From Actinomycetota bacterium (GTDB taxonomy: Bacteria > Actinomycetota > CADDZG01 > WHSQ01), in assembly GCA_030446465.1 (NCBI GenBank), contig JAUJNI010000001.1, forward strand, positions 131,776 through 195,775: 64,000 nt of DNA. The letters are read 5' to 3'. The notes beneath the pieces were generated by a model. It was given only the letters and a program-made list of their open reading frames with translations. It was not told where the DNA came from and ran no database searches. Shown piece by piece: positions 1-64,000 of this stretch; positions within the stretch are counted from its first letter, which is position 1; every line of letters begins with the position of its first letter. The position numbers and the translations under genes are program-made.

Positions 1-1901
1 CGGTCGTGTGGGTTTTCAACCTTTACAGGACGAGCGGGGACGGTCCCCAGAAGATCGAATCGGTCAACCAGTGGGAGCAAATGGTCCGCGACGACGAGAT
101 CGCCACGGCAAAGTTCCTAACCAAGGACGAAAAGGTTGTGGGGGAGAAGAAGAACGGCACCGAGTACGAGCTGTTCCTTCCCAAGGACACCGTGGACGAC
201 TACGCCGAGCTGGCGGCCGCCTACGAAGTGGAGATCTCAGCCGATCCCCAGGCCGGCTCGTTGATATTGACGGTGCTGTTCCAGTTCCTGCCCATCATTC
301 TGATCGTGCTCCTCTTCTTCTTCTTGATGCAGCAGATGCAGGGCGGTGGGAACCGCGTCATGTCGTTCGGCAAGTCCAAGGCCAGGCTCGTCACCAAGGA
401 TCAACCGAAGATCACTTTTTCCGACGTCGCCGGGCTTGATGAGGCGGTCGAGGAGCTCCAGGAGATAAAGGAGTACCTCGAGGCGCCTCAGAGGTTCCAG
501 GCGATGGGAGCCAAGATCCCTAAAGGCGTGCTCCTGTTCGGTCCCCCCGGAACCGGCAAGACGCTTCTGGCGCGAGCCGTTGCGGGTGAGGCCGGAGTCC
601 CCTTCTTCTCTATCTCTGGCTCTGACTTCGTCGAGATGTTCGTCGGGGTCGGTGCAAGCCGGGTCCGCGACCTCTTCGAGCAGGCGAAAGCGAACGCTCC
701 CTCGATCGTGTTCATGGACGAGATCGACGCGGTCGGGCGGCACCGAGGGGCTGGCCTCGGTGGCGGTCACGATGAGCGGGAGCAGACTCTGAACCAGCTG
801 CTCGTCGAGATGGACGGTTTCGACATCAAGGGCGGTGTGATCTTGATAGCGGCGACCAACCGTCCGGACATCCTCGACCCGGCGCTGCTGAGACCGGGCC
901 GCTTCGACCGTCAGATCGTCGTCGACAGGCCCGACTTGAACGGCAGGATCGGCATCCTCAAGGTCCATACGAGGGGCAAGCCCATGTCCGACGATGCGGA
1001 CGTGGAGGTGCTGGCCAAGCGCACCCCAGGCTTCACCGGGGCCGATCTCGCCAACGTCGTCAACGAGGCCGCGTTGCTGTCGGCCCGCTTCTCTCGCAAC
1101 GAGATCAGCATGAACGAGCTCGAAGAGGCTATCGACCGCGTCGTGGCGGGTCCTGAAAGAAGGAGCCGGGTGATCTCCGAGCAAGAGAAGAAGGTGATCG
1201 CCTATCACGAGGCCGGCCACGCGCTCGTGAGCCATGCTCTTCCCAATGCGGATCCGGTGCACAAGGTCTCGATCGTTTCGCGTGGCCGGGCCTTGGGTTA
1301 CACGCTTACGCTTCCGAACGAAGATCGCTTCTTGGTCACTCGCTCCCAGCTCGTCGATGAGCTCGCCATGCTGCTGGGCGGGCGAGTCGCAGAGGAGATC
1401 GTGTTCAACGAACCGACCACCGGCGCGCAGGACGACATCCAGCGTTGCACGCGCATCGCCAAGCAGATGGTCATGCAGTTCGGGATGTCGGAGCTCGGCC
1501 CGCTGGCGCTGGGCGAGACCGAGTCGCAGCCGTTCCTCGGCCGCGACTTGGGTCACGTGAAGGACTACTCGGACGTGGTGGCGGCAAAGATCGACGCGGA
1601 GGTGCGCCGGTTGGTCGAAGAGGCACACGACGAGGCACGCGACATCCTCACCAAGTACCGCGAGAAGCTTGATCTCATGGTGGATCGTCTCCTCGAGAAG
1701 GAATCGCTGGAGAAGTCGGAAGTGGCCGAGATCCTGGCGGAAGTGGCGAAGCAATCGCCGTCCGACCCAGTGGAGCGCGCTCGCCTCCGCCGCAAGGCGC
1801 GGGAAGATGCGGATGCGCAAGTCGCGGCGGCCTCCGAAGCTCCCAAAGAGCGAAGGCGTCTTCCCCGTCCGGCGCCGAAGCCGCGGCTGGGCGAAGCGTA
1901 G
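1..1901 (+). CDS. ftsH: ATP-dependent zinc metalloprotease FtsH (5' end missing)
   Basis: Membrane-anchored AAA+ protease that extracts and degrades membrane and regulatory proteins. Counting from the GTG at position 6, a transmembrane segment lies at residues 85-108, Walker A GPPGTGKT at 179-186, Walker B IVFMDEID at 234-241, the second region of homology ([17 protein letters not shown]) near 285-301 and the zinc-protease motif HEAGH at 401-405. FtsH normally starts with an extra membrane helix before the extracytoplasmic domain; here that domain begins at once and the frame is open to the window edge, so the first helix lies upstream. The tail is Arg/Pro-rich. It precedes the folate genes, a common actinobacterial order. 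Confidence 0.97.
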
Positions 1902-2189
1902 GGCTCGGGCAAGGGGGCTGCGCGGCGGCAGGCCTGCGCTGCGGCGAAGGCTCCGCTCCGCTCAGGCACCCCGCTCTTTCAGCCTTCGCTACGGGAGCCT
2001 GCGTCCTCGCTCCGGCCGTCTCCACCCACCACTCGTGCCACTCGCTATGAGGAGAGGAAGCGCCCTCCCTCCTCGCTCCGCTGGTACCTGGCCCGCTGCC
2101 CTTGCCACTCACCGTGAGAGAGTGGAGCACCCGCCGTCGGAGAGTAGAGCCGCCCGCCTCGTCCGGAGGTAGTGCAGCTCCGGTGGCCG
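1902..2189. other. ftsH downstream region without a convincing gene
   Basis: Convergent space between ftsH and a minus-strand gene. Apart from hairpin repeat copy 1, there is a short stem near 2107-2127 (CCACTC with GAGTGG). The open frames here are low-complexity Arg/Pro/Ser shadows in high-GC sequence, with no recognisable domain or Shine-Dalgarno sequence. Confidence 0.5.
1944..2010 (+). repeat. Hairpin repeat, copy 1
   Basis: The 32-nt core at 1959-1990 is identical to the core at 46585-46616. It is enclosed by a 7-bp stem, AGGCTCC (1948-1954) with GGAGCCT (1994-2000). The stem sequence differs from those of the other two copies but pairs perfectly. An alternative 9-bp stem, GCGAAGGCT (1944-1952) with AGCCTTCGC (1981-1989), is possible only in this copy. 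It lies just after ftsH. No terminator T-tract follows. Confidence 0.7.
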
Positions 2190-2693
2190 TCAAACGTTTT
2201 CGTTGAGGTGGGCGTGTAGGTACGCCTGCAGGTCGGGCTCCGGGGCCTGCAGGATGTGGCGGACCCAGGCGTTTCTCTCAAAGCCGATAACGGCGAGATC
2301 CCAGCTGCACGCGGTCAATTCGTCGTCCGCTGCCGGACTGAGCTGTGCGAGGTTCTTGTCCTCGGCGATGAACATCTTGTGGTGGAGTTCGTCCTCGTTC
2401 TCCCACCAGTCGACGAAGGCGATCGAGGCCGTTCGCCCTTCGTGGGCGCAGATGAAGCCGACGCCATAGCGAGAGTCCGTTCGGGCGGGTTGTGGAAGCA
2501 CGCTCTTCGCGACGCTCATCACTCCCTCGACCAGCTCTGGTGCGGGTTGTGGCGCCTTGTAAGCGATCCCGTAGACTTTTAGTTGCCACCCGTCGATCTC
2601 CCAAAGCTTGTGGAACCTGATCGGCCGCTTTGTATAAGTCCTGAACCCCCCAAGGTTGATGTGCACCAGGTATGCCTCCAGCATCCGGACCAC
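2190..2693 (-). CDS. Hypothetical protein, 167 aa
   Basis: I do not recognise the family. The product is soluble, with no signal peptide or membrane helix. It is rich in aromatic and acidic residues, with a central stretch (FVDWWENEDELHH) and a C-terminal part (HILQAPEPDLQAYLHAHLN) that look like a folded, conserved protein rather than an antisense shadow. Codon positions look natural. It may start at ATG 2693 or ATG 2684. It is transcribed against its neighbours, between ftsH and folE, which are usually adjacent, so it could be a lineage-specific insertion. Confidence 0.65.
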   Translation of the reverse strand: MVRMLEAYLVHINLGGFRTYTKRPIRFHKLWEIDGWQLKVYGIAYKAPQPAPELVEGVMSVAKSVLPQPARTDSRYGVGFICAHEGRTASIAFVDWWENEDELHHKMFIAEDKNLAQLSPAADDELTACSWDLAVIGFERNAWVRHILQAPEPDLQAYLHAHLNENV

Positions 2694-2897
2694 TCCCTCA
2701 GCAAAGTTACCGCCCTTGCTCCGACACGGCAGACGTCATGTCGCCGTTACATCGCAGCTGGGGAGCTATCGCAAGCGGCGGCTCCAAGGCGCAGATGAGG
2801 TAGTGGGAGAACTTTGCGATGGTTACGGCGCGCGGCAGCGAAGGTCCCACCTGTCGGCTAGGAACAAGTTCGTTCGTGAGGCTGTTTAGGGTGGGGT
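2694..2897. other. Intergenic region between the hypothetical gene and folE
   Basis: This divergent intergenic region must hold the promoter of the folate operon. A possible -10 (TAGGGT) lies at 2888-2893, but it is too close to the folE ATG for a leadered mRNA and I see no matching -35. No repeat or RNA gene is visible. Confidence 0.3.
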
Positions 2898-3509
2898 ATG
2901 GCTGAGCTTCCGGAGAGGGTCACAGAGCTTCCTTCTGCACGAACCATCGATCGTGAGGCGATCGAGGCGAGTGTTCGGAACATCCTCAAAGCGATTGGCG
3001 AGGATCCCCAACGGGATGGGCTGGTGCACACGCCCGAGCGGGTGGCGAGCATGTACGCCGAGATCTTTGCCGGCATGCATCACGATCCCGTCGACGACCT
3101 CGACGTCGTGTTCGAGGCAGGTCACGACGAGATGATCATGGTCCGCGACATAGATCTCGCGAGTCTTTGTGAGCACCATCTCGTCCCCTTCATCGGCAAG
3201 GCGCACGTTGCGTACATCCCCAACCTCCAGGGTCAGATCACCGGTCTGTCCAAGCTGGCCCGGCTGGTCGACACGCTCTCCAAACGACCGCAGGTGCAGG
3301 AACGCCTGACGACCCAGATCGCGGACGCGATCGAGAAGGGGCTCGAACCCCGCGGCGTGCTAGTGGTCATAGAGGCCGAGCATCTCTGCATGACCATGCG
3401 CGGGGTGAAAAAGCCGGGAAGCAAGACGGTGACCTCTGCGGTGCGGGGACTATTTCGCGAGAACGACGCCACGCGCGCAGAGGCAATGGGGCTGATCAAC
3501 CGGTCCTAG
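2898..3509 (+). CDS. folE: GTP cyclohydrolase I
   Basis: First step of tetrahydrofolate synthesis, GTP to 7,8-dihydroneopterin triphosphate. The 203-aa product has the zinc-binding CEHHLVPF motif near residue 92, the following GKAHVAYIP stretch, and the C-terminal MRGVKKPGS motif that carries the second zinc cysteine region (ECFs excluded; motif read as [11 protein letters not shown]). Length matches the family. It begins a four-gene folate cluster (folE, folP, folB, folK) with short gaps or overlaps, so the genes are probably co-transcribed. ATG 2898 is preceded by a G-rich stretch. Confidence 0.97.
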
Positions 3510-3542
3510 AGGTCCAGCCGCAACCGTCACTAGACTGAGTCC

Positions 3543-4379
3543 GTGAAGCTGCGTTGCAGGGATCGGTATCTGTCGCTCGAGAGCGCAGTCGTCATGGGGG
3601 TGCTCAACGTTACGCCCGACTCCTTTTCCGATGGGGGTCTTTGGCTCGACTCTGAACGAGCGGTTGAGCACGGCGTCGAGATGGTCGAGCAGGGGGCCTC
3701 CATAGTCGATGTCGGTGGTGAGTCGACGAGGCCTGGAGCCGAGCCCGTGCCCCTCGAAGAAGAGCTGCGAAGGGTGCTGCCGGTCGTCGAGGGTCTGAGC
3801 GGACAAATCGAAGAGCCCATCTCCATCGACACGCGCAAGCCGGAAGTGGCAAGGCGGGCCCTCGATGTTGGCGCTTCAATCGTCAACGACACGACGGGCG
3901 AGATGGCGGATCGTTCGATGGACGAGATCGTTGCTCAATCGGGCGCCGCCGTCGTCGTCATGCACTCGCGCGGAACTCCCGAGACGATGCGGCAGCTCAC
4001 CGAGTACGCAGATGTGGTGGCCGACGTCTCGAGCTTCCTTAGAGGCCGGGCCGAGCAACTCGAGTCCATCGGGATCGAGCGGGAGTCGGTCTGCCTGGAC
4101 CCGGGGATCGGCTTTGCAAAGTCCGCAGACCAAAACCTTCAGTTGATCAACCGGGTCGACGAGCTTGTTGCGCTCGGTTATCCGATTGCCATCGGAACCT
4201 CACGGAAGTCCTTCATCGGTCGAGTGCTGGGCCTCTCGGTCGACCAGCGAACCGAGGCGACCTCGGCGACCGCGGCCTGGTCGGTGTCGAAGGGCGCGCG
4301 CATAGTGCGGGCGCACGACGTCGAGCCTGTCGTACGAACCATTCGCATGATCGAAGCCATTCAGTCGGCGGGGCGGTAG
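3543..4379 (+). CDS. folP: Dihydropteroate synthase
   Basis: Joins 6-hydroxymethyl-dihydropterin pyrophosphate to p-aminobenzoate; this enzyme is the sulfonamide target. The 278-aa protein has the N-terminal signature MGVLNVTPDSFSDGG, the pterin-site region VDVGGESTRPGA, the loop SIDTRKPEVARRA and the C-terminal GTSRKSFIG motif. The start is GTG 3543, 33 nt after folE. It ends 2 nt before folB, indicating translational coupling. Confidence 0.97.
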   Translation: MKLRCRDRYLSLESAVVMGVLNVTPDSFSDGGLWLDSERAVEHGVEMVEQGASIVDVGGESTRPGAEPVPLEEELRRVLPVVEGLSGQIEEPISIDTRKPEVARRALDVGASIVNDTTGEMADRSMDEIVAQSGAAVVVMHSRGTPETMRQLTEYADVVADVSSFLRGRAEQLESIGIERESVCLDPGIGFAKSADQNLQLINRVDELVALGYPIAIGTSRKSFIGRVLGLSVDQRTEATSATAAWSVSKGARIVRAHDVEPVVRTIRMIEAIQSAGR

Positions 4380-4381
4380 CG

Positions 4382-4735
4382 GTGGACGCGATCACCATCA
4401 CGGGCCTGCGCCTGGAGGCACGCATCGGTGTGACCGAACAAGAGCGATCTCACCCTCAATCCGTACTCGTGTCGTTGCATATAGACGCCGATCTCAGTCG
4501 GGCGAGAGCGACAGACGATCTCGCCGATACCGTCGATTATCACCAGGTCGTAAGAGAAATCGCCGAATTGGTCAGGTCGAGCAACGTGCGTCTGCTCGAG
4601 CACCTTGGTGAGAAAATAGCCGGACGCATTTCACGGATGGACGGTGTCTCGGGCGTTACGGTAGAGATCGCGAAGGAGTCACCTCCAGTTGAAGAGGATG
4701 TCGCGGCGATCAGCGTCAAGGTGGAAAAGCGGTGA
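4382..4735 (+). CDS. folB: Dihydroneopterin aldolase
   Basis: Converts dihydroneopterin to 6-hydroxymethyl-dihydropterin in folate synthesis. The 117-aa product opens with the family pattern ITITGLRLEARIGVTEQER, has the DTVDYHQVVREI segment around residue 55, and ends with the VTVEIAKESPP strand typical of FolB. GTG start at 4382, two bases after the folP stop. It overlaps the start region of folK by 4 nt (GTGA). Confidence 0.96.
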   Translation: MDAITITGLRLEARIGVTEQERSHPQSVLVSLHIDADLSRARATDDLADTVDYHQVVREIAELVRSSNVRLLEHLGEKIAGRISRMDGVSGVTVEIAKESPPVEEDVAAISVKVEKR

Positions 4736-4746
4736 GCGGGGACGCC

Positions 4747-5232
4747 ATGTCAAAGGCCTACATAGGGATCGGGTCCAACGTCGGCGATCGGGCATCCTTC
4801 TGCCGGCGAGCCGTCGCCGCGCTCGATGAAGCTGCCGGGGTCAGCGTCGAGAAGGCCTCGAGTCTCTACGAGACCACGCCGGTCGGAGGCCCCCCACAGA
4901 GATCCTTTGTCAATCTCGTAGCCCGTGTCTCCACCGGTCTCGCTCCTCAAGACCTCCTCGGGACATGCAAGGTGATCGAGAGGCGATTGGGCCGAGAAGC
5001 CTCCGAGATCAGATGGGGGCCCAGAGTCATCGACCTCGACGTCTTGCTGTACGACGACGAGAAGATCAACGAGCCCGGCCTCGAGATCCCTCACCCCCGC
5101 CTCGTGCAACGCCGTTTTGTCATGGTGCCGTTGCTGGAGATCGATCCCGGAGCAAGCGACCCCTGGGGTGCTCGATATGCGGACTGGGTCGACGAGGGTG
5201 AGGGTGAAGTGCGCCTCCTCGAGCCTTTCTAG
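4747..5232 (+). CDS. folK: 6-hydroxymethyl-7,8-dihydropterin pyrophosphokinase
   Basis: Transfers pyrophosphate from ATP to hydroxymethyl-dihydropterin, giving the FolP substrate. Typical features are the N-terminal AYIGIGSNVGDR and the catalytic RWGPRVIDLDVLLYDD motif. GTG 4732 overlaps the folB stop (GTGA) and would add five residues. ATG 4747 gives the usual family N-terminus (MSKAYIGIGSN) and is preferred, but coupling at 4732 cannot be excluded. Last gene of the folate cluster. Confidence 0.96.
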   Translation: MSKAYIGIGSNVGDRASFCRRAVAALDEAAGVSVEKASSLYETTPVGGPPQRSFVNLVARVSTGLAPQDLLGTCKVIERRLGREASEIRWGPRVIDLDVLLYDDEKINEPGLEIPHPRLVQRRFVMVPLLEIDPGASDPWGARYADWVDEGEGEVRLLEPF

Positions 5233-5345
5233 CCTGACTAAGCCCTGCGGCCTCTTCTGCCGATAGAACCTTGGCAGGAATAGCTCCTCTCATTCGGGGG
5301 TTACCAACTGCCTAGGGGTTGTCCTCGTCTAGCGGGAGAGTGCGT

Positions 5346-7022
5346 TTGAAGAGATATGCGCTGGGTGTGCTGCTCCTGGCTCTGTCCGGTGTGATGGCGG
5401 CAGCAATGCCTGCCGGCGCTGCCCCCGCGCCACGCCATTCACAGGTCCAACTGACCCCCGCGCACAATGATGCTCTGACCAGGGCCCTGAAGACCGGGAG
5501 GCTCACAAAGGCGGAGTATTCGCTTCAGAGGGCAAAGACGCTGTTCCGGCTCGACGAGGTAAGAGACCGCTTCGGGGCCGTAGCGCGGCCCGATCCCGAG
5601 GAGGCAACCTTCCTCCTGCGTGACTTGGCCCTCACAAAGATCGGGCTGTCTGGGCAGGCCCGTCGGGAGGCTCGTAGCCTGCTTGCCAGGCCCACCGACG
5701 GTGCTGCCGATCCCGTGGCCCTCGGGTACAGAACCTCAGAGGCCCCTCCGGTCTGCACTACAAACCTATGCATCCATTACGTGACTTCCACCTCCGATGC
5801 CCCCGACCCGACCGATAACAACGGCAACGGGGTCCCCGACTACGTAGACGCCGCAAAGAACGTGTTTCAAAACGAGGTGTGGGCCACCGAGATCGGCGCC
5901 TATGGGTACCGCCCCCCGAAGTCGGATTCCTCTTCACCGAACAACGGAGGCAACGGCAAGATCGACATCTACCTCGCCGACGTTGGGGCCGATGGTCTCT
6001 ATGGGCTGTGCACCTCTGACGATCCGAATCTCGAAAACCCCTCGTACCCCTACTTCGACGCCTCCGCTTACTGCGTCGTCGACGACGACTTCGCCGCCGA
6101 CCAATACGGGGGCACGGCCACCGGCATTAGGGCCCTGCAGGTCACCGCGGCTCACGAGTTCTTTCACGCCATCCAGTTCGCCTACGACATCTCAGAGGAC
6201 GTGTGGTTCATGGAGAACACCGCGACGTGGGTGGAGGACGAGGTCTACGACGACATCAACGACAACTACCAGTACCTGCTGGCAAGTGCGCTGAGCAACC
6301 CTGCCAAGCCGCTCGATTACGGCGCCGACTTCTTCCAGTACGGCAACTGGATCTTCTTTCGGTTCTTGTCGGAGCACTTTGGTTCTTCATCGGTTCACGA
6401 CCCGAGCATCGTGAGGCAGGCGTGGGAGCAAGCAGATTCGGCGCCCGGCGGACCCGACCGCTACTCTCTCGAGGCCGTTCGAAAGGCCATCGGGAGTCGC
6501 GGGGAGTCGATAGCCGATGTGTTCGCTCACTTCGGGGCAGCGAACTTCAAGCCCCAGAGCTTCTACGAAGAGGGGACGAGCTACGCAGGCGTCGTAGGCC
6601 CCCCGCCTGTGAGCGGCAGCTTCGTTCTCGGGAGCTCCTCGACTAACACCGGCACGGTCACGAAGAGGCTCGATCACTTGAGCAATCGCTTCTTCGAGCT
6701 CAAGCCCGGCAGCGGAGTAAGCGATGGCGCGAGATTGAGGGTCGTCGTCGACGGCCCGCGGGCGAGCACCGCGCCGCGTGCCACCCTCGTGGTTGTCAAG
6801 ACGTCGGGGACCGTTCGAAAGAACCTGGTGCTGGATGCGGCAGGCGATGGGCGGACCTCGGTCTCTTTTTCTAAAGCGAGCGTGAAGAAGGTGGTGCTGG
6901 TTCTGACCAACGCAAGCACGCGCTACAACTGCTGGGTGAATGCAGACTCACCGTTCTCCTGCCGCGGCTTCTCCAAAGATGACGGCAGGACCTTCAGCTT
7001 CACCGCGCGCCTCCTTCAATAG
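5346..7022 (+). CDS. Secreted metalloprotease-like protein (MXAN_6640 type)
   Basis: The N-terminus has a clear signal peptide (basic KRYALG start, hydrophobic run, AxA-like cleavage near PAGAAPAP), so the product is exported. The central region carries AAHEFFHAIQFAYD, a gluzincin-style HExxH zinc motif, followed by WFMENTATWVEDEVYD with a likely third ligand. This arrangement matches the putative metalloproteases named after Myxococcus MXAN_6640. An Asp/Asn-rich stretch (DPTDNNGNGVPDYVD) resembles a calcium-binding loop. TTG 5346 is chosen because GGGAG lies about 7 nt upstream; GTG 5340 and TTG 5319 are alternatives. Substrate unknown. It stands between the folate and pantothenate operons. 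Confidence 0.8.
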   Translation: MKRYALGVLLLALSGVMAAAMPAGAAPAPRHSQVQLTPAHNDALTRALKTGRLTKAEYSLQRAKTLFRLDEVRDRFGAVARPDPEEATFLLRDLALTKIGLSGQARREARSLLARPTDGAADPVALGYRTSEAPPVCTTNLCIHYVTSTSDAPDPTDNNGNGVPDYVDAAKNVFQNEVWATEIGAYGYRPPKSDSSSPNNGGNGKIDIYLADVGADGLYGLCTSDDPNLENPSYPYFDASAYCVVDDDFAADQYGGTATGIRALQVTAAHEFFHAIQFAYDISEDVWFMENTATWVEDEVYDDINDNYQYLLASALSNPAKPLDYGADFFQYGNWIFFRFLSEHFGSSSVHDPSIVRQAWEQADSAPGGPDRYSLEAVRKAIGSRGESIADVFAHFGAANFKPQSFYEEGTSYAGVVGPPPVSGSFVLGSSSTNTGTVTKRLDHLSNRFFELKPGSGVSDGARLRVVVDGPRASTAPRATLVVVKTSGTVRKNLVLDAAGDGRTSVSFSKASVKKVVLVLTNASTRYNCWVNADSPFSCRGFSKDDGRTFSFTARLLQ

Positions 7023-7054
7023 TTCCCCCCACGCCGGACCGAGGGCCGGTCACT

Positions 7055-7060
7055 TATGAT
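7055..7060 (+). promoter_or_regulatory. Possible -10 element for the DUF2520/pan operon
   Basis: TATGAT lies 45 nt before the ATG at 7106. No convincing -35 stands 16-18 nt upstream, so this is a weak call. Confidence 0.3.
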
Positions 7061-7105
7061 GTGGGCCACGACCGGTACCCCAGCGGACTGGAACGGAGCC
7101 AGGTA

Positions 7106-7990
7106 ATGGCCGCAGTCATTCCCACGCCCCCCTATCGCATCGCGCTCATCGGCGCGGGACGCGTCGGGACGGCGGTCGCCGAGTTGCTGAGGGGAAACGA
7201 CCACGAGATCGCCGGCGTTGCCGCGGCCACCTCCCGGTCGGCGGCGGCTGCCTCGGTTCGGCTTGGAGCACCGATCTTCGGCGGGGCCGACGAGTTGCCG
7301 GCGTGCGATCTGGTCTTGATCGGGACTCCCGATCGCGCGATCAGGGGTGTGGCGGAGCGCGCCTCCCGACAGATCCGTCCAGGCACCGTCGTCATTCACT
7401 TCGCGGGTTCACTTGGGACCTCCGTCCTGAGATCGGTCATGGAGGCAGGAGGATTGGCGTGCGCCTTGCACCCCGTTCAAGCTTGTCCCGATGTCGATAC
7501 GGCGATCAAGCGGTTGCCCGGCTCGGCGTGGGGCGTGACCTGCGAACCGGGCCTCGAGGAGTGGGCCGCCGGCTTGGTTCAGACCGACCTCCGGGGGCTG
7601 GCCGTTCAGGTAGACGAGGACGATCGGGCACTGTGGCACGCCGCCGCGGTGACCACTTCCAATGGGATTGCCGCGTTGCTTGACTTCGGTGAGGCACTGC
7701 TGACCTCCATCGGGGTCGAGGCGCCGGAGCAAGTGCTGGCACCGCTTGCGGTCGGCACGGTGTCGAACGCGCGCCACGGCGGTGGGGGCGGTGCGACATT
7801 GACCGGCCCCCTGGTGAGAGGCGAGACCGACACGATCGCGGGGCACCTCCGGGGTTTGAAGAGGAGGGCCCCCGGTCTGTCCGAGACCTATGTTCTTGTA
7901 GCTCGTTCCATCCTCAGCGCCGCCACGCGGGTGGGGCGAATGGATGCTTCCACCACCCGCGAGATCGTTGCGATCCTGGAGGACTCGTGA
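7106..7990 (+). CDS. Rossmann-fold and DUF2520 domain oxidoreductase-like protein
   Basis: An N-terminal NAD(P)-binding Rossmann motif (IALIGAGRVGTAVAELL) is followed by a C-terminal all-helical DUF2520 domain (ALHPVQACPD, then the GGGGGATLTGPLVRGE stretch). The fold resembles ProC and ketopantoate reductase-type dehydrogenases. These genes often sit directly before panC in actinobacteria, which suggests a role linked to pantothenate synthesis, perhaps replacing PanE; this is inference. ATG 7106 is preceded by GGAGCCAGG. The frame extends upstream to GTG/ATG-type starts without similarity. The stop overlaps the panC GTG by 4 nt. Confidence 0.88.
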   Translation: MAAVIPTPPYRIALIGAGRVGTAVAELLRGNDHEIAGVAAATSRSAAAASVRLGAPIFGGADELPACDLVLIGTPDRAIRGVAERASRQIRPGTVVIHFAGSLGTSVLRSVMEAGGLACALHPVQACPDVDTAIKRLPGSAWGVTCEPGLEEWAAGLVQTDLRGLAVQVDEDDRALWHAAAVTTSNGIAALLDFGEALLTSIGVEAPEQVLAPLAVGTVSNARHGGGGGATLTGPLVRGETDTIAGHLRGLKRRAPGLSETYVLVARSILSAATRVGRMDASTTREIVAILEDS

Positions 7991-8829
7991 GGATCGCGAG
8001 GACCGGAGTCGAGTTGCGCGAAACGCTTCAGGCGGAGCGGATCTCGGGCCGGACCATCGGGTTCGTGCCGACAATGGGGGCGCTCCACGAGGGCCATCTT
8101 TCCCTCGTACGTCTCGCTCGGGCGAAAGACGAAGCAGTCGTCGTCAGCGTCTTCGTCAACCCATTGCAGTTCGGGCAAGCTGAAGACCTGGAGGCCTATC
8201 CCCGCGATCCAGAGCGGGATTTCGAGCTGCTCGAAGGTGAGGGGACCGACGTCGCGTTTCTCCCTTCGGTCGATGAGATGTATCCGGCCGGAGATTGCAC
8301 AACGATCTCGGTAGGCCGCCCGCTGGGCCGAGTGCTCGAGGGCCACGACAGGCCGGGTCACTTCGACGGGGTCTGTACCGTCGTTGCGAAGCTCTTCAAC
8401 CTGGTGGAGCCCGACCATGCGTTTTTTGGACAAAAGGATGCGCAACAGGTGGCGGTGATCCGAAGGATGGTGCACGACTTGAAGTTTCCGATTGATGTGG
8501 TCGTCGGCCCGACCGTCCGAGATCCCGACGGGCTTGCTTTGAGCAGTCGCAACTGCTTTCTCTCGCCGGAAGATCGCACCAAGGCGCTCGCGTTATCCCG
8601 CGCGCTCAACGCGGGGGCGGCGGAGCTTTCCGCCGGAGGCGCAGTCGAGGTGGTCGAGAAGGTGATGTGGGACCTGCTTGCCGCCGGCGAAGGGGTCGAG
8701 CCGTCCTACGCTCGGGTCGTCGACCGGCACAGTTTCGAAGTTCCGGAGGGCGATACTGGGATGGTGCTGGTCGTTGCGGCGCGCGTTGGCGGCGTTCGCT
8801 TGATCGATAACGTGGAGGTGAAGAGCTGA
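7987..8829 (+). CDS. panC: Pantothenate synthetase
   Basis: ATP-dependent condensation of pantoate with beta-alanine. The 280-aa protein shows the nucleotidyltransferase motif FVPTMGALHEGHLSLV, then VFVNPLQFGQAEDLEAYPRD, HFDGVCTVVAKLFN, FGQKDAQQV and the C-terminal lobe with LSSRNCFLSPEDR. GTG 7987 overlaps the stop of the DUF2520 gene. The panC stop overlaps the coaX ATG by one base. panD, often the next gene, is absent here. Confidence 0.97.
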   Translation: MRIARTGVELRETLQAERISGRTIGFVPTMGALHEGHLSLVRLARAKDEAVVVSVFVNPLQFGQAEDLEAYPRDPERDFELLEGEGTDVAFLPSVDEMYPAGDCTTISVGRPLGRVLEGHDRPGHFDGVCTVVAKLFNLVEPDHAFFGQKDAQQVAVIRRMVHDLKFPIDVVVGPTVRDPDGLALSSRNCFLSPEDRTKALALSRALNAGAAELSAGGAVEVVEKVMWDLLAAGEGVEPSYARVVDRHSFEVPEGDTGMVLVVAARVGGVRLIDNVEVKS

Positions 8830-9617
8830 TGCTGCTGGCAGTCGACGTCGGCAACACCCAGACTCACCTCGGCGTCTTCAAGCGTGACGAGCTGTTTCGG
8901 GAGTGGCGAGCCTCGACGGATGGGCGCCGCACGGCCGACGAGCTCGCGTTGATGTTCGGTCAATTCCTCTCCCTTGCAGACCTTTCCTTCTCACGGGAGA
9001 TCAGTGGAGTCGTCATCTCGTCCGTGGTGCCACCTGTCACTCAGGAGCTGCGCGAGATGACTCTGCGCTACTTTGGTTTTGCACCGATTGTCGTCGGGCC
9101 GGGGACCAGGACGGGGATTGCGGTTCTGACCGACAATCCTAGGGAGGTTGGCGCCGACCGGATAGCGAACGCGGTCGCTGCCCATCACATGTTCTCGGGT
9201 GCATCTTCCATAGTGGTCGACTTCGGCACCGCCCTAACCGTCGACGCGGTCTCTGCAAAAGGTGAGTACCTGGGAGGAGCGATCGCCCCGGGTCTCGAGA
9301 CGTCCGCCTCCGCTCTGTTCAAATCGACCGCTCAGATCCAGCGCGTCGAGCTCGTTGCTCCGCCTCGGGCCCTCGGCAAGTCGACGGTGACTTGCGTCCA
9401 GTCGGGGCTGGTTTACGGGACCGCAGGATTGGTGGACGGTCTCATCGAGCGAGTGGCCGACGAGATCGGCGGAACGACGAACGTGGTTGCAACGGGCGGC
9501 TTAGCCTCGACGGTGGTAAAGCATTGCCGGTTGATAGGACACGTCGAGCCGATGCTGACCCTGACCGGCCTCCGCCTCATCTTCGACCGCAACGTTGAAG
9601 GTGCCGGCGATGACTAG
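8829..9617 (+). CDS. coaX: Type III pantothenate kinase
   Basis: First committed step of coenzyme A synthesis, phosphorylation of pantothenate. The ASKHA-fold protein of 262 aa opens with LLAVDVGNTQTHLGVF (phosphate 1 motif). It has the GADRIANAVAAHH region and the IVVDFGTALTVDAV motif near residue 130 and the GGAIAPGLETSASAL loop, all typical of CoaX. It is tightly coupled to panC upstream and overlaps lysS by 8 nt, so pantothenate production and use are in one operon. Confidence 0.96.
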   Translation: MLLAVDVGNTQTHLGVFKRDELFREWRASTDGRRTADELALMFGQFLSLADLSFSREISGVVISSVVPPVTQELREMTLRYFGFAPIVVGPGTRTGIAVLTDNPREVGADRIANAVAAHHMFSGASSIVVDFGTALTVDAVSAKGEYLGGAIAPGLETSASALFKSTAQIQRVELVAPPRALGKSTVTCVQSGLVYGTAGLVDGLIERVADEIGGTTNVVATGGLASTVVKHCRLIGHVEPMLTLTGLRLIFDRNVEGAGDD

Positions 9618-11040
9618 AGAGCCCACCAGCTACCCCTACAGGTTCGAGCGAACGACGGATGTCTCGAGCCTCCGGGCTCGTTTCGGTTCTCTAGAAGAGG
9701 GAGCCGAGAGCGGTGAAAGCGTCGCCATCGCGGGCCGCATAGCCACCGTACGAGGTCAGGGCAAGGTGGCGTTCGCCGATCTCAAGGATGCCACCGGTCG
9801 CATCCAGCTGTTCGCTCGACAAGACGACCTGGGCGACGAGGGCATGGCCGAGTTCAAGGCGCTCGGCGTAGGGGACATCGTGGGGGCCGAGGGAGAAGTC
9901 ATGAAGACGAGGCGCGGGGAGCTGTCGGTGAAGCTCAAGAGGACGACCTTGCTCGCTCCCTGCCTTCGACCCATGCCCGATCAGTGGCACGGCATCACGA
10001 ACGTCGAGGTGCGCTACCGCCAGCGCTATCTGGACTTGCTCATGAACCCGGATGCGGTGCGCATGGTCGAGGCGCGCGCGCAGGTCAACTCCACGATTCG
10101 CAGCTTTCTCAACGATCGGGGGTTCTCTGAGGTCGAGACTCCGCTGCTGCATCCGATCGCGGGCGGGGCCGTGGCCCGCCCTTTCGTTACCCACCACAAC
10201 TCGCTGGACATGGACCTCTACCTGCGGGTCGCGCCCGAGCTGTACCTCAAGCGTCTGCTCATCGGCGGGATGGAGAAGGTCTATGAGCTGAACCGGAGCT
10301 TTCGCAACGAAGGCGTGTCCGCCCGGCACAACCCCGAGTTCACGATGCTGGAGGCGTACGAGGCCTACGTCGACTACGACGACACGATGGCGCTCGTCGA
10401 GTCCCTCGTTCGCGCCATCGCCGAGGCGCTGCTCGGTGGCCTCCAGCTGGATATCGACGGCACCGTTGTGGACCTGGCTCAGCCGTTCAAGCGGATGTCG
10501 ATGTTCGAAGCGATCGAGGCAAGCTCCGGCCACGACCTCCGGGGTGTATGGGAGTCAAGGGACCGGAACGCCCTCGCGTCGGCGGCCCGCGCGGCCGGCG
10601 TTGGCGTTGAGGATGGCTCTCCTTTAGGCAAGGTGCTCGGCGACATCTTCGAGGCGACCGCAGAGAAGCGCCTGATCGAGCCCACCTTCGTTGTGGGCTT
10701 TCCCAAGGACATCTCGCCCCTGGCCAAGGATCACAGGTCGATCGAGGGATTCACCGAGCACACCGATCTCGTTCTAGCGGGTATCGAGATTGCTCCCATC
10801 TACTCGGAGCTGAACGACCCTGCGGAGCAGCGGGCGAGGTTCGAGCAGCAGGCCCGATCCCGGGCGAGCGGCGACCTCGAAGCGCTCGTTGCCGACGATG
10901 ACTTCCTCGAGGCTCTGAGCTACGGCATGCCTCCCGCGGGAGGCTTCGGGCTGGGTACCGACCGCATTCTGATGATCCTCCTGGGTGCGCCCTCGATCCG
11001 AGAGGTGATCCTCTTCCCCACGCTGAAACCTGGGGTCTGA
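9610..11040 (+). CDS. lysS: Lysyl-tRNA synthetase, class II
   Basis: Charges tRNA-Lys. The N-terminal OB-fold anticodon-binding domain (AIAGRIATVRGQGKVAFADLKD region) is followed by a class II catalytic core: motif 1 with FLNDRGFSEVETPLL, motif 2 with NEGVSARHNPEFTMLE and motif 3 with GFGLGTDRILM. The 476-aa length is normal. ATG 9610 overlaps the coaX stop; the in-frame TTG 9595 is less likely. Linkage to coaX is common in actinobacteria. Confidence 0.97.
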   Translation: MTREPTSYPYRFERTTDVSSLRARFGSLEEGAESGESVAIAGRIATVRGQGKVAFADLKDATGRIQLFARQDDLGDEGMAEFKALGVGDIVGAEGEVMKTRRGELSVKLKRTTLLAPCLRPMPDQWHGITNVEVRYRQRYLDLLMNPDAVRMVEARAQVNSTIRSFLNDRGFSEVETPLLHPIAGGAVARPFVTHHNSLDMDLYLRVAPELYLKRLLIGGMEKVYELNRSFRNEGVSARHNPEFTMLEAYEAYVDYDDTMALVESLVRAIAEALLGGLQLDIDGTVVDLAQPFKRMSMFEAIEASSGHDLRGVWESRDRNALASAARAAGVGVEDGSPLGKVLGDIFEATAEKRLIEPTFVVGFPKDISPLAKDHRSIEGFTEHTDLVLAGIEIAPIYSELNDPAEQRARFEQQARSRASGDLEALVADDDFLEALSYGMPPAGGFGLGTDRILMILLGAPSIREVILFPTLKPGV

Positions 11041-11115
11041 GACTCAACCTGCGCCGTAGCCGCGGAACTCGGCCCCCGCTTCAGTTGTCTAACGAGCGAT
11101 GCGAGGATCTCTGAG

Positions 11116-12564
11116 GTGACACAGCCGGCCCGAATGGCGTCTCTCGTGGTGCTGGCGCTCCTTGTTGGTGCGTGTGACGGCGGTGGCGCCGACAACGACT
11201 TCGGATTGAGGCAGCGCGTGCATGCCCGACCTACCTCCTCCGACACCCGCGTCATTGGGTTTGTCGGGACGATGTCGGGCCCTGGTGCTTGGAGGGGTGA
11301 GGACGCCTTCGAGGGGGCCGACGTTGCGGTTCACGTCATCAATCGCAGGCTCGAGGACGACGAGCAGCGCTTCGAGCTGGTGACCCTCGACGACGAGGGC
11401 GACGCCGAGCGCGCCACAGAGCTGGTCGAGCAACTGGCTGCCTCCCCGCGAACCGCCGGAATCGTCTATGCGGGCCCCCCGGAGGGCCTTCCACCCGCCG
11501 AGGGCGCTCTCGCCGAGGCCGGGATCCCGGCAGTCCTGTGCTACGGGGACCTCTACGGAGCCAAGCAGCTCAGCGCGCACGTCTACCAGGCGTCGCCTTC
11601 CTACCTCTGGGAAGCTCGCAGGCTTGCTCGCTACGCCCTTGGGGACCGCCGCTACCAGACCATCGGAGCTCTCACGGAGAGCTCGCTCGACGGGCGCACC
11701 GCCGCGGCTGCGCTGAGGGCCGAGTTGGCGCGCGCGGGGGGACGGTTGAAGGTGGCCCTTGAGTACCCCACCACCGACGAGGGCTTCGCCACCGCCCTCG
11801 AACGCCTGAGATCCAGCCGGATCGAGGCGCTGGTAATCCAAGGGTCACCTCAGGCGCTCGGCCGGATCGTGGCCGACCTCGACGACATGGGCGCCACCTA
11901 CCGCGGCACCCAGTCAGCGCGCATCGCAAGTGAGCGCAACCGGAAGGGCAACAAGCAACGGGGCGAGCGCTCCACCGCGTGGAGACCGCAGCTCCTGAGC
12001 TTCGACGGAGCCATCAACGCCCAAACCGACATCGAGCTGCCTCCAGGCATCGTCGCCGCCGACACCTACGCCCGGGGTGCCCACTATCTGCCGGTTCCGA
12101 GCTTCGTGGCGTTTAGGCGGGTGTTCGTCGACTGGTGGGGCTCGGAGCCGCTGGGGTGGGAGGTCAGAGGCTTCGACGCCGCCAGCATGATCGCCTGGGC
12201 GGCCGAGCGAGCCGACGCGGACGATGACCGAGCAGAGGTGCTCGAGGGTCTGGCCGGAGCTCGATTCGGCGGTCTCGACGTCACCCTGGGCCCAGACGAC
12301 CACACGGCTGTGAGCGCCACCGCGGTGGGGCTCTGGGTAGTTCCCAGCCCTGCCGCCACCGTCAGGGAGCGTGCCAAGCTCCCTGAGGGCCTCCCGTGGG
12401 TGCCCCTGGCCCGTGGTTTCTCAATCGATGACGACACCACGGACATCGCGGCCCGCGATTGGAGATACCTCTTCAGGAAGGCCCCGCCGCCCACAGGGCC
12501 CGCGCCCCCGCTTGAGCGGATGCGCTTCGGGGTCAGGACGCCCCGGTCGGATCCCGTGCACTGA
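11116..12564 (+). CDS. Lipoprotein, periplasmic-binding-protein type (branched-chain amino-acid family)
   Basis: The N-terminus has a lipoprotein signal with lipobox LVGAC at about residues 16-20, so the protein is probably anchored to the outer face of the membrane. The rest follows the Peripla_BP_6 pattern: [31 protein letters not shown], a two-lobed alternation, and late residues typical of LivJ-like receptors. The 482-aa length is above that of free-standing LivJ proteins. No permease or ATPase gene is adjacent, so it may serve a remote ABC system or act as a sensor. GTG start at 11116. Confidence 0.75.
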
Positions 12565-12616
12565 CCCCGAACGCCGACTCGATCTGTCGTAGACCCGGCT
12601 CACAATGCTTCTGGGA

Positions 12617-12642
12617 GGAACTTTGTCGACCCCTCTTGCGTT
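12617..12642 (+). promoter_or_regulatory. Possible ECF (SigH/SigE-like) promoter for clpC
   Basis: GGAAC (12617-12621) and GTT (12640-12642) are separated by 18 nt, as in actinobacterial stress-sigma promoters. clp genes are often under such control. This is a short consensus match, so confidence is low. Confidence 0.3.
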
Positions 12643-12688
12643 CTAAGAGGGTGAAGGACCGAGCAGGGGGTAAAAACACCCTCCCTCG

Positions 12689-12694
12689 TATAAT
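12689..12694 (+). promoter_or_regulatory. -10 element TATAAT before clpC
   Basis: A perfect TATAAT hexamer lies about 98 nt upstream of the clpC ATG. The sequence 17 nt upstream (GGGGGT) is not a -35 match, so an activator or an alternative sigma may be needed. Transcription from here would give a leader of about 90 nt. No CIRCE or HspR (HAIR) palindrome is visible. Confidence 0.4.
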
Positions 12695-12791
12695 GAGGTT
12701 TCTGGGGTTCAGGCGGTGGCCCCGTCGGTACCCCGGCGGAGACGGGCGGAACTGTCCGCATCGGCTCGCTAGAGATAAGGAGAAGTGGCCC

Positions 12792-15314
12792 ATGTTTGAG
12801 CGATTCACCGACCGGGCCCGCAGGGTGGTGGTCCTCGCCCAGGAAGAAGCGAGGCTGCTCAACCACAACTACATCGGCACCGAGCACATCCTTCTCGGAC
12901 TGATCCACGAGGGCGAAGGAGTCGCCGCCAAGGCGCTCGAGTCGCTCGGCATCTCGCTCGAGAAGGTCCGTCAACAGGTCGAGGAGATCATCGGCGCCGG
13001 TCAGTCACCCCCCTCGGGTCACATTCCGTTTACCCCTCGTGCGAAAAAGGTGCTCGAGCTGTCGCTAAGAGAGGCGCTCCAGCTCGGCCACAACTACATC
13101 GGCACCGAGCACATCCTTCTCGGGCTCATCCGCGAAGGGGAGGGTGTGGCCGCGCAGGTGCTCGTAAAGCTGGGGGCAGATCTGGGCCGGGTGCGCCAGC
13201 AGGTGATCCAGCTGCTGTCCGGGTACTCCGGCAGCAAGGAGAGCGCGGGGGCGGGCTCGACCGAGCAGCCGACCGGCTCTCTCGTCCTCGATCAGTTCGG
13301 CCGCAACCTCACCCAGCTTGCCCGCGAGAACAAGCTCGACCCCGTAATCGGTCGTCAGCCCGAGATCGAGCGGGTTATGCAGGTCCTCTCGCGCAGAACC
13401 AAGAACAACCCCGTGCTGATCGGCGAGCCCGGCGTAGGAAAGACCGCCATCGTCGAGGGACTTGCGCAGAACATCGTCAAAGGCGAGGTGCCCGAGACGA
13501 TCACGGGAAAGCAGCTCTATACCCTCGACCTCGGGGCGTTGGTAGCCGGCTCGCGTTACCGCGGCGATTTCGAGGAGCGTCTCAAGAAGGTCCTGAAAGA
13601 GATCAAGACCCGCGGCGACATCATCCTGTTCATCGACGAGCTCCACACCCTCGTGGGGGCCGGGGCCGCCGAAGGCGCGATCGACGCCGCAAGCATCCTC
13701 AAGCCGATGCTGGCTCGAGGGGAGCTTCAGACCATCGGCGCCACGACCCTCGACGAGTACAGGAAGCACCTCGAGAAAGACGCGGCGCTCGAGCGAAGGT
13801 TCCAGCCGATCAAGGTTCCAGAGCCCTCGGTCGCTCACACCATCGACATCCTCAAGGGGCTGCGCGACCGCTACGAGGCTCACCACCGGGTGCACATCAC
13901 AGACCGCGGCCTGGTAGCCGCGGCCAACCTCGCCGACCGCTACATCTCGGACCGCTTCCTCCCCGACAAGGCGATCGATTTGATCGACGAGTCCGGCTCG
14001 CGCTTGCGGATCAAGCGCATGGGCGCTCCCCCCGACTACCGCGAGCTCGAGGAGCGTATCGCGCAGGTGAGGCGCAAGAAGGAAGATTCCATCGAGGCGC
14101 AGGACTTCGAGCGTGCGGCTGCGCATCGCGACGAGGAGAAGAGCCTGATCGACCAACGCACGCTGCGGGAGTCTGAGTGGCGTGAGGCCGAGGGCCAGAC
14201 CCTCGCAGAGGTCGACGAAGAGCAGATCGCCGAGGTCCTGTCGTCGTGGACCGGCATCCCCGTCACCTCGCTCACCGAGGAAGAGACCGCCAAGTTGCTG
14301 CGCATGGAGGACGAGCTTCACAAGCGCATCGTCAGCCAGCACGACGCAATAGCAGCGGTGTCGCGGTCGATCCGCAGGACTCGGGCCGGTCTCAAGGACC
14401 CCAAACGCCCGGCAGGGTCGTTCATCTTCCTGGGCCCCTCAGGAGTGGGAAAGACCGAGACGGCCAAGACGCTTGCCGACTTCCTGTTCGGAGACGAGGA
14501 CGCTCTCATCCAGCTCGACATGTCCGAGTACATGGAGAAGCACACGGTGAGCCGTCTGGTCGGATCGCCTCCTGGATACGTCGGCTACGAGGAAGGCGGC
14601 CAGCTCACCGAAGCGGTGCGCAGGCGACCCTTCTCCGTGGTGCTGCTCGACGAGATCGAAAAGGCCCACCCCGACGTCTTCAACACGCTGCTTCAGATCC
14701 TCGAAGACGGTCGCCTAACCGATGCGCAGGGCAGGACGGTGGACTTCAAGAACACCGTGATCATCATGACCTCCAACCTGGGAACTCATAATCTGCGCAA
14801 GCCGGCGATGGGCTTCGGACAAAACAGCGCAGAGCTCACCTACGAGAAGATGAAAGAGCGAGTCACCGACGAGCTCAAGAAGAACTTCAGACCCGAGTTC
14901 CTGAACCGCATCGACGAGGTCATCGTGTTCCACGAGCTCTCAAACGAAGAGGTCAAATCGATCGTCGACCTCATGATCAGAAGGGTGGCCGAGCAACTGG
15001 AGAGCCAGGACGTCGGACTCGAGCTGACCGATGCGGCCAAGACTTGGTTGGCCAAGACGGGGTACGACCCGGCTCTCGGCGCTCGACCTCTGCGGAGGGC
15101 AATCCAGCGCCACCTCGAGGATCCGCTGTCCGAGAAGATCCTGTGGAAGGAGTTCGAGGCGGGCGACACCATCATCGTCGATGTCGAGCCCGGTCCTGAC
15201 GGCGACGAGGTCATCGGCTTCCACAAGGCCGAGCGGCCGCCCGACTTGCCTCCCGTCGAGATGGCGGGGGCCGGAGTTGCAGACGGTGACACAGAAGGCA
15301 TTCCGGACAACTAA
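12792..15314 (+). CDS. clpC: ATP-dependent Clp protease ATP-binding subunit ClpC
   Basis: AAA+ unfoldase that feeds proteins to ClpP. The 840-aa product begins [20 protein letters not shown], then two Clp_N repeats, each with [13 protein letters not shown]. The first AAA domain has Walker A GEPGVGKT and [19 protein letters not shown]-like coiled middle segment ([16 protein letters not shown] type) follows, then the second AAA domain with [12 protein letters not shown] and [14 protein letters not shown], and a ClpB_D2 C-terminus. ATG 12792 has the upstream ribosome site AAGGAG; the longer frame from 12636 lacks family similarity. A hairpin terminator follows. Confidence 0.97.
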
Positions 15315-15339
15315 GACTTTCTAAGCACTCAATTAAGAG

Positions 15340-15367
15340 GGGCCCGGCCGAAGAGCCGGGCCCTGAC
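15340..15367 (+). terminator. Hairpin terminator after clpC
   Basis: A perfect 9-bp stem, GGGCCCGGC (15340-15348) with GCCGGGCCC (15355-15363), closes a 6-nt loop 25 nt after the clpC stop. Only a weak T-tract follows, as is common in high-GC genomes. A separate 10-bp inverted repeat (15324-15333 with 15411-15420) encloses the hairpin. Confidence 0.65.
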
Positions 15368-15407
15368 CCGTTTGGCTCGAGGCCTCGCCTGCCAGTAACT
15401 TCAAGGG

Positions 15408-15413
15408 TATATT
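15408..15413 (+). promoter_or_regulatory. Possible -10 element for the subtilase gene
   Basis: TATATT is the only AT-rich hexamer between clpC and the subtilase start. It overlaps the right arm of the 10-bp inverted repeat. No good -35 is seen. Confidence 0.3.
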
Positions 15414-15492
15414 GAGTGCTGCTCGGTACCAGGACCGGGAATCAGGGACCACGGCGAGCAGAAGCGGCTCGCCGATGACTCGAGGGGGTTGA

Positions 15493-17721
15493 ATGACCAA
15501 ACGCTTGTATGCGGTGCTTGCTGCTGTTGCGCTCGCGTCGCTCGCACTTGTACCTGCGGTAGCAGCATCAAGGAATCCCAACACCGACGCCACCCGCTCC
15601 GGATCGGTTGCTTCCGGATACGCCATCGTCGAGCTCACCGGTGCACCGGTTGCCACCTATGAGGGCGGCCGCTCGGGCTACAAGAGGACCCAGCCGAAGG
15701 CCGGGGAAGATCTCAACCTCGAGTCGAGCGCAGCTAAGTCCTACAGTCGCTTCCTTCAGAGCCAGCGCAACGATTTCAAGAGATGGCTCAACAACCAGTA
15801 CCCAGGGGCCAAGGTCGTCGACGAACTGGGCGTGGTTGCGAACGCAGTGATCGTCAAGCTCAACGGAGTGCGCAAGGGAGCGTTGAAAGAAGGGCCGCAC
15901 GTCTCACGCGTCACCAACGACGCCCTTTACGCCCCGACCATGAACGTCTCCAACGACCTCATCAACTCGCCAGAGGTCTGGGCACGGCTCGGAGGCCCCG
16001 GCAACGCGGGTCAGGGCATGAAGGTGGCGATCATCGACACCGGAATCGACCTCACCAACCCGTTCATGAGCGATGCGGGATACGCGGATAATCCAGAGCT
16101 GGACGCCTGCCCCCAAAACGCGAAGCCGGGCGGCGCCAACACCAACAACAAGGTCATCGTGTGCCGGGTCTACACCTCAGGTAAGACGACTGCGAGAGGC
16201 AGCGAGCTGCTCGCGTTCGACCACGGCACTCACGTAGCCGGGACGGTCGCCGGCAAGCACGGCACCACCGGGAACGTCGCCGGAACGGACGTTTCGATTG
16301 CAGGACTCAGTGGTGTGGCGCCCAAGGCGCTCCTCGGTGACTACAACGTCTTCCCCGGCTTCGGCGCCGGCTACGTGGCCTTTGGCGGATCTGCGTTCAG
16401 CCACGACATCGCCGAGGCACTCGAAGACGCTCTGCGAGACGGCATGGACGTCGCCAACATGAGCTTGGGGGGGAGCGTGCAAGGCCCGCACGACTTTCTC
16501 GCCGAGGCGACGAACACCACCGTGGAGGGTGGAATGGTGGTCGCCGTGGCCGCTGGAAACTCGGGGCCTGGAGACATGACGGTTCAGTCGCCGGGGAGCG
16601 CGCTCAGAGCGCTCACGGTCGGCGCAAGCACCAACCCCCACTTCGTGGGCATCCCGGTGACGCTTGCCACAGGGGAGACCTACCCGGCCGCAGTCGGTGA
16701 GTTCAATACCTACACACCTCCAGTCAAGGGCGCCGAGTTTGTAGTGGCCCAGCCGGCTCAGGGGTGCACCGCGATCACCAACGACGTCAAGGGCAAGATC
16801 GCCCTGATCGACAGAGGGACCTGCACCTTCACTACCAAGATCCGCAACGCCGAGAACGCCGGTGCCATTGGAGTGCTGATCGTCAACAACGTCGCCGGGG
16901 ATCCCACCGCAATTGCAGGCGACGGGACGACTCCTGCGCCGATCATTCCCGCGGCGATGGTGTCGAAGAACGACGGCGCCAGGCTCAAGGAGAAGGCCGG
17001 CAAGACGACGATGACCGTCGACGGGACGAAGGCGAGAGAGTTCATCACCGAAAACGCCGACATCGCAGCCGGCTTCTCGAGCAGGGGGCCCGCTCCATTC
17101 ACCTACCTCCTGAAGCCGGATGTCACGGCCCCCGGAGTGAACGTGCTCTCGAGCGTCTTCGACAAGGAGTTCGCCTTCTTCAACGGCACGTCCATGGCAA
17201 CCCCGCACGTTGCCGGATCGTCCGCGTTGCTGCTGCAGCGCCATCCGAGCTGGTCTCCGGATCAGGTCAAGTCGGCGCTCATGAACAACGCCAAGCGGCC
17301 GGTCTATGACTCGATTACGGGCACTCAGCCAACCGGAGTGCTGACTCGCGGCGGTGGACGGATCAACGTCGCCAAAGCGGACTCGACCCCTCTGACGATC
17401 GTGCAGCCGAGCGTGAGCTTCGGGTACTTCAACGGGCGTCAGAGCGTCGGAGCAACCAGGACGCTGAGGGTTACCAACGTTAGCGGCAGTGCACAGACCT
17501 GCGCCGTGACGGTTGTGACCGCCGAGGGTGACGAAGCCGCCAAGGTGGCAGCTTCTCCAAGTGCCGTTGCGCTCGGCCCTGGTGAGTCGACCAACGTGAC
17601 GGTGACCGTCACCGGAGGAAAATCAGTCCCGACCGGCGACTACGAGGGCGACATCAAATTTGAATGTCCGTCGCAGACTCTGAAGGCGCCGTGGTTCGTA
17701 AGGGTAAACCGCAGGGGTTGA
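15493..17721 (+). CDS. Secreted subtilisin-like serine protease (S8) with PA domain
   Basis: Exported protease of 742 aa. A signal peptide (MTKRLYAVLAAVALASLALVPAVAA) precedes an inhibitor I9-like propeptide. The catalytic triad is visible as Asp182 (VAIIDTGID), His247 (DHGTHVAGTVAG) and Ser567 (NGTSMATPHVAGS). A protease-associated domain, with CTAITNDVKGKIALIDRG and GAIGVLIVNN, is inserted at about residues 390-500, as in lactocepin-like and plant-type subtilases. The C-terminal 100 residues form a beta-rich region with FGYFNGRQSVGATRT, probably an Fn3-like domain. ATG start with GGGGG upstream. It is monocistronic, between two terminator-like hairpins. Confidence 0.92.
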   Translation: MTKRLYAVLAAVALASLALVPAVAASRNPNTDATRSGSVASGYAIVELTGAPVATYEGGRSGYKRTQPKAGEDLNLESSAAKSYSRFLQSQRNDFKRWLNNQYPGAKVVDELGVVANAVIVKLNGVRKGALKEGPHVSRVTNDALYAPTMNVSNDLINSPEVWARLGGPGNAGQGMKVAIIDTGIDLTNPFMSDAGYADNPELDACPQNAKPGGANTNNKVIVCRVYTSGKTTARGSELLAFDHGTHVAGTVAGKHGTTGNVAGTDVSIAGLSGVAPKALLGDYNVFPGFGAGYVAFGGSAFSHDIAEALEDALRDGMDVANMSLGGSVQGPHDFLAEATNTTVEGGMVVAVAAGNSGPGDMTVQSPGSALRALTVGASTNPHFVGIPVTLATGETYPAAVGEFNTYTPPVKGAEFVVAQPAQGCTAITNDVKGKIALIDRGTCTFTTKIRNAENAGAIGVLIVNNVAGDPTAIAGDGTTPAPIIPAAMVSKNDGARLKEKAGKTTMTVDGTKAREFITENADIAAGFSSRGPAPFTYLLKPDVTAPGVNVLSSVFDKEFAFFNGTSMATPHVAGSSALLLQRHPSWSPDQVKSALMNNAKRPVYDSITGTQPTGVLTRGGGRINVAKADSTPLTIVQPSVSFGYFNGRQSVGATRTLRVTNVSGSAQTCAVTVVTAEGDEAAKVAASPSAVALGPGESTNVTVTVTGGKSVPTGDYEGDIKFECPSQTLKAPWFVRVNRRG

Positions 17722-17748
17722 GACCGGTTCACTAAGCAACCGCTTTGC

Positions 17749-17780
17749 AAAGGGGTCCGGCGTTTCGCCGGGCCCCTTTC
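17749..17780 (+). terminator. Hairpin terminator after the subtilase gene
   Basis: A 14-bp stem with one G-T pair, AAAGGGGTCCGGCG (17749-17762) and CGCCGGGCCCCTTT (17766-17779), closes a 3-nt TTT loop. The U-rich tail is part of the stem. It lies 27 nt after the subtilase stop. Confidence 0.75.
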
Positions 17781-17867
17781 GCGATGGGCTCGGAAGTGGG
17801 GCTGTGAAGAGTCGTCCCGTTCTCCCGTTGTTAACAAAGCTTTGCCGCATAGGGCGACACCGCTTCC

Positions 17868-17873
17868 TATACT
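17868..17873 (+). promoter_or_regulatory. Possible -10 element for the ABC transporter operon
   Basis: TATACT is a near-consensus -10, 33 nt before the GTG at 17907. TTGCCG lies upstream at 17842-17847 with a long 20-nt spacer, so the -35 assignment is doubtful. Confidence 0.35.
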
Positions 17874-17906
17874 GCGAAGCGGACCGCTACGCCCGGCAGG
17901 AGCACT

Positions 17907-18614
17907 GTGAGCTCAACAGAGATCCCTAACGACATACTCGTCGCGACCAACGTCAAAAAGACCTACAAGACCGGCGCAGAGACGGTTGAGGCGCTGCGCG
18001 GTCTCGATCTGCGCATCGGGGCGGGGGAGTTCATTGCCGTCATGGGGCCATCGGGCTCGGGCAAGACGACGCTGCTCAATTGCCTGTCGGGTCTAGACGG
18101 CATCGACGACGGCGCCGTCTTCATAGAAGGACTGAACATTCACGAGCTGTCCGATGCGGACAGGACCCGCCACCGCGCCGAGCGGATGGGTTTCGTGTTC
18201 CAGGCGTTCAATTTGATTCCGGTCTTCACTGCCGTGGAGAACGTCGAGCTTCCGCTTCTCTTGGCCGGTGCATCACCGGATGAGGCACGCCGGCGAGCGG
18301 AGGAGACGCTCGAGCGCGTCGGGCTCGGTCACCGCAAGACCCATCGCCCCAACGAGCTCTCAGGAGGCGAACAGCAGCGTGTCACCATCGCCCGTGCGCT
18401 GGCCGGGCGACCCGCGATCGTGTGGGCGGACGAACCAACGGGGAACCTCGACACCGAGACGGCCGAGTCAGTGATGGAGTTGCTGCGCGAGCTCAACCGA
18501 GACGGCCTAACGGTGGTGCTGGTGACGCACGACCCGGCCATCGGCGAGACGGCCGGCACGCTCGTCAGGATGCGCGACGGGTCCATCGAGTCCACCGCCT
18601 CGCTAACCGCCTGA
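17907..18614 (+). CDS. ABC transporter ATP-binding protein (LolD/MacB type)
   Basis: The 235-aa cytoplasmic ATPase has Walker A GPSGSGKTT, a Q-loop in FVFQAFNLIP, the signature LSGGEQQRV and Walker B VWADEPTGNLD, followed by the H-loop VTHDP. The short length and the NLIPVFTAVENVELPLLLAG segment place it with the MacB/LolD/FtsE-like class that pairs with FtsX-type permeases. It lies 15 nt upstream of such a permease, so the two form one transporter. GTG start. Substrate unknown. Confidence 0.92.
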   Translation: MSSTEIPNDILVATNVKKTYKTGAETVEALRGLDLRIGAGEFIAVMGPSGSGKTTLLNCLSGLDGIDDGAVFIEGLNIHELSDADRTRHRAERMGFVFQAFNLIPVFTAVENVELPLLLAGASPDEARRRAEETLERVGLGHRKTHRPNELSGGEQQRVTIARALAGRPAIVWADEPTGNLDTETAESVMELLRELNRDGLTVVLVTHDPAIGETAGTLVRMRDGSIESTASLTA

Positions 18615-18629
18615 GGTCTGCGCTTTAGC

Positions 18630-21524
18630 ATGGATTTGCGGTTTTCTGCGGGGTTGGTCGTCGGCGTTCTCGTTATCGGTTCGGTGCTGGCGGTGGTCTA
18701 TCAAGCGTTGAGAAGACCGGTGCTTCGCAAGCTGGCGGTGCGTGACGCGGCTCGCCGGCCGAGTGAAACCCTTCTTGTCGTCGCCGGGAGCCTGCTAGGC
18801 ACGGCCTTGATCACAGGAAGCCTCATCGTCGGCGACACGCTCGACTCATCGATCCGAGCCTCTGCCACCACACAGCTCGGCCCGGTCGATGAGGTGCTGG
18901 TCACGGCCGATGCGGCTCAGGGCCACAGCATCGAGAAGCAAATCGAAGCCATCGATACCAACGACATCGATGGGGTCATGTCCTTGGTGACGGCTCCGGC
19001 GGCGATCGCATCGGGTTCTCGCTCCGACTCGCTGGCAGAGCCCTCGGCGCAGGTGATCGAGGCCGATTTCGACGAGGCGAGAAGCTTCGGCGGAGACCCC
19101 GACGCCACCGGGATAACCGGCCCGACTCCCGCGAAGGGGCAGGTGGCAATTGGCGAAGACCTTGCTCGGACCCTCCGGGTCGAGAGCGGGGACGCGGTAA
19201 CCGGCTACCTCTATGGCGCCGAGCTGCGGCTCGAGGTGAGCAGGGTTCTTCCTCGCCGCGGCATCGCCGGTTTCTGGCGCAACGTGGGGACGACTTCCCC
19301 GAACGCATTCGTCAAGCCGGGAACGCTGGCATCGCTGGTCGGCGACAGGGAGACGAGGGATGCACTCCCTCCGCAGACTTCGGTGCTCGTGTCCAATCGA
19401 GGAGGTGTGGAGGAGGGGGCGGAGCTGACTTCTCGAGTCACGCGCTCCATCGAAAATGCGTTGGGCTCGAGCATCCCCGTGCGAGTCGAGCCGGCGAAAG
19501 AGGATCTTCTCGATGCGGCCGAGGAGCAAGGTCGCGAGTTCACCGAGCTGTTCGTAGCCATAGGCGCCTTTGCCATCGTGGCCGGCGTGCTGCTGCTGAT
19601 CAACATCTTCGTCATGCTTGCCGAAGAGCGAAAGTCTCAGCTCGGCATGTTGCGGGCGGTTGGCATGCGACGGGCCGACCTCGTCCGGGGCTTCATCATC
19701 GAAGGCACCCTCTACGCGCTGGTGGCCAGTGCAGTCGGCGCGGTGCTCGGCATCGGGGTCGGCTGGGCGATCGTCAAGCTGGCGGCCCCCATCTTTAGCG
19801 CCGGCGGGGATTTTGCCCTCGAGCTGGCTTTCTCCGCCGAGCCTGCGAGCATGGTCAGTGGGTTCTGCGTCGGCCTTTTGATATCTCTTGCGAGCATCGC
19901 AGCCACCAGCGTGCGCATCAGCCGTATCAACATCATCGGTGCCATTCGCGACCTTCCCGAGACGCGCACGCCGCAGGGCCGCAAGCGGACACTCATCGCC
20001 GGCTTGCTTCTCGCCGCCTTCGGCGCAGCGATGCTCGCGGTTGGGCTCAACGACGAGCGCGCATGGTTGCCTGCAATCATCGGTCCGCCCGCAATCGCTT
20101 TCGGCTGTCTGCCGCTTCTGACGCGCCTCATCGGAAGGCGCACCAGCGTGCTGCTTGCCGCGGGGACATCCCTGTTCTGGGGGGTCTTTGGGAACGCCAT
20201 CACCGACGGCCACTTCTTCGAGAGCGGCGAGATCTTTGCATTCGTGGTTCAGGGCGTGTTGTTGACCTTTTCCGCCGTCATCCTGCTGAGCCAGAGTCAC
20301 GAGACCTTTGGCGGGTTCCTACGCAAAGTCGCAGCCCGCCGCCTCTCCTTGCGTCTGGGCCTTGCTTATCCCCTGGCCCGAAGATTTCGAACCGGACTGA
20401 CGCTAGGGATGTATTCACTGGTCGTTTTCACAATGGTCTTTCTCTCCTCGATGTCTGCGTCGTTCATGGGGCAGGTCGAGAGCTTTACCGCCAAGGAAGC
20501 CGGAGGGTTCGACCTGATCGTGGACGCCAGTCAGTCGAATCCCCCGAGGGTCGGCGCCCTGGGCTCCGCCGAGGATGTGAGCCAGGTGGCTGCTCTCTTC
20601 CACGGCCAGGCGCTCTACCAGCCAGAGGATTTTCCAGAACCCGAGCCGTGGCCCATAACGGGCGCCAGCTCAAAGTTGGTGGAGGTCGGTCCGCCGGCCC
20701 TCGAAGAGCGCGCGGAAGGATTCGACAGCAACAAGGAAGTTTGGTCGGAGCTTCTCGAGGATCCGAAGACCGTGGTGGTGAACAACTTCTTCCTGCAAGC
20801 GGGCGGTGGCCCTCCCGAAGGCATCGTCGACGTTGGAGACGTGATGAAGGTGGTTGACCCGGTGACGGGTTCGTCCGTCGAGCGCAAGGTGATCGGTGTG
20901 CTCGCATCCGACTCGACTCTCGCGGGGGCTTTTATGTCCCAAGAGTCGGTGGCAGAGATCCTTGGCGAGCGGGCCGTAACCGCCCGGTTCTACGTGACGG
21001 TTGCGGGTTCCGAGGCCCAGGCGCGCGCCACCGGCGTGCAGATGCAGGGGCGCTTCGTCCGCAATGGTGTGGAAGCGCAGACCTTCGAAGAGCTTGTCGA
21101 AGAGCAATTCAACCTTCAGCTTCAGTTCTTCAACCTGATGCAGGGTTACCTGGCGTTGGGCCTGCTGGTCGGTATAGCCGGTCTCGGTGTCGTCATGATC
21201 CGTTCGGTGAGAGAAAGGCGCCGGGAGATCGGGGTGCTTCGGTCGTTGGGGTTTGTCTCACCCAAGGTGCGAATCGCTTTTCTGCTCGAGTCCGGATTCG
21301 TCGCCCTCGAGGGCATCCTCGTCGGGTCGATCCTGGCGCTCGTCACAGCGTCACAGCTGATGGCGCATGGGGACTTCGGCGAGGGCATCTCCTTCACGAT
21401 CCCATGGCTGAATGTCCTGATACTGACCTCCTCGGCAATGGTCGCGTCGCTGGTTGCGACCGCGTGGCCGGCGCAGCAGGCGTCCGCGATCCCCCCTGCG
21501 GTGGCGCTGCGAGTGGCCGACTGA
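18630..21524 (+). CDS. FtsX-like ABC transporter permease, large
   Basis: The 964-aa membrane protein has two FtsX domains. An N-terminal helix (about residues 7-28) and a large extracytoplasmic domain precede three helices near 310-430, starting FVAIGAFAIVAGVLLLINIFVM. A middle block of helices at about 455-620 includes AGLLLAAFGAAMLAVGLNDE. A second extracytoplasmic domain is followed by the last three helices at about 830-950 (YLALGLLVGIAGLGVVMI). The ExRRREIGVLRSLG-like loops are typical. The double-domain architecture matches export or envelope-remodelling transporters of the MacB superfamily. Translated with the ATPase gene. Confidence 0.9.
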   Translation: MDLRFSAGLVVGVLVIGSVLAVVYQALRRPVLRKLAVRDAARRPSETLLVVAGSLLGTALITGSLIVGDTLDSSIRASATTQLGPVDEVLVTADAAQGHSIEKQIEAIDTNDIDGVMSLVTAPAAIASGSRSDSLAEPSAQVIEADFDEARSFGGDPDATGITGPTPAKGQVAIGEDLARTLRVESGDAVTGYLYGAELRLEVSRVLPRRGIAGFWRNVGTTSPNAFVKPGTLASLVGDRETRDALPPQTSVLVSNRGGVEEGAELTSRVTRSIENALGSSIPVRVEPAKEDLLDAAEEQGREFTELFVAIGAFAIVAGVLLLINIFVMLAEERKSQLGMLRAVGMRRADLVRGFIIEGTLYALVASAVGAVLGIGVGWAIVKLAAPIFSAGGDFALELAFSAEPASMVSGFCVGLLISLASIAATSVRISRINIIGAIRDLPETRTPQGRKRTLIAGLLLAAFGAAMLAVGLNDERAWLPAIIGPPAIAFGCLPLLTRLIGRRTSVLLAAGTSLFWGVFGNAITDGHFFESGEIFAFVVQGVLLTFSAVILLSQSHETFGGFLRKVAARRLSLRLGLAYPLARRFRTGLTLGMYSLVVFTMVFLSSMSASFMGQVESFTAKEAGGFDLIVDASQSNPPRVGALGSAEDVSQVAALFHGQALYQPEDFPEPEPWPITGASSKLVEVGPPALEERAEGFDSNKEVWSELLEDPKTVVVNNFFLQAGGGPPEGIVDVGDVMKVVDPVTGSSVERKVIGVLASDSTLAGAFMSQESVAEILGERAVTARFYVTVAGSEAQARATGVQMQGRFVRNGVEAQTFEELVEEQFNLQLQFFNLMQGYLALGLLVGIAGLGVVMIRSVRERRREIGVLRSLGFVSPKVRIAFLLESGFVALEGILVGSILALVTASQLMAHGDFGEGISFTIPWLNVLILTSSAMVASLVATAWPAQQASAIPPAVALRVAD

Positions 21525-21534
21525 TACACCGCCT

Positions 21535-21734
21535 CTTGTCCCAGTCGATCTTCGGAATCACCTGCTCAACGAAGTTCCACTGCTTGTGAATCGAGTTGAG
21601 ATAGTCGGCTGTGCGACGGGGCGCCAGCGGGTTGGTCAACGCCTCGATCTCACGGCCATGGGCGGGAACTGTCTTGTCCACGCCTCCAGCATCTTGCGGA
21701 TGCGCTCAAAATCTCCGCTGGGCGTAGCCCCCCC
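21535..21734 (-). pseudogene. Possible degraded gene fragment
   Basis: The minus strand here reads like protein in two frames. One frame gives SGDFERIRKMLEAW up to about position 21685. A one-base shift then gives DKTVPAHGREIEALTNPL and on to EQVIPKIDWDKRR near 21530. The joined text looks like one protein with a frameshift and no visible end, but I cannot assign a family. It lies downstream of the nucleotidyltransferase gene and next to other decayed sequence. Confidence 0.3.
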
Positions 21735-22250
21735 TTACTCCTGTTCCTTCTCGGAACGTAGGTGCTTTACCAGGATCGTGAGATGCGCTGCGTCCTTCTC
21801 GCGACCCGCGGCGCGCTTTGAGCGCGTGATGTCCTCGAGGGACGCAACAGGAATCTTCACTCCCCCGCGTTCCAGCACATGAGCGTTCTGGGCGAGATCG
21901 TCGTAGCCGGTCGTTCCGTCCGGAACGAAGGAGATGTCGAAGGGACCGAAACGGGTCACGAACGTCATCGTCGTTATGCCCGTGAACGTCCGCTCATCGA
22001 GCGCAATCTCCATGGGTTCGTCCAGCCCCGGTGCCCTCAGTTTCCCTCCCAAATCATGCAGGGCCGCACCGAGACGTTTCTTGTTCGCGGGGTCCGAGGC
22101 CGGCGTGATGTCGATGTCGGCCGTACGCGGCAAAGGAACCCCCTGCAGAAGCGCGGCGAGGCCTCCGATCACCACGTACTTGACCTTGTGATCGTTGAGC
22201 ACCGCCGTTATGCGTTCGAAGGCGACCGGCGTGAGGTCGGGCTTGTTCAT
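21735..22250 (-). CDS. Nucleotidyltransferase-like protein (AbiEii/MNT-type), candidate toxin-type partner
   Basis: The 171-aa product carries the polymerase-beta nucleotidyltransferase signature: GG at residues 29-30 (VVIGGLAALLQG) and the metal-binding Asp pair at 45 and 47 (ADIDI), with a third carboxylate near 105 (FDISF). The C-terminus has ASLEDITRSKRAAGREKD, typical of actinobacterial single-domain relatives of AbiEii/DUF6036 proteins. Its ATG overlaps the stop of the upstream XRE gene (ATGA), so the pair is translated together. The pairing resembles type IV or MNT-style toxin-antitoxin modules, but its function is inferred. Confidence 0.75.
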   Translation of the reverse strand: MNKPDLTPVAFERITAVLNDHKVKYVVIGGLAALLQGVPLPRTADIDITPASDPANKKRLGAALHDLGGKLRAPGLDEPMEIALDERTFTGITTMTFVTRFGPFDISFVPDGTTGYDDLAQNAHVLERGGVKIPVASLEDITRSKRAAGREKDAAHLTILVKHLRSEKEQE

Positions 22251-22612
22251 TTGGCCGTCCTAGCCGCAGCCTTTCGGACTGATTTCTCCCCCAGAGCCTG
22301 CTCCAAGAGCTCACGATCCCGCTTTCGCCACTCCTTAACGACGCTCGGAGGCAGGGCCGCCTCATAACGAGCTAGCCACTCGTCGTGGTCGTCAACGGCT
22401 TCAAGCCGGATACGCATGTCCCGGCCCGCTGCCCGGACGATGCGAGCGAGCGTGTCGAAGGTCGGCGAACGCTTCCCCGACTCGTAAGCAGCAATGGCCG
22501 CCTGTGACGTGCCTGCACGCTGGGCGAGACCGCGTTGCGACAGCCCGCTGTCGTGACGCGCGAGACGAATGAGATTTCCAGCCCAGGTAGCCACCCTCGG
22601 ACGATATCGCAT
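22247..22612 (-). CDS. XRE-family helix-turn-helix protein
   Basis: The 121-aa DNA-binding protein has a Cro/CI-type helix-turn-helix at about residues 12-66 (LIRLARHDSGLSQRGLAQRA, then TSQAAIAAYESGKRSPTFDTL). The C-terminal tail is charged and helical, rich in Arg, Lys and Ala. ATG 22612 is the longest start; a GTG about six codons in, at VATWAGNL, would give a shorter product. It is the first gene of a two-gene minus-strand operon with the nucleotidyltransferase and probably autoregulates it. A CGATATCG palindrome lies at the start region and could be an operator. Confidence 0.75.
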   Translation of the reverse strand: MRYRPRVATWAGNLIRLARHDSGLSQRGLAQRAGTSQAAIAAYESGKRSPTFDTLARIVRAAGRDMRIRLEAVDDHDEWLARYEAALPPSVVKEWRKRDRELLEQALGEKSVRKAAARTAK

Positions 22613-22719
22613 CCGATGTCATTAGCCGACACGCATCAACGTCACCTCAAATCAAGACCATCGAATTGGATGCGACCTTGAGCATCGCTTCCAGTTCGGC
22701 GGCAGCACGCAGTCTTCCG

Positions 22720-22984
22720 CAATCGTTTTAGGTCCGACGAGGCGGCCGAGGCGGTGCGCAGATACTCGGCAATGATCGCCACTGTCCGCTCCCGAGGTCG
22801 AGTGACGATCGCGGTAGCGATCAACCGATAACGGGTTGATCGCGAACGCATGGTAGGCAGCGACGAGGAGAGCATTGACCAGTAGCCCACGGTCCAGTTC
22901 GATTCCCACGACAGCCTCATCGGGCTCCCCGACATGAGCTGCCACCATTTCGTGCAGCTTGGCGTGGGGATATCTAGCTGCCAT
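22720..22984 (-). pseudogene. IS110-family transposase remnant
   Basis: The minus frame from 22984 reads HAKLHEMVAAHVGEPDEAVVG, then GLLVNALLVAAYHAFAINPLSVDRYRDRHSTSG. This is the characteristic IS110 (DEDD transposase) stretch that normally continues into SGAKSDxxDAxVLAxxLRTD. Here the frame breaks after SGA, and the continuation AIIAEYLRTA appears in another frame (about 22740-22780). Both the N-terminal DEDD part and the C-terminal transposase part are missing, so the element is truncated, frameshifted and inactive. It marks past insertion in this accessory region. Confidence 0.7.
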
Positions 22985-23026
22985 AGGGAGGTGCGCGGAG
23001 AAACGGGTTGTGTTTAGCTATCGGAC

Positions 23027-23518
23027 ATGAGCGTCAGAGCCGCGGCAGAGCTTGAACTCGTGCGGCATGAAGTGCTCGCGGACATCGAACGCTGGTTACC
23101 GGAGGTTGGTCCGGACGTTCGTTCCACCCTTTGGCATGGAGTCTTTATGAAAGCCGCCAAACAAACGGACCGCCTGTTTCAGCTCTGTGTAGATGTTGCG
23201 ATCCACCTTGCCGGGCCTGCGGCTCCAGAAGCGGTCGCAATCGTCAGCAGAGGAAAGCCTTCTGAGCGCCTTACTATGGGCGAACGAATGGACGTGCTCA
23301 AGACTCTTGACCGGCAACGAGCCATTGCTGTGGAAAGAAAAATCATCGGCAAGACCGACCGGCAGCTACTTGAAGATCTGACGATTCTACGGAACAACTT
23401 CGCACACGGCAGCATCCCGAGCGGCGAAGGACCTGAGCAGACTCAACGTTTTCTCGAGCTTGCGCGTCAATTCTGCGAGACGCAGCTCGTCCAGACCCTT
23501 GCAAAAGCGCATGTCTAG
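23027..23518 (+). CDS. HEPN-like hypothetical protein
   Basis: The 163-aa, mostly helical product contains RNNFAH at residues 122-127. This matches the Rx4-6H catalytic motif of HEPN ribonuclease-type domains, in the expected setting at the end of a helix (LEDLTILRNNFAHGS). No membrane segment or signal is seen. The motif match is direct; the family assignment is inferred, since Rx4H can occur by chance. It overlaps the next gene by 8 nt, so the two are co-translated. Many HEPN proteins act in toxin-antitoxin or anti-phage systems with a modifying partner. Confidence 0.6.
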   Translation: MSVRAAAELELVRHEVLADIERWLPEVGPDVRSTLWHGVFMKAAKQTDRLFQLCVDVAIHLAGPAAPEAVAIVSRGKPSERLTMGERMDVLKTLDRQRAIAVERKIIGKTDRQLLEDLTILRNNFAHGSIPSGEGPEQTQRFLELARQFCETQLVQTLAKAHV

Positions 23519-23936
23519 CGAAATCGGGTTCCCAGACGGAACAGTTGTTCGCGCCTCCAGTGTCGCCTCACGTGACGAAAATGGTGCCTGGCGCGAGTTC
23601 GGTCTCTACCTCGACGCTAGCTGGCGCCCAGAGTGGCCGGCGGTGGTGCTGGATTGGCCTGACTTCGGTGTCCCCTCCTCGCGAGAGGATGCCGACCACC
23701 ACATTCAAAATGCGTTTGAGCTGGCGCGACAAGGAAAGAAGGTCGAGATTGGTTGCCTAGGCGGTATAGGTCGCACTGGGACTGTTCTCGCTTGCATGGC
23801 GGTCTTAGCCGGCGTGTCGACCAATGAGTCCGTGAGATGGGTGAGGCGCAACTATTCGCCCTATGCCGTGGAAGAACCCGAACAAGAGGAATGGGTCCGA
23901 CAGTTCGCAGCACGTTGCCGCTACAACGGCGACTGA
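23511..23936 (+). CDS. Protein-tyrosine-phosphatase-fold protein
   Basis: The 141-aa product has both catalytic elements of the PTP/dual-specificity fold: the WPD loop (W49-P50-D51 in LDWPDFGVP) and the P-loop C82-x5-R88 (GCLGGIGRTG). The usual His before the catalytic Cys is Gly here. It should therefore bind phosphate and probably hydrolyse phosphoesters; the substrate could be protein, nucleotide or RNA end. ATG 23511 overlaps the HEPN-like gene stop at 23516-23518; the frame extends upstream to 23460 without similarity. The overlap implies a joint function with the HEPN-like protein. Confidence 0.75.
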   Translation: MSSEIGFPDGTVVRASSVASRDENGAWREFGLYLDASWRPEWPAVVLDWPDFGVPSSREDADHHIQNAFELARQGKKVEIGCLGGIGRTGTVLACMAVLAGVSTNESVRWVRRNYSPYAVEEPEQEEWVRQFAARCRYNGD

Positions 23937-24100
23937 CACACCTGCTGGATATCCGCCACTGAGCTCCTGATGTCTGGGACACGCAGCCCACCGGTCTTCT
24001 CATAGGAGGTGGTCATGAGTTTTAGGCGGTGATCTGCGGGAGAGCTTCAGCGGCAGGACTTATTGACAGAACGTACGGTACTAGGTGGCTAAAGAATGCT
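23937..24100. other. Intergenic region after the phosphatase gene
   Basis: The sequence between convergent genes holds no clear hairpin terminator. A good Shine-Dalgarno (AGGAGGTGGTC) precedes ATG 24015, but that frame closes after five codons. It may be debris of a mobile element. Confidence 0.3.
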
Positions 24101-24664
24101 TCAGTCCTTGATTTCCATGAAGGCGTCCGCCACCTCATAGAACCGGTCTAGCTCCTGGCGGGGAATCTCGCCTGACAGCACGAAATAAAGCTTCTTGCCG
24201 TTGCGATCCTTGATCCTGATCTGGGTGAGCTTGGGACCGAAGGTGGGGGCCCGGTGCAGGCGCGTCCGTGTCTGGGTCAGCTCGCGAGCGCGGGTGGGCG
24301 TCCCCTTGAGACTCCTGGCTTGAACCGAACGAGCTCCCCTGAGGCCGATCTTTCGAACCCGTCCCACCGCATTGCGGAAGATCAAGATGCCGTCGGAACG
24401 CACCTCGAGCCGAGCGCTTGCCTGTGCCTTGTCCACCAGCCGGGTGCCGCCGTACAAAAGGGCCACCAGGACGATCCCAGAACCAATCGACAGGAGGAGC
24501 ACGGGGAGGTTCTCATCGCGCGTGAAAGCAATGACCGAGAAGACGACGATGGCCAGTAGAAGCACCCCCAGCAAGGTCGAGAAAGTCTTGGAGAAGGTCG
24601 GCTGCGGTCGAAAAGAAAACACGACGTCGCTCGAGTCCTCGGTTGTCACAAGGGAAGAAGGCAT
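24101..24664 (-). CDS. Membrane protein with two N-terminal helices, hypothetical
   Basis: The 187-aa protein has two adjacent membrane segments at about residues 29-47 and 54-72, a PH-like pattern after them (ARLEVRSDGILIFRNAVGRVRKIGL), and a cytoplasmic C-terminus rich in basic residues. The architecture resembles small bacterial bPH-type membrane proteins, but I cannot name the family. It is divergent from radA, with 68 nt between starts, so both promoters share that gap. Confidence 0.7.
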   Translation of the reverse strand: MPSSLVTTEDSSDVVFSFRPQPTFSKTFSTLLGVLLLAIVVFSVIAFTRDENLPVLLLSIGSGIVLVALLYGGTRLVDKAQASARLEVRSDGILIFRNAVGRVRKIGLRGARSVQARSLKGTPTRARELTQTRTRLHRAPTFGPKLTQIRIKDRNGKKLYFVLSGEIPRQELDRFYEVADAFMEIKD

Positions 24665-24732
24665 CGACTAATTGTTGTCCAACTCCGGCGAAAAGTTGCA
24701 AAGATGTCGCACACCGTCCCTATTGTCGCGGC

Positions 24733-26076
24733 ATGAGCTCATCGCCCCCTAAACAACGGGATCTGCACGCGTGCTCGGCATGCGGATTCGATTCGCCAAG
24801 GTGGTTTGGACGCTGCCCCGACTGTGGCGAGTGGAGCAGCGCCGTGGCGGCCCCCGTGCCCCAGCTCGACCAGCTAGAGGTGACTACCCTTGCTGCGCCC
24901 GGACAGGCACCGGAACGCTTTTCCACCGGCGTCGTCGAGGTGGACCGCGTCCTTGGCGGCGGACTCGTCCCCGGAGGGGTCGTGTTGCTCTCGGGGGAGC
25001 CGGGGATCGGCAAATCCACCTTGGTGCTGCAGCTCATCGACGGCGTGCTTACGGCCGGTCGGCGGGCCCTTCTCGTTACCGCGGAAGAATCAGTTGGCCA
25101 GGTCTCTTTGAGGGGCGCTCGGCTCGGCGTGGCACTCGACCGCTTCGAGGTCGCCGCGTCTTCATCCGTGACCGCCGCCATTGCCGCCTCCGAGCGAAGG
25201 GCACCCGATCTCCTCGTGATCGACTCGATCCAGACGCTTGAAGACCCCACCCTGGATCAATCTGCTGGATCGGTGGCGCAAGTGCGGGAATGTGCGTCGC
25301 GTCTGGTTCGGCATGCCAAGGTCAGTGGAACGGCGGTCGTCCTCGTGGGCCACGTAACCAAGGAGGGCGTGGTCGCCGGCCCCAAGACGCTCGAGCATGT
25401 CGTCGATGCGGTTCTAGCCCTCGAGGGTGAACGCACGGGCACTCTCCGGCTGCTACGGGCATCGAAGAACCGTTTCGGCTCCTGTGACGAGACCGGGGTG
25501 TTCGTCATGGGACAGCGGGGACTGGATGCGGTCGAGGACCCCTCCGCCATGTTCCTTGCCGACCGGCGGGCGGACGTGTCTGGATCCGTCGTCTTTCCCG
25601 GGCTCGAGGGGTTGCGGCCCGTGCTGGTCGAGCTACAGGCCCTTGTGTCGCCCAGTGACCTGGCACAGCCCAGACGGGTACCGCTCGGCATCGACGCCAG
25701 GCGACTGTCGCTGTTGCTCGGTGTTCTTGGCGAACGCGCCGGGGTGCTGCTGGGTCGCAAGGATGTCTTTATAGCGGCGGCCGGAGGCTTGGCGGTTCGA
25801 GAACCGGCCGCCGACCTAGCCGTGTGCATGTCGCTGTATTCGGCCGTTCATGACATCGCCATCGGTGGAGGCGTCGTAGCTCTCGGCGAGGTCGGCCTTG
25901 GTGGTGAGGTGCGGCGTGTCCCGGGGGCCGAGCGCAGGCTTGCAGAGGCGGCTCGACTCGGCTTTCGAACAGCGCTGGTTCCCCGAGGCACAAAGACGGA
26001 AGCAGCTCTCGAGCTGATTCCGATCGGGGACCTTACATCCGCCCTGCATGCCGCGTGCCCCACCGCGCCGGCGTGA
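24733..26076 (+). CDS. radA: DNA repair protein RadA (Sms)
   Basis: RecA-like ATPase that helps branch migration in recombinational repair. The N-terminal zinc finger CSACGFDSPRWFGRCPDC is followed by a RecA core with Walker A GEPGIGKST and Walker B LLVIDSIQT. The RadA-specific KNRFG motif is present (ASKNRFGSCDETG). A C-terminal Lon-protease-like domain contains the LPGGEVGLGGEVR-type segment (read as ALGEVGLGGEVRRVPG). ATG 24733 gives the usual short leader before the zinc finger; the frame extends upstream without similarity. It starts the radA-carD-isp block. Confidence 0.96.
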   Translation: MSSSPPKQRDLHACSACGFDSPRWFGRCPDCGEWSSAVAAPVPQLDQLEVTTLAAPGQAPERFSTGVVEVDRVLGGGLVPGGVVLLSGEPGIGKSTLVLQLIDGVLTAGRRALLVTAEESVGQVSLRGARLGVALDRFEVAASSSVTAAIAASERRAPDLLVIDSIQTLEDPTLDQSAGSVAQVRECASRLVRHAKVSGTAVVLVGHVTKEGVVAGPKTLEHVVDAVLALEGERTGTLRLLRASKNRFGSCDETGVFVMGQRGLDAVEDPSAMFLADRRADVSGSVVFPGLEGLRPVLVELQALVSPSDLAQPRRVPLGIDARRLSLLLGVLGERAGVLLGRKDVFIAAAGGLAVREPAADLAVCMSLYSAVHDIAIGGGVVALGEVGLGGEVRRVPGAERRLAEAARLGFRTALVPRGTKTEAALELIPIGDLTSALHAACPTAPA

Positions 26077-26205
26077 CGGCGCCTTCGCTCGAGGACCGCC
26101 GTGCTACCCTCTAATGAGCGGGAGAGGCTCCATCGAGAACCTCATTGATCCCTCGCTCCGACATCCGTCCGAGCATTTAGTCGATTCGCAGGGAGGATCG
26201 TTCGA

Positions 26206-26688
26206 GTGAGTTTCGCCATCGGAGACAAGGTCGTTTATCCGCACCACGGTGCGGCCGTCATCGAAGCGCTTGAAGAACGGGAGCTCTTCGGCGAGATGCG
26301 GGAGTACTTCATCCTGAAGCTTGCCTATGGGGAGCTCACGTTGATGGTGCCGACTGATTCCACCGAGGAAGTCGGTCTCAGGGAAGTCACTCCTGCCGGC
26401 GAGGTTCCCAAGGTGTTCAAGGTCCTCAGGAAGAACGAACCCACCACCAATACGACCAACTGGTCCCGTCGATTCAAGGCGAACGTCGAAAAGCTGCGCT
26501 CCGGCGACATCTATCAGGTGGCGGACGTTGTGAGAAGCCTCCATCAGCGGGATAAGGAGAAGGGCCTGTCCGCCGGGGAGAAGCGCATGCTGACGAAGGC
26601 CCGGCAGATACTCGTGTCGGAGCTGACCTTCTCGAAGGACTGTAACGAGGAGGAGGCCGAGCGGATGCTGGACGAGGTTCTCGGATAG
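26206..26688 (+). CDS. carD: CarD-family transcription regulator
   Basis: Binds the RNA polymerase beta subunit and stabilises open complexes, notably at rRNA promoters. The 160-aa protein starts with the RID domain (FAIGDKVVYPHHGAAVIEALEE), then a helical DNA-contacting C-terminal domain with WSRRFKANVEKLRSGD and LSAGEKRMLTKARQILVSEL. This is the normal length and architecture of actinobacterial CarD. The start is GTG 26206 with GGGAGG 8-12 nt upstream. The TAG stop (26686-26688) overlaps the proposed ispD start. Confidence 0.95.
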   Translation: MSFAIGDKVVYPHHGAAVIEALEERELFGEMREYFILKLAYGELTLMVPTDSTEEVGLREVTPAGEVPKVFKVLRKNEPTTNTTNWSRRFKANVEKLRSGDIYQVADVVRSLHQRDKEKGLSAGEKRMLTKARQILVSELTFSKDCNEEEAERMLDEVLG

Positions 26689-27359
26689 CACCTGACGCTC
26701 CTGCAGCGATCCTCGCCGCAGGGGGCCGGGGCGAACGGAGCGGCTCTGCAACCCCCAAGCAATTCAGGGAATTGGGCGATCGCCCAGTGGCGGTCTGGTC
26801 GGCTGCCATCCTCGTCGAGGCAGGTTGTCGCCCCATCATCGCCGTAGTTCCTGAAGAGGAAGTTGAGCGCGCTTCTTCACTGATGGCGAACCTGGTCGAT
26901 GTCGTCGTCGTAGCCGGAGGGGCCACTCGGCAGCAATCCGTGGCTAATGGGCTCCAGTGGGTCGAATCGACACGAGTGGTGATCCATGATGCCGCCCGGC
27001 CCTTCGCGACGGCCCAAGCGGTGCTCAAAGTTCTTGATGCCTTGGAGAATGCCGACGCAGCAGTCACTGCGGTTCCGGTCGACGAAACCCTAAAGAAAGT
27101 CGATGCAGGCGTGGTGGTCGGCACCATTGAACGTACCGGCTTGTACCGAGTTCAGACGCCACAGGCCTTCCGCACACCGGTACTGAAAAGGGGCCACGAC
27201 CAGGCTCGGTCTGAAGGATTTGAGGCAACGGACGATGCTCAGCTAATCGAGCGGTGGGGCGGGACGGTCGCGGTGGTGCAAGGCAGCCGAGCCAATATCA
27301 AGATCACGTTTGCCGAGGATTTCAAGATGGCGGAGTCGATGCTCGAGGCGCACTCATGA
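26685..27359 (+). CDS. ispD: 2-C-methyl-D-erythritol 4-phosphate cytidylyltransferase, unusual start
   Basis: Third step of the MEP isoprenoid pathway. The CTP-binding motif, AAILAAGGRGERSGSATPKQF, spans about 26703-26765, followed by LGDRPVAVWS and the VIHDAARPF and PQAFRTPVL motifs. A start at TTG 26772 would remove this essential motif. The frame is open back to a TAA at 26643 but contains no ATG, GTG or TTG before the motif. The best candidate is ATA 26685, which overlaps the carD stop as ATAG and has GGACGAGG 8 nt upstream. The resulting 224-aa length is normal. A sequencing error or single-base change is the alternative. Confidence 0.85.
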   Translation: MAPDAPAAILAAGGRGERSGSATPKQFRELGDRPVAVWSAAILVEAGCRPIIAVVPEEEVERASSLMANLVDVVVVAGGATRQQSVANGLQWVESTRVVIHDAARPFATAQAVLKVLDALENADAAVTAVPVDETLKKVDAGVVVGTIERTGLYRVQTPQAFRTPVLKRGHDQARSEGFEATDDAQLIERWGGTVAVVQGSRANIKITFAEDFKMAESMLEAHS

Positions 27360-27847
27360 CGACACCGAGGATCGGGCTTGGCTTTGACGTTCATGCCTTT
27401 ACAGAGAATCGTCCGCTCATCCTTGGAGGAACCGCTATTCCGAACGCCCCAGGGCTCGAGGGACATTCCGACGCGGACGTTCTCAGCCACGCCATCGCCG
27501 ACGCTCTGTTGGGGGCTGCGGATCTGGGCGACCTAGGTGCGATGTTTCCGGATGACGATCGCTGGAAGGACGCATCGAGCCTCTTGATACTGGGTGAAGC
27601 GGCGAGCGCCGCCAGGAGGGCGGGATGGGCACTCGTCAACGTCGACGCAACCTTGCTGGCGGAGGCTCCGAGGCTTGCTCCGTACAAGGATGAGATGAAG
27701 GCGAATGTGGCGCGAGCTCTTGCGGCGCCGGCGGAAGCCGTTTCCATAAAGGCGACCACGACCGACGGCTTGGGATTCGCGGGACGGGGCGAAGGCATCG
27801 CAGCCATGGCGGTGGTGCTGGTCCAGCGACCGACTGGTGGAGAATAG
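27356..27847 (+). CDS. ispF: 2-C-methyl-D-erythritol 2,4-cyclodiphosphate synthase
   Basis: Cyclises CDP-methylerythritol phosphate in the MEP pathway, two steps after IspD (IspE works between them). The 163-aa protein has the metal site GLGFDVHAF, the LILGG region, GHSDADVLSHAIADALLGAA and the C-terminal KATTTDGLGFAGRGEGI motif. ATG 27356 overlaps the ispD stop (ATGA), so the two are coupled. The ispD-ispF-cysS order is typical of actinobacteria. Confidence 0.97.
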   Translation: MTTPRIGLGFDVHAFTENRPLILGGTAIPNAPGLEGHSDADVLSHAIADALLGAADLGDLGAMFPDDDRWKDASSLLILGEAASAARRAGWALVNVDATLLAEAPRLAPYKDEMKANVARALAAPAEAVSIKATTTDGLGFAGRGEGIAAMAVVLVQRPTGGE

Positions 27848-27852
27848 GCGCC

Positions 27853-29310
27853 ATGCCGATTCGAATCCATGATTCCCGAGCACGCGAGGTAGTCGAGCTT
27901 CAACCACGCGATGCCGGCCAGGTCGCGATGTACGTGTGTGGACCAACCGTCTACAACTACATCCACATCGGAAATGCGCGCACGTTGGTCTGGTACGACT
28001 TCATCAGGCGTTATCTGGCCTATCGGGGGTTCGACGTGACGTACGTCATGAATTACACGGACGTCGACGACAGGATCATCGAGCGCGCAAAGTTGGAAGG
28101 TCTCCCCCCCGAGGGAGTCGCGCGCAAGTACACCCAAGCGTTTGAGAGCGACATGTCGGCGCTCGGCGTGCAGCCCGCCGATGTGGTGTGCAAGGCAACC
28201 GACCACATCGAAGACATGGTGACTGCCATAGAGGGCCTGGTCGACAGTGGCGTCGCATACGAATCCGAGGGTGACGTCTTTTTTTCGGTGGAAGACTTCC
28301 CCGGCTACGGCAAGCTGTCGGGCCGGTCGCTCGAGGACATGCGCGCCGGTGAACGCGTCGAGCCCGCAGCCAACAAGCGCCACCCACTCGACTTCGCTCT
28401 ATGGAAGTCCGCCAAAGAGGGAGAGCCGTCGTGGTCTTCTCCGTGGGGGCCGGGCCGCCCGGGGTGGCACATCGAGTGCTCGGTGATGTCAACCAAGTAC
28501 TTGGGCATGGGATTCGATATTCACGGCGGTGGTCGCGATCTTCTCTTTCCGCACCATGAGAACGAGCTGGCGCAAGCCGAGGCGTTGGCGGGTGAGGAAC
28601 CGTTCGTTAGGCACTGGGTGCACGCTGGACTGGTCCAAATGGAGTCGGTCAAGATGTCGAAGTCGCTGGGCAACGTCGTCTTGGCGCGCGATGCGCTGGA
28701 GCGTTACTCGGGCGAAGTGGTTCGTTACTGGACCCTGATGGGGTCTTATCGGACGCAAGCGATCTTCTCGGACGACTCTCTGGCCGACGCGGCACGGGCC
28801 TACGGCCGCTGGAAGACCTTCGTCGAAGCTGCTACGCATGCACTGGGGGAGGGCTCACCGAATCCTCCGAAGAAGCCGCGGCGACCCTTTGGGTCGTCTG
28901 AAGATCCTCCGCCTGACTACATCGGTCGGTTCGCCGCAGCGATGGACGACGACTTCAACTCGTCGGAGGCAGTCGCGGCTATTCACGATCTCGTGCGTGA
29001 AGCGAACAAGAACATAGACGGTGCTCAGCGCGGTGATGAAGATGACCGGAACACGTTGAAGTCCTTGTTCGAGTCCTTTTTAGAGATGACGGCGGTGCTC
29101 AATTTCGACTTTGACTCCGGAGCCGACGACGCCGACCTGGTGAGTGGTCTCGTCGAGTACCTGCTGGAGCTACGGGAGCAAGCGCGCGCGGAGAGAGCTT
29201 TTGACCGGGCCGACGCCATCCGCACCCGGCTGTTGGAGCTCGGTGTGATCCTCGAGGACACGCCGGCCGGCACTCGGTGGCGGCTGGCCCCCAGTGAGCC
29301 GGCGCAGTAG
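27853..29310 (+). CDS. cysS: Cysteinyl-tRNA synthetase
   Basis: Charges tRNA-Cys. The class I core shows the zinc ligand region MYVCGPTVYNYIHIGNART with the HIGH-type motif HIGN, the second zinc region WHIECSVMS, LLFPHHENELAQAEA with the HHE zinc ligands, and KMSKS (VKMSKSLGN). A DALR-type helical domain follows at the C-terminus. The 485-aa length is normal. ATG 27853 is 5 nt after ispF. Its 3' end overlaps the rlmB start by 17 nt. Confidence 0.97.
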   Translation: MPIRIHDSRAREVVELQPRDAGQVAMYVCGPTVYNYIHIGNARTLVWYDFIRRYLAYRGFDVTYVMNYTDVDDRIIERAKLEGLPPEGVARKYTQAFESDMSALGVQPADVVCKATDHIEDMVTAIEGLVDSGVAYESEGDVFFSVEDFPGYGKLSGRSLEDMRAGERVEPAANKRHPLDFALWKSAKEGEPSWSSPWGPGRPGWHIECSVMSTKYLGMGFDIHGGGRDLLFPHHENELAQAEALAGEEPFVRHWVHAGLVQMESVKMSKSLGNVVLARDALERYSGEVVRYWTLMGSYRTQAIFSDDSLADAARAYGRWKTFVEAATHALGEGSPNPPKKPRRPFGSSEDPPPDYIGRFAAAMDDDFNSSEAVAAIHDLVREANKNIDGAQRGDEDDRNTLKSLFESFLEMTAVLNFDFDSGADDADLVSGLVEYLLELREQARAERAFDRADAIRTRLLELGVILEDTPAGTRWRLAPSEPAQ

Positions 29311-30070
29311 TCGACGCACTGACGGCGGCGACGATTCGGGTGTCGTTGCAGGAAGGCGTGCGGTTGCGGAGCTGTTGCGCTCTGGCAAGTCGGCCGAGCG
29401 CATCCTTGTTGCAGGCGGCGCGTCTTCAAGAGGTGCGCTTGGGGAGATCCTCGGCTTGGTGGAGGTTGCGGGTGTCCCGGTGCGGACGGTTTCTCGTCAG
29501 GAGCTGGACCGTCTCGCGCCCGATATAAACCACCAAGGGGTAATTGCCGTGACTCCGAGGTTCCGTTACGCCTCGATAGATGAGTTGCTGAAGGCCCCCT
29601 CCCCCAGTCTGCTGTTCTTGGACGGCGTCATGGACCCTCACAACCTTGGGTCGCTCATAAGGAGTAGCGAGTGCGCAGGCTTTGACGGTGTGGTCATTCC
29701 CGCGCGCAGGGCAGCCGGTGTCACGTCGGCCGTCCGCAGGATTTCGGCCGGCGCTGCAGAGCTCATGCCGGTTGCAAGAGTTGACAACTTGGCGCGCGCG
29801 CTCGATAGGGCGCGCACGAAAGGCGTCTGGGTGCTCGGCCTCGACGCGCGTGGCTCAAGCGATCTCTGGACCACTAACCTTGCGGAGCCTCCGGTGGCGA
29901 TCGTGTGCGGCGCTGAGGACAAGGGCCTTTCCAAACCGGTTCGTGACAGTTGTGACGAGCTCGTACAGATACCCCTCGCCGGACGGTTGAGCTCTCTTAA
30001 CGTTGGCGTCGCCGGAGCCATCGCAATGTTCGAAGTTGCCCGAAGGCAGGCATTATTGGATACGCTCTGA
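29294..30070 (+). CDS. rlmB: 23S rRNA (guanosine-2'-O-)-methyltransferase RlmB-like (SpoU family)
   Basis: SAM-dependent ribose methyltransferase of the SPOUT class. The N-terminal substrate-binding domain (VVAGRRAVAELLRSGKSAERILV) is followed by the trefoil-knot core with LFLDGVMDPHNLGSLIRS (motif 1), VCGAEDKGLSKPV (motif 2) and IPLAGRLSSLNVGVAGAIAMFE (motif 3). The 258-aa length fits the RlmB/TrmH group. GTG 29294 lies inside the end of cysS. The exact target site is assumed from family and gene order. Confidence 0.93.
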   Translation: MSRRSSRRTDGGDDSGVVAGRRAVAELLRSGKSAERILVAGGASSRGALGEILGLVEVAGVPVRTVSRQELDRLAPDINHQGVIAVTPRFRYASIDELLKAPSPSLLFLDGVMDPHNLGSLIRSSECAGFDGVVIPARRAAGVTSAVRRISAGAAELMPVARVDNLARALDRARTKGVWVLGLDARGSSDLWTTNLAEPPVAIVCGAEDKGLSKPVRDSCDELVQIPLAGRLSSLNVGVAGAIAMFEVARRQALLDTL

Positions 30071-30125
30071 TCGATCCATTGTTCGATTCGCTACCATGCT
30101 TCGCCTGGATCAGGTGGGGGTCTGA

Positions 30126-30764
30126 ATGAGGCAAGACACGCTCGGTTGCACGGACGAAGAGCTCGTCGTGCGCGTGCGCGACGGTGAGGAGCAAGCGATC
30201 GAAGCGCTTCTCGACCGCTACCGGCACTACGCGCGCGCGAAGTCCCGTTCGTATTTCCTCGCAGGCGCGGACAAGGAAGACATCGTTCAAGAAGGGATGA
30301 TCGGTCTCTACAAGGCAATAAGGGACTTCGACCCGGAACATGACACCGCCTTCAGGGCTTTCGCCGAGCTGTGCATCACGCGGCAAATCATCACTGCGAT
30401 TAAGACCGCGACTCGTCAAAAGCACATCCCGTTGAACTCATACGTGTCGCTCAACAAGGCCACTTCGAGTGATGGGGACTCCGAGCGCTCCCTTTCCGAC
30501 TCGCTCGTCACGGCCCACGTCACCGATCCGGCAGAGTTGGTGATCTCGGCCGAGGAGGTGGCGATGATCAAGACCGCCATGGGACGAACGCTCTCGGGCT
30601 TCGAGACCGAGGTACTCGAGCTCTACATGGACGGTAAGTCGTACCAGCAGATCGCCGACCTGATGGGTCGCCACGTGAAGTCGGTTGACAATGCGCTGCA
30701 ACGGATCAAGCGCAAGCTCGAGCAACACATCCTCAAGCGGGGTAGTCAGCAGTTGAGAGTGTGA
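30126..30764 (+). CDS. sigH: RNA polymerase sigma factor, SigH (Spo0H)-like
   Basis: The 212-aa sigma-70-family protein has region 2 (DKEDIVQEGMIGLYKAIRDF, then FRAFAELCITRQIITAIKTA) and region 4 with a helix-turn-helix (SYQQIADLMGRHVKSVDNALQRIKRKL). The wording of region 2.1-2.4 is that of Bacillus subtilis SigH-type factors, which in deep actinobacteria occur next to rlmB as here. No anti-sigma gene is adjacent. The symbol is by family; the regulon is unknown and a sporulation role should not be assumed. Confidence 0.88.
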   Translation: MRQDTLGCTDEELVVRVRDGEEQAIEALLDRYRHYARAKSRSYFLAGADKEDIVQEGMIGLYKAIRDFDPEHDTAFRAFAELCITRQIITAIKTATRQKHIPLNSYVSLNKATSSDGDSERSLSDSLVTAHVTDPAELVISAEEVAMIKTAMGRTLSGFETEVLELYMDGKSYQQIADLMGRHVKSVDNALQRIKRKLEQHILKRGSQQLRV

Positions 30765-30838
30765 ACCGGTATCGGCAAGTGATGGGAGGTCGGGCGGCCA
30801 CCGGGGTCCCAACAGATGGCGGTACCCTGTCACACGAT

Positions 30839-30911
30839 GCTGGAGTAGCTCAGTTGGTAGAGCAGCCGCCTTGTAAGCGGCAGGTCGCAGGTTCGAATCC
30901 TGTCTCCAGCT
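30839..30911 (+). tRNA. tRNA-Thr (anticodon TGT)
   Basis: A full cloverleaf is visible: acceptor stem GCTGGAG/CTCCAGC, D-arm GCTC-AGTTGGTA-GAGC, anticodon stem GCCGC/GCGGC with loop CTTGTAA (anticodon TGT), and T-arm with loop TTCGAAT. CCA is not encoded. It lies between sigH and the glutamate dehydrogenase gene. TACCCT at 30823-30828 could be its -10. Confidence 0.97.
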
Positions 30912-30942
30912 CAGGTCCGAGTTCGACGTCAATGGAGACGCT

Positions 30943-32214
30943 GTGAGACTGGAAGAGCAACCGCAGCCGGCCGGCGAGTCCCCATGGGAGACCGCGCTGG
31001 CGCAGCTGGACGAGGTAGCGGAGCTGATGGGACTTGCCCCCGGAGTCCATGCGACCCTTCGCTGCCCCAAACGAGCATTGATCGTGTCGGTCCCCTTTAG
31101 AAGAGACGATGGTTCGACCAGGGTCTGCCAGGGCTACCGCGTTCATCACAGCATGACCAGAGGGCCCGCCAAGGGGGGCATTCGCTATCACCCTTCTGTG
31201 GATCTCGACGAGGTGAAAGCGCTCGCTATGTGGATGACGTGGAAGTGCGCGATCGTCAACATCCCCTTCGGCGGGGCTAAGGGGGGAATAACGGTCGACC
31301 CGAAGGAGCTCTCGAGGCAGGAGCTGGAGCGCATGACCAGACGGTTTGCCTCCGAGATCCTTCCGTTCATAGGACCGGAGCGCGACATCCCTGCTCCCGA
31401 CATGAACACAAACGAAGAAATCATGGCGTGGATGATGGACACCTATTCCATCAATAAGGGTTATTCGGTCCCCGGCGTAGTGACTGGGAAGCCAGTATCC
31501 ATTGGTGGCTCCCGGGGCAGGAGCGGCGCCACCTCTCGTGGCGTGATGTACATCATCTTCGCGGCGCTCAAGGAGCTCGGCCTTGGGATCGAGGAGGTCA
31601 GCGTCGCGATACAGGGCTACGGCAAAGTCGGGGGAGTGGCCGCTCAGCTTCTTCATGATTCGGGTTGCCGAGTGGTTGCGGTCTCCGATGTCGAGGGGGG
31701 GCTCTATCGAGAAAAGGGACTCGACCCCGAAGCATTGAATCGCTACAAGCGCGATGCCGGAACGGTGGTGGGCTTTCCGGGGGCCGAGCCGGTCAGCAAT
31801 GAAGAGCTGCTCGAGATCGAGTGTGACGTCCTCGTCCCGGCCGCGATAGAGGGAGTCATCACCGTCAAGAACGCGGACAATGTGAAGGCACGGGTCGTCT
31901 GTGAGGCCGCCAACGGACCCGTGACGTTCGAAGCCGACAAGATCCTCAACGACAGAGGTGTCTTCGTTGTGCCGGACATAGTTGCGAACTCCGGAGGCGT
32001 CACCGTCTCCTACTTCGAATGGGTGCAGGACATACAGGCTTATTTCTGGTCCGAGAAGATGATCAACGACCGCTTGCGGCAGATCATGGAGGGCGCCTTC
32101 TACGAGGTCTACGAGTTCGCCGCCGAGAAGAGAATCACGATGCGCCAGGCGGCGCACTGGATCGGCGTCGGGCGCGTGGCCGAAGCCCACCTCACCCGCG
32201 GCCTCTTCCCGTAA
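30943..32214 (+). CDS. gdhA: Glu/Leu/Phe/Val dehydrogenase (glutamate dehydrogenase)
   Basis: NAD(P)-dependent oxidative deamination, most likely of glutamate to 2-oxoglutarate. The 423-aa protein has the substrate-site motif GPAKGGIRYHP, the catalytic-lysine motif PFGGAKGGI, the PAPDMNTNEEIMAWMMDTY segment and a Rossmann motif VAIQGYGKVGGVAA. Hexameric GDH length (about 420 aa). GTG start at 30943. Amino-acid specificity (Glu or branched-chain) cannot be settled by eye. Located after tRNA-Thr, perhaps with its own promoter in the short gap. Confidence 0.93.
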   Translation: MRLEEQPQPAGESPWETALAQLDEVAELMGLAPGVHATLRCPKRALIVSVPFRRDDGSTRVCQGYRVHHSMTRGPAKGGIRYHPSVDLDEVKALAMWMTWKCAIVNIPFGGAKGGITVDPKELSRQELERMTRRFASEILPFIGPERDIPAPDMNTNEEIMAWMMDTYSINKGYSVPGVVTGKPVSIGGSRGRSGATSRGVMYIIFAALKELGLGIEEVSVAIQGYGKVGGVAAQLLHDSGCRVVAVSDVEGGLYREKGLDPEALNRYKRDAGTVVGFPGAEPVSNEELLEIECDVLVPAAIEGVITVKNADNVKARVVCEAANGPVTFEADKILNDRGVFVVPDIVANSGGVTVSYFEWVQDIQAYFWSEKMINDRLRQIMEGAFYEVYEFAAEKRITMRQAAHWIGVGRVAEAHLTRGLFP

Positions 32215-32253
32215 ATCCGGGGGTTCTCAGGGCGCCCGCGCTACGCTCACGCA

Positions 32254-32544
32254 ATGGAAGACCTTGCCCCCAGAGACCAGGATCTGGCGCCGAGAGACAT
32301 CGAGATCCTCGACTTCGAGCGGTCCTGGTGGAAGCACGCGGGCGTCAAAGAAGATGCCATCAGGGACCGCTTCGACATGTCTGCCACCCGCTACTATCAG
32401 CTTCTGAACGAGTTGCTGGAGAACCCTGCCGCGATGACCTATGACCCCATCCTCGTCAAACGGCTGAGGAGGCTCAGGACCTACCGGCAGAGGCAGCGAG
32501 TAGCTCGGCTTCTGGGCGCCGAGTACGTGCCTAGCAGACACTAG
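32254..32544 (+). CDS. DUF3263 domain protein
   Basis: The 96-aa protein has the DUF3263 pattern: DIEILDFERSWWKHAGVKEDAI, RDRFDMSATRYYQLLNELLE and DPILVKRLRRLRTYRQRQR. It reads as a small helix-turn-helix-like protein (WxxxxGxKExAIRxxFxxSxTRYYQxLN), probably DNA-binding. Restricted to actinobacteria as far as I know. It is followed 11 nt later by a LytR_C protein, its usual neighbour. Confidence 0.9.
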   Translation: MEDLAPRDQDLAPRDIEILDFERSWWKHAGVKEDAIRDRFDMSATRYYQLLNELLENPAAMTYDPILVKRLRRLRTYRQRQRVARLLGAEYVPSRH

Positions 32545-32555
32545 GGGGCGCCGGA

Positions 32556-33161
32556 ATGGGGCGGCACTCCTCCGCCAGACAGTTGTACTTCTATAAGTCT
32601 GTGGCTCTCTATTTCCTCCCGTGGGCGCTGGTTGCGGCGATTGCAGTGACCGCGGTGTGGGCCGGTGTCTCCGCCTTGGGTCAAGACGAGCTCTCGACTC
32701 GCCCTCCGCCCCCCAGAAAAGAGACCAGGAAAGAAGGGCCCGCCGATTCCAAGAAGATCGCTGCCGCGCCCACGCAGTCCCCAGAGACGCCGGCAGCCAC
32801 ACCGAGCCCGACGAGCCCCTCTCCGACGGCAAGCGCGACAACCTCCCCCTCTCCTACGGAGGACGACGGGTCGAAGACTCCCCTCATCACCGACGTAACG
32901 GTTCAGGTGCTGAACGGCACTTCAGCCTCAGCCGCAGATGACGCGGTGGCTACTCGACTCAGCGATCTGGGATTCGATGTGGTGGCGGTGCAGCCCGCCT
33001 CTACGTCATATCCGGAGACCACCGTTTACTGGTCCACCGTCGATTCCAAGGATGCTGCGGAGGCACTGGGGGAGCGTTTCGGCTGGCAGATCGGGCGTAA
33101 GCCCGAGAACCTCTCGCCCTCTGTCGCCATACACGTGGTCGTGGGCGCCGACGAGGCCTGA
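32556..33161 (+). CDS. LytR C-terminal domain protein, membrane-anchored
   Basis: The 201-aa protein has one membrane helix (about residues 17-41, FLPWALVAAIAVTAVWAGV), a Pro/Thr/Ser-rich linker at about 55-110, and a LytR_C domain (VTVQVLNGTSASAADDAVATRLSDLGFDVV) ending at the C-terminus. The linker and domain lie outside the membrane, where LytR_C domains are thought to bind cell-wall components. Gene order after DUF3263 is conserved in actinobacteria. Confidence 0.88.
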   Translation: MGRHSSARQLYFYKSVALYFLPWALVAAIAVTAVWAGVSALGQDELSTRPPPPRKETRKEGPADSKKIAAAPTQSPETPAATPSPTSPSPTASATTSPSPTEDDGSKTPLITDVTVQVLNGTSASAADDAVATRLSDLGFDVVAVQPASTSYPETTVYWSTVDSKDAAEALGERFGWQIGRKPENLSPSVAIHVVVGADEA

Positions 33162-33195
33162 TCTCCTCATTGGTATACCGGCGTAGCTTCCCCTG

Positions 33196-33972
33196 ATGGG
33201 ACGCGCTGATCTGTTGCTCGAGCGCCCTGAATCGACGGGATTGTTTATCGACTTCGACGGGACCCTCTCGCCCATGGTAGCCGTTCCGTCCGACGCGCGA
33301 CCGGCCCCCGGTGCGCGGGACTTACTCGAGCGACTGGCGCGGAAGTTTGCGATTACGGCAGTCGTATCGGGGCGTTCTGCAGCGGATCTCCTCGAGTGGC
33401 TTGGATCCGGCATCGAGATCTGGGGTCTGCATGGAGCCGAACGCACGGTTGAGGGCCGCGTTGAGATGTCGCCCAGAGTGGGTCCTTACCTCTCGCTCAT
33501 GCAGGAAGTGCGCAGAGACGCCGCTCGGCGCCTCGAGGAGATGAAGCTCAGCGGAGTCCTCCTCGAGGACAAAGACGTCATGCTCACTCTGCATTACAGG
33601 ACCGCTTCTGATCCCGTCGAGGCCGAGAGGCTTCTTGGGAAGTTGGTTCTCGACCTTGCCTCGCGGCACGGCGTCGTCCAAGCACAGGGGAAGATGTCGT
33701 TCGAGCTTCGTCCCCCGATCGAGCTCTCCAAGGCCGACGTGATACTGGAGCGTTCGACCGAGCTCCAACTCACCGCCGTCGCATTTGCGGGTGACGATGT
33801 CGTTGACCTCCCTGCGTTCGATGCCCTCGACGCGCTCGCGGCCGAAGGACGGATGACCCTCAGGGTTGCGGTCGCATCCCCTGAAGCTCCCCCCGAACTG
33901 CTTCAGCGAGCGGACGTGGTGGTGGATGGTCCTAAGGGCTTGCTGGAGTGGCTTCGCACGCTCGCCGATTGA
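33196..33972 (+). CDS. otsB: Trehalose-6-phosphate phosphatase
   Basis: Removes phosphate from trehalose-6-phosphate. The 258-aa HAD-family protein has the catalytic motif FIDFDGTLSP near residue 16, the second motif VVSGRS, GLHGAER, and the late motif FAGDDVVDLPAFDAL with metal-binding aspartates. ATG start. Its TGA stop ends one base before the otsA stop on the other strand, so the pair is tail-to-tail rather than in one operon. Confidence 0.94.
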   Translation: MGRADLLLERPESTGLFIDFDGTLSPMVAVPSDARPAPGARDLLERLARKFAITAVVSGRSAADLLEWLGSGIEIWGLHGAERTVEGRVEMSPRVGPYLSLMQEVRRDAARRLEEMKLSGVLLEDKDVMLTLHYRTASDPVEAERLLGKLVLDLASRHGVVQAQGKMSFELRPPIELSKADVILERSTELQLTAVAFAGDDVVDLPAFDALDALAAEGRMTLRVAVASPEAPPELLQRADVVVDGPKGLLEWLRTLAD

Positions 33973-33973
33973 C

Positions 33974-35437
33974 CTAGAAAGGCGGCGCCGTGACGGGCGT
34001 CCCACTTTCTTGTATTGAGGTCAAATCTTCGATCTGGGCGTTGATCCAGTCTTCGGGAGTGCGGTCGTGCGCTACTGCCTTGAGGCCGGCCGCCCGTTCC
34101 CTTCTCTCGCTGTCCGGCATGTCTATCGCCCGTTCGAGCGCGTCCACTGTTGCTGCTACATCCCAGGGATCCTCTATCCGAACAGACTTCTCGCCCAGCT
34201 GTTCGAATGCGCCGGCCCCAGCCGACAGCACCAGCGCTCCATCGCGGGTGTTGAGGGCGGTTCCCTCTTTGGCCACCAGGTTCATGCCGTCCATTAGTGG
34301 GTTCACCAGCAGTGCGTCGTAGATCATCAACGCCCCGAGAGTTCTGTCGTAATCGTCTTTCATGAACAGCTCGATCGCTTCCGGGTGGCGTCGATTGACC
34401 GACTCGACCGCCTCCTCGACTGCCTGCCCGTAGTCCCGATACTCGGGCATCGACTCGCGTGAGGGGTAGAGACAGGCGACGAACCTGACCTTGCCCCGCA
34501 AGTCTGGTCGTCTGTCGAGCAGAAGGCCGAACGCCTCGAACCCTCTCACTATGTTCTTGGATGGCTCGGTCCTGTCGGCACGGACGAGGAGCACCTCTTG
34601 TCCTGCGGTCTCGAAGTGCTCCGCCCACCTCTGTGAAGGCTTCCTGGCCGCCCGCTTCAAGAGGGCGGGCGCGTCGATGGGGATCGGGTAGCTGCGTATC
34701 CACGTGCGGCGGCCGTCGAACTCAATCAGCCCGTCGGAGCGGTCGACCTTGAACCCCAATGACTCGCATGAGTCCAAGAAGTTATGGACCCATCGTTTGA
34801 CGTGGAAACCGAGCAGGTCCGTGCCGAGCAATCCCTCCACCACGCCGCGCGCCACCTCCTCTGGCAGCGGCTCCAAGCCCTCCGGCCCGCAGAAAGAGGA
34901 ATGAGTGAAGTGGAAGATCACCTGATCCGGCCGCGCTCTTCTGAGGTGCATCGGCGCCGTCGAGAGGTGGTAGTCCTGGAACAACACGAGGGCGGAGGGA
35001 TCCGCTATCTCCTGCACTGCAGCCGCGAAACGTTTGTTGACCTTCTCATAAGAGCGCCGCCACGCGGCCAACTCCTCTTCACCAAAGGGATCGATGTCGA
35101 GCTCGCTCCAGAGGCAATGATTGGCGAACCACAGCATTCGGTTGGACACCACGTTGTAGTACTCGGAATAGGTGGCCGGGTCTATGTCGAGGAGGTAGAC
35201 CGGATAGCCAAGCCGGGACGCCAGGCCGTCGGCCGCGCCCGCCGCCACCGCCTCGCGATCCGTGTTCGAGGTTGCGGCCGCAATCCAGATCGCTTTGTCG
35301 CCGATTCGGCGAGCCACGTGGTGCATCGCCCCCGCAAGCCCGCCGGCACCCTTCTTGATGTTCCACGCGTCTTTTCTTCTCAAGAACGAGACGGGACCTC
35401 TGTTGGAGACCAAGACGACACTCGCGTCCTCATTCAC
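33974..35437 (-). CDS. otsA: Trehalose-6-phosphate synthase (GT20)
   Basis: Transfers glucose from a nucleotide sugar to glucose-6-phosphate. The 487-aa protein starts with VVLVSNRGPVSF and has WFANHCLWSE, VLFQDYHLST, FHFTHSSF, RADRTEPSKNIVRGFEA and the C-terminal NPLMDGMNLVAKEG motif, all GT20 landmarks. GTG 35437 gives the family N-terminus; ATG 35464 is possible and would overlap the glycerate kinase start. The frame stays open far upstream (to 36553), but that part is the antisense of glycerate kinase. Confidence 0.94.
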   Translation of the reverse strand: MNEDASVVLVSNRGPVSFLRRKDAWNIKKGAGGLAGAMHHVARRIGDKAIWIAAATSNTDREAVAAGAADGLASRLGYPVYLLDIDPATYSEYYNVVSNRMLWFANHCLWSELDIDPFGEEELAAWRRSYEKVNKRFAAAVQEIADPSALVLFQDYHLSTAPMHLRRARPDQVIFHFTHSSFCGPEGLEPLPEEVARGVVEGLLGTDLLGFHVKRWVHNFLDSCESLGFKVDRSDGLIEFDGRRTWIRSYPIPIDAPALLKRAARKPSQRWAEHFETAGQEVLLVRADRTEPSKNIVRGFEAFGLLLDRRPDLRGKVRFVACLYPSRESMPEYRDYGQAVEEAVESVNRRHPEAIELFMKDDYDRTLGALMIYDALLVNPLMDGMNLVAKEGTALNTRDGALVLSAGAGAFEQLGEKSVRIEDPWDVAATVDALERAIDMPDSERRERAAGLKAVAHDRTPEDWINAQIEDLTSIQESGTPVTAPPF

Positions 35438-35456
35438 CGCTCGTATCCTAGAGGGC

Positions 35457-36614
35457 TTGCACATAGTCATTGCTCCGGACAAGTTCAAGGGCACCTTGAA
35501 CGCCACCGACGTCGCAACGGCGATGTCAAGGGGAGCGCGCGCCGCGTTCCCGGCCGCAGCAATGGAGCTCAGGCCGGTGGCCGACGGCGGTGAAGGCACC
35601 CTCGAAGCCCTTTTGGTGGGGCTTGGTGGACGAGTCAGAACGGTCGAGGTCAGCGGCCCTCTCGGTCGTCGGGCGGAGGCCGAGATCGCGTGGCTGAACG
35701 ATGGCCGCGTTGGGATAGAGATGGCGCAGACCTCTGGCCTTGCCCTTGTCGACGGGGGCGGGAGAGCGGCTCTCGAGGCGTCATCCCGGGGAGTCGGCGA
35801 GGCCATTGGGGCTGCCATCGAGGCGGGTGCCAAGGACATCCTCGTCGGCGTTGGTGGAAGCGCGTCGACCGACGGCGGTACGGGGGCCGCCGCGGCTCTT
35901 GGGTGGCGCTTTCTCGACGCAGATGGCCGCGACCTCCCTGCTGGAGGGGGGGCGCTCCAGCACTTGAGGAGAATCGACGACTCCCAAGTGGACTCCCGCA
36001 TCCTCGATGTCTCGATCGTCGCCGCATGCGATGTCGACAACCCGCTTCTTGGCGAGTGGGGCGCGGCTCGAGCGTTCGGCCCGCAGAAGGGGGCGAGCGC
36101 AGACGACATCGAGGTCCTCGAGCGCGGGCTGAGCCTATTGGCGGAAAGGATTCGTGCAGACCTCGGGAGGGAGGTGGAGGCCGAGGAGGGGGCCGGCGCC
36201 GGAGGGGGTTTGGGGGCCGGTCTCATCGCATTCTTCGGTGCCCGGCTGGGACGGGGTTTCGACATCGTCGCAGAGGCAACCGGCCTGAGCTCGGCGATCA
36301 GGCGGGCGGACCTGGTGATTACCGGAGAAGGCCGGCTCGACGAGTCGAGCGTTGGAGGCAAGGCCCCCATCGGCGTTGCCGGCCTGGCACGCCGGTCAGG
36401 CGTGCGCTGCATGGCGATCGCAGGAGAGGTGTGGCTGGAGCCCTCGGAGCTCCACAAGAACGGCATCAGAGACGCCGCGAGCCTCCTTGAGAAAGTCGGT
36501 CGAGATCGAGCTCTGCAAGACCCTGCCGGATCGATTGCGGAGGTGACCAACAAGCTGCTCAGGGAGAAGCTGTTGGGTGAAAGGCACCTGGCGTCACCCG
36601 GCTACACCGGCTGA
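35457..36614 (+). CDS. glxK: Glycerate kinase
   Basis: ATP-dependent phosphorylation of glycerate (GckA/GlxK, Pfam Gly_kinase). The protein opens LHIVIAPDKFKGTLNAT and has RPVADGGEGTLEAL, GIEMAQTSGLALV, DILVGVGGSASTDGGTGAA, ACDVDNPLLGEWGAARAFGPQKGA and a C-terminal VITGEGRLDESSVGGKAPIGVA motif. The 385-aa length is normal from TTG 35457. The Shine-Dalgarno-like GAGGG is very close to that TTG, so the start is uncertain; leaderless translation is possible. Only about 19 nt separate it from otsA. Confidence 0.92.
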   Translation: MHIVIAPDKFKGTLNATDVATAMSRGARAAFPAAAMELRPVADGGEGTLEALLVGLGGRVRTVEVSGPLGRRAEAEIAWLNDGRVGIEMAQTSGLALVDGGGRAALEASSRGVGEAIGAAIEAGAKDILVGVGGSASTDGGTGAAAALGWRFLDADGRDLPAGGGALQHLRRIDDSQVDSRILDVSIVAACDVDNPLLGEWGAARAFGPQKGASADDIEVLERGLSLLAERIRADLGREVEAEEGAGAGGGLGAGLIAFFGARLGRGFDIVAEATGLSSAIRRADLVITGEGRLDESSVGGKAPIGVAGLARRSGVRCMAIAGEVWLEPSELHKNGIRDAASLLEKVGRDRALQDPAGSIAEVTNKLLREKLLGERHLASPGYTG

Positions 36615-36659
36615 GCGCTTGCAGGGGTAAGTCTGCGTCTCCGGGGGATACTGGCCTGT

Positions 36660-37907
36660 GTGGCGACCCCCGCGCCCCCACGGCTTCCGGTTGGCGAGAG
36701 GCTCCGCAGAGTAGGCACTGCTGCGTGGGCCCTGATCGGCATTGGCATCGTCGCGGCCGCTCTCATCTGGGGTCTTTTCAAGATCAGCATCATTTTTCCG
36801 CCCCTCGTTCTGGCCGTGCTGATCATCTATCTCCTCAACCCTGTCGTGAACCGTCTCGAACGACGTGGATTGTCGAGGGTTGTGGGAACAGTGATCGCGT
36901 ACGTGCTGGTCCTCGGAAGCGTCACGATCATGGTTTTCGCTTTGATCCCCGTGGTGTCGGGCCAGGTCGAGACCTTCTCCGAGGACTGGCCAAAGTTTCG
37001 CACTCGCCTCGTGAGCTTCATCGACGGGACCGCCGAGTCGATTAACGATCGCTTCGGCACGAGGTTCAACACGACCCAGATCGACTGTCTTCTTGGGGCG
37101 GACGAGACGGCCGATCCGCAGGCACCCACCGAGGCCCGCTGTGACGAGGTCGTGGCTGGTTTTCGAGATCGGATCGGCGCGCAGGCATCGCGGCTTACCG
37201 AGATTGGGTCATCCGTGATTGAGCTCCTGCTGGTCTTCATAATCGGGCCACTGATAGCGCTCTATCTGTTGATCGACCTGCCACACCTCCGGCGAGACTC
37301 ACTCAACCTCATACCTGAGACGCACAAGGCGGAATTCGCTGATCTGGCCTCCAAGATCGGGCGAGCGGTCGGCGGGTTCTTCAGAGGCCAGCTGCTGGTC
37401 GCCCTCATCGTTGGGCTCTTATCGGCTCTCGGATTCCGGCTCGTGGGCCTGCCCTTCTGGTTTGTCATCGGCGCCATCGCGGGCTTCTTCAACTTGATCC
37501 CTCTGGTCGGCCCCTTCATTGGTGGGGGCCTCGGCTTCCTCATCGGAACCGTAAGCAGCGGCGTAGGTCTCGGCCTGAAGGCTGCGCTGGTCGAGCTCAT
37601 CGTTCAGCAAGTGGACAACCACTTCATCAGCCCTCAGGTGATGAAGCGGACGGTGAACCTTCACCCGGCTACGGTCATGCTGTCGCTGCTTGCAGGCGGC
37701 ACCCTCGGGGGCTTTTGGGGCGTGCTGCTCGCGGTCCCTGCCGTGGCAGTGATTAAGTTGACCCTCTCCCACATGTGGGCCACGAGGGTCCTCGGCGCAG
37801 AAGTCGCCCCGGCCAGCAAGCCGGCTCCTGCCCGAGAACCTCCCTCGGTAGTGGCTGACGAGCCAGAGCCCGCGGCCGAAAAGGAAGTGGAGAAGGCGCA
37901 CTCCTAG
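36660..37907 (+). CDS. AI-2E-family transporter (YdiK/PerM-like permease)
   Basis: The 415-aa integral membrane protein has about eight hydrophobic segments. It opens with the paired helices WALIGIGIVAAALIWGLF and LVLAVLIIYLLNPVVNRLERRG; the latter is the hallmark of this family. The C-terminal helices carry GPFIGGGLGFLIG and LAGGTLGGFWGVLLAVPAVAV. An acidic cytoplasmic tail follows. Substrate is unknown; members include the E. coli AI-2 exporter TqsA and Na+/H+ antiporter-like proteins. GTG start. Confidence 0.88.
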   Translation: MATPAPPRLPVGERLRRVGTAAWALIGIGIVAAALIWGLFKISIIFPPLVLAVLIIYLLNPVVNRLERRGLSRVVGTVIAYVLVLGSVTIMVFALIPVVSGQVETFSEDWPKFRTRLVSFIDGTAESINDRFGTRFNTTQIDCLLGADETADPQAPTEARCDEVVAGFRDRIGAQASRLTEIGSSVIELLLVFIIGPLIALYLLIDLPHLRRDSLNLIPETHKAEFADLASKIGRAVGGFFRGQLLVALIVGLLSALGFRLVGLPFWFVIGAIAGFFNLIPLVGPFIGGGLGFLIGTVSSGVGLGLKAALVELIVQQVDNHFISPQVMKRTVNLHPATVMLSLLAGGTLGGFWGVLLAVPAVAVIKLTLSHMWATRVLGAEVAPASKPAPAREPPSVVADEPEPAAEKEVEKAHS

Positions 37908-37943
37908 TCGCGCCCGTCCAATGGGCCGGTAACCTCTGGGGTT

Positions 37944-38537
37944 GTGGAGCGTCTTACGGAGGCTGGAGACAGGTCCGAGAGACCGCTCGTGTCCCTCGAG
38001 CTCGTCGAATCTTGCAAGAAGGGTGACGAGGCCGCGTGGGGTCAACTGGTGGAGGCGACGTATCGGGAGGTCTACGGACTTTGCCTACGGATTCTGAGGG
38101 ACCCCGACGACGCCGCAGAGGCGACTCAGGACGCTTACTTGAAAGCGTGGCGGGCTCTGGGAGGTTTCCGCGGAGACTCGATGTTTTCCACGTGGCTGTA
38201 TCGGGTTGCGGCGAACTCGGCAATCAGCAAGCTCAGAGGTCGCAAGAGGAGACGGGAGCACGAGGCCCAGACCGACGAAGAAACCCTGGCACAAGCTCCC
38301 GGATCGGCGTCGACTCATGGAAGCGCTCTTGCGTCGTTGGATCGAGAGCAGTTGGAGCAAGCGCTTCGGTCGCTGGCCGAGCACTACCGTGTAGCCGTCG
38401 TCCTGCGAGATGTGTACGGGCTATCGATAGAGGAGATCGCCAAGGAAATGAAGATTTCAGAGACGGCGGCCAAGGTGAGGGTCCATCGAGGAAGAAAGAA
38501 GCTTCGGGATCTCATGTTCGAGGATTCAAATGAGTGA
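37944..38537 (+). CDS. ECF-type RNA polymerase sigma factor
   Basis: The 197-aa protein has sigma region 2 (YREVYGLCLRILRDPDDAAEATQDAYLKAWRAL, FRGDSMFSTWLYRVAANSA) and region 4 (LRSLAEHYRVAVVLRDVYGLSIEEIAKEMKISETAAKVRVHRGRKKL). There is no region 1.1 or 3, which is typical of ECF sigma factors of the RpoE class. It starts at GTG 37944 and overlaps the next gene, an HxxxCxxC anti-sigma factor, by 8 nt. The pair probably forms a stress-responsive switch. Confidence 0.94.
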   Translation: MERLTEAGDRSERPLVSLELVESCKKGDEAAWGQLVEATYREVYGLCLRILRDPDDAAEATQDAYLKAWRALGGFRGDSMFSTWLYRVAANSAISKLRGRKRRREHEAQTDEETLAQAPGSASTHGSALASLDREQLEQALRSLAEHYRVAVVLRDVYGLSIEEIAKEMKISETAAKVRVHRGRKKLRDLMFEDSNE

Positions 38538-38898
38538 GTCTACCGAGATGACGTGTGCTGAGGTCCGGGAGATGCTGCCTGCCTACGCGAACGGGGACCA
38601 GCCCTCACTGGCAGTCCGGCGACACTTGTCGCGTTGTCCCGGTTGCCCCGAGGAGATGGCTCGTTACCGAGCGCTCGTGACGACGATCCGGACGCTCGAG
38701 TCACGGACGATGGACCCCCCGGCGGAGTTGCTCGTGTCTCTTAGTCGAATTCCTTCTGAGGCAGGTCGCATCGACGTCATAAGGGTCCACGTCGCGCGCA
38801 ACCGCCGTGCCTATGCCGGTGGAGCCGCCGTTGCCCTCGCCGGCGCCGCGGGGGCCGCGCTGTGGCAGGTACGCAGACAGCGCCTTGCGGCCGCCTAG
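38530..38898 (+). CDS. Anti-sigma factor with zinc finger (zf-HC2), membrane-anchored
   Basis: The 122-aa protein has the zinc-binding anti-sigma motif HLSRCPGC (HxxxCxxC), preceded by EVREMLPAYANGD as in zf-HC2 proteins, and one C-terminal membrane helix (GGAAVALAGAAGAALW). It should hold the co-encoded ECF sigma factor inactive at the membrane until a signal arrives. ATG 38530 overlaps the sigma gene, indicating translational coupling and roughly equal amounts. Confidence 0.93.
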   Translation: MSESTEMTCAEVREMLPAYANGDQPSLAVRRHLSRCPGCPEEMARYRALVTTIRTLESRTMDPPAELLVSLSRIPSEAGRIDVIRVHVARNRRAYAGGAAVALAGAAGAALWQVRRQRLAAA

Positions 38899-38964
38899 TC
38901 GCCTTCCGGGCCGAAAGCCGGGAGATCGGCAACTCCGGGCCCGCGACTAGACTCGTTGGTTCCT

Positions 38965-39039
38965 AGGGCGGTAGCTCAGTCTGGTCAGAGCGCTGGTCTC
39001 CAAAACCAGTGGTCGGGGGTTCGAATCCCTCCCGCCCTG
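38965..39039 (+). tRNA. tRNA-Trp (anticodon CCA)
   Basis: Acceptor stem AGGGCGG/CCGCCCT, a D-arm in GCTCAGTCTGGTCAGAGC, anticodon stem CTGGT/ACCAG with loop CTCCAAA (anticodon CCA), and a T-arm with loop TTCGAAT. CCA is not encoded. It lies directly before secE, the usual actinobacterial position. TAGACT at 38948-38953 may be its -10. Confidence 0.97.
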
Positions 39040-39301
39040 CTGTGTGATGTCGCGCCGGTGCGCGGTTGCGGGAAGGTCGTCCAGCGGGGGTATTCTTAGT
39101 TGAACTTGATGTCGGCTTCGGACACCGCTGAACCCTCCCTCCCGATCGCCGAGCTGGTCCTTGCCCGCTGCTCGCGGGCCGACACGGCGGTTCTTGGGGG
39201 CGGCGCATCAACTCAATCGTGCTAACCTGGGCCTTCGTTTCATTCCCCTACAGCGATCGAGGCTTACGAAGCGCGTTCGCTGGAACGACGAAAGGACCGT
39301 C
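39040..39301. other. tRNA-Trp to secE region
   Basis: About 260 nt with no recognisable gene; in particular no rpmG (ribosomal protein L33), which often stands here. It probably contains the secE-nusG promoter. TATTCT near 39091 and TAACCT near 39221 are possible -10 elements, without clear -35 partners. Confidence 0.35.
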
Positions 39302-39598
39302 GTGAACAGGCAGTACAAGCGAGCGATGAAGAAGCAGGAGGGGCAGCAGCGCAAGCCGCCCCGCCCGGTTGCGAGCAAGGCTCCCGGGGCGCCGACCAAG
39401 CGGGAACGGACCAAGCCTCGGCAGTTCATTCGGGAAGTGATCGGTGAGCTCCAAAGAGTCAACTGGCCGACTCGTCAAGAGGTGGTTGCCTACTCGATCG
39501 TCGTACTGGTCAGCGTGGTCGTGATTGCCACGTTGATATCCGCGATGGACTTCGTCTTCACCCAGGGTGTCCTTGCCCTCTTTGGAATCGAGACTTGA
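39302..39598 (+). CDS. secE: Preprotein translocase subunit SecE
   Basis: Small essential clamp subunit of the SecYEG channel. The product is 98 aa: a basic, Lys/Arg/Pro-rich cytoplasmic N-terminus, then the conserved [24 protein letters not shown] and one membrane helix ([22 protein letters not shown]). GTG 39302 is preceded by AAAGGA; the longer upstream frame lacks similarity. The stop overlaps the nusG ATG by one base (TGATG). Confidence 0.95.
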
Positions 39599-40389
39599 TG
39601 AGCGAGGCCCATATTGAAGATCTGAGAGCTGAAGAGGACGAAGGCACGGCAGTGATTGAGCAGGACGCGGCGGCTTCTTCCCAAGCCGTCCCGAACGAGG
39701 ATCCAGCACCTGCCGAAACGGTCGTCGAGGACTCCCCGGCGAGCGATGCCTCTGTTGCTCCGGTGACGGCCGAGGGCAACGGCTCGGCCGCGTCCGACGA
39801 GGACGGCGAAGAGCTTTCGGTCGACGACTACGAGCAGCTGTACGTGCCTCCCACGGAGCGCTCCGGAGAGTGGTTCGTGATCCACACCTATGCCGGCTAC
39901 GAGAACCGTGTGAAGACGAACCTGTCCTCTCGCATCTCCTCGATGAACGTGGAGGATCGCATCTTCGAGGTCGTCATCCCCATGGAAGACGTCATGGAGA
40001 TCAAGCAGGGGCGGAAGCAAGTGGTCCAAAAGAAGGTCTTCCCCGGCTATCTGCTGGTGCGTATGTACCTTGATGACGACTCGTGGTACGTCGTTCGCAA
40101 CACCCCCGGGGTGACCGGTTTCGTTGGCTCGGGCGCGAAGCCGACGCCGCTCTCGGACAAAGAGATCGACCGCATCCTTCGAGTCGAGGCCGAGGACAAG
40201 AAGAAGTTGAAGCCCCGCCTCGAGTTCGACGAGCAGGAGAGCGTCCGTGTCGTGTCGGGGCCATTCGCCAACTTCACCGGGACCATCTCGGAGATCAACG
40301 TCGACCAGTCCAGGCTGAAGGTGCTGGTCAACATCTTTGGCAGAGAGACGCCGGTCGAGCTCGGTTTCGACCAGGTCGCCAAGCTCTAA
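39598..40389 (+). CDS. nusG: Transcription termination/antitermination factor NusG
   Basis: Binds RNA polymerase and links it to Rho or ribosomes. The first 85 or so residues form an acidic, Ala/Glu/Asp-rich extension, usual in actinobacteria. The NGN domain follows ([21 protein letters not shown], then [31 protein letters not shown]), then a KOW domain ([37 protein letters not shown]). 263 aa. ATG 39598 is preferred over the adjacent TTG. Confidence 0.96.
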
Positions 40390-40408
40390 ACGGACGTAGG
40401 AGACAACA

Positions 40409-40846
40409 ATGGCTAACGGTGGTCGACGCAAGAAAGTCAAGCAGGTCCTGAAGTTGCAGATCACTGCGGGCCAGGCAACGCCTGCGCCTCCGGTCGGTCC
40501 GGCTCTGGGTCAGGCCGGGATCAACATCATGGAGTTCTGCAAGCAATACAACGCCGCAACCCAGCCGCAGACCGGCACCGTCGTTCCCGCCGAGATCACC
40601 GTGTATGAAGACCGGTCGTTCACCTTCGTTACGAAGACTCCTCCTGCCGCGGTGCTGTTGCGGCAAAAGGCTGGGCTCGAGAAGGGCTCCGGTGAGCCAA
40701 ACCGAACCAAGGTTGGTTCAGTCTCCAGGGACGACGTTCGTGACATTGCAGAGACCAAGCTCCCCGATCTCAACGCCAACGACGTCGACGCGGCCATGAA
40801 GATCATCGAGGGCACCGCCCGTAGCATGGGGATCACCGTCAGCTAG
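40409..40846 (+). CDS. rplK: Ribosomal protein L11
   Basis: Large-subunit protein of the GTPase-associated centre. The 145-aa protein has the N-terminal [32 protein letters not shown] and the C-terminal RNA-binding part ending [11 protein letters not shown]. The start has AGGAGA upstream. It forms the L11-L1 operon with rplA, separated by a structured 64-nt gap. Confidence 0.98.
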
Positions 40847-40861
40847 AAGGCCATCGATTTA

Positions 40862-40895
40862 GTGGGAGGCGAGGCCCTGCTTCGCCGCAGACCAC
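40862..40895 (+). promoter_or_regulatory. Possible L1 autoregulatory mRNA element
   Basis: Between rplK and rplA, the mRNA can form GTGG (40862-40865) with CCAC (40892-40895), around an inner stem GGCGA/TCGCC and asymmetric internal loops. This resembles the L1-binding site of 23S rRNA that L1 mRNA targets mimic. The call rests on position and a short fold only. Confidence 0.35.
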
Positions 40896-40910
40896 GGGAG
40901 GTAAAGCCAT

Positions 40911-41639
40911 ATGTCAAAGCGCGCCAAGCGCTACCAAGAGGCGCTCACTGCAGTCGATAGAGATCGGCTGTACTCGGCAGGAGAGGCGCTCCACACTCTG
41001 AAGTCTCTTCCCGAGACGAAGTTCGACGAGACCGTCGAGCTGAACATGCGACTTGGAGTCGACCCGCGCAAGGCAGACCAGATGGTGAGAGGCGCCGTCT
41101 CGCTCCCGAAGGGGACGGGCAAAACCGTGCGGGTCGCCGTCTTCGCCAAGGGCGAGAGGGCGAGGCAGGCCGAGGAGGCGGGGGCCGATGTGGTCGGCGA
41201 CCAGGACCTTGCGGACCGCATCAGTGGTGGATGGCTCGAGTTCGACGCTGCGGTCGCGTCTCCGGACATGATGCCGGTGGTGGGAAAGCTGGGCCGCGTC
41301 CTCGGCCCCCGCGGGTTGATGCCCAACCCGAAGTCGGGAACCGTTACCGACAACGTCGCCAAGGCGGTCGCCGACCTGAAGGGCGGGCTGGTCGAGTATC
41401 GGACCGACCGGCACGGCAACCTCCACCTCATCATCGGCAAGAAGTCGTTCGATGAAGCCGACCTCGCCGCCAACTACGTCACCGCACTCGACGAGGTCGT
41501 TCGAGCCAAGCCAGCGGCCGCCAAGGGTCGCTATCTAAAGAGCATCACCCTGTCCACCACCATGGGGCCGGGCATTCGCATCGATCCGCAGAAGTTCAAG
41601 ACGCTCGACGAGCAGCAGCTCCAGTCTCAGGAGTCCTGA
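40911..41639 (+). CDS. rplA: Ribosomal protein L1
   Basis: Stalk protein near the E site and translational repressor of its own operon. The 242-aa protein has [54 protein letters not shown] (read in parts) and a C-terminal [18 protein letters not shown] stretch. ATG 40911 is preceded by GGGAGGT. Normal length. Confidence 0.98.
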
Positions 41640-41649
41640 GGCCACCACG

Positions 41650-42324
41650 GTGGAAGAGTCTTCCCGCCGGCGCCGGGTGGCTCAGAGCGGCGCCAAGAGT
41701 CCCTTGGTCGGCCGAGAGTCAGATGGTTCGGTGGTGGACAAGGTCGAGGCAACGGCCACTCCCGAGCCCTCAGGCGCAGAGCCACGCGAGGCCGAACGGA
41801 TTCTTGGGCTGCTCGCGGAGCCGGACCGGCTGCGGGTGGTGAGTGCTCTCGCCTTGGGCGCATCAACGATCGTCGACATCAAGGACATGACAGGACTCGA
41901 GGCGCGCACCGTCGAGAAGGCCCTGGCTCGGTTGATCCAAGGGGGCCTCGTCGTTCGAGACCGGGACGGCTCGAGCCGCCTGGTCACAGAGGAGCTGCTG
42001 GTCGCGGCTCGCCGGGCGGCCACCACCAGAAAGCTCAATGAGGAGCGTCAGGGCCCCGCTTACACCAGCGAGGTGCTGCGACGATTTTTCCGAGGAGGGA
42101 GACTCCACTCCATCCCGACCACCAAGAGCAAGCGCATGGTGCTGCTTGACCACCTCGCGCAGAGCTTCGAGCCGGGCCGGCGTTATCCCGAACGCGCGGT
42201 CAACGAGATCCTGAGCCGCTATAACGCCGACGTTGCATCGTTGCGGCGTTATCTCGTCGACGAGGGGCTGATGGAACGAGCGGAGGGCTTCTACTGGCGT
42301 TCCGGAGGAACCTTCGATGTCTGA
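41650..42324 (+). CDS. DUF2087 / ArsR-like transcription regulator
   Basis: The 224-aa protein has a winged-helix domain at about residues 55-115 (RILGLLAEPDRLRVVSALALG, ARTVEKALARLIQGGLVV) and a C-terminal DUF2087 domain with RFFRGGRLHSIPTTKSKRMVLLDHLAQSFEPGRRYPE. In this family DUF2087 is usually attached to an HTH. Start GTG 41650 is 10 nt after rplA, so it may be co-transcribed with the ribosomal genes. It is convergent with dacB, with about 20 nt between the stops. Confidence 0.88.
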   Translation: MEESSRRRRVAQSGAKSPLVGRESDGSVVDKVEATATPEPSGAEPREAERILGLLAEPDRLRVVSALALGASTIVDIKDMTGLEARTVEKALARLIQGGLVVRDRDGSSRLVTEELLVAARRAATTRKLNEERQGPAYTSEVLRRFFRGGRLHSIPTTKSKRMVLLDHLAQSFEPGRRYPERAVNEILSRYNADVASLRRYLVDEGLMERAEGFYWRSGGTFDV

Positions 42325-42344
42325 CCACGTTCCTTCTGCGCCGG

Positions 42345-43625
42345 CTAGGCGACCTTGGCAGCCAGTGCCAGGTAGGGCGACGTCGCGGGTGACGTGCCCT
42401 GTGCACTTCGAGGTACGCGAGCAAAGCGCGCAATCGTTCTGACGATCTGGTCTTCGGTTGCTTTAGGCATTCCAGTCGACAGGATCGAGAACTCGGCCCA
42501 GCCGCGTTCCTTCCGAAGGTGAACCCAGCCCGAGAGGGCGGAGTCACCGTTGAAGAGGCTGCCGGTCTTAGCTCTGATACGGACTCCTTCGAGCCGGCCC
42601 TGAAGAGTCCCTTCGCCGGCACCGGGCAATCCGCGTCGCAACTTTCTCGCCCACGGGCTCCTGCGGGCGACGGCAAGGAGGCGGGCGAGCCCAGACGCCG
42701 ATATGCGGTCGTCGTAGGAGAGGCCCGAGGAGTCGTAAGCGGAGACTTTGACCCCGTGGCCGGCCGCCCATCGGCGGATGGCGCGCGCTCCCTTTGAGAT
42801 GGTCCCGGGCGGACCGAAGACCTTGGCGCCCAGACGTTTTCCGAGCGTCTCGGCGAAGAAGTTGGTCGACTGCCGGTTCATGTGGGAGACGAGACGCCAG
42901 AGGGACGCGGAGCGCACGCGCGCGACCTCGGCCACGGCCTTGGGGACGGTGCCCGTCCCGGGGGCTCCTGCAACCTCGATGCCAAGACCGGCGAGGTCCT
43001 CGTTGAGCTCCCGGGCGAATCGCTCCTCCGGATTGGGGATGTGAGCTCCGCCCGCCACGTTCCCGTCGTATGCGAGTGCCGACGGCAGGGGAGCAAACCT
43101 CTCGGGGACGTACGGCTGCCAGCCTGCAGCGTTCCAATCGCGCCCGAAGTAGCCGGTATCGGCGATCACACCTCCTTCGATCGCTCGAATGCCCGACTCC
43201 TTGATCTTGCGAGCCAGCCGGTCTATCCGAGTGGGGCGGACCTCGAGCGAAGCTCCGTACCCGCCGCCCGAGCTGATCGAGGGATCGCCCCGGCCGACGA
43301 CCCAGAGGTCACCCGTCACGATCCCATGCCGGACTCCTTGCGTCGCAGCGACGGTGGGGATGCGGCTATGGGGGCCGAACGTGTCGAACAGAGCCATGGA
43401 CAGCAATAGCTTCTGGTTGGAGGCAGGTCCGCGTCGCGTTCCTGCGGAGTGGGAGTAGAGGCGCCGTCCCCTGTGCGCAACCACCACGCTGGTGTCGTAT
43501 CCAGGCACGAGTTTGTCGATGCGTTTGGTCCAGGGCGTCGCCCAGGCGGGGGCGGGGGCGGCGAGTGTAACCACGACGACACACGCCGCGACAGCCGATG
43601 CCCACAAGCCTGTTGCTTTCTTCAT
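42345..43625 (-). CDS. dacB: D-alanyl-D-alanine carboxypeptidase/endopeptidase (PBP4, S13)
   Basis: Exported cell-wall enzyme that trims peptidoglycan. A signal peptide (MKKATGLWASAVAACVVVVTLAAPAPAWA) is followed by the catalytic SxxK box SNQK (GPASNQKLLLSMALFDTFGP), a long insert typical of class C low-mass PBPs, and the KTG box (IRAKTGSLFNGDSALSGWV). I cannot place the SxN box with certainty; it may lie in the SGLSYDDR stretch. 426 aa, close to actinobacterial PBP4 proteins. ATG start with its own minus-strand promoter region. Confidence 0.9.
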   Translation of the reverse strand: MKKATGLWASAVAACVVVVTLAAPAPAWATPWTKRIDKLVPGYDTSVVVAHRGRRLYSHSAGTRRGPASNQKLLLSMALFDTFGPHSRIPTVAATQGVRHGIVTGDLWVVGRGDPSISSGGGYGASLEVRPTRIDRLARKIKESGIRAIEGGVIADTGYFGRDWNAAGWQPYVPERFAPLPSALAYDGNVAGGAHIPNPEERFARELNEDLAGLGIEVAGAPGTGTVPKAVAEVARVRSASLWRLVSHMNRQSTNFFAETLGKRLGAKVFGPPGTISKGARAIRRWAAGHGVKVSAYDSSGLSYDDRISASGLARLLAVARRSPWARKLRRGLPGAGEGTLQGRLEGVRIRAKTGSLFNGDSALSGWVHLRKERGWAEFSILSTGMPKATEDQIVRTIARFARVPRSAQGTSPATSPYLALAAKVA

Positions 43626-43683
43626 GGTCCTTAGACGGTCCCCACACCGGGCGGGTTCGACAGACCCCGTGTGAGGGGCCGGG

Positions 43684-44274
43684 CTACCAGCGCTCTCGGT
43701 GGACCACGTCTTCGAGTGGCTTCCATCCCCTCTTAGCCGAGCCCTGCCGTTGTTCGGCGGCGGGGTGTCCGATGGTTGCGACTCCGATGGGGGTGACGTT
43801 CCAAGGGATGCCGAGGAGCTCGTTCAGACCCTCGAGCCTGTGCACGCCGAAGAACCCGGCCGCCAGCCCCTCGTCGACCGCCGCAAGCAGCAACAGCATC
43901 AGCGTTGCCCCCACGTCGACGTACCAGTAGGGAACCGGCCAGTCGATCTCCGAACCGTCCTCGTTCAGCTTGTCGCGCTCTCGATAGCGGGCGTGGTAGT
44001 CGGCCTCGCTGACGCACACCACGACGTGCACGGGGGCCGCGGACATCCACGGCAGAAAACCATCGGCGACGTAGCCGTCTTCTCCGCCAAGCGTAGCGAT
44101 CGCTGCTCGAGTCTCCTGCTCGGTTACCACGACGAGGTACTGGCCCTGCGAGAACCCGGCGCTCGGGGCTCTTCTGGCGGTGGCGATGATGCGCTCGATC
44201 GCATCCGGGTCCACCGGATCCGGTCGGTAGCTCCGCACCATCCGCCTCCGCCTCACCACCTCGGCGAACTCCAC
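43684..44274 (-). CDS. Nitroreductase-family protein
   Basis: FMN-dependent oxidoreductase fold, 196 aa. Landmarks are FAEVVRRRRMVRSYRPDPVDPDAIERI at the N-terminus, ATARRAPSAGFSQGQYLVVV (flavin site), VDVGATLMLLLLAAVDEGLAAGFFG in the dimer core, and the C-terminal PIGVATIGHP. Substrate cannot be told from sequence. It is close to the downstream end of the DUF559 gene and co-directional with it. Confidence 0.9.
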   Translation of the reverse strand: MEFAEVVRRRRMVRSYRPDPVDPDAIERIIATARRAPSAGFSQGQYLVVVTEQETRAAIATLGGEDGYVADGFLPWMSAAPVHVVVCVSEADYHARYRERDKLNEDGSEIDWPVPYWYVDVGATLMLLLLAAVDEGLAAGFFGVHRLEGLNELLGIPWNVTPIGVATIGHPAAEQRQGSAKRGWKPLEDVVHRERW

Positions 44275-44283
44275 GCCACCCCC

Positions 44284-45265
44284 TCACCCTTCTTTCTGAG
44301 CTGACTTGCGGAAAGTGCGGCTCCGCTCAGAAAGAAGCTGGCCGATGTCACGGATGATGACACCAGGCCGCGTCTTGAGCCGGTCCCAGATCACCTCGTA
44401 GACCTCCCAGCCAACCACTCTCAAGTCGTTACGTCGAAGTATGTCGCGCTTCCACTCCTGCTTGCCGCTGTGCCACGTGTAGCTGTCCGCTTCAATGGCC
44501 AGCTTCAACTCGGGATATGCGAAGTCCACCCTGGCGATGAACCGCTCTCCCTCGTAGACCTCGTACTGACGCCTTGGTGCGGGAAGGCTTGATTGATCGA
44601 TGATCTTGGCGACGAGAGCCTCGAATTCGGAGTGCGTGGGGACATAGTTGACCGGACGTTCTTCTAAGAGTGCCCGAAGAACGCCAGCGCCTCGACGTCC
44701 GTGACCACCAAGGCGCGCGAGATGGCGCCCCAGGAGCGGGATGGAGGTGAGGCCACGCCGCAGAGCGTCATCGAGCGCGACGCCTACCCTGTCAGCCGCA
44801 ACCACTGCGCCCAGATCGACCAACGTTCTGCTTACGGTTGTGACCGGTATTGAGTCGATCACCGTTGTGTCTTGCGGCTCGAATCGTTTCGAGCAATGAA
44901 AGATCATGTGGTGGGTGGGGGATGGTGCATCTCTACCGTTCGTCAGTTCTACGACGCCGGGCCATGTTCCTCGGAGTCGCCACAGCTGCGGCCGCTCGGT
45001 GAGACGCGGCCGCACCGTCTCCTGCCCACAGGGATGCGATCATGAGGTCCTGGCGCCACGACCTCGGGGTCGAGACAAATCTGTACACGCCGGGCAAGGG
45101 CCTGGCCCACAGCCCTCGTCGGCATCTGCGCAGAGCGCTTTCTGGACTGAAGCCGAGACGACGGGCCTGGGCCCAGCTGAAGACGCCATACTGTGCGGCC
45201 GCCAGGCGCGCACAAGCGACGTCCCGATTTTCTTTCTGAGCCGACTTGCGGTTTCCGGAATTCAT
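44284..45265 (-). pseudogene. AbiEi-like/DUF559 endonuclease-fold gene, frameshifted
   Basis: One gene appears split. The frame from ATG 45265 encodes an AbiEi_4-like N-terminus (ACARLAAAQYGVFSWAQARRLG, then ASLWAGDGAAASHRAAAA). The frame ending at 44284 continues LWRLRGTWPGVVELT and ends with a DUF559 (Vsr-like) domain: ARVDFAYPELKLAIEADSYTWH and WKRDILRRNDLRVVGWEV. Moving one base near 44990-45000 joins them into a normal protein of about 325 aa. It is either a true frameshift or a sequencing error. Both termini lie in near-identical palindromic repeats. Confidence 0.75.
44289..44337. repeat. Palindromic repeat at the 3' end of the DUF559 gene
   Basis: A 13-bp perfect inverted repeat, CTTCTTTCTGAGC (44289-44301) with GCTCAGAAAGAAG (44325-44337), has a 23-nt loop. 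It encodes the last residues of the protein (SERSRTFRKSAQKEG). About 21 nt match the repeat at 45230-45250 in the same orientation. Confidence 0.75.
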
Positions 45266-45276
45266 CTCAGAAAGAA
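45230..45276. repeat. Palindromic repeat at the 5' end of the DUF559 gene
   Basis: An 11-bp perfect inverted repeat, TTCTTTCTGAG (45230-45240) with CTCAGAAAGAA (45266-45276), has a 25-nt loop holding the ATG. It is a direct repeat of the element at 44290-44336 and encodes the similar peptide RKSAQKEN. Confidence 0.75.
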
Positions 45277-45321
45277 GATCAGGGGGGCCTGGGCGTGCGC
45301 TGTGGTCGAGGGCACAAGTGC

Positions 45322-45327
45322 TAAAGT
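45322..45327 (+). promoter_or_regulatory. Possible extended -10 for rplJL
   Basis: TGCTAAAGT contains an extended -10 (TGC before TAAAGT). The -35 region is weak. Transcription from here would start near 45334 and produce the rplJ leader. Confidence 0.4.
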
Positions 45328-45333
45328 CGGGTT

Positions 45334-45473
45334 GAGCAGCCCCAGACCGCCGGCGGGAGCGATCCCCTAAGCCCTAGCAGGACCGGCGCAGGCGAGCGGA
45401 AGAGCACTTCTCTCGCGCGGTCGCCCTGGGGCGGCCGCTTTTGTTTTCGTCGGTACCTCGTAGAGGAGCAGCG
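45334..45473 (+). ncRNA. L10 leader (rplJ autoregulatory leader RNA)
   Basis: The 140-nt leader upstream of rplJ contains CCCCAGACCGCCGGCGGG and the downstream CCGGCGCAGGCG, which resemble the paired elements of the L10(L12)4-binding leader. It ends in an intrinsic terminator at 45417-45447 before the ribosome site. Binding of the L10-L12 complex would favour termination. Sequence family is assigned from memory of actinobacterial leaders, without a covariance search. Confidence 0.55.
45417..45447 (+). terminator. Intrinsic terminator/attenuator in the rplJ leader
   Basis: A 9-bp stem with one G-T pair, GCGGTCGCC (45417-45425) and GGCGGCCGC (45430-45438), has a CTGG loop and is followed directly by TTTTGTTTT. 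It lies only 26 nt before the rplJ ATG, so it must be conditional. Confidence 0.8.
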
Positions 45474-46151
45474 ATGGCTAAACCAGACAAAGCTGGAGAG
45501 GTGAGCGACATCACCCGGCGGTTCGAGGAGTCGGGTGCCGCTTTGCTTACGGAATATCGGGGGCTCAGTGTGGGCGACATGGCGGAGGTCAGGAACGCCC
45601 TTCGCGGTGCCGACGCCGACTACAAGGTCTTGAAGAACACGCTTACGCGCATCGCCGTGCGCAACGTCGGCCTCGACGAGCTTGTCGGCATGCTGGAAGG
45701 CCCCACCGCAATCGCCTTCTGTCGCGGTGACGCCTCGGTTGCTGCGAAGGCTCTCGACGAGGCGGCAAGGAAGTTCCCGGTGCTCGAGGTCAAGGGCGGA
45801 GTTCTGCTCGGTCGGATCATCTCCGCATCCCAGGCAAGGGATCTCGCGACCCTCGAGCCCCGCGAGGTGCAGCTCGCCAAGATCGCCATGATCATGAACT
45901 CGCCGCTTCAGCAGACGGTCAACGTCTTCGCCGGTCTGCTGAGGGACCTCGGCTCGATGCTGGCGCAGGTCATCTCAAAGAAGGAGTCGGGGGAGCTCCC
46001 CGGAGCCTCTTCTGGGGAGCAGGCCAGTGAAGCCGAGCAGGTCGGAGCGCAAACCGAGTCGGTCTCTGAGACATCCGCGGAGGATCCAAAGCCAACCGCA
46101 GCAACAGACAACGACGATGCTACTGCCGACATACAAGAGAAGGAGGCATAG
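45474..46151 (+). CDS. rplJ: Ribosomal protein L10
   Basis: Base of the L7/L12 stalk. The 225-aa product has [38 protein letters not shown] and the C-terminal L12-binding helix region with [33 protein letters not shown] (read in parts). An acidic tail of about 50 residues follows, longer than usual. ATG 45474 has GAGGAG upstream. It forms an operon with rplL. Confidence 0.97.
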
Positions 46152-46153
46152 AA

Positions 46154-46549
46154 ATGGCCGACAACACTGTGACCCGCGACGAGGTGCTGGACACCATCGC
46201 GAACTGGACCGTGCTCGAGCTCTCTGAGTTCGTAAAGGCCTTCGAGGAGAAGTTCGGCGTCAGTGCCGCCGCCCCCGTCGCAATGGCGGCAGCACCGGCC
46301 GGCGGAGATGGCCAGGGCGCGGCGGTCGAGGAGGAGAAGGACGAGTTCGACGTCGTCATCACCGGGCCCGGCGACAAGAAGATCCAGGTCATCAAGGAGG
46401 TCCGTGCGCTGACCAGCCTCGGTCTCAAGGAGGCCAAGGACCTCGTGGACTCGGCCCCCAAGGCGGTGCTCGAGCGGGTCAACAAGGAGCAGGCCGAGGA
46501 CGCCAAGGGCCGCCTCGAGGGGGCCGGCGCCAGCGTCGAGCTCAAGTAA
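46154..46549 (+). CDS. rplL: Ribosomal protein L7/L12
   Basis: Multi-copy stalk protein that recruits translation factors. The 131-aa protein has an N-terminal dimerisation part ([27 protein letters not shown]), an Ala/Gly hinge, and a C-terminal domain ([40 protein letters not shown]). Starts 3 nt after rplJ. Confidence 0.98.
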
Positions 46550-46569
46550 ACCGGCAAGTTGCTGCGGGC

Positions 46570-46640
46570 GGCGGGTGCCCGCTTCGCTCAGGCACCCCGC
46601 TCTTTCAGCCTTCGCTCCGGGGCACCCGCCGTCCTCGCGT
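46570..46640 (+). repeat. Hairpin repeat, copy 2
   Basis: An 11-bp perfect stem, GGCGGGTGCCC (46570-46580) with GGGCACCCGCC (46620-46630), holds the conserved loop core 46585-46616, identical to the core after ftsH. GTCCTCG follows the stem, as in the other copies. It begins 20 nt after the rplL stop. Confidence 0.75.
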
Positions 46641-46690
46641 TGTGTCGGTCATCGGGCCTCCATGCGGGCGTCCGGGAGTCCTGCGGGCGA

Positions 46691-46758
46691 CGGGCGTCCG
46701 CTCCGCTCAGGCACCCCACTCTCTTCAGCCTTCGCTTCGGGACGCCCGCCGTCCTCGG
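46691..46758 (+). repeat. Hairpin repeat, copy 3
   Basis: A 9-bp perfect stem, CGGGCGTCC (46691-46699) with GGACGCCCG (46740-46748), encloses a 33-nt version of the core (46704-46736) that differs at a few central positions. It repeats copy 2 after about 120 nt. A shorter direct repeat, CTTCCTATCTCTCGT, follows twice (near 46758 and 46796). Confidence 0.75.
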
Positions 46759-46870
46759 CCTTCCTATCTCTCGTGCATCGCTCCGCCGTCCTCGTACTTC
46801 CTATCTCTCGTCATGGGACCAACAACCTTGCTTGTAGGGCGTACCCGGGCGGCGGGGGAGGTTTCGGGTA

Positions 46871-46899
46871 TTGACCTCGGCCTCCACGGCGGGTAGGGT
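46871..46899 (+). promoter_or_regulatory. rpoB promoter P1
   Basis: TTGACC (46871-46876), a 17-nt spacer and TAGGGT (46894-46899). A housekeeping sigma70 match. Confidence 0.6.
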
Positions 46900-46957
46900 T
46901 TCGCGCACTGGATCTGAGGAGTACCCATAGAGGCACCATCTGGTTCAGCCATGTCGC

Positions 46958-46986
46958 TTGACGCGGGTGTGGGCATTGCCTATACT
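46958..46986 (+). promoter_or_regulatory. rpoB promoter P2
   Basis: TTGACG (46958-46963), a 17-nt spacer and TATACT (46981-46986). This is the better match of the two. Transcription would begin near 46993, giving a leader of about 120 nt before rpoB. Confidence 0.75.
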
Positions 46987-47111
46987 CGCCGATTGTTGTG
47001 TCCACCCCTACGCGCCTTCGTCGCTTTGTCGCGCGGCTAAGAACCGCCCACAGCGCAGCGCTCGAGGGAGTTTCGCCTGTCGCCGTCTAGCTCCATCCAG
47101 AGGAGGCTCGT

Positions 47112-50100
47112 TTGTCGTTCAACGCCCTGCGCGAACGCCGTACTTTTGCCAAGCTCCCGGAGATCCTCCCTCCCCCCGATCTGATCTCCGTACAACGAGA
47201 GTCATTCGAATGGTTCCTCAACGAGGGCCTCAACGCCACGCTGGGGGACATCTCTCCAATCGAGGACTTCACAGGAAACCTGGCCCTTCAGTTCCTCAGC
47301 CACCGTTTCGAGGAGCCGAAGTTCGACCAGGACGAATGCAAGGAGAAGGACCTCGACTACTCCCGGCCCCTGTTCGTGACCTCAGCCTTCATCAACAAAG
47401 AGACCGGCGAGATCAAAGAGCAGACGGTCTTCATGGGTGACTTCCCGATGATGACCGATAAGGGGACGTTTATCATCAACGGAACCGAGCGAGTCGTCGT
47501 CTCACAGCTCGTGCGGTCGCCCGGCGTCTACTTCGACCGGAGCGTTGACAAGACCACCGACAAAGACATCTTTGCCTGCAAGGTCATCCCGGCACGGGGA
47601 GCGTGGCTCGAGTTCGAGACCGACAAGCGCGACACCGTGGGCGTGCGCGTGGACCGCAAGCGTCGTCAGTACGTCACCGTCCTGCTGAAGGCCCTTGGCT
47701 ACGGGAACGCCGACGAGATCCTCGACCTCTTCGACGGCGCAGAATCGATTCGCCTGACCCTCGAGCGGGATGCCATCGAGACGCAGGAAGAGGCGCTTAT
47801 CGACGTGTACCGCAAGCTCCGGCCGGGTGAGCCTCCTACGGTTGAAAGCGCCCGCAACTTGCTGGACAACCTCTTCTTCAACTCCAAGCGATACGACCTT
47901 GCCAGGGTGGGCCGCTACAAGGTGAACCGCAAGCTTGGTTTCAAGAGCGATGAGAAGTCAATCAGTGAGATGGGAACCGTGCTCCGCAAGGAGGATCTCC
48001 TCGAGACGATCCGCTACCTGGTGCGCCTGCACGCCGACGTACCTGACTACGAAGTCGACGACATCGATCACTTCGGCAACCGACGCGTCCGTCCGGTCGG
48101 TGAGCTCATCCAGAATCAGATCCGCGTCGGTCTCTCGCGCATGGAGCGCGTCGTCAAGGAGCGCATGACCACTCAGGACGTCGAGGCCATCACGCCACAG
48201 ACGCTCATCAACATCCGTCCGGTCGTCGCTTCGATCAAAGAGTTCTTCGGCTCCAGCCAGCTGAGTCAGTTCATGGATCAGACCAACCCGTTGGCCGGGC
48301 TGACCCACAGGCGCCGTCTTAGCGCGTTGGGCCCTGGGGGTCTCAGCCGCGAGCGGGCCGGCTTCGAGGTTCGCGACGTTCATCCCAGCCACTACGGCCG
48401 GATGTGTCCGATCGAGACGCCCGAGGGGCCGAACATCGGTTTGATCGCATCTCTGTCGACCTACGCCCGCCTGAACCGGTATGGGTTCGTGGAGACCCCT
48501 TACCGCAAGGTCGAGGACGGCAAGGTGACGAACAAGATCGCCTACCTCACGGCGGACGAGGAAGACAAGACGATCATCGCCCAGGCGAATGCCTTGACCG
48601 ATGAGGCAGGAAGCTTCACCGAGGGCAGTGTGCTGGCCCGCGCTCGCTACAACGACGTCGAGTACGTCGATTCCTCCGAAGTCGAGTACATGGATGTCTC
48701 GCCCAAGCAGATCGTCTCTGTGTCGGCCGCGTGTATCCCATTTCTCGAGCACGATGACGCCAACCGGGCCCTCATGGGGGCCAACATGCAGCGCCAGGCT
48801 GTGCCGCTCATGAGGCCACAGGCCCCCGTAGTAGGGACGGGCCTCGAGTTCCGGGCCGCGACGGACGCCGGCGACGTCCTGGTCGCAGAGCATTCCGGCG
48901 TGGTTGAAGAGGTCACCGCGGACACCATTGTGATTGCCTCGGGCCACGAACGCCACGTCTACAAGCTCGAGAAGTTCGCCCGGTCGAACCAGTCGACGTG
49001 CCTGAACCAGAGGCCGCTCGTGCGTGAGGGCCAGAAGGTCAAGAAGGGCGACATCCTTGCCGACGGCGCGTCGACCGACAGGGCCGAGCTCGCTCTCGGC
49101 GCCAACCTCATGGTCGCCTTCATGAGCTGGGAGGGCTACAACTTCGAGGACGCGATCATCGTGTCCGAGCGTCTCGTGAAGGACGACGTGCTGACTTCGA
49201 TTCACATCGAGGAGTACGAGATCGACGCCCGCGACACGAAGCTCGGCCCCGAGGAGATAACCCGGGACATACCCAACGTCTCAGAGGAGGTCCTCGCGGA
49301 CCTCGACGAGCGCGGCATCGTCCGCATCGGCGCCGACGTCGGCCCCGGAGACGTCCTCGTTGGAAAGGTCACCCCGAAGGGAGAAACCGAGCTAACACCT
49401 GAAGAGAGGTTGCTGCGGGCGATCTTTGGTGAGAAAGCGCGGGAAGTCAGAGATACCTCGCTGAAGATGCCGCACGGCGAAAGCGGAAAGGTCATCGGCG
49501 TCCGCCTGTTCTCACGCGACGCCGGCGACGAGCTCTCCCCCGGCGTCAACGAGCTGGTGCGGGTGTTCGTGGCGCAGAAGCGCAAGATCTCCGAAGGCGA
49601 CAAGCTCGCAGGGCGTCACGGCAACAAGGGCGTCATCAGCAAGATCCTTCCCGAGCAGGACATGCCCTTCCTGGCGGATGGAACGCCGGTCGACATCATC
49701 CTGAACCCCATGGGCGTTCCTTCGAGGATGAACCTCGGACAGGTCCTGGAAGCTCACCTCGGGTGGGCCGCCAAGCACCACTTCGACGACGGAGCCAACT
49801 TCAGCCGAGAGCCGGGCAAGTGGCGTGACGAGGCCCCCATGTGGGTGTCGACGCCGGTCTTCGACGGAGCTCGCGAGGGTGAGATCCTGCAGGCGCTGAG
49901 CTACGTTGCCGGCCGTGAGCTCGAGTACCCGCTCGTCAACGGGGTGGGCAAGGCGCAGCTCTTCGATGGACGGAGCGGCGAGCCCTACGACAACGAGATC
50001 ACCGTCGGGTACATGTACGTCCTGAAGCTGAGCCACATGGTGGACGACAAGATCCACGCTCGTTCGACCGGGCCTTACTCGATGATCACGCAGCAGCCAC

Positions 50101-50462
50101 TCGGAGGCAAGGCCCAGTTCGGTGGCCAGCGCTTTGGTGAGATGGAGGTGTGGGCCCTCGAGGCGTATGGCTCCGCTTACTGCTTGCAGGAACTGCTGAC
50201 GATCAAGTCCGACGACGTCCTCGGACGCGTCAAGGTCTATGAGGCGGTTGTGAAGGGCGAAAACATTCCGGAGCCCGGCATCCCCGAGTCCTTCAAGGTG
50301 CTGATCAAGGAGATGCAGTCGCTGTGCCTGAACGTCGAGGTCCTCTCGGCCGAGGGCGAGGAGATAGAGATGAAAGAGATCGACGAAGACATCTTCCGCA
50401 CTGCGGAAGAGCTGGGAATCGATCTGTCACGTAGAGAGCCGTCTTCGGTCGAGGAGGTTTAA
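47112..50462 (+). CDS. rpoB: RNA polymerase beta subunit
   Basis: The 1116-aa protein has all beta landmarks. The rifampicin region reads [27 protein letters not shown] and [21 protein letters not shown], with the wild-type Asp (FMDQ), His (THRRR) and Ser (LSALG) that give sensitivity. The active-site regions include [19 protein letters not shown] and the C-terminal switch [23 protein letters not shown] (read in parts). TTG 47112 is preceded by AGGAGG 6 nt upstream. 6 nt separate it from rpoC. Confidence 0.98.
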
Positions 50463-50468
50463 GAGCTA

Positions 50469-54377
<3,909 letters not shown>

Positions 54378-54388
54378 GAGTTGGCACT

Positions 54389-54419
54389 AAAAGGCCCCCG
54401 AGGAGCCGGGGGCCTTTTT
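54389..54419. terminator. rpoBC terminator, probably bidirectional
   Basis: A 12-bp stem, AAAAGGCCCCCG (54389-54400) with CGGGGGCCTTTT (54407-54418), has a 6-nt loop and ends in five Ts. The A-run on the left arm gives a T-run on the opposite strand, so it can also end transcripts of the minus-strand mini-ORF, whose stop codon overlaps it. Confidence 0.9.
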
Positions 54420-54504
54420 ACTTGCGGGCTCGGTTCTTCCGAGCCTCACGCAGCAGATCTCGCTGCCGCTCAACCGCGACAGCCCAAGTCGTGCCGGGAT
54501 GCAT
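54418..54504 (-). CDS. 28-aa small protein, divergent from the ArsR-type regulator
   Basis: ATG 54504 opens a 28-codon frame starting MHPGTTWAVAVERQRD, followed by a basic LLREARKNRARK tail. It has an excellent Shine-Dalgarno (AAAGGAGG, 54519 to 54512) with 7-nt spacing and a near-consensus promoter (54595-54567). Its TAA lies on the edge of the rpoC terminator. The peptide is amphipathic and basic. I recall short MHP...RQxxLLREA peptides in other actinobacteria, but this needs a search. Function is unknown; it may be a signalling or membrane-associated peptide, or a leader. Confidence 0.6.
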   Translation of the reverse strand: MHPGTTWAVAVERQRDLLREARKNRARK

Positions 54505-54537
54505 CAACGTTCCTCCTTTGCTCTCAGGGTGCCGCTC

Positions 54538-54555
54538 GTTCGGTAATTATCGAAC
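54538..54555. promoter_or_regulatory. Operator-like palindrome 1
   Basis: GTTCGGTAATTATCGAAC is an 18-bp near-perfect palindrome with arms GTTCG and CGAAC. It lies just downstream of the predicted mini-ORF transcription start. Its arms match palindrome 2, 23 bp away. Confidence 0.65.
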
Positions 54556-54560
54556 GAGCT

Positions 54561-54578
54561 GTTCTATATATATCGAAC
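54561..54578. promoter_or_regulatory. Operator-like palindrome 2
   Basis: GTTCTATATATATCGAAC is an 18-bp palindrome of the same form. It covers the mini-ORF -10 (TATATA). A lone half-site TATCGAAC recurs at 54650-54657, before the regulator ATG. Confidence 0.65.
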
Positions 54579-54595
54579 ACTCGGCCGCTCGTCAA
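54567..54595 (-). promoter_or_regulatory. Promoter for the mini-ORF
   Basis: On the minus strand, TTGACG (54595-54590), a 17-nt spacer and TATATA (54572-54567). The -10 lies inside operator-like palindrome 2, so a bound regulator would block it. Confidence 0.6.
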
Positions 54596-54668
54596 TATTT
54601 CGGGGGTGCGCGAACTTATTCGACTAGAATCGACCAGGCAGTCGAGCTCTATCGAACGGGGGGCCAGG

Positions 54669-55766
54669 ATGCGGGTGCTCAATCTCGCGGAGCCGGATCA
54701 CCCCCTCGCGCTCGAGGTAGTGCCCTCCATGGCCGCCGAGTTGCTCATGAGCCTCGTGGCCGTCGGCGACACCCTCCACAAGACCAAGGACGCCGACAGC
54801 TATGACTTTGGGAGGGCCCGGCTGCAGGCGCTGAGCGAGAGGCTCGCTTCCGACCTGGTCCCCTCGATCGACCGAGTCACCGCGGGGTACGGCAAGGTCA
54901 CGGCGAACCTGCTCGGCATCGTGTACGACAGCCCCGAGCCACGCGATGTTTCCGCGCTGCTCCGCCGTCTCGAGGACATCGAGCCCCTTGAGCTCCTCCT
55001 CGACCTGCTCGGCTACCACATCGCCGCCCATCGACGGATGACGCCTCCCGATGTCATCCGAAGGGCGGCCGAGGGCGAGGTCGAGGCCCGCGACCGGTTC
55101 CTTCGTGAGTCGTCCCGCAGAGGGGACGACCTCAGCAAGGCACAGGCCGACCTTCTCTCGAACAGTCCCGAAGGAGTCAAGGATTCGCTGATCGAGTTCC
55201 TATGCCGCTGGAATGACGATGTTTTCGCCGAGATCGCGCCGGAGGCGGCCCCTGTCCTCGAACGAGACGCCGCTGCCAAGCGGGCGCTAATCGAGTCGAA
55301 CTCGCCGGAGAGGACCATCGAGCTGGCTACCAACGGAATCCAGTTCAACCGTGACCCTGGGATTGAGCGGGTTGTGCTGTTTCCGACCTACGTCCTTCGC
55401 CCCTGGGTACTGGTGTCGGAGTCCGACGACCTCAAGATCTTTTGCTACCCGGTTGCCGACGACAGCCTGGAGATCGACGAATCGATCCCTCCGCCTCAGC
55501 TCGTGAAGCTCTATAAGGCCCTCGGGGACGTCAACCGTCTGAAGCTCCTCAGGCGCCTAGCGGACGGTCCCATAACGCTGAAAGAGGCGACCCAGCTCCT
55601 CGGAGGCGCCAAGTCAACCGCCTATCATCACCTCGCCATTCTTCGGCAGGCGGGCCTGTTGTGGGCCAGGGACGACGCCGACAAGACCTATACCCTCAGA
55701 GGAGACCTCATCCCTCTGGCCGGCGAGCTGCTCCAGGGCTACCTCGCCCGGGGCCAGGGCGTTTGA
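54669..55766 (+). CDS. ArsR-type winged-helix transcription regulator with long N-terminal domain
   Basis: The 365-aa protein has a C-terminal ArsR-type helix-turn-helix at about residues 275-350 (LVKLYKALGDVNRLKLLRRL, then TLKEATQLLGGAKSTAYHHLAILRQAGLL). A 270-residue N-terminal region of helical character, of the type annotated as DUF5937-like in actinobacteria, could bind a ligand. ATG 54669 has a G-rich upstream sequence; GTG 54606 is an alternative that would add 21 residues. The two 18-bp palindromes upstream are its likely operators. Confidence 0.85.
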   Translation: MRVLNLAEPDHPLALEVVPSMAAELLMSLVAVGDTLHKTKDADSYDFGRARLQALSERLASDLVPSIDRVTAGYGKVTANLLGIVYDSPEPRDVSALLRRLEDIEPLELLLDLLGYHIAAHRRMTPPDVIRRAAEGEVEARDRFLRESSRRGDDLSKAQADLLSNSPEGVKDSLIEFLCRWNDDVFAEIAPEAAPVLERDAAAKRALIESNSPERTIELATNGIQFNRDPGIERVVLFPTYVLRPWVLVSESDDLKIFCYPVADDSLEIDESIPPPQLVKLYKALGDVNRLKLLRRLADGPITLKEATQLLGGAKSTAYHHLAILRQAGLLWARDDADKTYTLRGDLIPLAGELLQGYLARGQGV

Positions 55767-55791
55767 CCAAGTATTGCCCTGCACTTATCCT
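55763..55791 (+). promoter_or_regulatory. str operon promoter
   Basis: TTGACC (55763-55768), a 17-nt spacer and TATCCT (55786-55791). The -35 overlaps the stop codon of the ArsR-type gene. Transcription would begin near 55798, 349 nt before rpsL. Confidence 0.65.
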
Positions 55792-55797
55792 TGCGGG

Positions 55798-56146
55798 TCG
55801 CGCCTGACGCGTCCCTGCGTCCAGCGCGCTCAGCACCAACCAGCAACACCCCGAGTTCGGTGAGCTGCGTCAGGCCCGGTCGCGCCGGGAACCGACGGGG
55901 TCGGGTGATCGCCGAACGCCAACAGTCACGGGAGGATATCCGGGCGCTAGCCGTGCAACGCGCGGGCCCGGGCCCTATCTCCCGAGTCGTCCGAAGCCGG
56001 GCGTACAAGACTGACAAAAAAGGTCTTCTTCCATCGGCCTGCAGTGCGGGCCCGGAGAAGGCTCATAGAGGTGAGGTACCGACCGGCGGAGCCGGTGAAG
56101 AGGTTCGGGATCTCCCGTGCCTGCAACTTGGACAGAGAGGGAACGC
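55798..56146 (+). other. Leader region of the str operon (rpsL)
   Basis: About 350 nt without a convincing gene. A long-range perfect 9-bp inverted repeat, GCCTGACGC (55802-55810) with GCGTCAGGC (55867-55875), begins at the predicted transcript start and encloses further short stems (GCTCA/TGAGC). No terminator hairpin with a T-tract was found. The 205-aa open frame across this region runs out of frame into rpsL and is a shadow. Confidence 0.45.
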
Positions 56147-56521
56147 GTGCCGACCATTCAACAGCTGGTCCGTGAGGGCCGGCAGTCAAAGAAGGAGAAG
56201 TCGAAGTCCCCGGCTCTCAAAGGGTCCCCGCAACGCAGGGGCGTGTGCACCCGCGTCTACACGACGACTCCCAAGAAGCCGAACTCCGCCCTCAGGAAGG
56301 TCGCTCGTGTCCGCCTCACCTCCAATATCGAAGTCACTGCCTACATCCCCGGGATCGGCCACAACCTCCAAGAGCACTCGATCGTGCTGGTGCGCGGGGG
56401 CAGGGTAAAGGACCTCCCCGGTGTCCGCTACAAGGTGATCCGCGCCGCCCTCGACGCCGCCGGCGTCAGAGATAGGAGCAAGTCACGCTCCAAGTACGGC
56501 GCCAAGAAGGCGGGGGCGTAG
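56147..56521 (+). CDS. rpsL: Ribosomal protein S12
   Basis: Decoding-centre protein. The 124-aa product has [12 protein letters not shown] at the start, [22 protein letters not shown] and [17 protein letters not shown]. The lysines linked to streptomycin resistance when mutated (in TPKKPNS and RVKDLPG) are wild-type. GTG 56147 has AGAGAGGG upstream; the frame extends a little further without similarity. Confidence 0.98.
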
Positions 56522-56523
56522 CC

Positions 56524-56994
56524 GTGCCTCGCAAGGGACCTGCTCCGCGCAGGCCGATCTCCCCAGATCCGATCTACAACTCGGTGTTGGTCACACAGAT
56601 CTCCAACCGCATCATGACGAGGGGGAAGCGCTCGCTTGCTCAAGGCATCGTCTACGGCGCCTTGACCAAGGTCGCCGAGCGGACCGGCAAGGACCCCTTG
56701 CCGCTGTTGAAGAAGGCGGTCGACAACATCAAGCCGCTGCTGGAGGTTCGCTCCCGAAGGGTTGGAGGCGCCACCTATCAGGTTCCCGTAGAGGTGCAGA
56801 GCAGAAGGGGTACGACGCTCGCGATCAGATGGCTCGTGACCTATTCCCGCAACAGGCGGGAACGCTCGATGTCGGAGCGGCTTGCCGGCGAGATCCTGGA
56901 CGCCTCCGGCGGGACGGGCACGGCCGTGAAGCGGCGCGAGGACATGCACAAGATGGCTGAGGCGAACAAGGCGTTCGCCCACTACAGATGGTGA
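56524..56994 (+). CDS. rpsG: Ribosomal protein S7
   Basis: Primary 16S rRNA-binding protein of the small-subunit head. The 156-aa product has the RNA-binding [13 protein letters not shown], the [17 protein letters not shown] beta hairpin and [26 protein letters not shown] 56524, two bases after rpsL. Confidence 0.98.
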
Positions 56995-56997
56995 GCC

Positions 56998-59169
<2,172 letters not shown>

Positions 59170-59196
59170 TCGGTCGAAGGAGGAAAGGGAGAAACA

Positions 59197-60387
59197 ATGG
59201 GCAAGGCTAAGTTCGAGCGCAGCAAGCCGCACGTGAACATCGGCACGATGGGACACATCGACCACGGTAAGACGACACTTACTGCGGCGATCACCAAGGT
59301 CCTCAGTGAGAAGAATCCGAACGTTTCATTCACTGCGTTCGATGAGATCGACAAGGCTCCCGAGGAGAAGGAGCGAGGCATCACCATTGCCATCGCTCAT
59401 GTCGAGTACGAGACCGACAATCGTCACTACGCGCACGTCGACATGCCGGGCCATGCCGACTACATCAAGAACATGATCACCGGCGCCGCCCAGGTGGACG
59501 GCGCCATCCTGGTGGTGTCCGCGGCGGATGGCCCCATGCCCCAGACACGCGAGCATGTTCTGCTCGCTCGTCAGGTGAACGTCCCCTACATCGTGGTCGC
59601 CCTCAACAAGGTCGACATGGTGGACGACCCCGAGCTTCTCGACCTCGTCGAGCTCGAGGTCCGTGAGCTCCTCACCCAGTACGAGTTCCCTGGCGACGAC
59701 ATCCCCGTAACTCGTTTGTCGGCCCTCAAGGCACTCAACGGCGACGAAGAGGCCGCCCAGGGGATCGTCGAGCTGATGCAGTCGGTCGACGAGTACATCC
59801 CCGAGCCAGAGCGCGATGTCGCCAAGCCCTTCCTCATGCCGATCGAGGATGTCTTCACGATCACCGGTCGCGGCACGGTCGTGACCGGCAGGGTCGAGCA
59901 GGGTCAGTTGAAGCTCGGCGAGGAGATCGAAATCGTCGGCATCCATGACAAGACGCACAAGACGGTCGTGACCGGCATCGAGATGTTCAGAAAGATGCTC
60001 GACGAAGCGCAAGCCGGTGACAACGCCGGGATCTTGCTCCGCGGTGTCAAGAAGGATGACGTGCAGCGCGGGCAGGTCCTTGCCAAGCCTGGCTCGGTCA
60101 CCCCGCACACCAAGTTCACCGCGCAGGTGTACGCCCTGAGCAAGACGGAGGGTGGTCGCCACAAGCCCTTCTTCGACAACTACCGTCCACAGTTCTACTT
60201 CCGCACGACCGACGTGACGGGTTCCATAAAGCTTCCGGGCGGCACCGAGATGGTCATGCCCGGCGACAACACGGAGATGGAAGTCCAGCTGATTCAGCCC
60301 ATCGCGATGGATGAGGGTCTTCGCTTCGCAATTCGCGAGGGTGGCCGGACGGTCGGCGCCGGTCGTGTCGTAAAGATCCTCGAATAG
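59197..60387 (+). CDS. tuf: Elongation factor Tu
   Basis: Delivers aminoacyl-tRNA to the ribosome. 396 aa, with GHIDHGKTT (G1), [14 protein letters not shown] (G2), [18 protein letters not shown] (G3) and NKVDMVDD (G4). The beta-barrel domains show [18 protein letters not shown]. The ribosome site AGGAGG precedes the ATG. Only one tuf copy is visible here. Confidence 0.98.
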
Positions 60388-60425
60388 TGCATTTCGGATA
60401 AGAAGCCACCAAGAACGGAGCGAGC

Positions 60426-60743
60426 ATGGCAACGGGGATGACTATCCGAATAAGGCTGAAAGCGTATGACCACGAGGTCATCGATCAAAGCGCGCGAAAG
60501 ATCGTCGAGACGGTTACTCGCACGGGGGCGACCGTCAACGGTCCAATCCCGCTGCCGACGGAGCGATCCATCTACACCGTGATCCGTTCGCCTCACAAGG
60601 ACAAGGACTCGCGCGAGCACTTCGAGATGCGTACGCACAAGAGGCTGCTCGACATCCTTAATCCCACGCCCAAGACCGTCGATTCGCTCCAGCGCCTCGA
60701 TTTGCCGGCCGGTGTGGACATCGAGCTGAAGAGCTCGGTGTAG
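60426..60743 (+). CDS. rpsJ: Ribosomal protein S10
   Basis: First gene of the S10 operon; also binds NusB in antitermination. The 105-aa product has [57 protein letters not shown] (read in parts) and [12 protein letters not shown] 60426 has GGAG 7 nt upstream; ATG 60438 is a possible internal start. No terminator separates it from tuf, so read-through from the str operon is likely. Confidence 0.98.
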
Positions 60744-60766
60744 GGCTCGAGATAGGGGACTGACAG

Positions 60767-61426
60767 ATGGCAGCCGTGAAAGGCATCCTCGGTCGCAAGA
60801 TCGGGATGACCCAGATCTTCGACGAGAACGGACGGGCCGTGCCCGTGACGCTCGTCGAGGCCGGGCCCTGTCGCGTCGCCCAGATCAAGACGCCTGAAAG
60901 AGATGGCTACACCGCGATCCAGATGGCTTTTGGCGACGCTCGGCGGGTCAACAAGCCGCTTGCGGGACACCTGGCCACGGCCGGGATCGATTCGGCTCGT
61001 CATCTCGTTGAGCTACGACTCGACGAGCCCGCCGACTATGCGCTCGGTGGTGAGATCAAGGCGGACATCTTCGAAGAGGGCGAGTTCGTCGACGTCATTG
61101 GAGTGACCAAGGGCAAGGGGTTCGCCGGGGTGATGAAGCGTCACAACTTTGCCGGTCTCTCTGCGACCCACGGTACGCAGAGAAAGCACCGGAGCCCCGG
61201 GTCGATCGGAGCTTGTGCCACGCCGGCGCGCGTGTTCAAGGGCGCCCGCATGGCCGGGCACATGGGTCACTCGCGCGTGACCACCCTCAACCTCAAGGTC
61301 ATAAAGGTCGATCCGGGCCGGAACTTGCTCTTGATAAGGGGCGCCGTTCCAGGCCCCCGTGGTGGCCTGCTCATGGTGCGTAGCGCGATCCGAGTGCTGA
61401 GACGTGACCGAAAGAAGGCGAGCTAA
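60767..61426 (+). CDS. rplC: Ribosomal protein L3
   Basis: Early-assembly large-subunit protein. 219 aa, with [23 protein letters not shown], the conserved [12 protein letters not shown] after [20 protein letters not shown] (read in parts), and a normal C-terminus. Overlaps rplD at TAATG. Confidence 0.98.
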
Positions 61427-62094
61427 TGGCAGTCGGAGCGACAGTCATCGACGGGGCCGGCAAGACCTCCCGACGGCTCGATCTTCCTGAGGATCTGTTC
61501 GGCGGAGAGATCAACGAGTCGGTGGTGCACCAGGTTATGACCGCACAGCTCGCTGCGGCTCGCTCGGGTACCGCCTCCACCAAGACCCGTTCGGAGGTCA
61601 GGGGCGGTGGAAGCAAACCGTGGCGGCAAAAGGGCACGGGGCGTTCGAGACACGGATCGATACGCAGTCCGCTGTGGACCGGTGGCGGGGCGGTATTCGG
61701 ACCGAAGCCGCGCGATTACTCGGTGCGCGTCAACAAGAAGATGCGCAAGCTCGCACTGCGATCGGCCCTGGCCGACAAGGCCCAGAGCAACAGCGTGTGG
61801 ATCCTCGATTCGTTTGCCGAGCCCAGGACCAAGGCTGCCGCGGCGTGTCTTCGCGCTGCGGGTATCGAGGGCCGGGTGCTGCTCGTACTGGATCCGCAAG
61901 GCCCGGATGAGGCGATGGTGGACCGGGCGTTCCGCAACCTCGACGGTGTCGCATTCTCTCTGCATGGATCCCTTTCCACCTACGACGTGGTGGTCGCCGA
62001 CGCAGTGGTCTTCACGAGCTCGGCGTTCGAGAGGTACCTGGCTCGTAGTGAGGCCGGCAGCACCCAAGCGGAGAGTGAGGTGGCCGGCTCGTGA
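61426..62094 (+). CDS. rplD: Ribosomal protein L4
   Basis: Lines the exit tunnel and in some bacteria represses the S10 operon. 222 aa, with the tunnel-loop motif TRSEVRGGGSKPWRQKGTGRSRHGS, then GGGAVFGPKPRDYS. ATG 61426 overlaps the rplC stop; its own stop overlaps the rplW GTG. Confidence 0.98.
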   Translation: MAVGATVIDGAGKTSRRLDLPEDLFGGEINESVVHQVMTAQLAAARSGTASTKTRSEVRGGGSKPWRQKGTGRSRHGSIRSPLWTGGGAVFGPKPRDYSVRVNKKMRKLALRSALADKAQSNSVWILDSFAEPRTKAAAACLRAAGIEGRVLLVLDPQGPDEAMVDRAFRNLDGVAFSLHGSLSTYDVVVADAVVFTSSAFERYLARSEAGSTQAESEVAGS

Positions 62095-62396
62095 GTGGTT
62101 CGACCAAGAAAGAGCTGCGTGATGTCATCCTGGCCCCCGTAGTGAGCGAGAAGAGCTACTCGTTGCTTGACGACAACGCCTACACGTTCCTCGTTCACAA
62201 GCAGGCCAACAAGACCGAGATAAGACAGGCCGTCGAACGGATCTGGGGCGTCCGCGTGCTGGCCGTGAACACCCTCAACCGAAAAGGCAAGAACAAGCGT
62301 TTCCGCTTTACGCAGGGGCGGAGGCCGGACACTAAGCGCGCCGTCGTCAAGCTTGCTCAGGGCGACCGCATCGACATCTTCGAGCAGCAAGGTTAG
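62091..62396 (+). CDS. rplW: Ribosomal protein L23
   Basis: Exit-tunnel protein that docks trigger factor and SRP. 101 aa, with [41 protein letters not shown] and [18 protein letters not shown] 62091 overlaps rplD (GTGA). Confidence 0.98.
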
Positions 62397-62409
62397 GGGA
62401 GCAATTCAG

Positions 62410-63240
62410 ATGCCCGTTCGTAAAGCAAAGCCCACATCGCCGGGAAGACGCTTCCAGAGTTACTCGGACTACGCCGAGGTCACTCGCGCGCGGCCGGAGA
62501 AGACGCTGGTCGAGCCCAGCCCCAAGACCGGGGGTCGGAACACCTATGGGCGCGTCACATCCCGGCATCAGGGAGGCGGGAACAAGGTGCGGTATCGAGT
62601 GGTCGACTTCCGCCGGAACAAGGACAACGTGCCGGCGAAGGTTGCTCATGTCGAGTACGACCCGAACCGCAATGCGCGCATTGCTCTTCTGCATTACGCC
62701 GACGGCGAGAAGCGCTACATACTCATGCCCAACAGAGTCAAGGTGGGCGACGTCCTCCAGAGCGGCGCCGGCGCAGACATCCGCGCCGGGAACGCATTGC
62801 CCCTCAGGAACATCCCCGTCGGCACCGTGGTCCACAACGTCGAGCTCAAGCCCCACGGTGGCGGGAAGATGGCGCGCTCCGCAGGGTCCTCGGTGCAGCT
62901 GGTTGCCAAGGAGGGCGCGCGTGCAACGCTTCGCCTCCCCTCGGGTGAGATGCGCATGGTGCCGATGGACTGCCGGGCGACGGTGGGCGAGGTTGGCAAC
63001 GCCGAGGCGGAGCTCGTGTCGGTGGGCAAGGCCGGCCGCAACCGCTGGAAGGGGAACCGCCCCAAGGTGCGCGGTGTCGTGATGAACCCGGTTGACCATC
63101 CCCTCGGTGGGGGTGAGGGCAAGAGCTCGGGCGGCCGTCACCCGGTGAGCCCGTGGGGCAAGAAAGAGGGCCGCACCCGTAAGAAGAAGCCTTCGGACGC
63201 ACTGATCGTGCGCCGGCGCCGCAAGAAACGAGGTCGTTAA
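62410..63240 (+). CDS. rplB: Ribosomal protein L2
   Basis: Peptidyl-transferase-centre support protein. 276 aa from ATG 62410, with [37 protein letters not shown] and the C-terminal [20 protein letters not shown] stretch that carries the conserved His. The upstream extension of the frame overlaps rplW and is not used. Confidence 0.98.
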
Positions 63241-63518
63241 TGCCCAGGTCGCTGAAGAAGGGTCCGTTTATCGACGACCATCTGCTCGTCAAGGTGGTCG
63301 AGATGAACAAGCGAAACGAAAAGCGCGTCATAAAGACGTGGTCGCGCCGCTCGACCGTCATCCCCGAGATGGTGGGGCACACCATCGCGGTGCACGACGG
63401 GCGTAAGCACGTACCGATCTACATCACAGAGTCGATGGTCGGGCACAAGCTCGGCGAGTTTGCACAGACGCGCGCCTTCAGGACGCACGGCGGCGACAGA
63501 GCCACGAGGGTCAGGTAA
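63240..63518 (+). CDS. rpsS: Ribosomal protein S19
   Basis: Small-subunit head protein. 92 aa, with [45 protein letters not shown] and [25 protein letters not shown] overlaps the rplB stop by one base and its stop overlaps the rplV ATG. Confidence 0.98.
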
Positions 63519-64000
63519 TGGCTTACAAGATCGCTCCCGAGGTGCAGCAAGCCATTGCGACGGCGAGGTTCATAAGGATCTCGCCGACCAAGGCTCGCCA
63601 AGTCGTCGACCTCATCCGCGGCCGCCATGTCGACGACGCTCGACGCGTGCTCAAGTTCACCCAGAGGGGTCCGTCCGCGACGGTGGCAAAGGTCCTCAAC
63701 TCGGCGGTTGCCAACGCGGAGCACAATCGAGGGCTCCCGGGTGACGAGCTCTACGTGGCCCGGGCCTGGGTCGACGAGGGCCCAACGCTCAGGCGCTTCA
63801 GGCCCCGTGCTCTTGGGCGTGCAACGCGGATCCGGAAACGCACTTGCCACATCTCGGTGGTCGTGGGCCGGCCCGAGGACACGACCGAGCTGGTGGAGCG
63901 TCCTGGTATCAAGCAGACGGCGCGCCGTGCTCGCAAGAGCACGGCGGCAAGCCGGCTGGCTCCGCAACCGCGCCGGCCAAGAGCCCGGCCGCAGAGGCGG
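63518..64000 (+). CDS. rplV: Ribosomal protein L22 (3' end beyond window)
   Basis: ATG 63518 overlaps the rpsS stop. The frame is open to the window edge (161 codons), so it lacks a stop. It reads IRISPTKARQVVDLIRGRHVDDA, VAKVLNSAVANAEHN, LYVARAWVDEGPTLRRFRPRALGRA and HISVVVG, the full L22 core of about 115 residues. A basic, Ala/Arg/Pro-rich extension follows, as in many actinobacterial L22 proteins. Confidence 0.95.
   Translation, partial: MAYKIAPEVQQAIATARFIRISPTKARQVVDLIRGRHVDDARRVLKFTQRGPSATVAKVLNSAVANAEHNRGLPGDELYVARAWVDEGPTLRRFRPRALGRATRIRKRTCHISVVVGRPEDTTELVERPGIKQTARRARKSTAASRLAPQPRRPRARPQRR

What the first reader, a model, noticed from the sequence alone, without database searches (positions are those of the whole stretch)
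23027..23936. HEPN-like and tyrosine-phosphatase-like gene pair, overlapping and in an accessory island
The first gene has an Rx4H motif (R122 to H127) in a HEPN-like helix context. The second has a complete PTP active site: WPD loop (W49-D51) and C82-x5-R88. The reading frames overlap by 8 nt, which is typical of two-protein systems. Known HEPN modules pair with nucleotidyltransferases or kinases; a phosphatase partner would be a different way to control a HEPN ribonuclease, or the phosphatase could be the effector acting on an RNA end or nucleotide. The neighbourhood (IS110 remnant, XRE/nucleotidyltransferase pair) is typical of defence or toxin-antitoxin loci. The motifs are seen; the system is inferred.
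Basis: partly seen in the sequence, partly recalled or inferred. Interest (0 to 1): 0.65.

Follow-up and report, generated by a model that had tools for sequence, protein, structure and literature searches.

The report
Orphan HEPN-like gene beside common phosphatase
Two small overlapping genes in an accessory island encode an orphan protein with a probable RNA-cutting (HEPN-like) motif and an ordinary bacterial cysteine phosphatase; the phosphatase is common and occurs without such a partner in about 40 related loci checked, so there is no evidence that they form a new two-part system.

Summary
In detail: two same-strand genes overlap by 8 nt. The first has R122-NNFA-H127 in a HEPN-like setting. 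The second has WPD (W49-D51) and C82-x5-R88. The interpretation as a HEPN/phosphatase system does not hold. The second protein is a small DUSP23/Tk-PTP-type phosphatase (AlphaFold pLDDT 92; best PDB fold matches DUSP23 and Tk-PTP), found in 46 of 397 Actinomycetota genomes. In about 40 distinct loci carrying a relative (down to about 30% identity), no neighbouring ORF resembles the first protein or credibly carries the extended HEPN motif. The first protein has no credible homologue in 24 genomes of its class, 397 of its phylum, 395 Actinomycetes, a GTDB pattern scan, IMG/VR, plasmids or phages. Its HEPN assignment rests on the motif and three sub-threshold Pfam matches; its single-sequence model (pLDDT 44) is uninformative. 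The pair lies in a roughly 3 kb FtsX-RadA insert, with an XRE/nucleotidyltransferase pair and an IS110 remnant, that three relatives with the same flanks lack. Most likely: an orphan HEPN-like (possibly RNase) gene and a stand-alone phosphatase gene juxtaposed in an accessory insertion, perhaps co-transcribed. A lineage-restricted functional module is not excluded (about 10%).

The parts
23027..23518 (+). 163-aa orphan HEPN-like protein; R122-N-N-F-A-H127-G motif; predicted all-helical; possible metal-independent RNase
   Evidence: ORF; weak sub-threshold Pfam matches DUF4209 E=0.0043, HEPN_Swt1 E=0.012, RiboL-PSP E=0.22, all at the motif region; no homologues found
23511..23936 (+). 141-aa small cysteine-based phosphatase (PTP/DSP fold), WPD loop W49-D51, C82-x5-R88, Q125 invariant; G81 where canonical PTPs have His
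   Evidence: Pfam Tc-R-P, PTP-SAK and Y_phosphatase above cut-offs; AlphaFold pLDDT 92 and Foldseek to DUSP23/Tk-PTP; alignment
22652..22984 (-). Degraded IS110-family transposase fragment (N-terminal DEDD part, frame-shifted)
   Evidence: tblastn to annotated IS110 transposases, 40-49% identity; PF01548 E=0.013
22247..22612 (-). XRE-type HTH regulator, first gene of the XRE/nucleotidyltransferase pair
   Evidence: HTH_3 E=3e-12
21735..22250 (-). DUF6036/aminoglycoside-adenylyltransferase-like nucleotidyltransferase, overlapping the XRE gene by 4 nt
   Evidence: PF19502 and PF10706 above cut-off; homologues in 84 of 297 Actinomycetota genomes
18630..21524 (+). Left flank of the accessory stretch: FtsX-like ABC permease
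   Evidence: PF02687 E=1.5e-27; conserved next to RadA in G032, G001 and G047
24643..26076 (+). Right flank: RadA-type DNA repair protein
   Evidence: homologues at 55-66% identity in most other genomes of the same family; synteny

Best explanation
This is an accessory insertion between FtsX and RadA holding unrelated small genes. The downstream gene encodes a stand-alone small phosphatase of a common actinobacterial family (DUSP23/Tk-PTP-like fold). It most likely removes phosphate from phosphotyrosine or a small phospho-metabolite through a C82 phospho-cysteine intermediate, with D51 as general acid and R88 binding the phosphate (the chemistry follows from the PTP family; the substrate is unknown). 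The upstream gene encodes an orphan helical protein with a HEPN-type RNxxxH site, plausibly a metal-independent RNase of selfish or defensive type (inferred, not shown). The genes are at most co-transcribed; the 8-nt overlap is ordinary prokaryotic operon packing and does not show a shared function.
For: Phosphatase relatives occur in 46 of 397 Actinomycetota genomes and in 15 GTDB loci (three of them the same loci as). Adjacent genes differ each time: TetR, DUF2461, L,D-transpeptidase, aminotransferase V (with rpsI/rplM-like genes on the other side) and amidohydrolase. A maximum-sensitivity phmmer with the HEPN-like protein and an extended-motif scan over 1,372 ORFs of these loci found nothing credible (the two motif hits lie in long minus-strand frames that read as antisense translations). 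The HEPN-like protein has no credible homologue. The PTP fold is confident (pLDDT 92; best matches DUSP23 2img/4erc and Tk-PTP 5z59/5z5a). The FtsX-RadA interval is free of the pair in the three relatives with both flanks adjacent. GC3 is 0.585 and 0.627 for the pair against 0.71-0.77 for FtsX, RadA and CysS.
Against: The overlap and shared low GC3 fit co-acquisition as one unit. Because the first gene is an orphan, absence of co-conservation cannot refute a very young or lineage-restricted module. One distant precedent exists for a HEPN gene next to a phosphatase-bearing gene (Fuscovulum pRsa). Many of the PTP loci have only 1.5 kb of flank.
Confidence: 0.75

Rival explanations
1. A lineage-restricted HEPN/phosphatase two-gene module: the HEPN protein is an RNase toxin or effector and the PTP controls it (by dephosphorylating it or a host factor) or processes the RNA ends or nucleotides it makes.
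For: 8-nt overlap and same strand; accessory island with an IS110 remnant; both active-site motifs intact; low GC3 in both genes.
Against: No conserved pairing in about 40 phosphatase loci; the phosphatase is widespread alone; no second copy of the HEPN-like protein anywhere searched; no kinase seen among the adjacent genes whose action the phosphatase would reverse.
Confidence: 0.1
2. A fragment or derivative of ADP-ribosylglycohydrolase (ARG)-centred defence systems, in which a rhodanese-phosphatase-superfamily domain fused to or next to ARG further processes released ADP-ribose; HEPN genes can sit in such loci.
For: PMC9503650 describes ARG plus R-P phosphatase systems. Distant plasmid relatives of this phosphatase lie in proteins annotated as ARG (the PTP-ARG fusion is confirmed by Pfam for one), and in Fuscovulum pRsa the order is WYL / PTP-ARG / HEPN / PD-(D/E)XK.
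Against: No ARG (PF03747) anywhere in this genome; no WYL or Nudix regulator among the genes examined next to the pair. The Fuscovulum HEPN protein resembles P0001 only over 55 residues at the motif, and none of its five relatives sampled sits beside a phosphatase annotation. The Leisingera ARG locus has no HEPN gene next to the ARG gene.
Confidence: 0.05
3. The first protein is not a HEPN domain at all, only an orphan helical protein with a chance RNNFAHG string; the pair is a trivial operon. (This is compatible with the best explanation for the phosphatase; it differs only on the first gene.)
For: Bare Rx4H has a 38% chance in shuffles; all Pfam HEPN-type matches are below cut-off; no homologues; model uninformative; the Ex3[KR] acidic motif of many HEPN families (PMC3710099) is absent upstream of the motif.
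Against: The extended RN-x-hydrophobic-A-H-G form is rare in shuffles (0.1%). The residue after R is N, as PMC3710099 says is typical. Three HEPN or HEPN-like profiles align at the same place. The motif lies at the end of a predicted helix (low confidence).
Confidence: 0.35
4. The HEPN-like gene was the partner of the divergent nucleotidyltransferase (a HEPN/NT module split by the IS110 insertion), and the phosphatase is a bystander.
For: Nucleotidyltransferase and HEPN-like genes lie about 0.8 kb apart with the IS110 remnant between them; HEPN/MNT modules are abundant (PMC7641770 abstract).
Against: The nucleotidyltransferase already has an overlapping XRE partner on the opposite strand. It is a DUF6036/aminoglycoside-adenylyltransferase type, common in the phylum, whereas no homologue of the HEPN-like protein was found in any genome searched.
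Confidence: 0.04

Closest known systems
Small PTP-fold phosphatases: human DUSP23 (VHZ, PDB 2img/4erc), Thermococcus Tk-PTP (5z59/5z5a) and Sulfolobus SsoPTP (2i6i)
   Same: Fold (Foldseek E about 1e-7 to 1e-6, TM about 0.7), WPD-type loop, Cx5R loop, single-domain size
   Different: About 23-30% identity; Gly (G81) instead of His before the catalytic Cys; substrate unknown
Pfam PTP-SAK (PF22784) and Tc-R-P (PF22785) DSP-PTPase phosphatase families
   Same: Above gathering score (28.6 vs 27 and 29.2 vs 27 bits)
   Different: Stand-alone here; not fused to polymorphic-toxin or 'Swiss Army Knife' modules
Actinobacterial 'protein-tyrosine phosphatase family protein' (Streptomyces, Pseudonocardia, Saccharothrix, Nitriliruptoraceae)
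   Same: About 40-64% identity over most of the length
   Different: No HEPN-like neighbour in any locus examined
HEPN RNases, Swt1-like/Abi2 clade and HepT of HEPN/MNT modules
   Same: RNxxxH motif at the end of a predicted helix
   Different: Sub-threshold profile scores; no Ex3[KR] motif upstream; no co-directional MNT, kinase or restriction partner; no homologues
ARG-centred systems with R-P phosphatases (PMC9503650)
   Same: Distantly related phosphatase domain; one plasmid locus (L085) also has a HEPN gene
   Different: No ARG in this genome

Membership tests
PTP/DSP cysteine phosphatases | Cx5R phosphate-binding loop | tested here: met
   C82-LGGIG-R88, invariant C82 and R88 in 14 sequences
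PTP/DSP cysteine phosphatases | WPD loop with general-acid Asp | tested here: met
   W49-P50-D51; W49 and D51 invariant
PTP/DSP cysteine phosphatases | His immediately before the catalytic Cys (HCx5R) | tested here: not met
   G81 here; G or A (V in one) in the homologues read. A subfamily variation; the fold and the rest of the site are kept
PTP/DSP cysteine phosphatases | PTP fold | tested here: met
   AlphaFold pLDDT 92, Foldseek prob 1.00 to DUSP23 and Tk-PTP
PTP/DSP cysteine phosphatases | Phosphatase activity | not testable with these tools
   needs biochemistry
HEPN superfamily | Rx4-6H motif with a polar residue after R | tested here: met
   R122-N-N-F-A-H127
HEPN superfamily | Profile match above curated threshold | tested here: not met
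   Best 17.5 bits against cut-off 22.3 (DUF4209); HEPN_Swt1 16.3 against 27.5
HEPN superfamily | Four-helix HEPN fold | tested here: inconclusive
   all-helical but pLDDT 44; Foldseek no match at E <= 0.001
HEPN superfamily | Upstream acidic Ex3[KR] motif (present in many, not all, families) | tested here: not met
   only E137-x3-R, downstream of the motif
HEPN-partner two-gene module (TA-like) | Conserved co-occurrence of the two genes | tested here: not met
   0 of about 40 PTP loci have a HEPN-like neighbour; the HEPN-like protein was found only at this locus
HEPN/MNT toxin-antitoxin | Adjacent MNT antitoxin gene in the same operon | tested here: not met
   the adjacent co-directional gene is a PTP; the nucleotidyltransferase is divergent and paired with XRE
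ARG-centred R-P phosphatase systems | ADP-ribosylglycohydrolase gene coupled to the phosphatase | tested here: not met
   no PF03747 match in the genome

The most novel reading that the evidence does not exclude
A lineage-restricted toxin-antitoxin-like module in which a cysteine phosphatase controls, or works downstream of, a HEPN ribonuclease.
Probability: 0.08. Interest if true: 0.65.

Novelty: new member of a known kind. Interest (0 to 1): 0.22.

Why it matters
If the pair were a real module, it would add phosphatases to the ways HEPN RNases are regulated. As it stands, it shows that an overlapping gene pair in an island should not be read as a system without co-conservation. It also gives an orphan HEPN-like candidate and describes a common but apparently uncharacterised actinobacterial small-PTP clade with Gly/Ala-Cys instead of His-Cys.

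Tried and rejected
Homologue searches for the first protein: 24 class genomes (two weak hits at E 0.014 and 0.057; the first lies antisense to a gene that reads as ribosomal protein L31, the second is a weak partial match inside a 603-aa signalling-type protein); 397 phylum genomes (self only); 395 Actinomycetes genomes (six hits at E 2e-4 to 0.0096, partial alignments without the motif, judged spurious); GTDB and IMG/VR pattern scans, plasmids and phages (none). Single-sequence AlphaFold of the first protein: uninformative; the Foldseek run on it gave no match at E <= 0.001. ARG-system idea: rejected for this locus because the genome has no ARG. Promoter, terminator and Rfam scans: nothing above expectation. 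Repeats: no flanking direct repeat that would define an element boundary. Literature search for a HEPN/tyrosine-phosphatase pairing found none. The HEPN survey PMC3710099 uses 'phosphatase' once, for PglZ in Pgl operons that also carry a HEPN gene, which is a different phosphatase.

Full report
OBSERVATION. The motif positions are correct. The bare Rx4H motif is not informative by itself: it appears in 38% of shuffles of this protein, and a second Rx4H (R32-H37) is also present. The extended string RNNFAHG is rare in shuffles (0.1%), although that pattern was chosen after seeing the protein. The phosphatase signature is significant.

SECOND GENE. Pfam places it above cut-off in Tc-R-P, PTP-SAK and Y_phosphatase. 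With 13 homologues as alignment, AlphaFold gives pLDDT 92. The best solved structures are human DUSP23 and archaeal Tk-PTP and SsoPTP (Foldseek E about 1e-7 to 1e-6, TM about 0.7; also by sequence). C82, R88, W49, D51 and Q125 are invariant in 14 sequences. The one departure is G81 (G or A, V in one, in the relatives read) in place of the canonical His before the Cys. The phosphatase is therefore a well-supported, ordinary small PTP. Relatives occur in 46 of 397 Actinomycetota genomes, 15 GTDB loci including Nitriliruptoraceae, Pseudonocardia, Saccharothrix and a Thermomicrobiaceae MAG, 21 plasmids and 42 phages.

CO-OCCURRENCE. About 40 distinct loci with a phosphatase relative were inspected. 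The genes beside it differ from lineage to lineage; those named by Pfam are a TetR regulator, DUF2461, L,D-transpeptidase, class V aminotransferase and an amidohydrolase, and in the closest class relative (L034, 64% identity) the phosphatase lies alone between the aminotransferase gene and ribosomal genes that read as rpsI and rplM. Maximum-sensitivity phmmer of the first protein against all ORFs of these loci, and an extended HEPN motif scan of 1,372 ORFs, gave nothing credible. Limits: the loci from the genome search carry only 1.5 kb on each side, and a strongly diverged HEPN without the motif would be missed.

FIRST GENE. No credible homologue was found in its own class (24 genomes), its phylum (397), Actinomycetes (395), GTDB and IMG/VR pattern scans (close relatives only), plasmids or phages. 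The weak hits I inspected were antisense or partial alignments without the motif. HEPN membership is suggested by the RNxxxH string and by three sub-threshold profiles aligned at that string: DUF4209 E=0.0043, HEPN_Swt1 E=0.012, HEPN_RiboL-PSP E=0.22. It is not established: the single-sequence AlphaFold model has pLDDT 44, Foldseek on it found nothing at E <= 0.001, and the upstream Ex3[KR] motif of many HEPN families (PMC3710099) is absent.

ISLAND. In the three relatives where an FtsX permease and RadA are neighbours (G032, G001, G047), the interval lacks both genes. In the window the interval holds an XRE/nucleotidyltransferase pair, a frame-shifted IS110 remnant, the two genes of the finding and a small protein of unknown family (24101-24664). 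Third-position GC of the two genes (0.585, 0.627) is below that of FtsX, RadA and CysS (0.71-0.77). The stretch is therefore accessory. The nucleotidyltransferase family is common in the phylum (84 of 297 genomes).

A PRECEDENT, AND WHY IT DOES NOT CARRY OVER. Distant plasmid relatives of the phosphatase lie in proteins annotated as ADP-ribosylglycohydrolase (the fusion is confirmed by Pfam for the Fuscovulum protein), matching the ARG-centred systems of PMC9503650. In Fuscovulum blasticum pRsa a HEPN gene follows such a fusion. That HEPN protein matches P0001 only over 55 residues at the motif. Five of its relatives that I sampled have other neighbours and no phosphatase annotation. This genome has no ARG gene.

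MECHANISM. Most likely two independent functions. Shown: a complete PTP catalytic site on a confident PTP fold, and the extended RNNFAHG motif in an orphan protein. Inferred from family knowledge: phospho-cysteine catalysis by C82 with D51 and R88 for the phosphatase; for the first protein, if it is HEPN, metal-independent cleavage leaving 2',3'-cyclic phosphate (PMC3710099). Not shown: expression, activity, interaction, or any role in defence.

VERDICT. Observation confirmed; interpretation as a HEPN/phosphatase system not supported by co-occurrence; low interest.

Noticed in passing
L085 (Fuscovulum blasticum pRsa NZ_CP020471.1:58264-66503): A HEPN gene (5289-6077) directly follows a PTP-SAK/ADP-ribosylglycohydrolase fusion (3851-5284), with a WYL regulator upstream and a PD-(D/E)XK nuclease downstream: a HEPN component in an ARG-centred system. 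Five sampled relatives of this HEPN protein have no phosphatase annotation beside them.
   Followed up: partly
phrog_17568; NC_042082.1 and NC_016567.1: PHROG 17568 and some RefSeq phage records call this PTP family 'thymidylate synthase', although the GenBank copy of the same DLP_5 phage calls it a tyrosine phosphatase; this looks like a propagated misannotation.
   Followed up: no
window 21735-22612 (-): XRE regulator and DUF6036-type nucleotidyltransferase overlapping by 4 nt, TA-like; the nucleotidyltransferase has homologues in 84 of 297 Actinomycetota genomes and two further matches in this genome.
   Followed up: partly
homologues of window 23511-23936, e.g. L034-L048: The actinobacterial small-PTP clade has Gly or Ala (Val in one read) in place of the near-universal His before the catalytic Cys, which may point to an unusual substrate or cysteine pKa.
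   Followed up: partly

Follow-up and report, generated by a model that had tools for sequence, protein, structure and literature searches.

A 28-codon frame on the minus strand, divergent from the gene of a 365-aa ArsR-type regulator, is very probably a real gene, as judged from its sequence and its relatives. We put at roughly 0.68 the probability that this small gene is monocistronic, is repressed by the divergent regulator and released by a ligand, and encodes an intracellular effector or adaptor. According to the proposed model, the regulator would bind four 18-bp palindromes, arranged as two tandem pairs in the intergenic region, and would repress both the small gene, through operators lying over the -10 and the start region, and its own gene. 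The helical N-terminal domain of the regulator would sense a ligand and the protein would then let go of the DNA. The small protein, once made, would probably serve as an intracellular effector or adaptor via its basic helix. The parts of this explanation that the sequence supports are the conservation of the gene, the operator motif and the pairing of the two genes. The features are listed below, with positions counted in the window, that is the whole stretch of 64,000 nucleotides (64 kb) analysed.

50469..54377, plus strand: rpoC, the convergent neighbour, outside the unit (from the ORF list; its C-terminal stretch is 80-90% matched in 12 other family genomes)
54389..54418, no strand: inverted repeat, shared putative terminator for rpoC (plus) and the small gene (minus)
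54418..54504, minus strand: small-protein gene, 28 aa, MHPGTTWAVAVERQRDLLREARKNRARK (from the sequence, HMM rank 1 of 1749 ORFs and a homologue in the same slot of genome G002)
54512..54519, minus strand: Shine-Dalgarno AAAGGAGG, 7 nt 5′ of the ATG (from the sequence)
54538..54555, no strand: operator 1, GTTCGGTAATTATCGAAC, in the predicted 5′ leader or start-site region of the small gene (PWM 23.9 bits, second in the 64 kb)
54561..54578, no strand: operator 2, GTTCTATATATATCGAAC, lying over the -10 of the small gene (PWM 28.1 bits, top score in the 64 kb)
54567..54595, minus strand: candidate promoter of the small gene, TTGACG-17-TATATA, 9/12 match (from the sequence)
54618..54635, no strand: operator-like site 3, ATTCGACTAGAATCGACC, on the regulator side, containing TAGAAT (PWM 14.0 bits, third)
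54640..54657, no strand: operator-like site 4, AGTCGAGCTCTATCGAAC, immediately 5′ of the regulator start (PWM 13.7 bits, fourth)
54669..55766, plus strand: regulator, 365 aa, with a helical N-terminal domain (DUF5937-like, below cut-off) and a C-terminal ArsR-type winged helix

The initial annotation had described this ORF with a Shine-Dalgarno (SD) sequence at 7 nt, an ATG and a terminator, and a base-by-base check agrees (ATG 54504-54502, TAA 54420-54418; the alternative in-frame start is a TTG at 54507). The -35 and -10 elements that it proposed with 17-nt spacing are also present, as TTGACG at 54595-54590 and TATATA at 54572-54567. This candidate promoter can be considered a moderate match, not listed by a strict sigma-70 consensus scan, since its -10 ends in a base other than T. 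On the other side, a 12-bp inverted repeat (54389-54400/54407-54418) reaches into the stop codon of the small gene, which lies head-on with rpoC. Since the small ORF converges on rpoC and both end on this one inverted-repeat terminator, the small gene would be monocistronic. The genes found 3′ of the regulator in the ORF list are rpsL, rpsG and fusA. As for the peptide, presented earlier as basic and amphipathic, the first property holds, with a net charge of +5. The second is not supported: the hydrophobic moment of the window peptide is no higher than that of shuffled sequences (p = 0.55), and the same holds when 12 homologues are considered with it. The operator palindromes overlapping the promoter had been missed.

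Conservation in other lineages excludes a chance origin of the frame. An HMM was built from 18 small divergent ORFs of other families, distant members only and without the window's own family. Among the 1749 ATG/GTG ORFs of 20-150 aa in the window, it ranked the small ORF first, with 13.1 bits (E 0.005), the next one reaching 8.2 bits; addition of the G002 copy to the same HMM brought the score to 19.3 bits. G002 belongs to a sister genus and carries the nearest regulator (54% identity). Its divergent slot encodes a 61-aa homologue (MIPIVSLEIIEERQRDRREQARRERASKAHV...), preceded by the SD GAGAGGAGG, which aligns without gaps with the window peptide (ERQRDLLREARKNRARK against ERQRDRREQARRERASK). 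In the AlphaFold2 model of this homologue, residues 4-32 form a helix (mean pLDDT 70). The profile rank and the G002 homologue thus sustain the initial proposal of a real small gene below gene-calling limits and divergent from an ArsR-type regulator, whose signals were judged unlikely to arise by chance. The ‘RQxDLLREA’ core, which had been likened to that of other actinobacterial short ORFs, does recur in such ORFs in our profile searches. Loss of the frame or of the start codon in relatives had been named as evidence against the gene; the relatives examined favoured it.

Homologous regulators were gathered from whole genomes and a species collection. Nearly every readable regulator of the clade has a divergent small ORF preceded by an SD, and strong SD sites precede most of the homologous small ORFs. 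In the distant Nitriliruptoria-type clade, the divergent ORFs measure 50-80 aa, have a strong SD and share the pattern M...A.A..R.....R.A...R.RR. In a tree of 26 regulators, a single branch found in 98% of bootstrap trees splits the 15 with the small gene from the 11 without it, three of the 15 (L050, L052, L054) being assigned via another copy of that locus or a partial reading. In genome G122 (L058/L071), a divergent ORF with a good SD displays a family-like C-terminus, VARALTVVAGRLDPH, and an aberrant N-terminus; it is possibly a frameshift or a diverged copy. In distant relatives of the regulator (L055, L057, L059 (Bacillota) and L048), an MFS efflux gene lies alongside instead of the small gene. 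This neighbour is Pfam-confirmed for L059 and L048, and the TTCGAnnnnnATCGAA-type operator is kept in all four.

The pair also behaves as a unit at the genomic level. In G002, as here, rpoC lies on one side of it and the str operon on the other (fusA was recognised in L032), and two extra genes are inserted there. In six other family genomes (L246-L250 and L253, each with the two ends on a single contig), the rpsL signature comes 383-659 bp after rpoC, without the pair; the pair was therefore gained or lost as a unit. In another genome, G007 (L255), we observed directly 3′ of rpoC, past its terminator, several clustered TATCGATATA-like palindromes together with TTGACA, which suggests another regulated promoter at this junction.

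The C-terminus of the regulator matches HTH_20 (38.6 bits) and HTH_5 (PF01022; 32.3 bits, above the cut-off of 22). It scores 43.2 bits with the metalloregulator model NF033788, below the cut-off of 55, and its recognition region KEATQLLGGAKSTAYHHL contains no cysteine metal motif. In the AlphaFold2 model (mean pLDDT 87), the long N-terminus is helical and residues 268-365 match ArsR structures with Z about 12 (for 6j05, Z 12.2, rmsd 3.7 A, 91 residues aligned). The N-terminus scores 21.5 bits with DUF5937 (PF19361), below the gathering cut-off of 27.1, and a separate search gave no DUF5937 match in the window's own genome (G000). With the whole regulator as Foldseek query, the matches listed were filled by the winged helix and included no solved structure matching the N-terminal domain. 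A literature search, carried out outside subscription journals, returned nothing on the function of DUF5937.

The operators were located with a PWM trained solely on operator sites from regulators that lack the small gene and scanned over the 64-kb window. Its four top matches all lie in the intergenic region between the small gene and the regulator, the next best anywhere having 9.2 bits. They constitute two tandem pairs: operators 1 and 2, the former a direct copy of the latter, are spaced by 23 bp, and sites 3 and 4 by 22 bp. In most Nitriliruptoria small-gene loci the operator pair on the small-gene side is spaced by 24 bp; the window operators sit one step further downstream. Upstream of regulators without the small gene, the palindrome GTTCGATnnnnATCGAAC mostly stands directly after a promoter of the TTGACA-17-TATAGT type, and an operator directly after the promoter is the classic position for autorepression. 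Because the top four PWM matches fall in this intergenic region, the regulator very probably represses, via the predicted operators, both the small gene and its own gene. Moreover, the 2.76-Mb genome contains TTCGNTnnnnATCGAA at just three places according to a pattern search, this intergenic region being one, and on account of this rarity the regulator looks local. A local repressor of both divergent genes would be the simplest reading of these sites. The small-gene leader also carries a perfect-looking hairpin, which is the operator palindrome itself.

The small protein appears to be part of a wider family. The family module, N-terminal and helical, reads M[HY]P...ELLREAE..R and has matches with E <= 0.001 in 45 of the 396 actinobacterial genomes searched. 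Several true DUF5937 regulators of other families (L118-L120, L127) have an SD-preceded divergent small ORF with the same module, for example MHPILSEARARTIMAERHEEARRYRI... and MHPEHSAMMSRLVMEERHREASAWRLQ.... Profiles including these DUF5937-linked ORFs detected additional copies in sister genera of the window organism. The own genome contains a second copy (L179, G000:C1:395438-395554, MYPLMTQELVQQRLADLYSRAQGERRARQLAPKRSRALRT..., 52 aa, SD AAGGAGG), divergent from an ABATE-CGNR regulator at 236 bp. A recognisable divergent regulator was present within 600 bp at 19 of the 40 family loci read, as a raw count, and these regulators are ABATE-CGNR (8), GntR (7), DJ-1/AraC (2), response regulator (1) and MarR (1). 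The reciprocal test avoids the need for a background rate of regulators in general. Using a profile built without any ABATE-linked member on the short ORFs upstream of 26 ABATE genes, we obtained a divergent match of at least 10 bits at 10 of them and a maximum of 4.5 bits in the same-strand control. A good SD, not used for selection, precedes nearly all of these matches.

For the first profile, all 13 good matches were training members or the same loci, and only the absence of others is informative. The independent tests are the HMM of other lineages applied to the window, the search in sister genera, the search in 396 genomes and the reciprocal ABATE test; the genomes used are mostly metagenome assemblies. 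The N-terminal module match between ArsR-linked Nitriliruptoria proteins and MHP-type proteins is weak, with the window and G002 copies as its main bridge, and as a link between short basic sequences it carries a risk of convergent composition. At the GntR-linked loci L181, L187, L195 and L196, the module is the N-terminus of a protein of ~200 aa, a putative fusion that may offer a clue to function; the GNAT-like remainder of these copies was below threshold (E 0.06-0.13 in two tested) and was dropped as evidence. None of the family small proteins tested matched Pfam or NCBIfam, and tblastn of the consensus peptide against a plasmid collection gave no match, the 33-aa query being weak there. 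Our literature search, again outside subscription journals, found no paper pairing small ORFs with these regulators. The small-protein family is apparently previously undescribed.

This diversity of partners bears on the possibility, to which we give limited credit, that the small protein acts back on its divergent regulator, as a co-repressor, an anti-repressor or, if exported and re-imported, a pheromone, in an Rgg/SHP-like layout. The strict pairing and divergence in the clade, together with a large helical domain of unassigned ligand in the regulator, would agree with such feedback. However, regulators of unrelated fold and sensor domain (ABATE-CGNR, GntR, DJ-1/AraC, MarR) also have this module as partner, and relatives of the regulator without the small gene keep a single operator. 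No hydrophobic stretch or signal sequence is seen in the sequence of the small peptide, lengths in the family go from 28 to >80 aa, and the conserved end is the N-terminus and not a C-terminal pheromone. Since one module accompanies sensors of unrelated folds, and since relatives of the regulator exist without the peptide, a signalling role, in which the regulator's N-terminal domain would sense the peptide, is possible but less likely.

The small size of the window copy could also be taken as a sign of decay, the family being real and this member a remnant having lost its C-terminal half and its function, which we find doubtful. At 28 aa it is the shortest of the ArsR-linked clade, where G002 has 61 aa and homologues run to over 80 aa with a conserved N-terminus, and it is devoid of the C-terminal second segment (R..LG..L...G.RL or R..AR.L...A.RLDP). 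This segment is common in the family but not strictly defining and is also missing in some short copies, such as the 33-aa L223, which has a good SD and lies beside an ABATE gene. Moreover, the expression signals, operators and N-terminal module of the window copy are intact and its stop abuts the terminator.

That the transcript works as a regulatory leader or small RNA, the peptide being incidental, is very improbable in spite of the very short ORF and the hairpin in the leader. The co-transcribed downstream gene expected of an attenuation leader peptide is absent, since no gene follows before the terminator shared with rpoC. The amino acids are conserved across genera, as are the SD and the start, and dN/dS over the first 32 codons of three close Nitriliruptoria pairs is 0.50, 0.25 and 0.19, with frame and length kept. 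Finally, a chance ORF with chance signals, conceivable among so many short ORFs in high-GC DNA (1749 in the window), is to a large degree refuted by the leave-out HMM test and can hardly be reconciled with the G002 homologue in the same slot, the matches in sister genera and in the 396 genomes, and the reciprocal ABATE test.

Beyond the repressed and ligand-released small gene that we favour here, we tentatively suggest, at somewhat less than even odds, a more general arrangement. In Actinomycetota, one basic helical miniprotein of ~30 residues could be the output wired to many unrelated one-component sensors (ArsR with a helical domain, ABATE-CGNR, GntR, DJ-1/AraC, MarR), each repressing its own divergent copy, with one common molecular target for the module; the window pair would be one such unit. 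If many sensor families converge on the same module, actinobacterial stress physiology would have a common control point in the target of this module.

The regulator resembles the HTH regulators with DUF5937 (PF19361) of Streptomyces and others by a weak whole-domain similarity of the N-terminus (the 21.5 bits mentioned above), but those genes have a different operator, with no TTCGATnnnnATCGAA site upstream of the ones read. The ABATE/CGNR (DUF1470) proteins are likewise one-component regulators that contain a domain of unassigned ligand and, in 10 of the 26 genes tested, lie divergent from a small protein with this module, whereas their DNA-binding and sensor folds are unrelated. In the passages searched, the ABATE/CGNR structure report on Jann_2411 does not mention a small partner protein (PMC2954205). 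In Rgg/SHP systems, a short gene is divergent from its regulator, as in the window, and SHPs are hydrophobic exported pheromones (PMC13361665, PMC5167397). In contrast, peptides of the window type are basic, have no hydrophobic stretch and are paired with many regulator types.

With ArsR/SmtB local repressors, the window regulator shares the C-terminal winged helix, palindromic operators overlapping the promoter and an autorepression layout. It differs from them by an extra helical N-terminal domain of ~265 aa and by the recognition region KEATQLL without a cysteine metal motif. Local repressors usually target pumps or enzymes. The predicted target here is a 28-aa protein, not a transporter or a detoxifying enzyme, and the only target common across the lineages, often missed by gene callers, is a protein measuring from 28 to about 80 residues.
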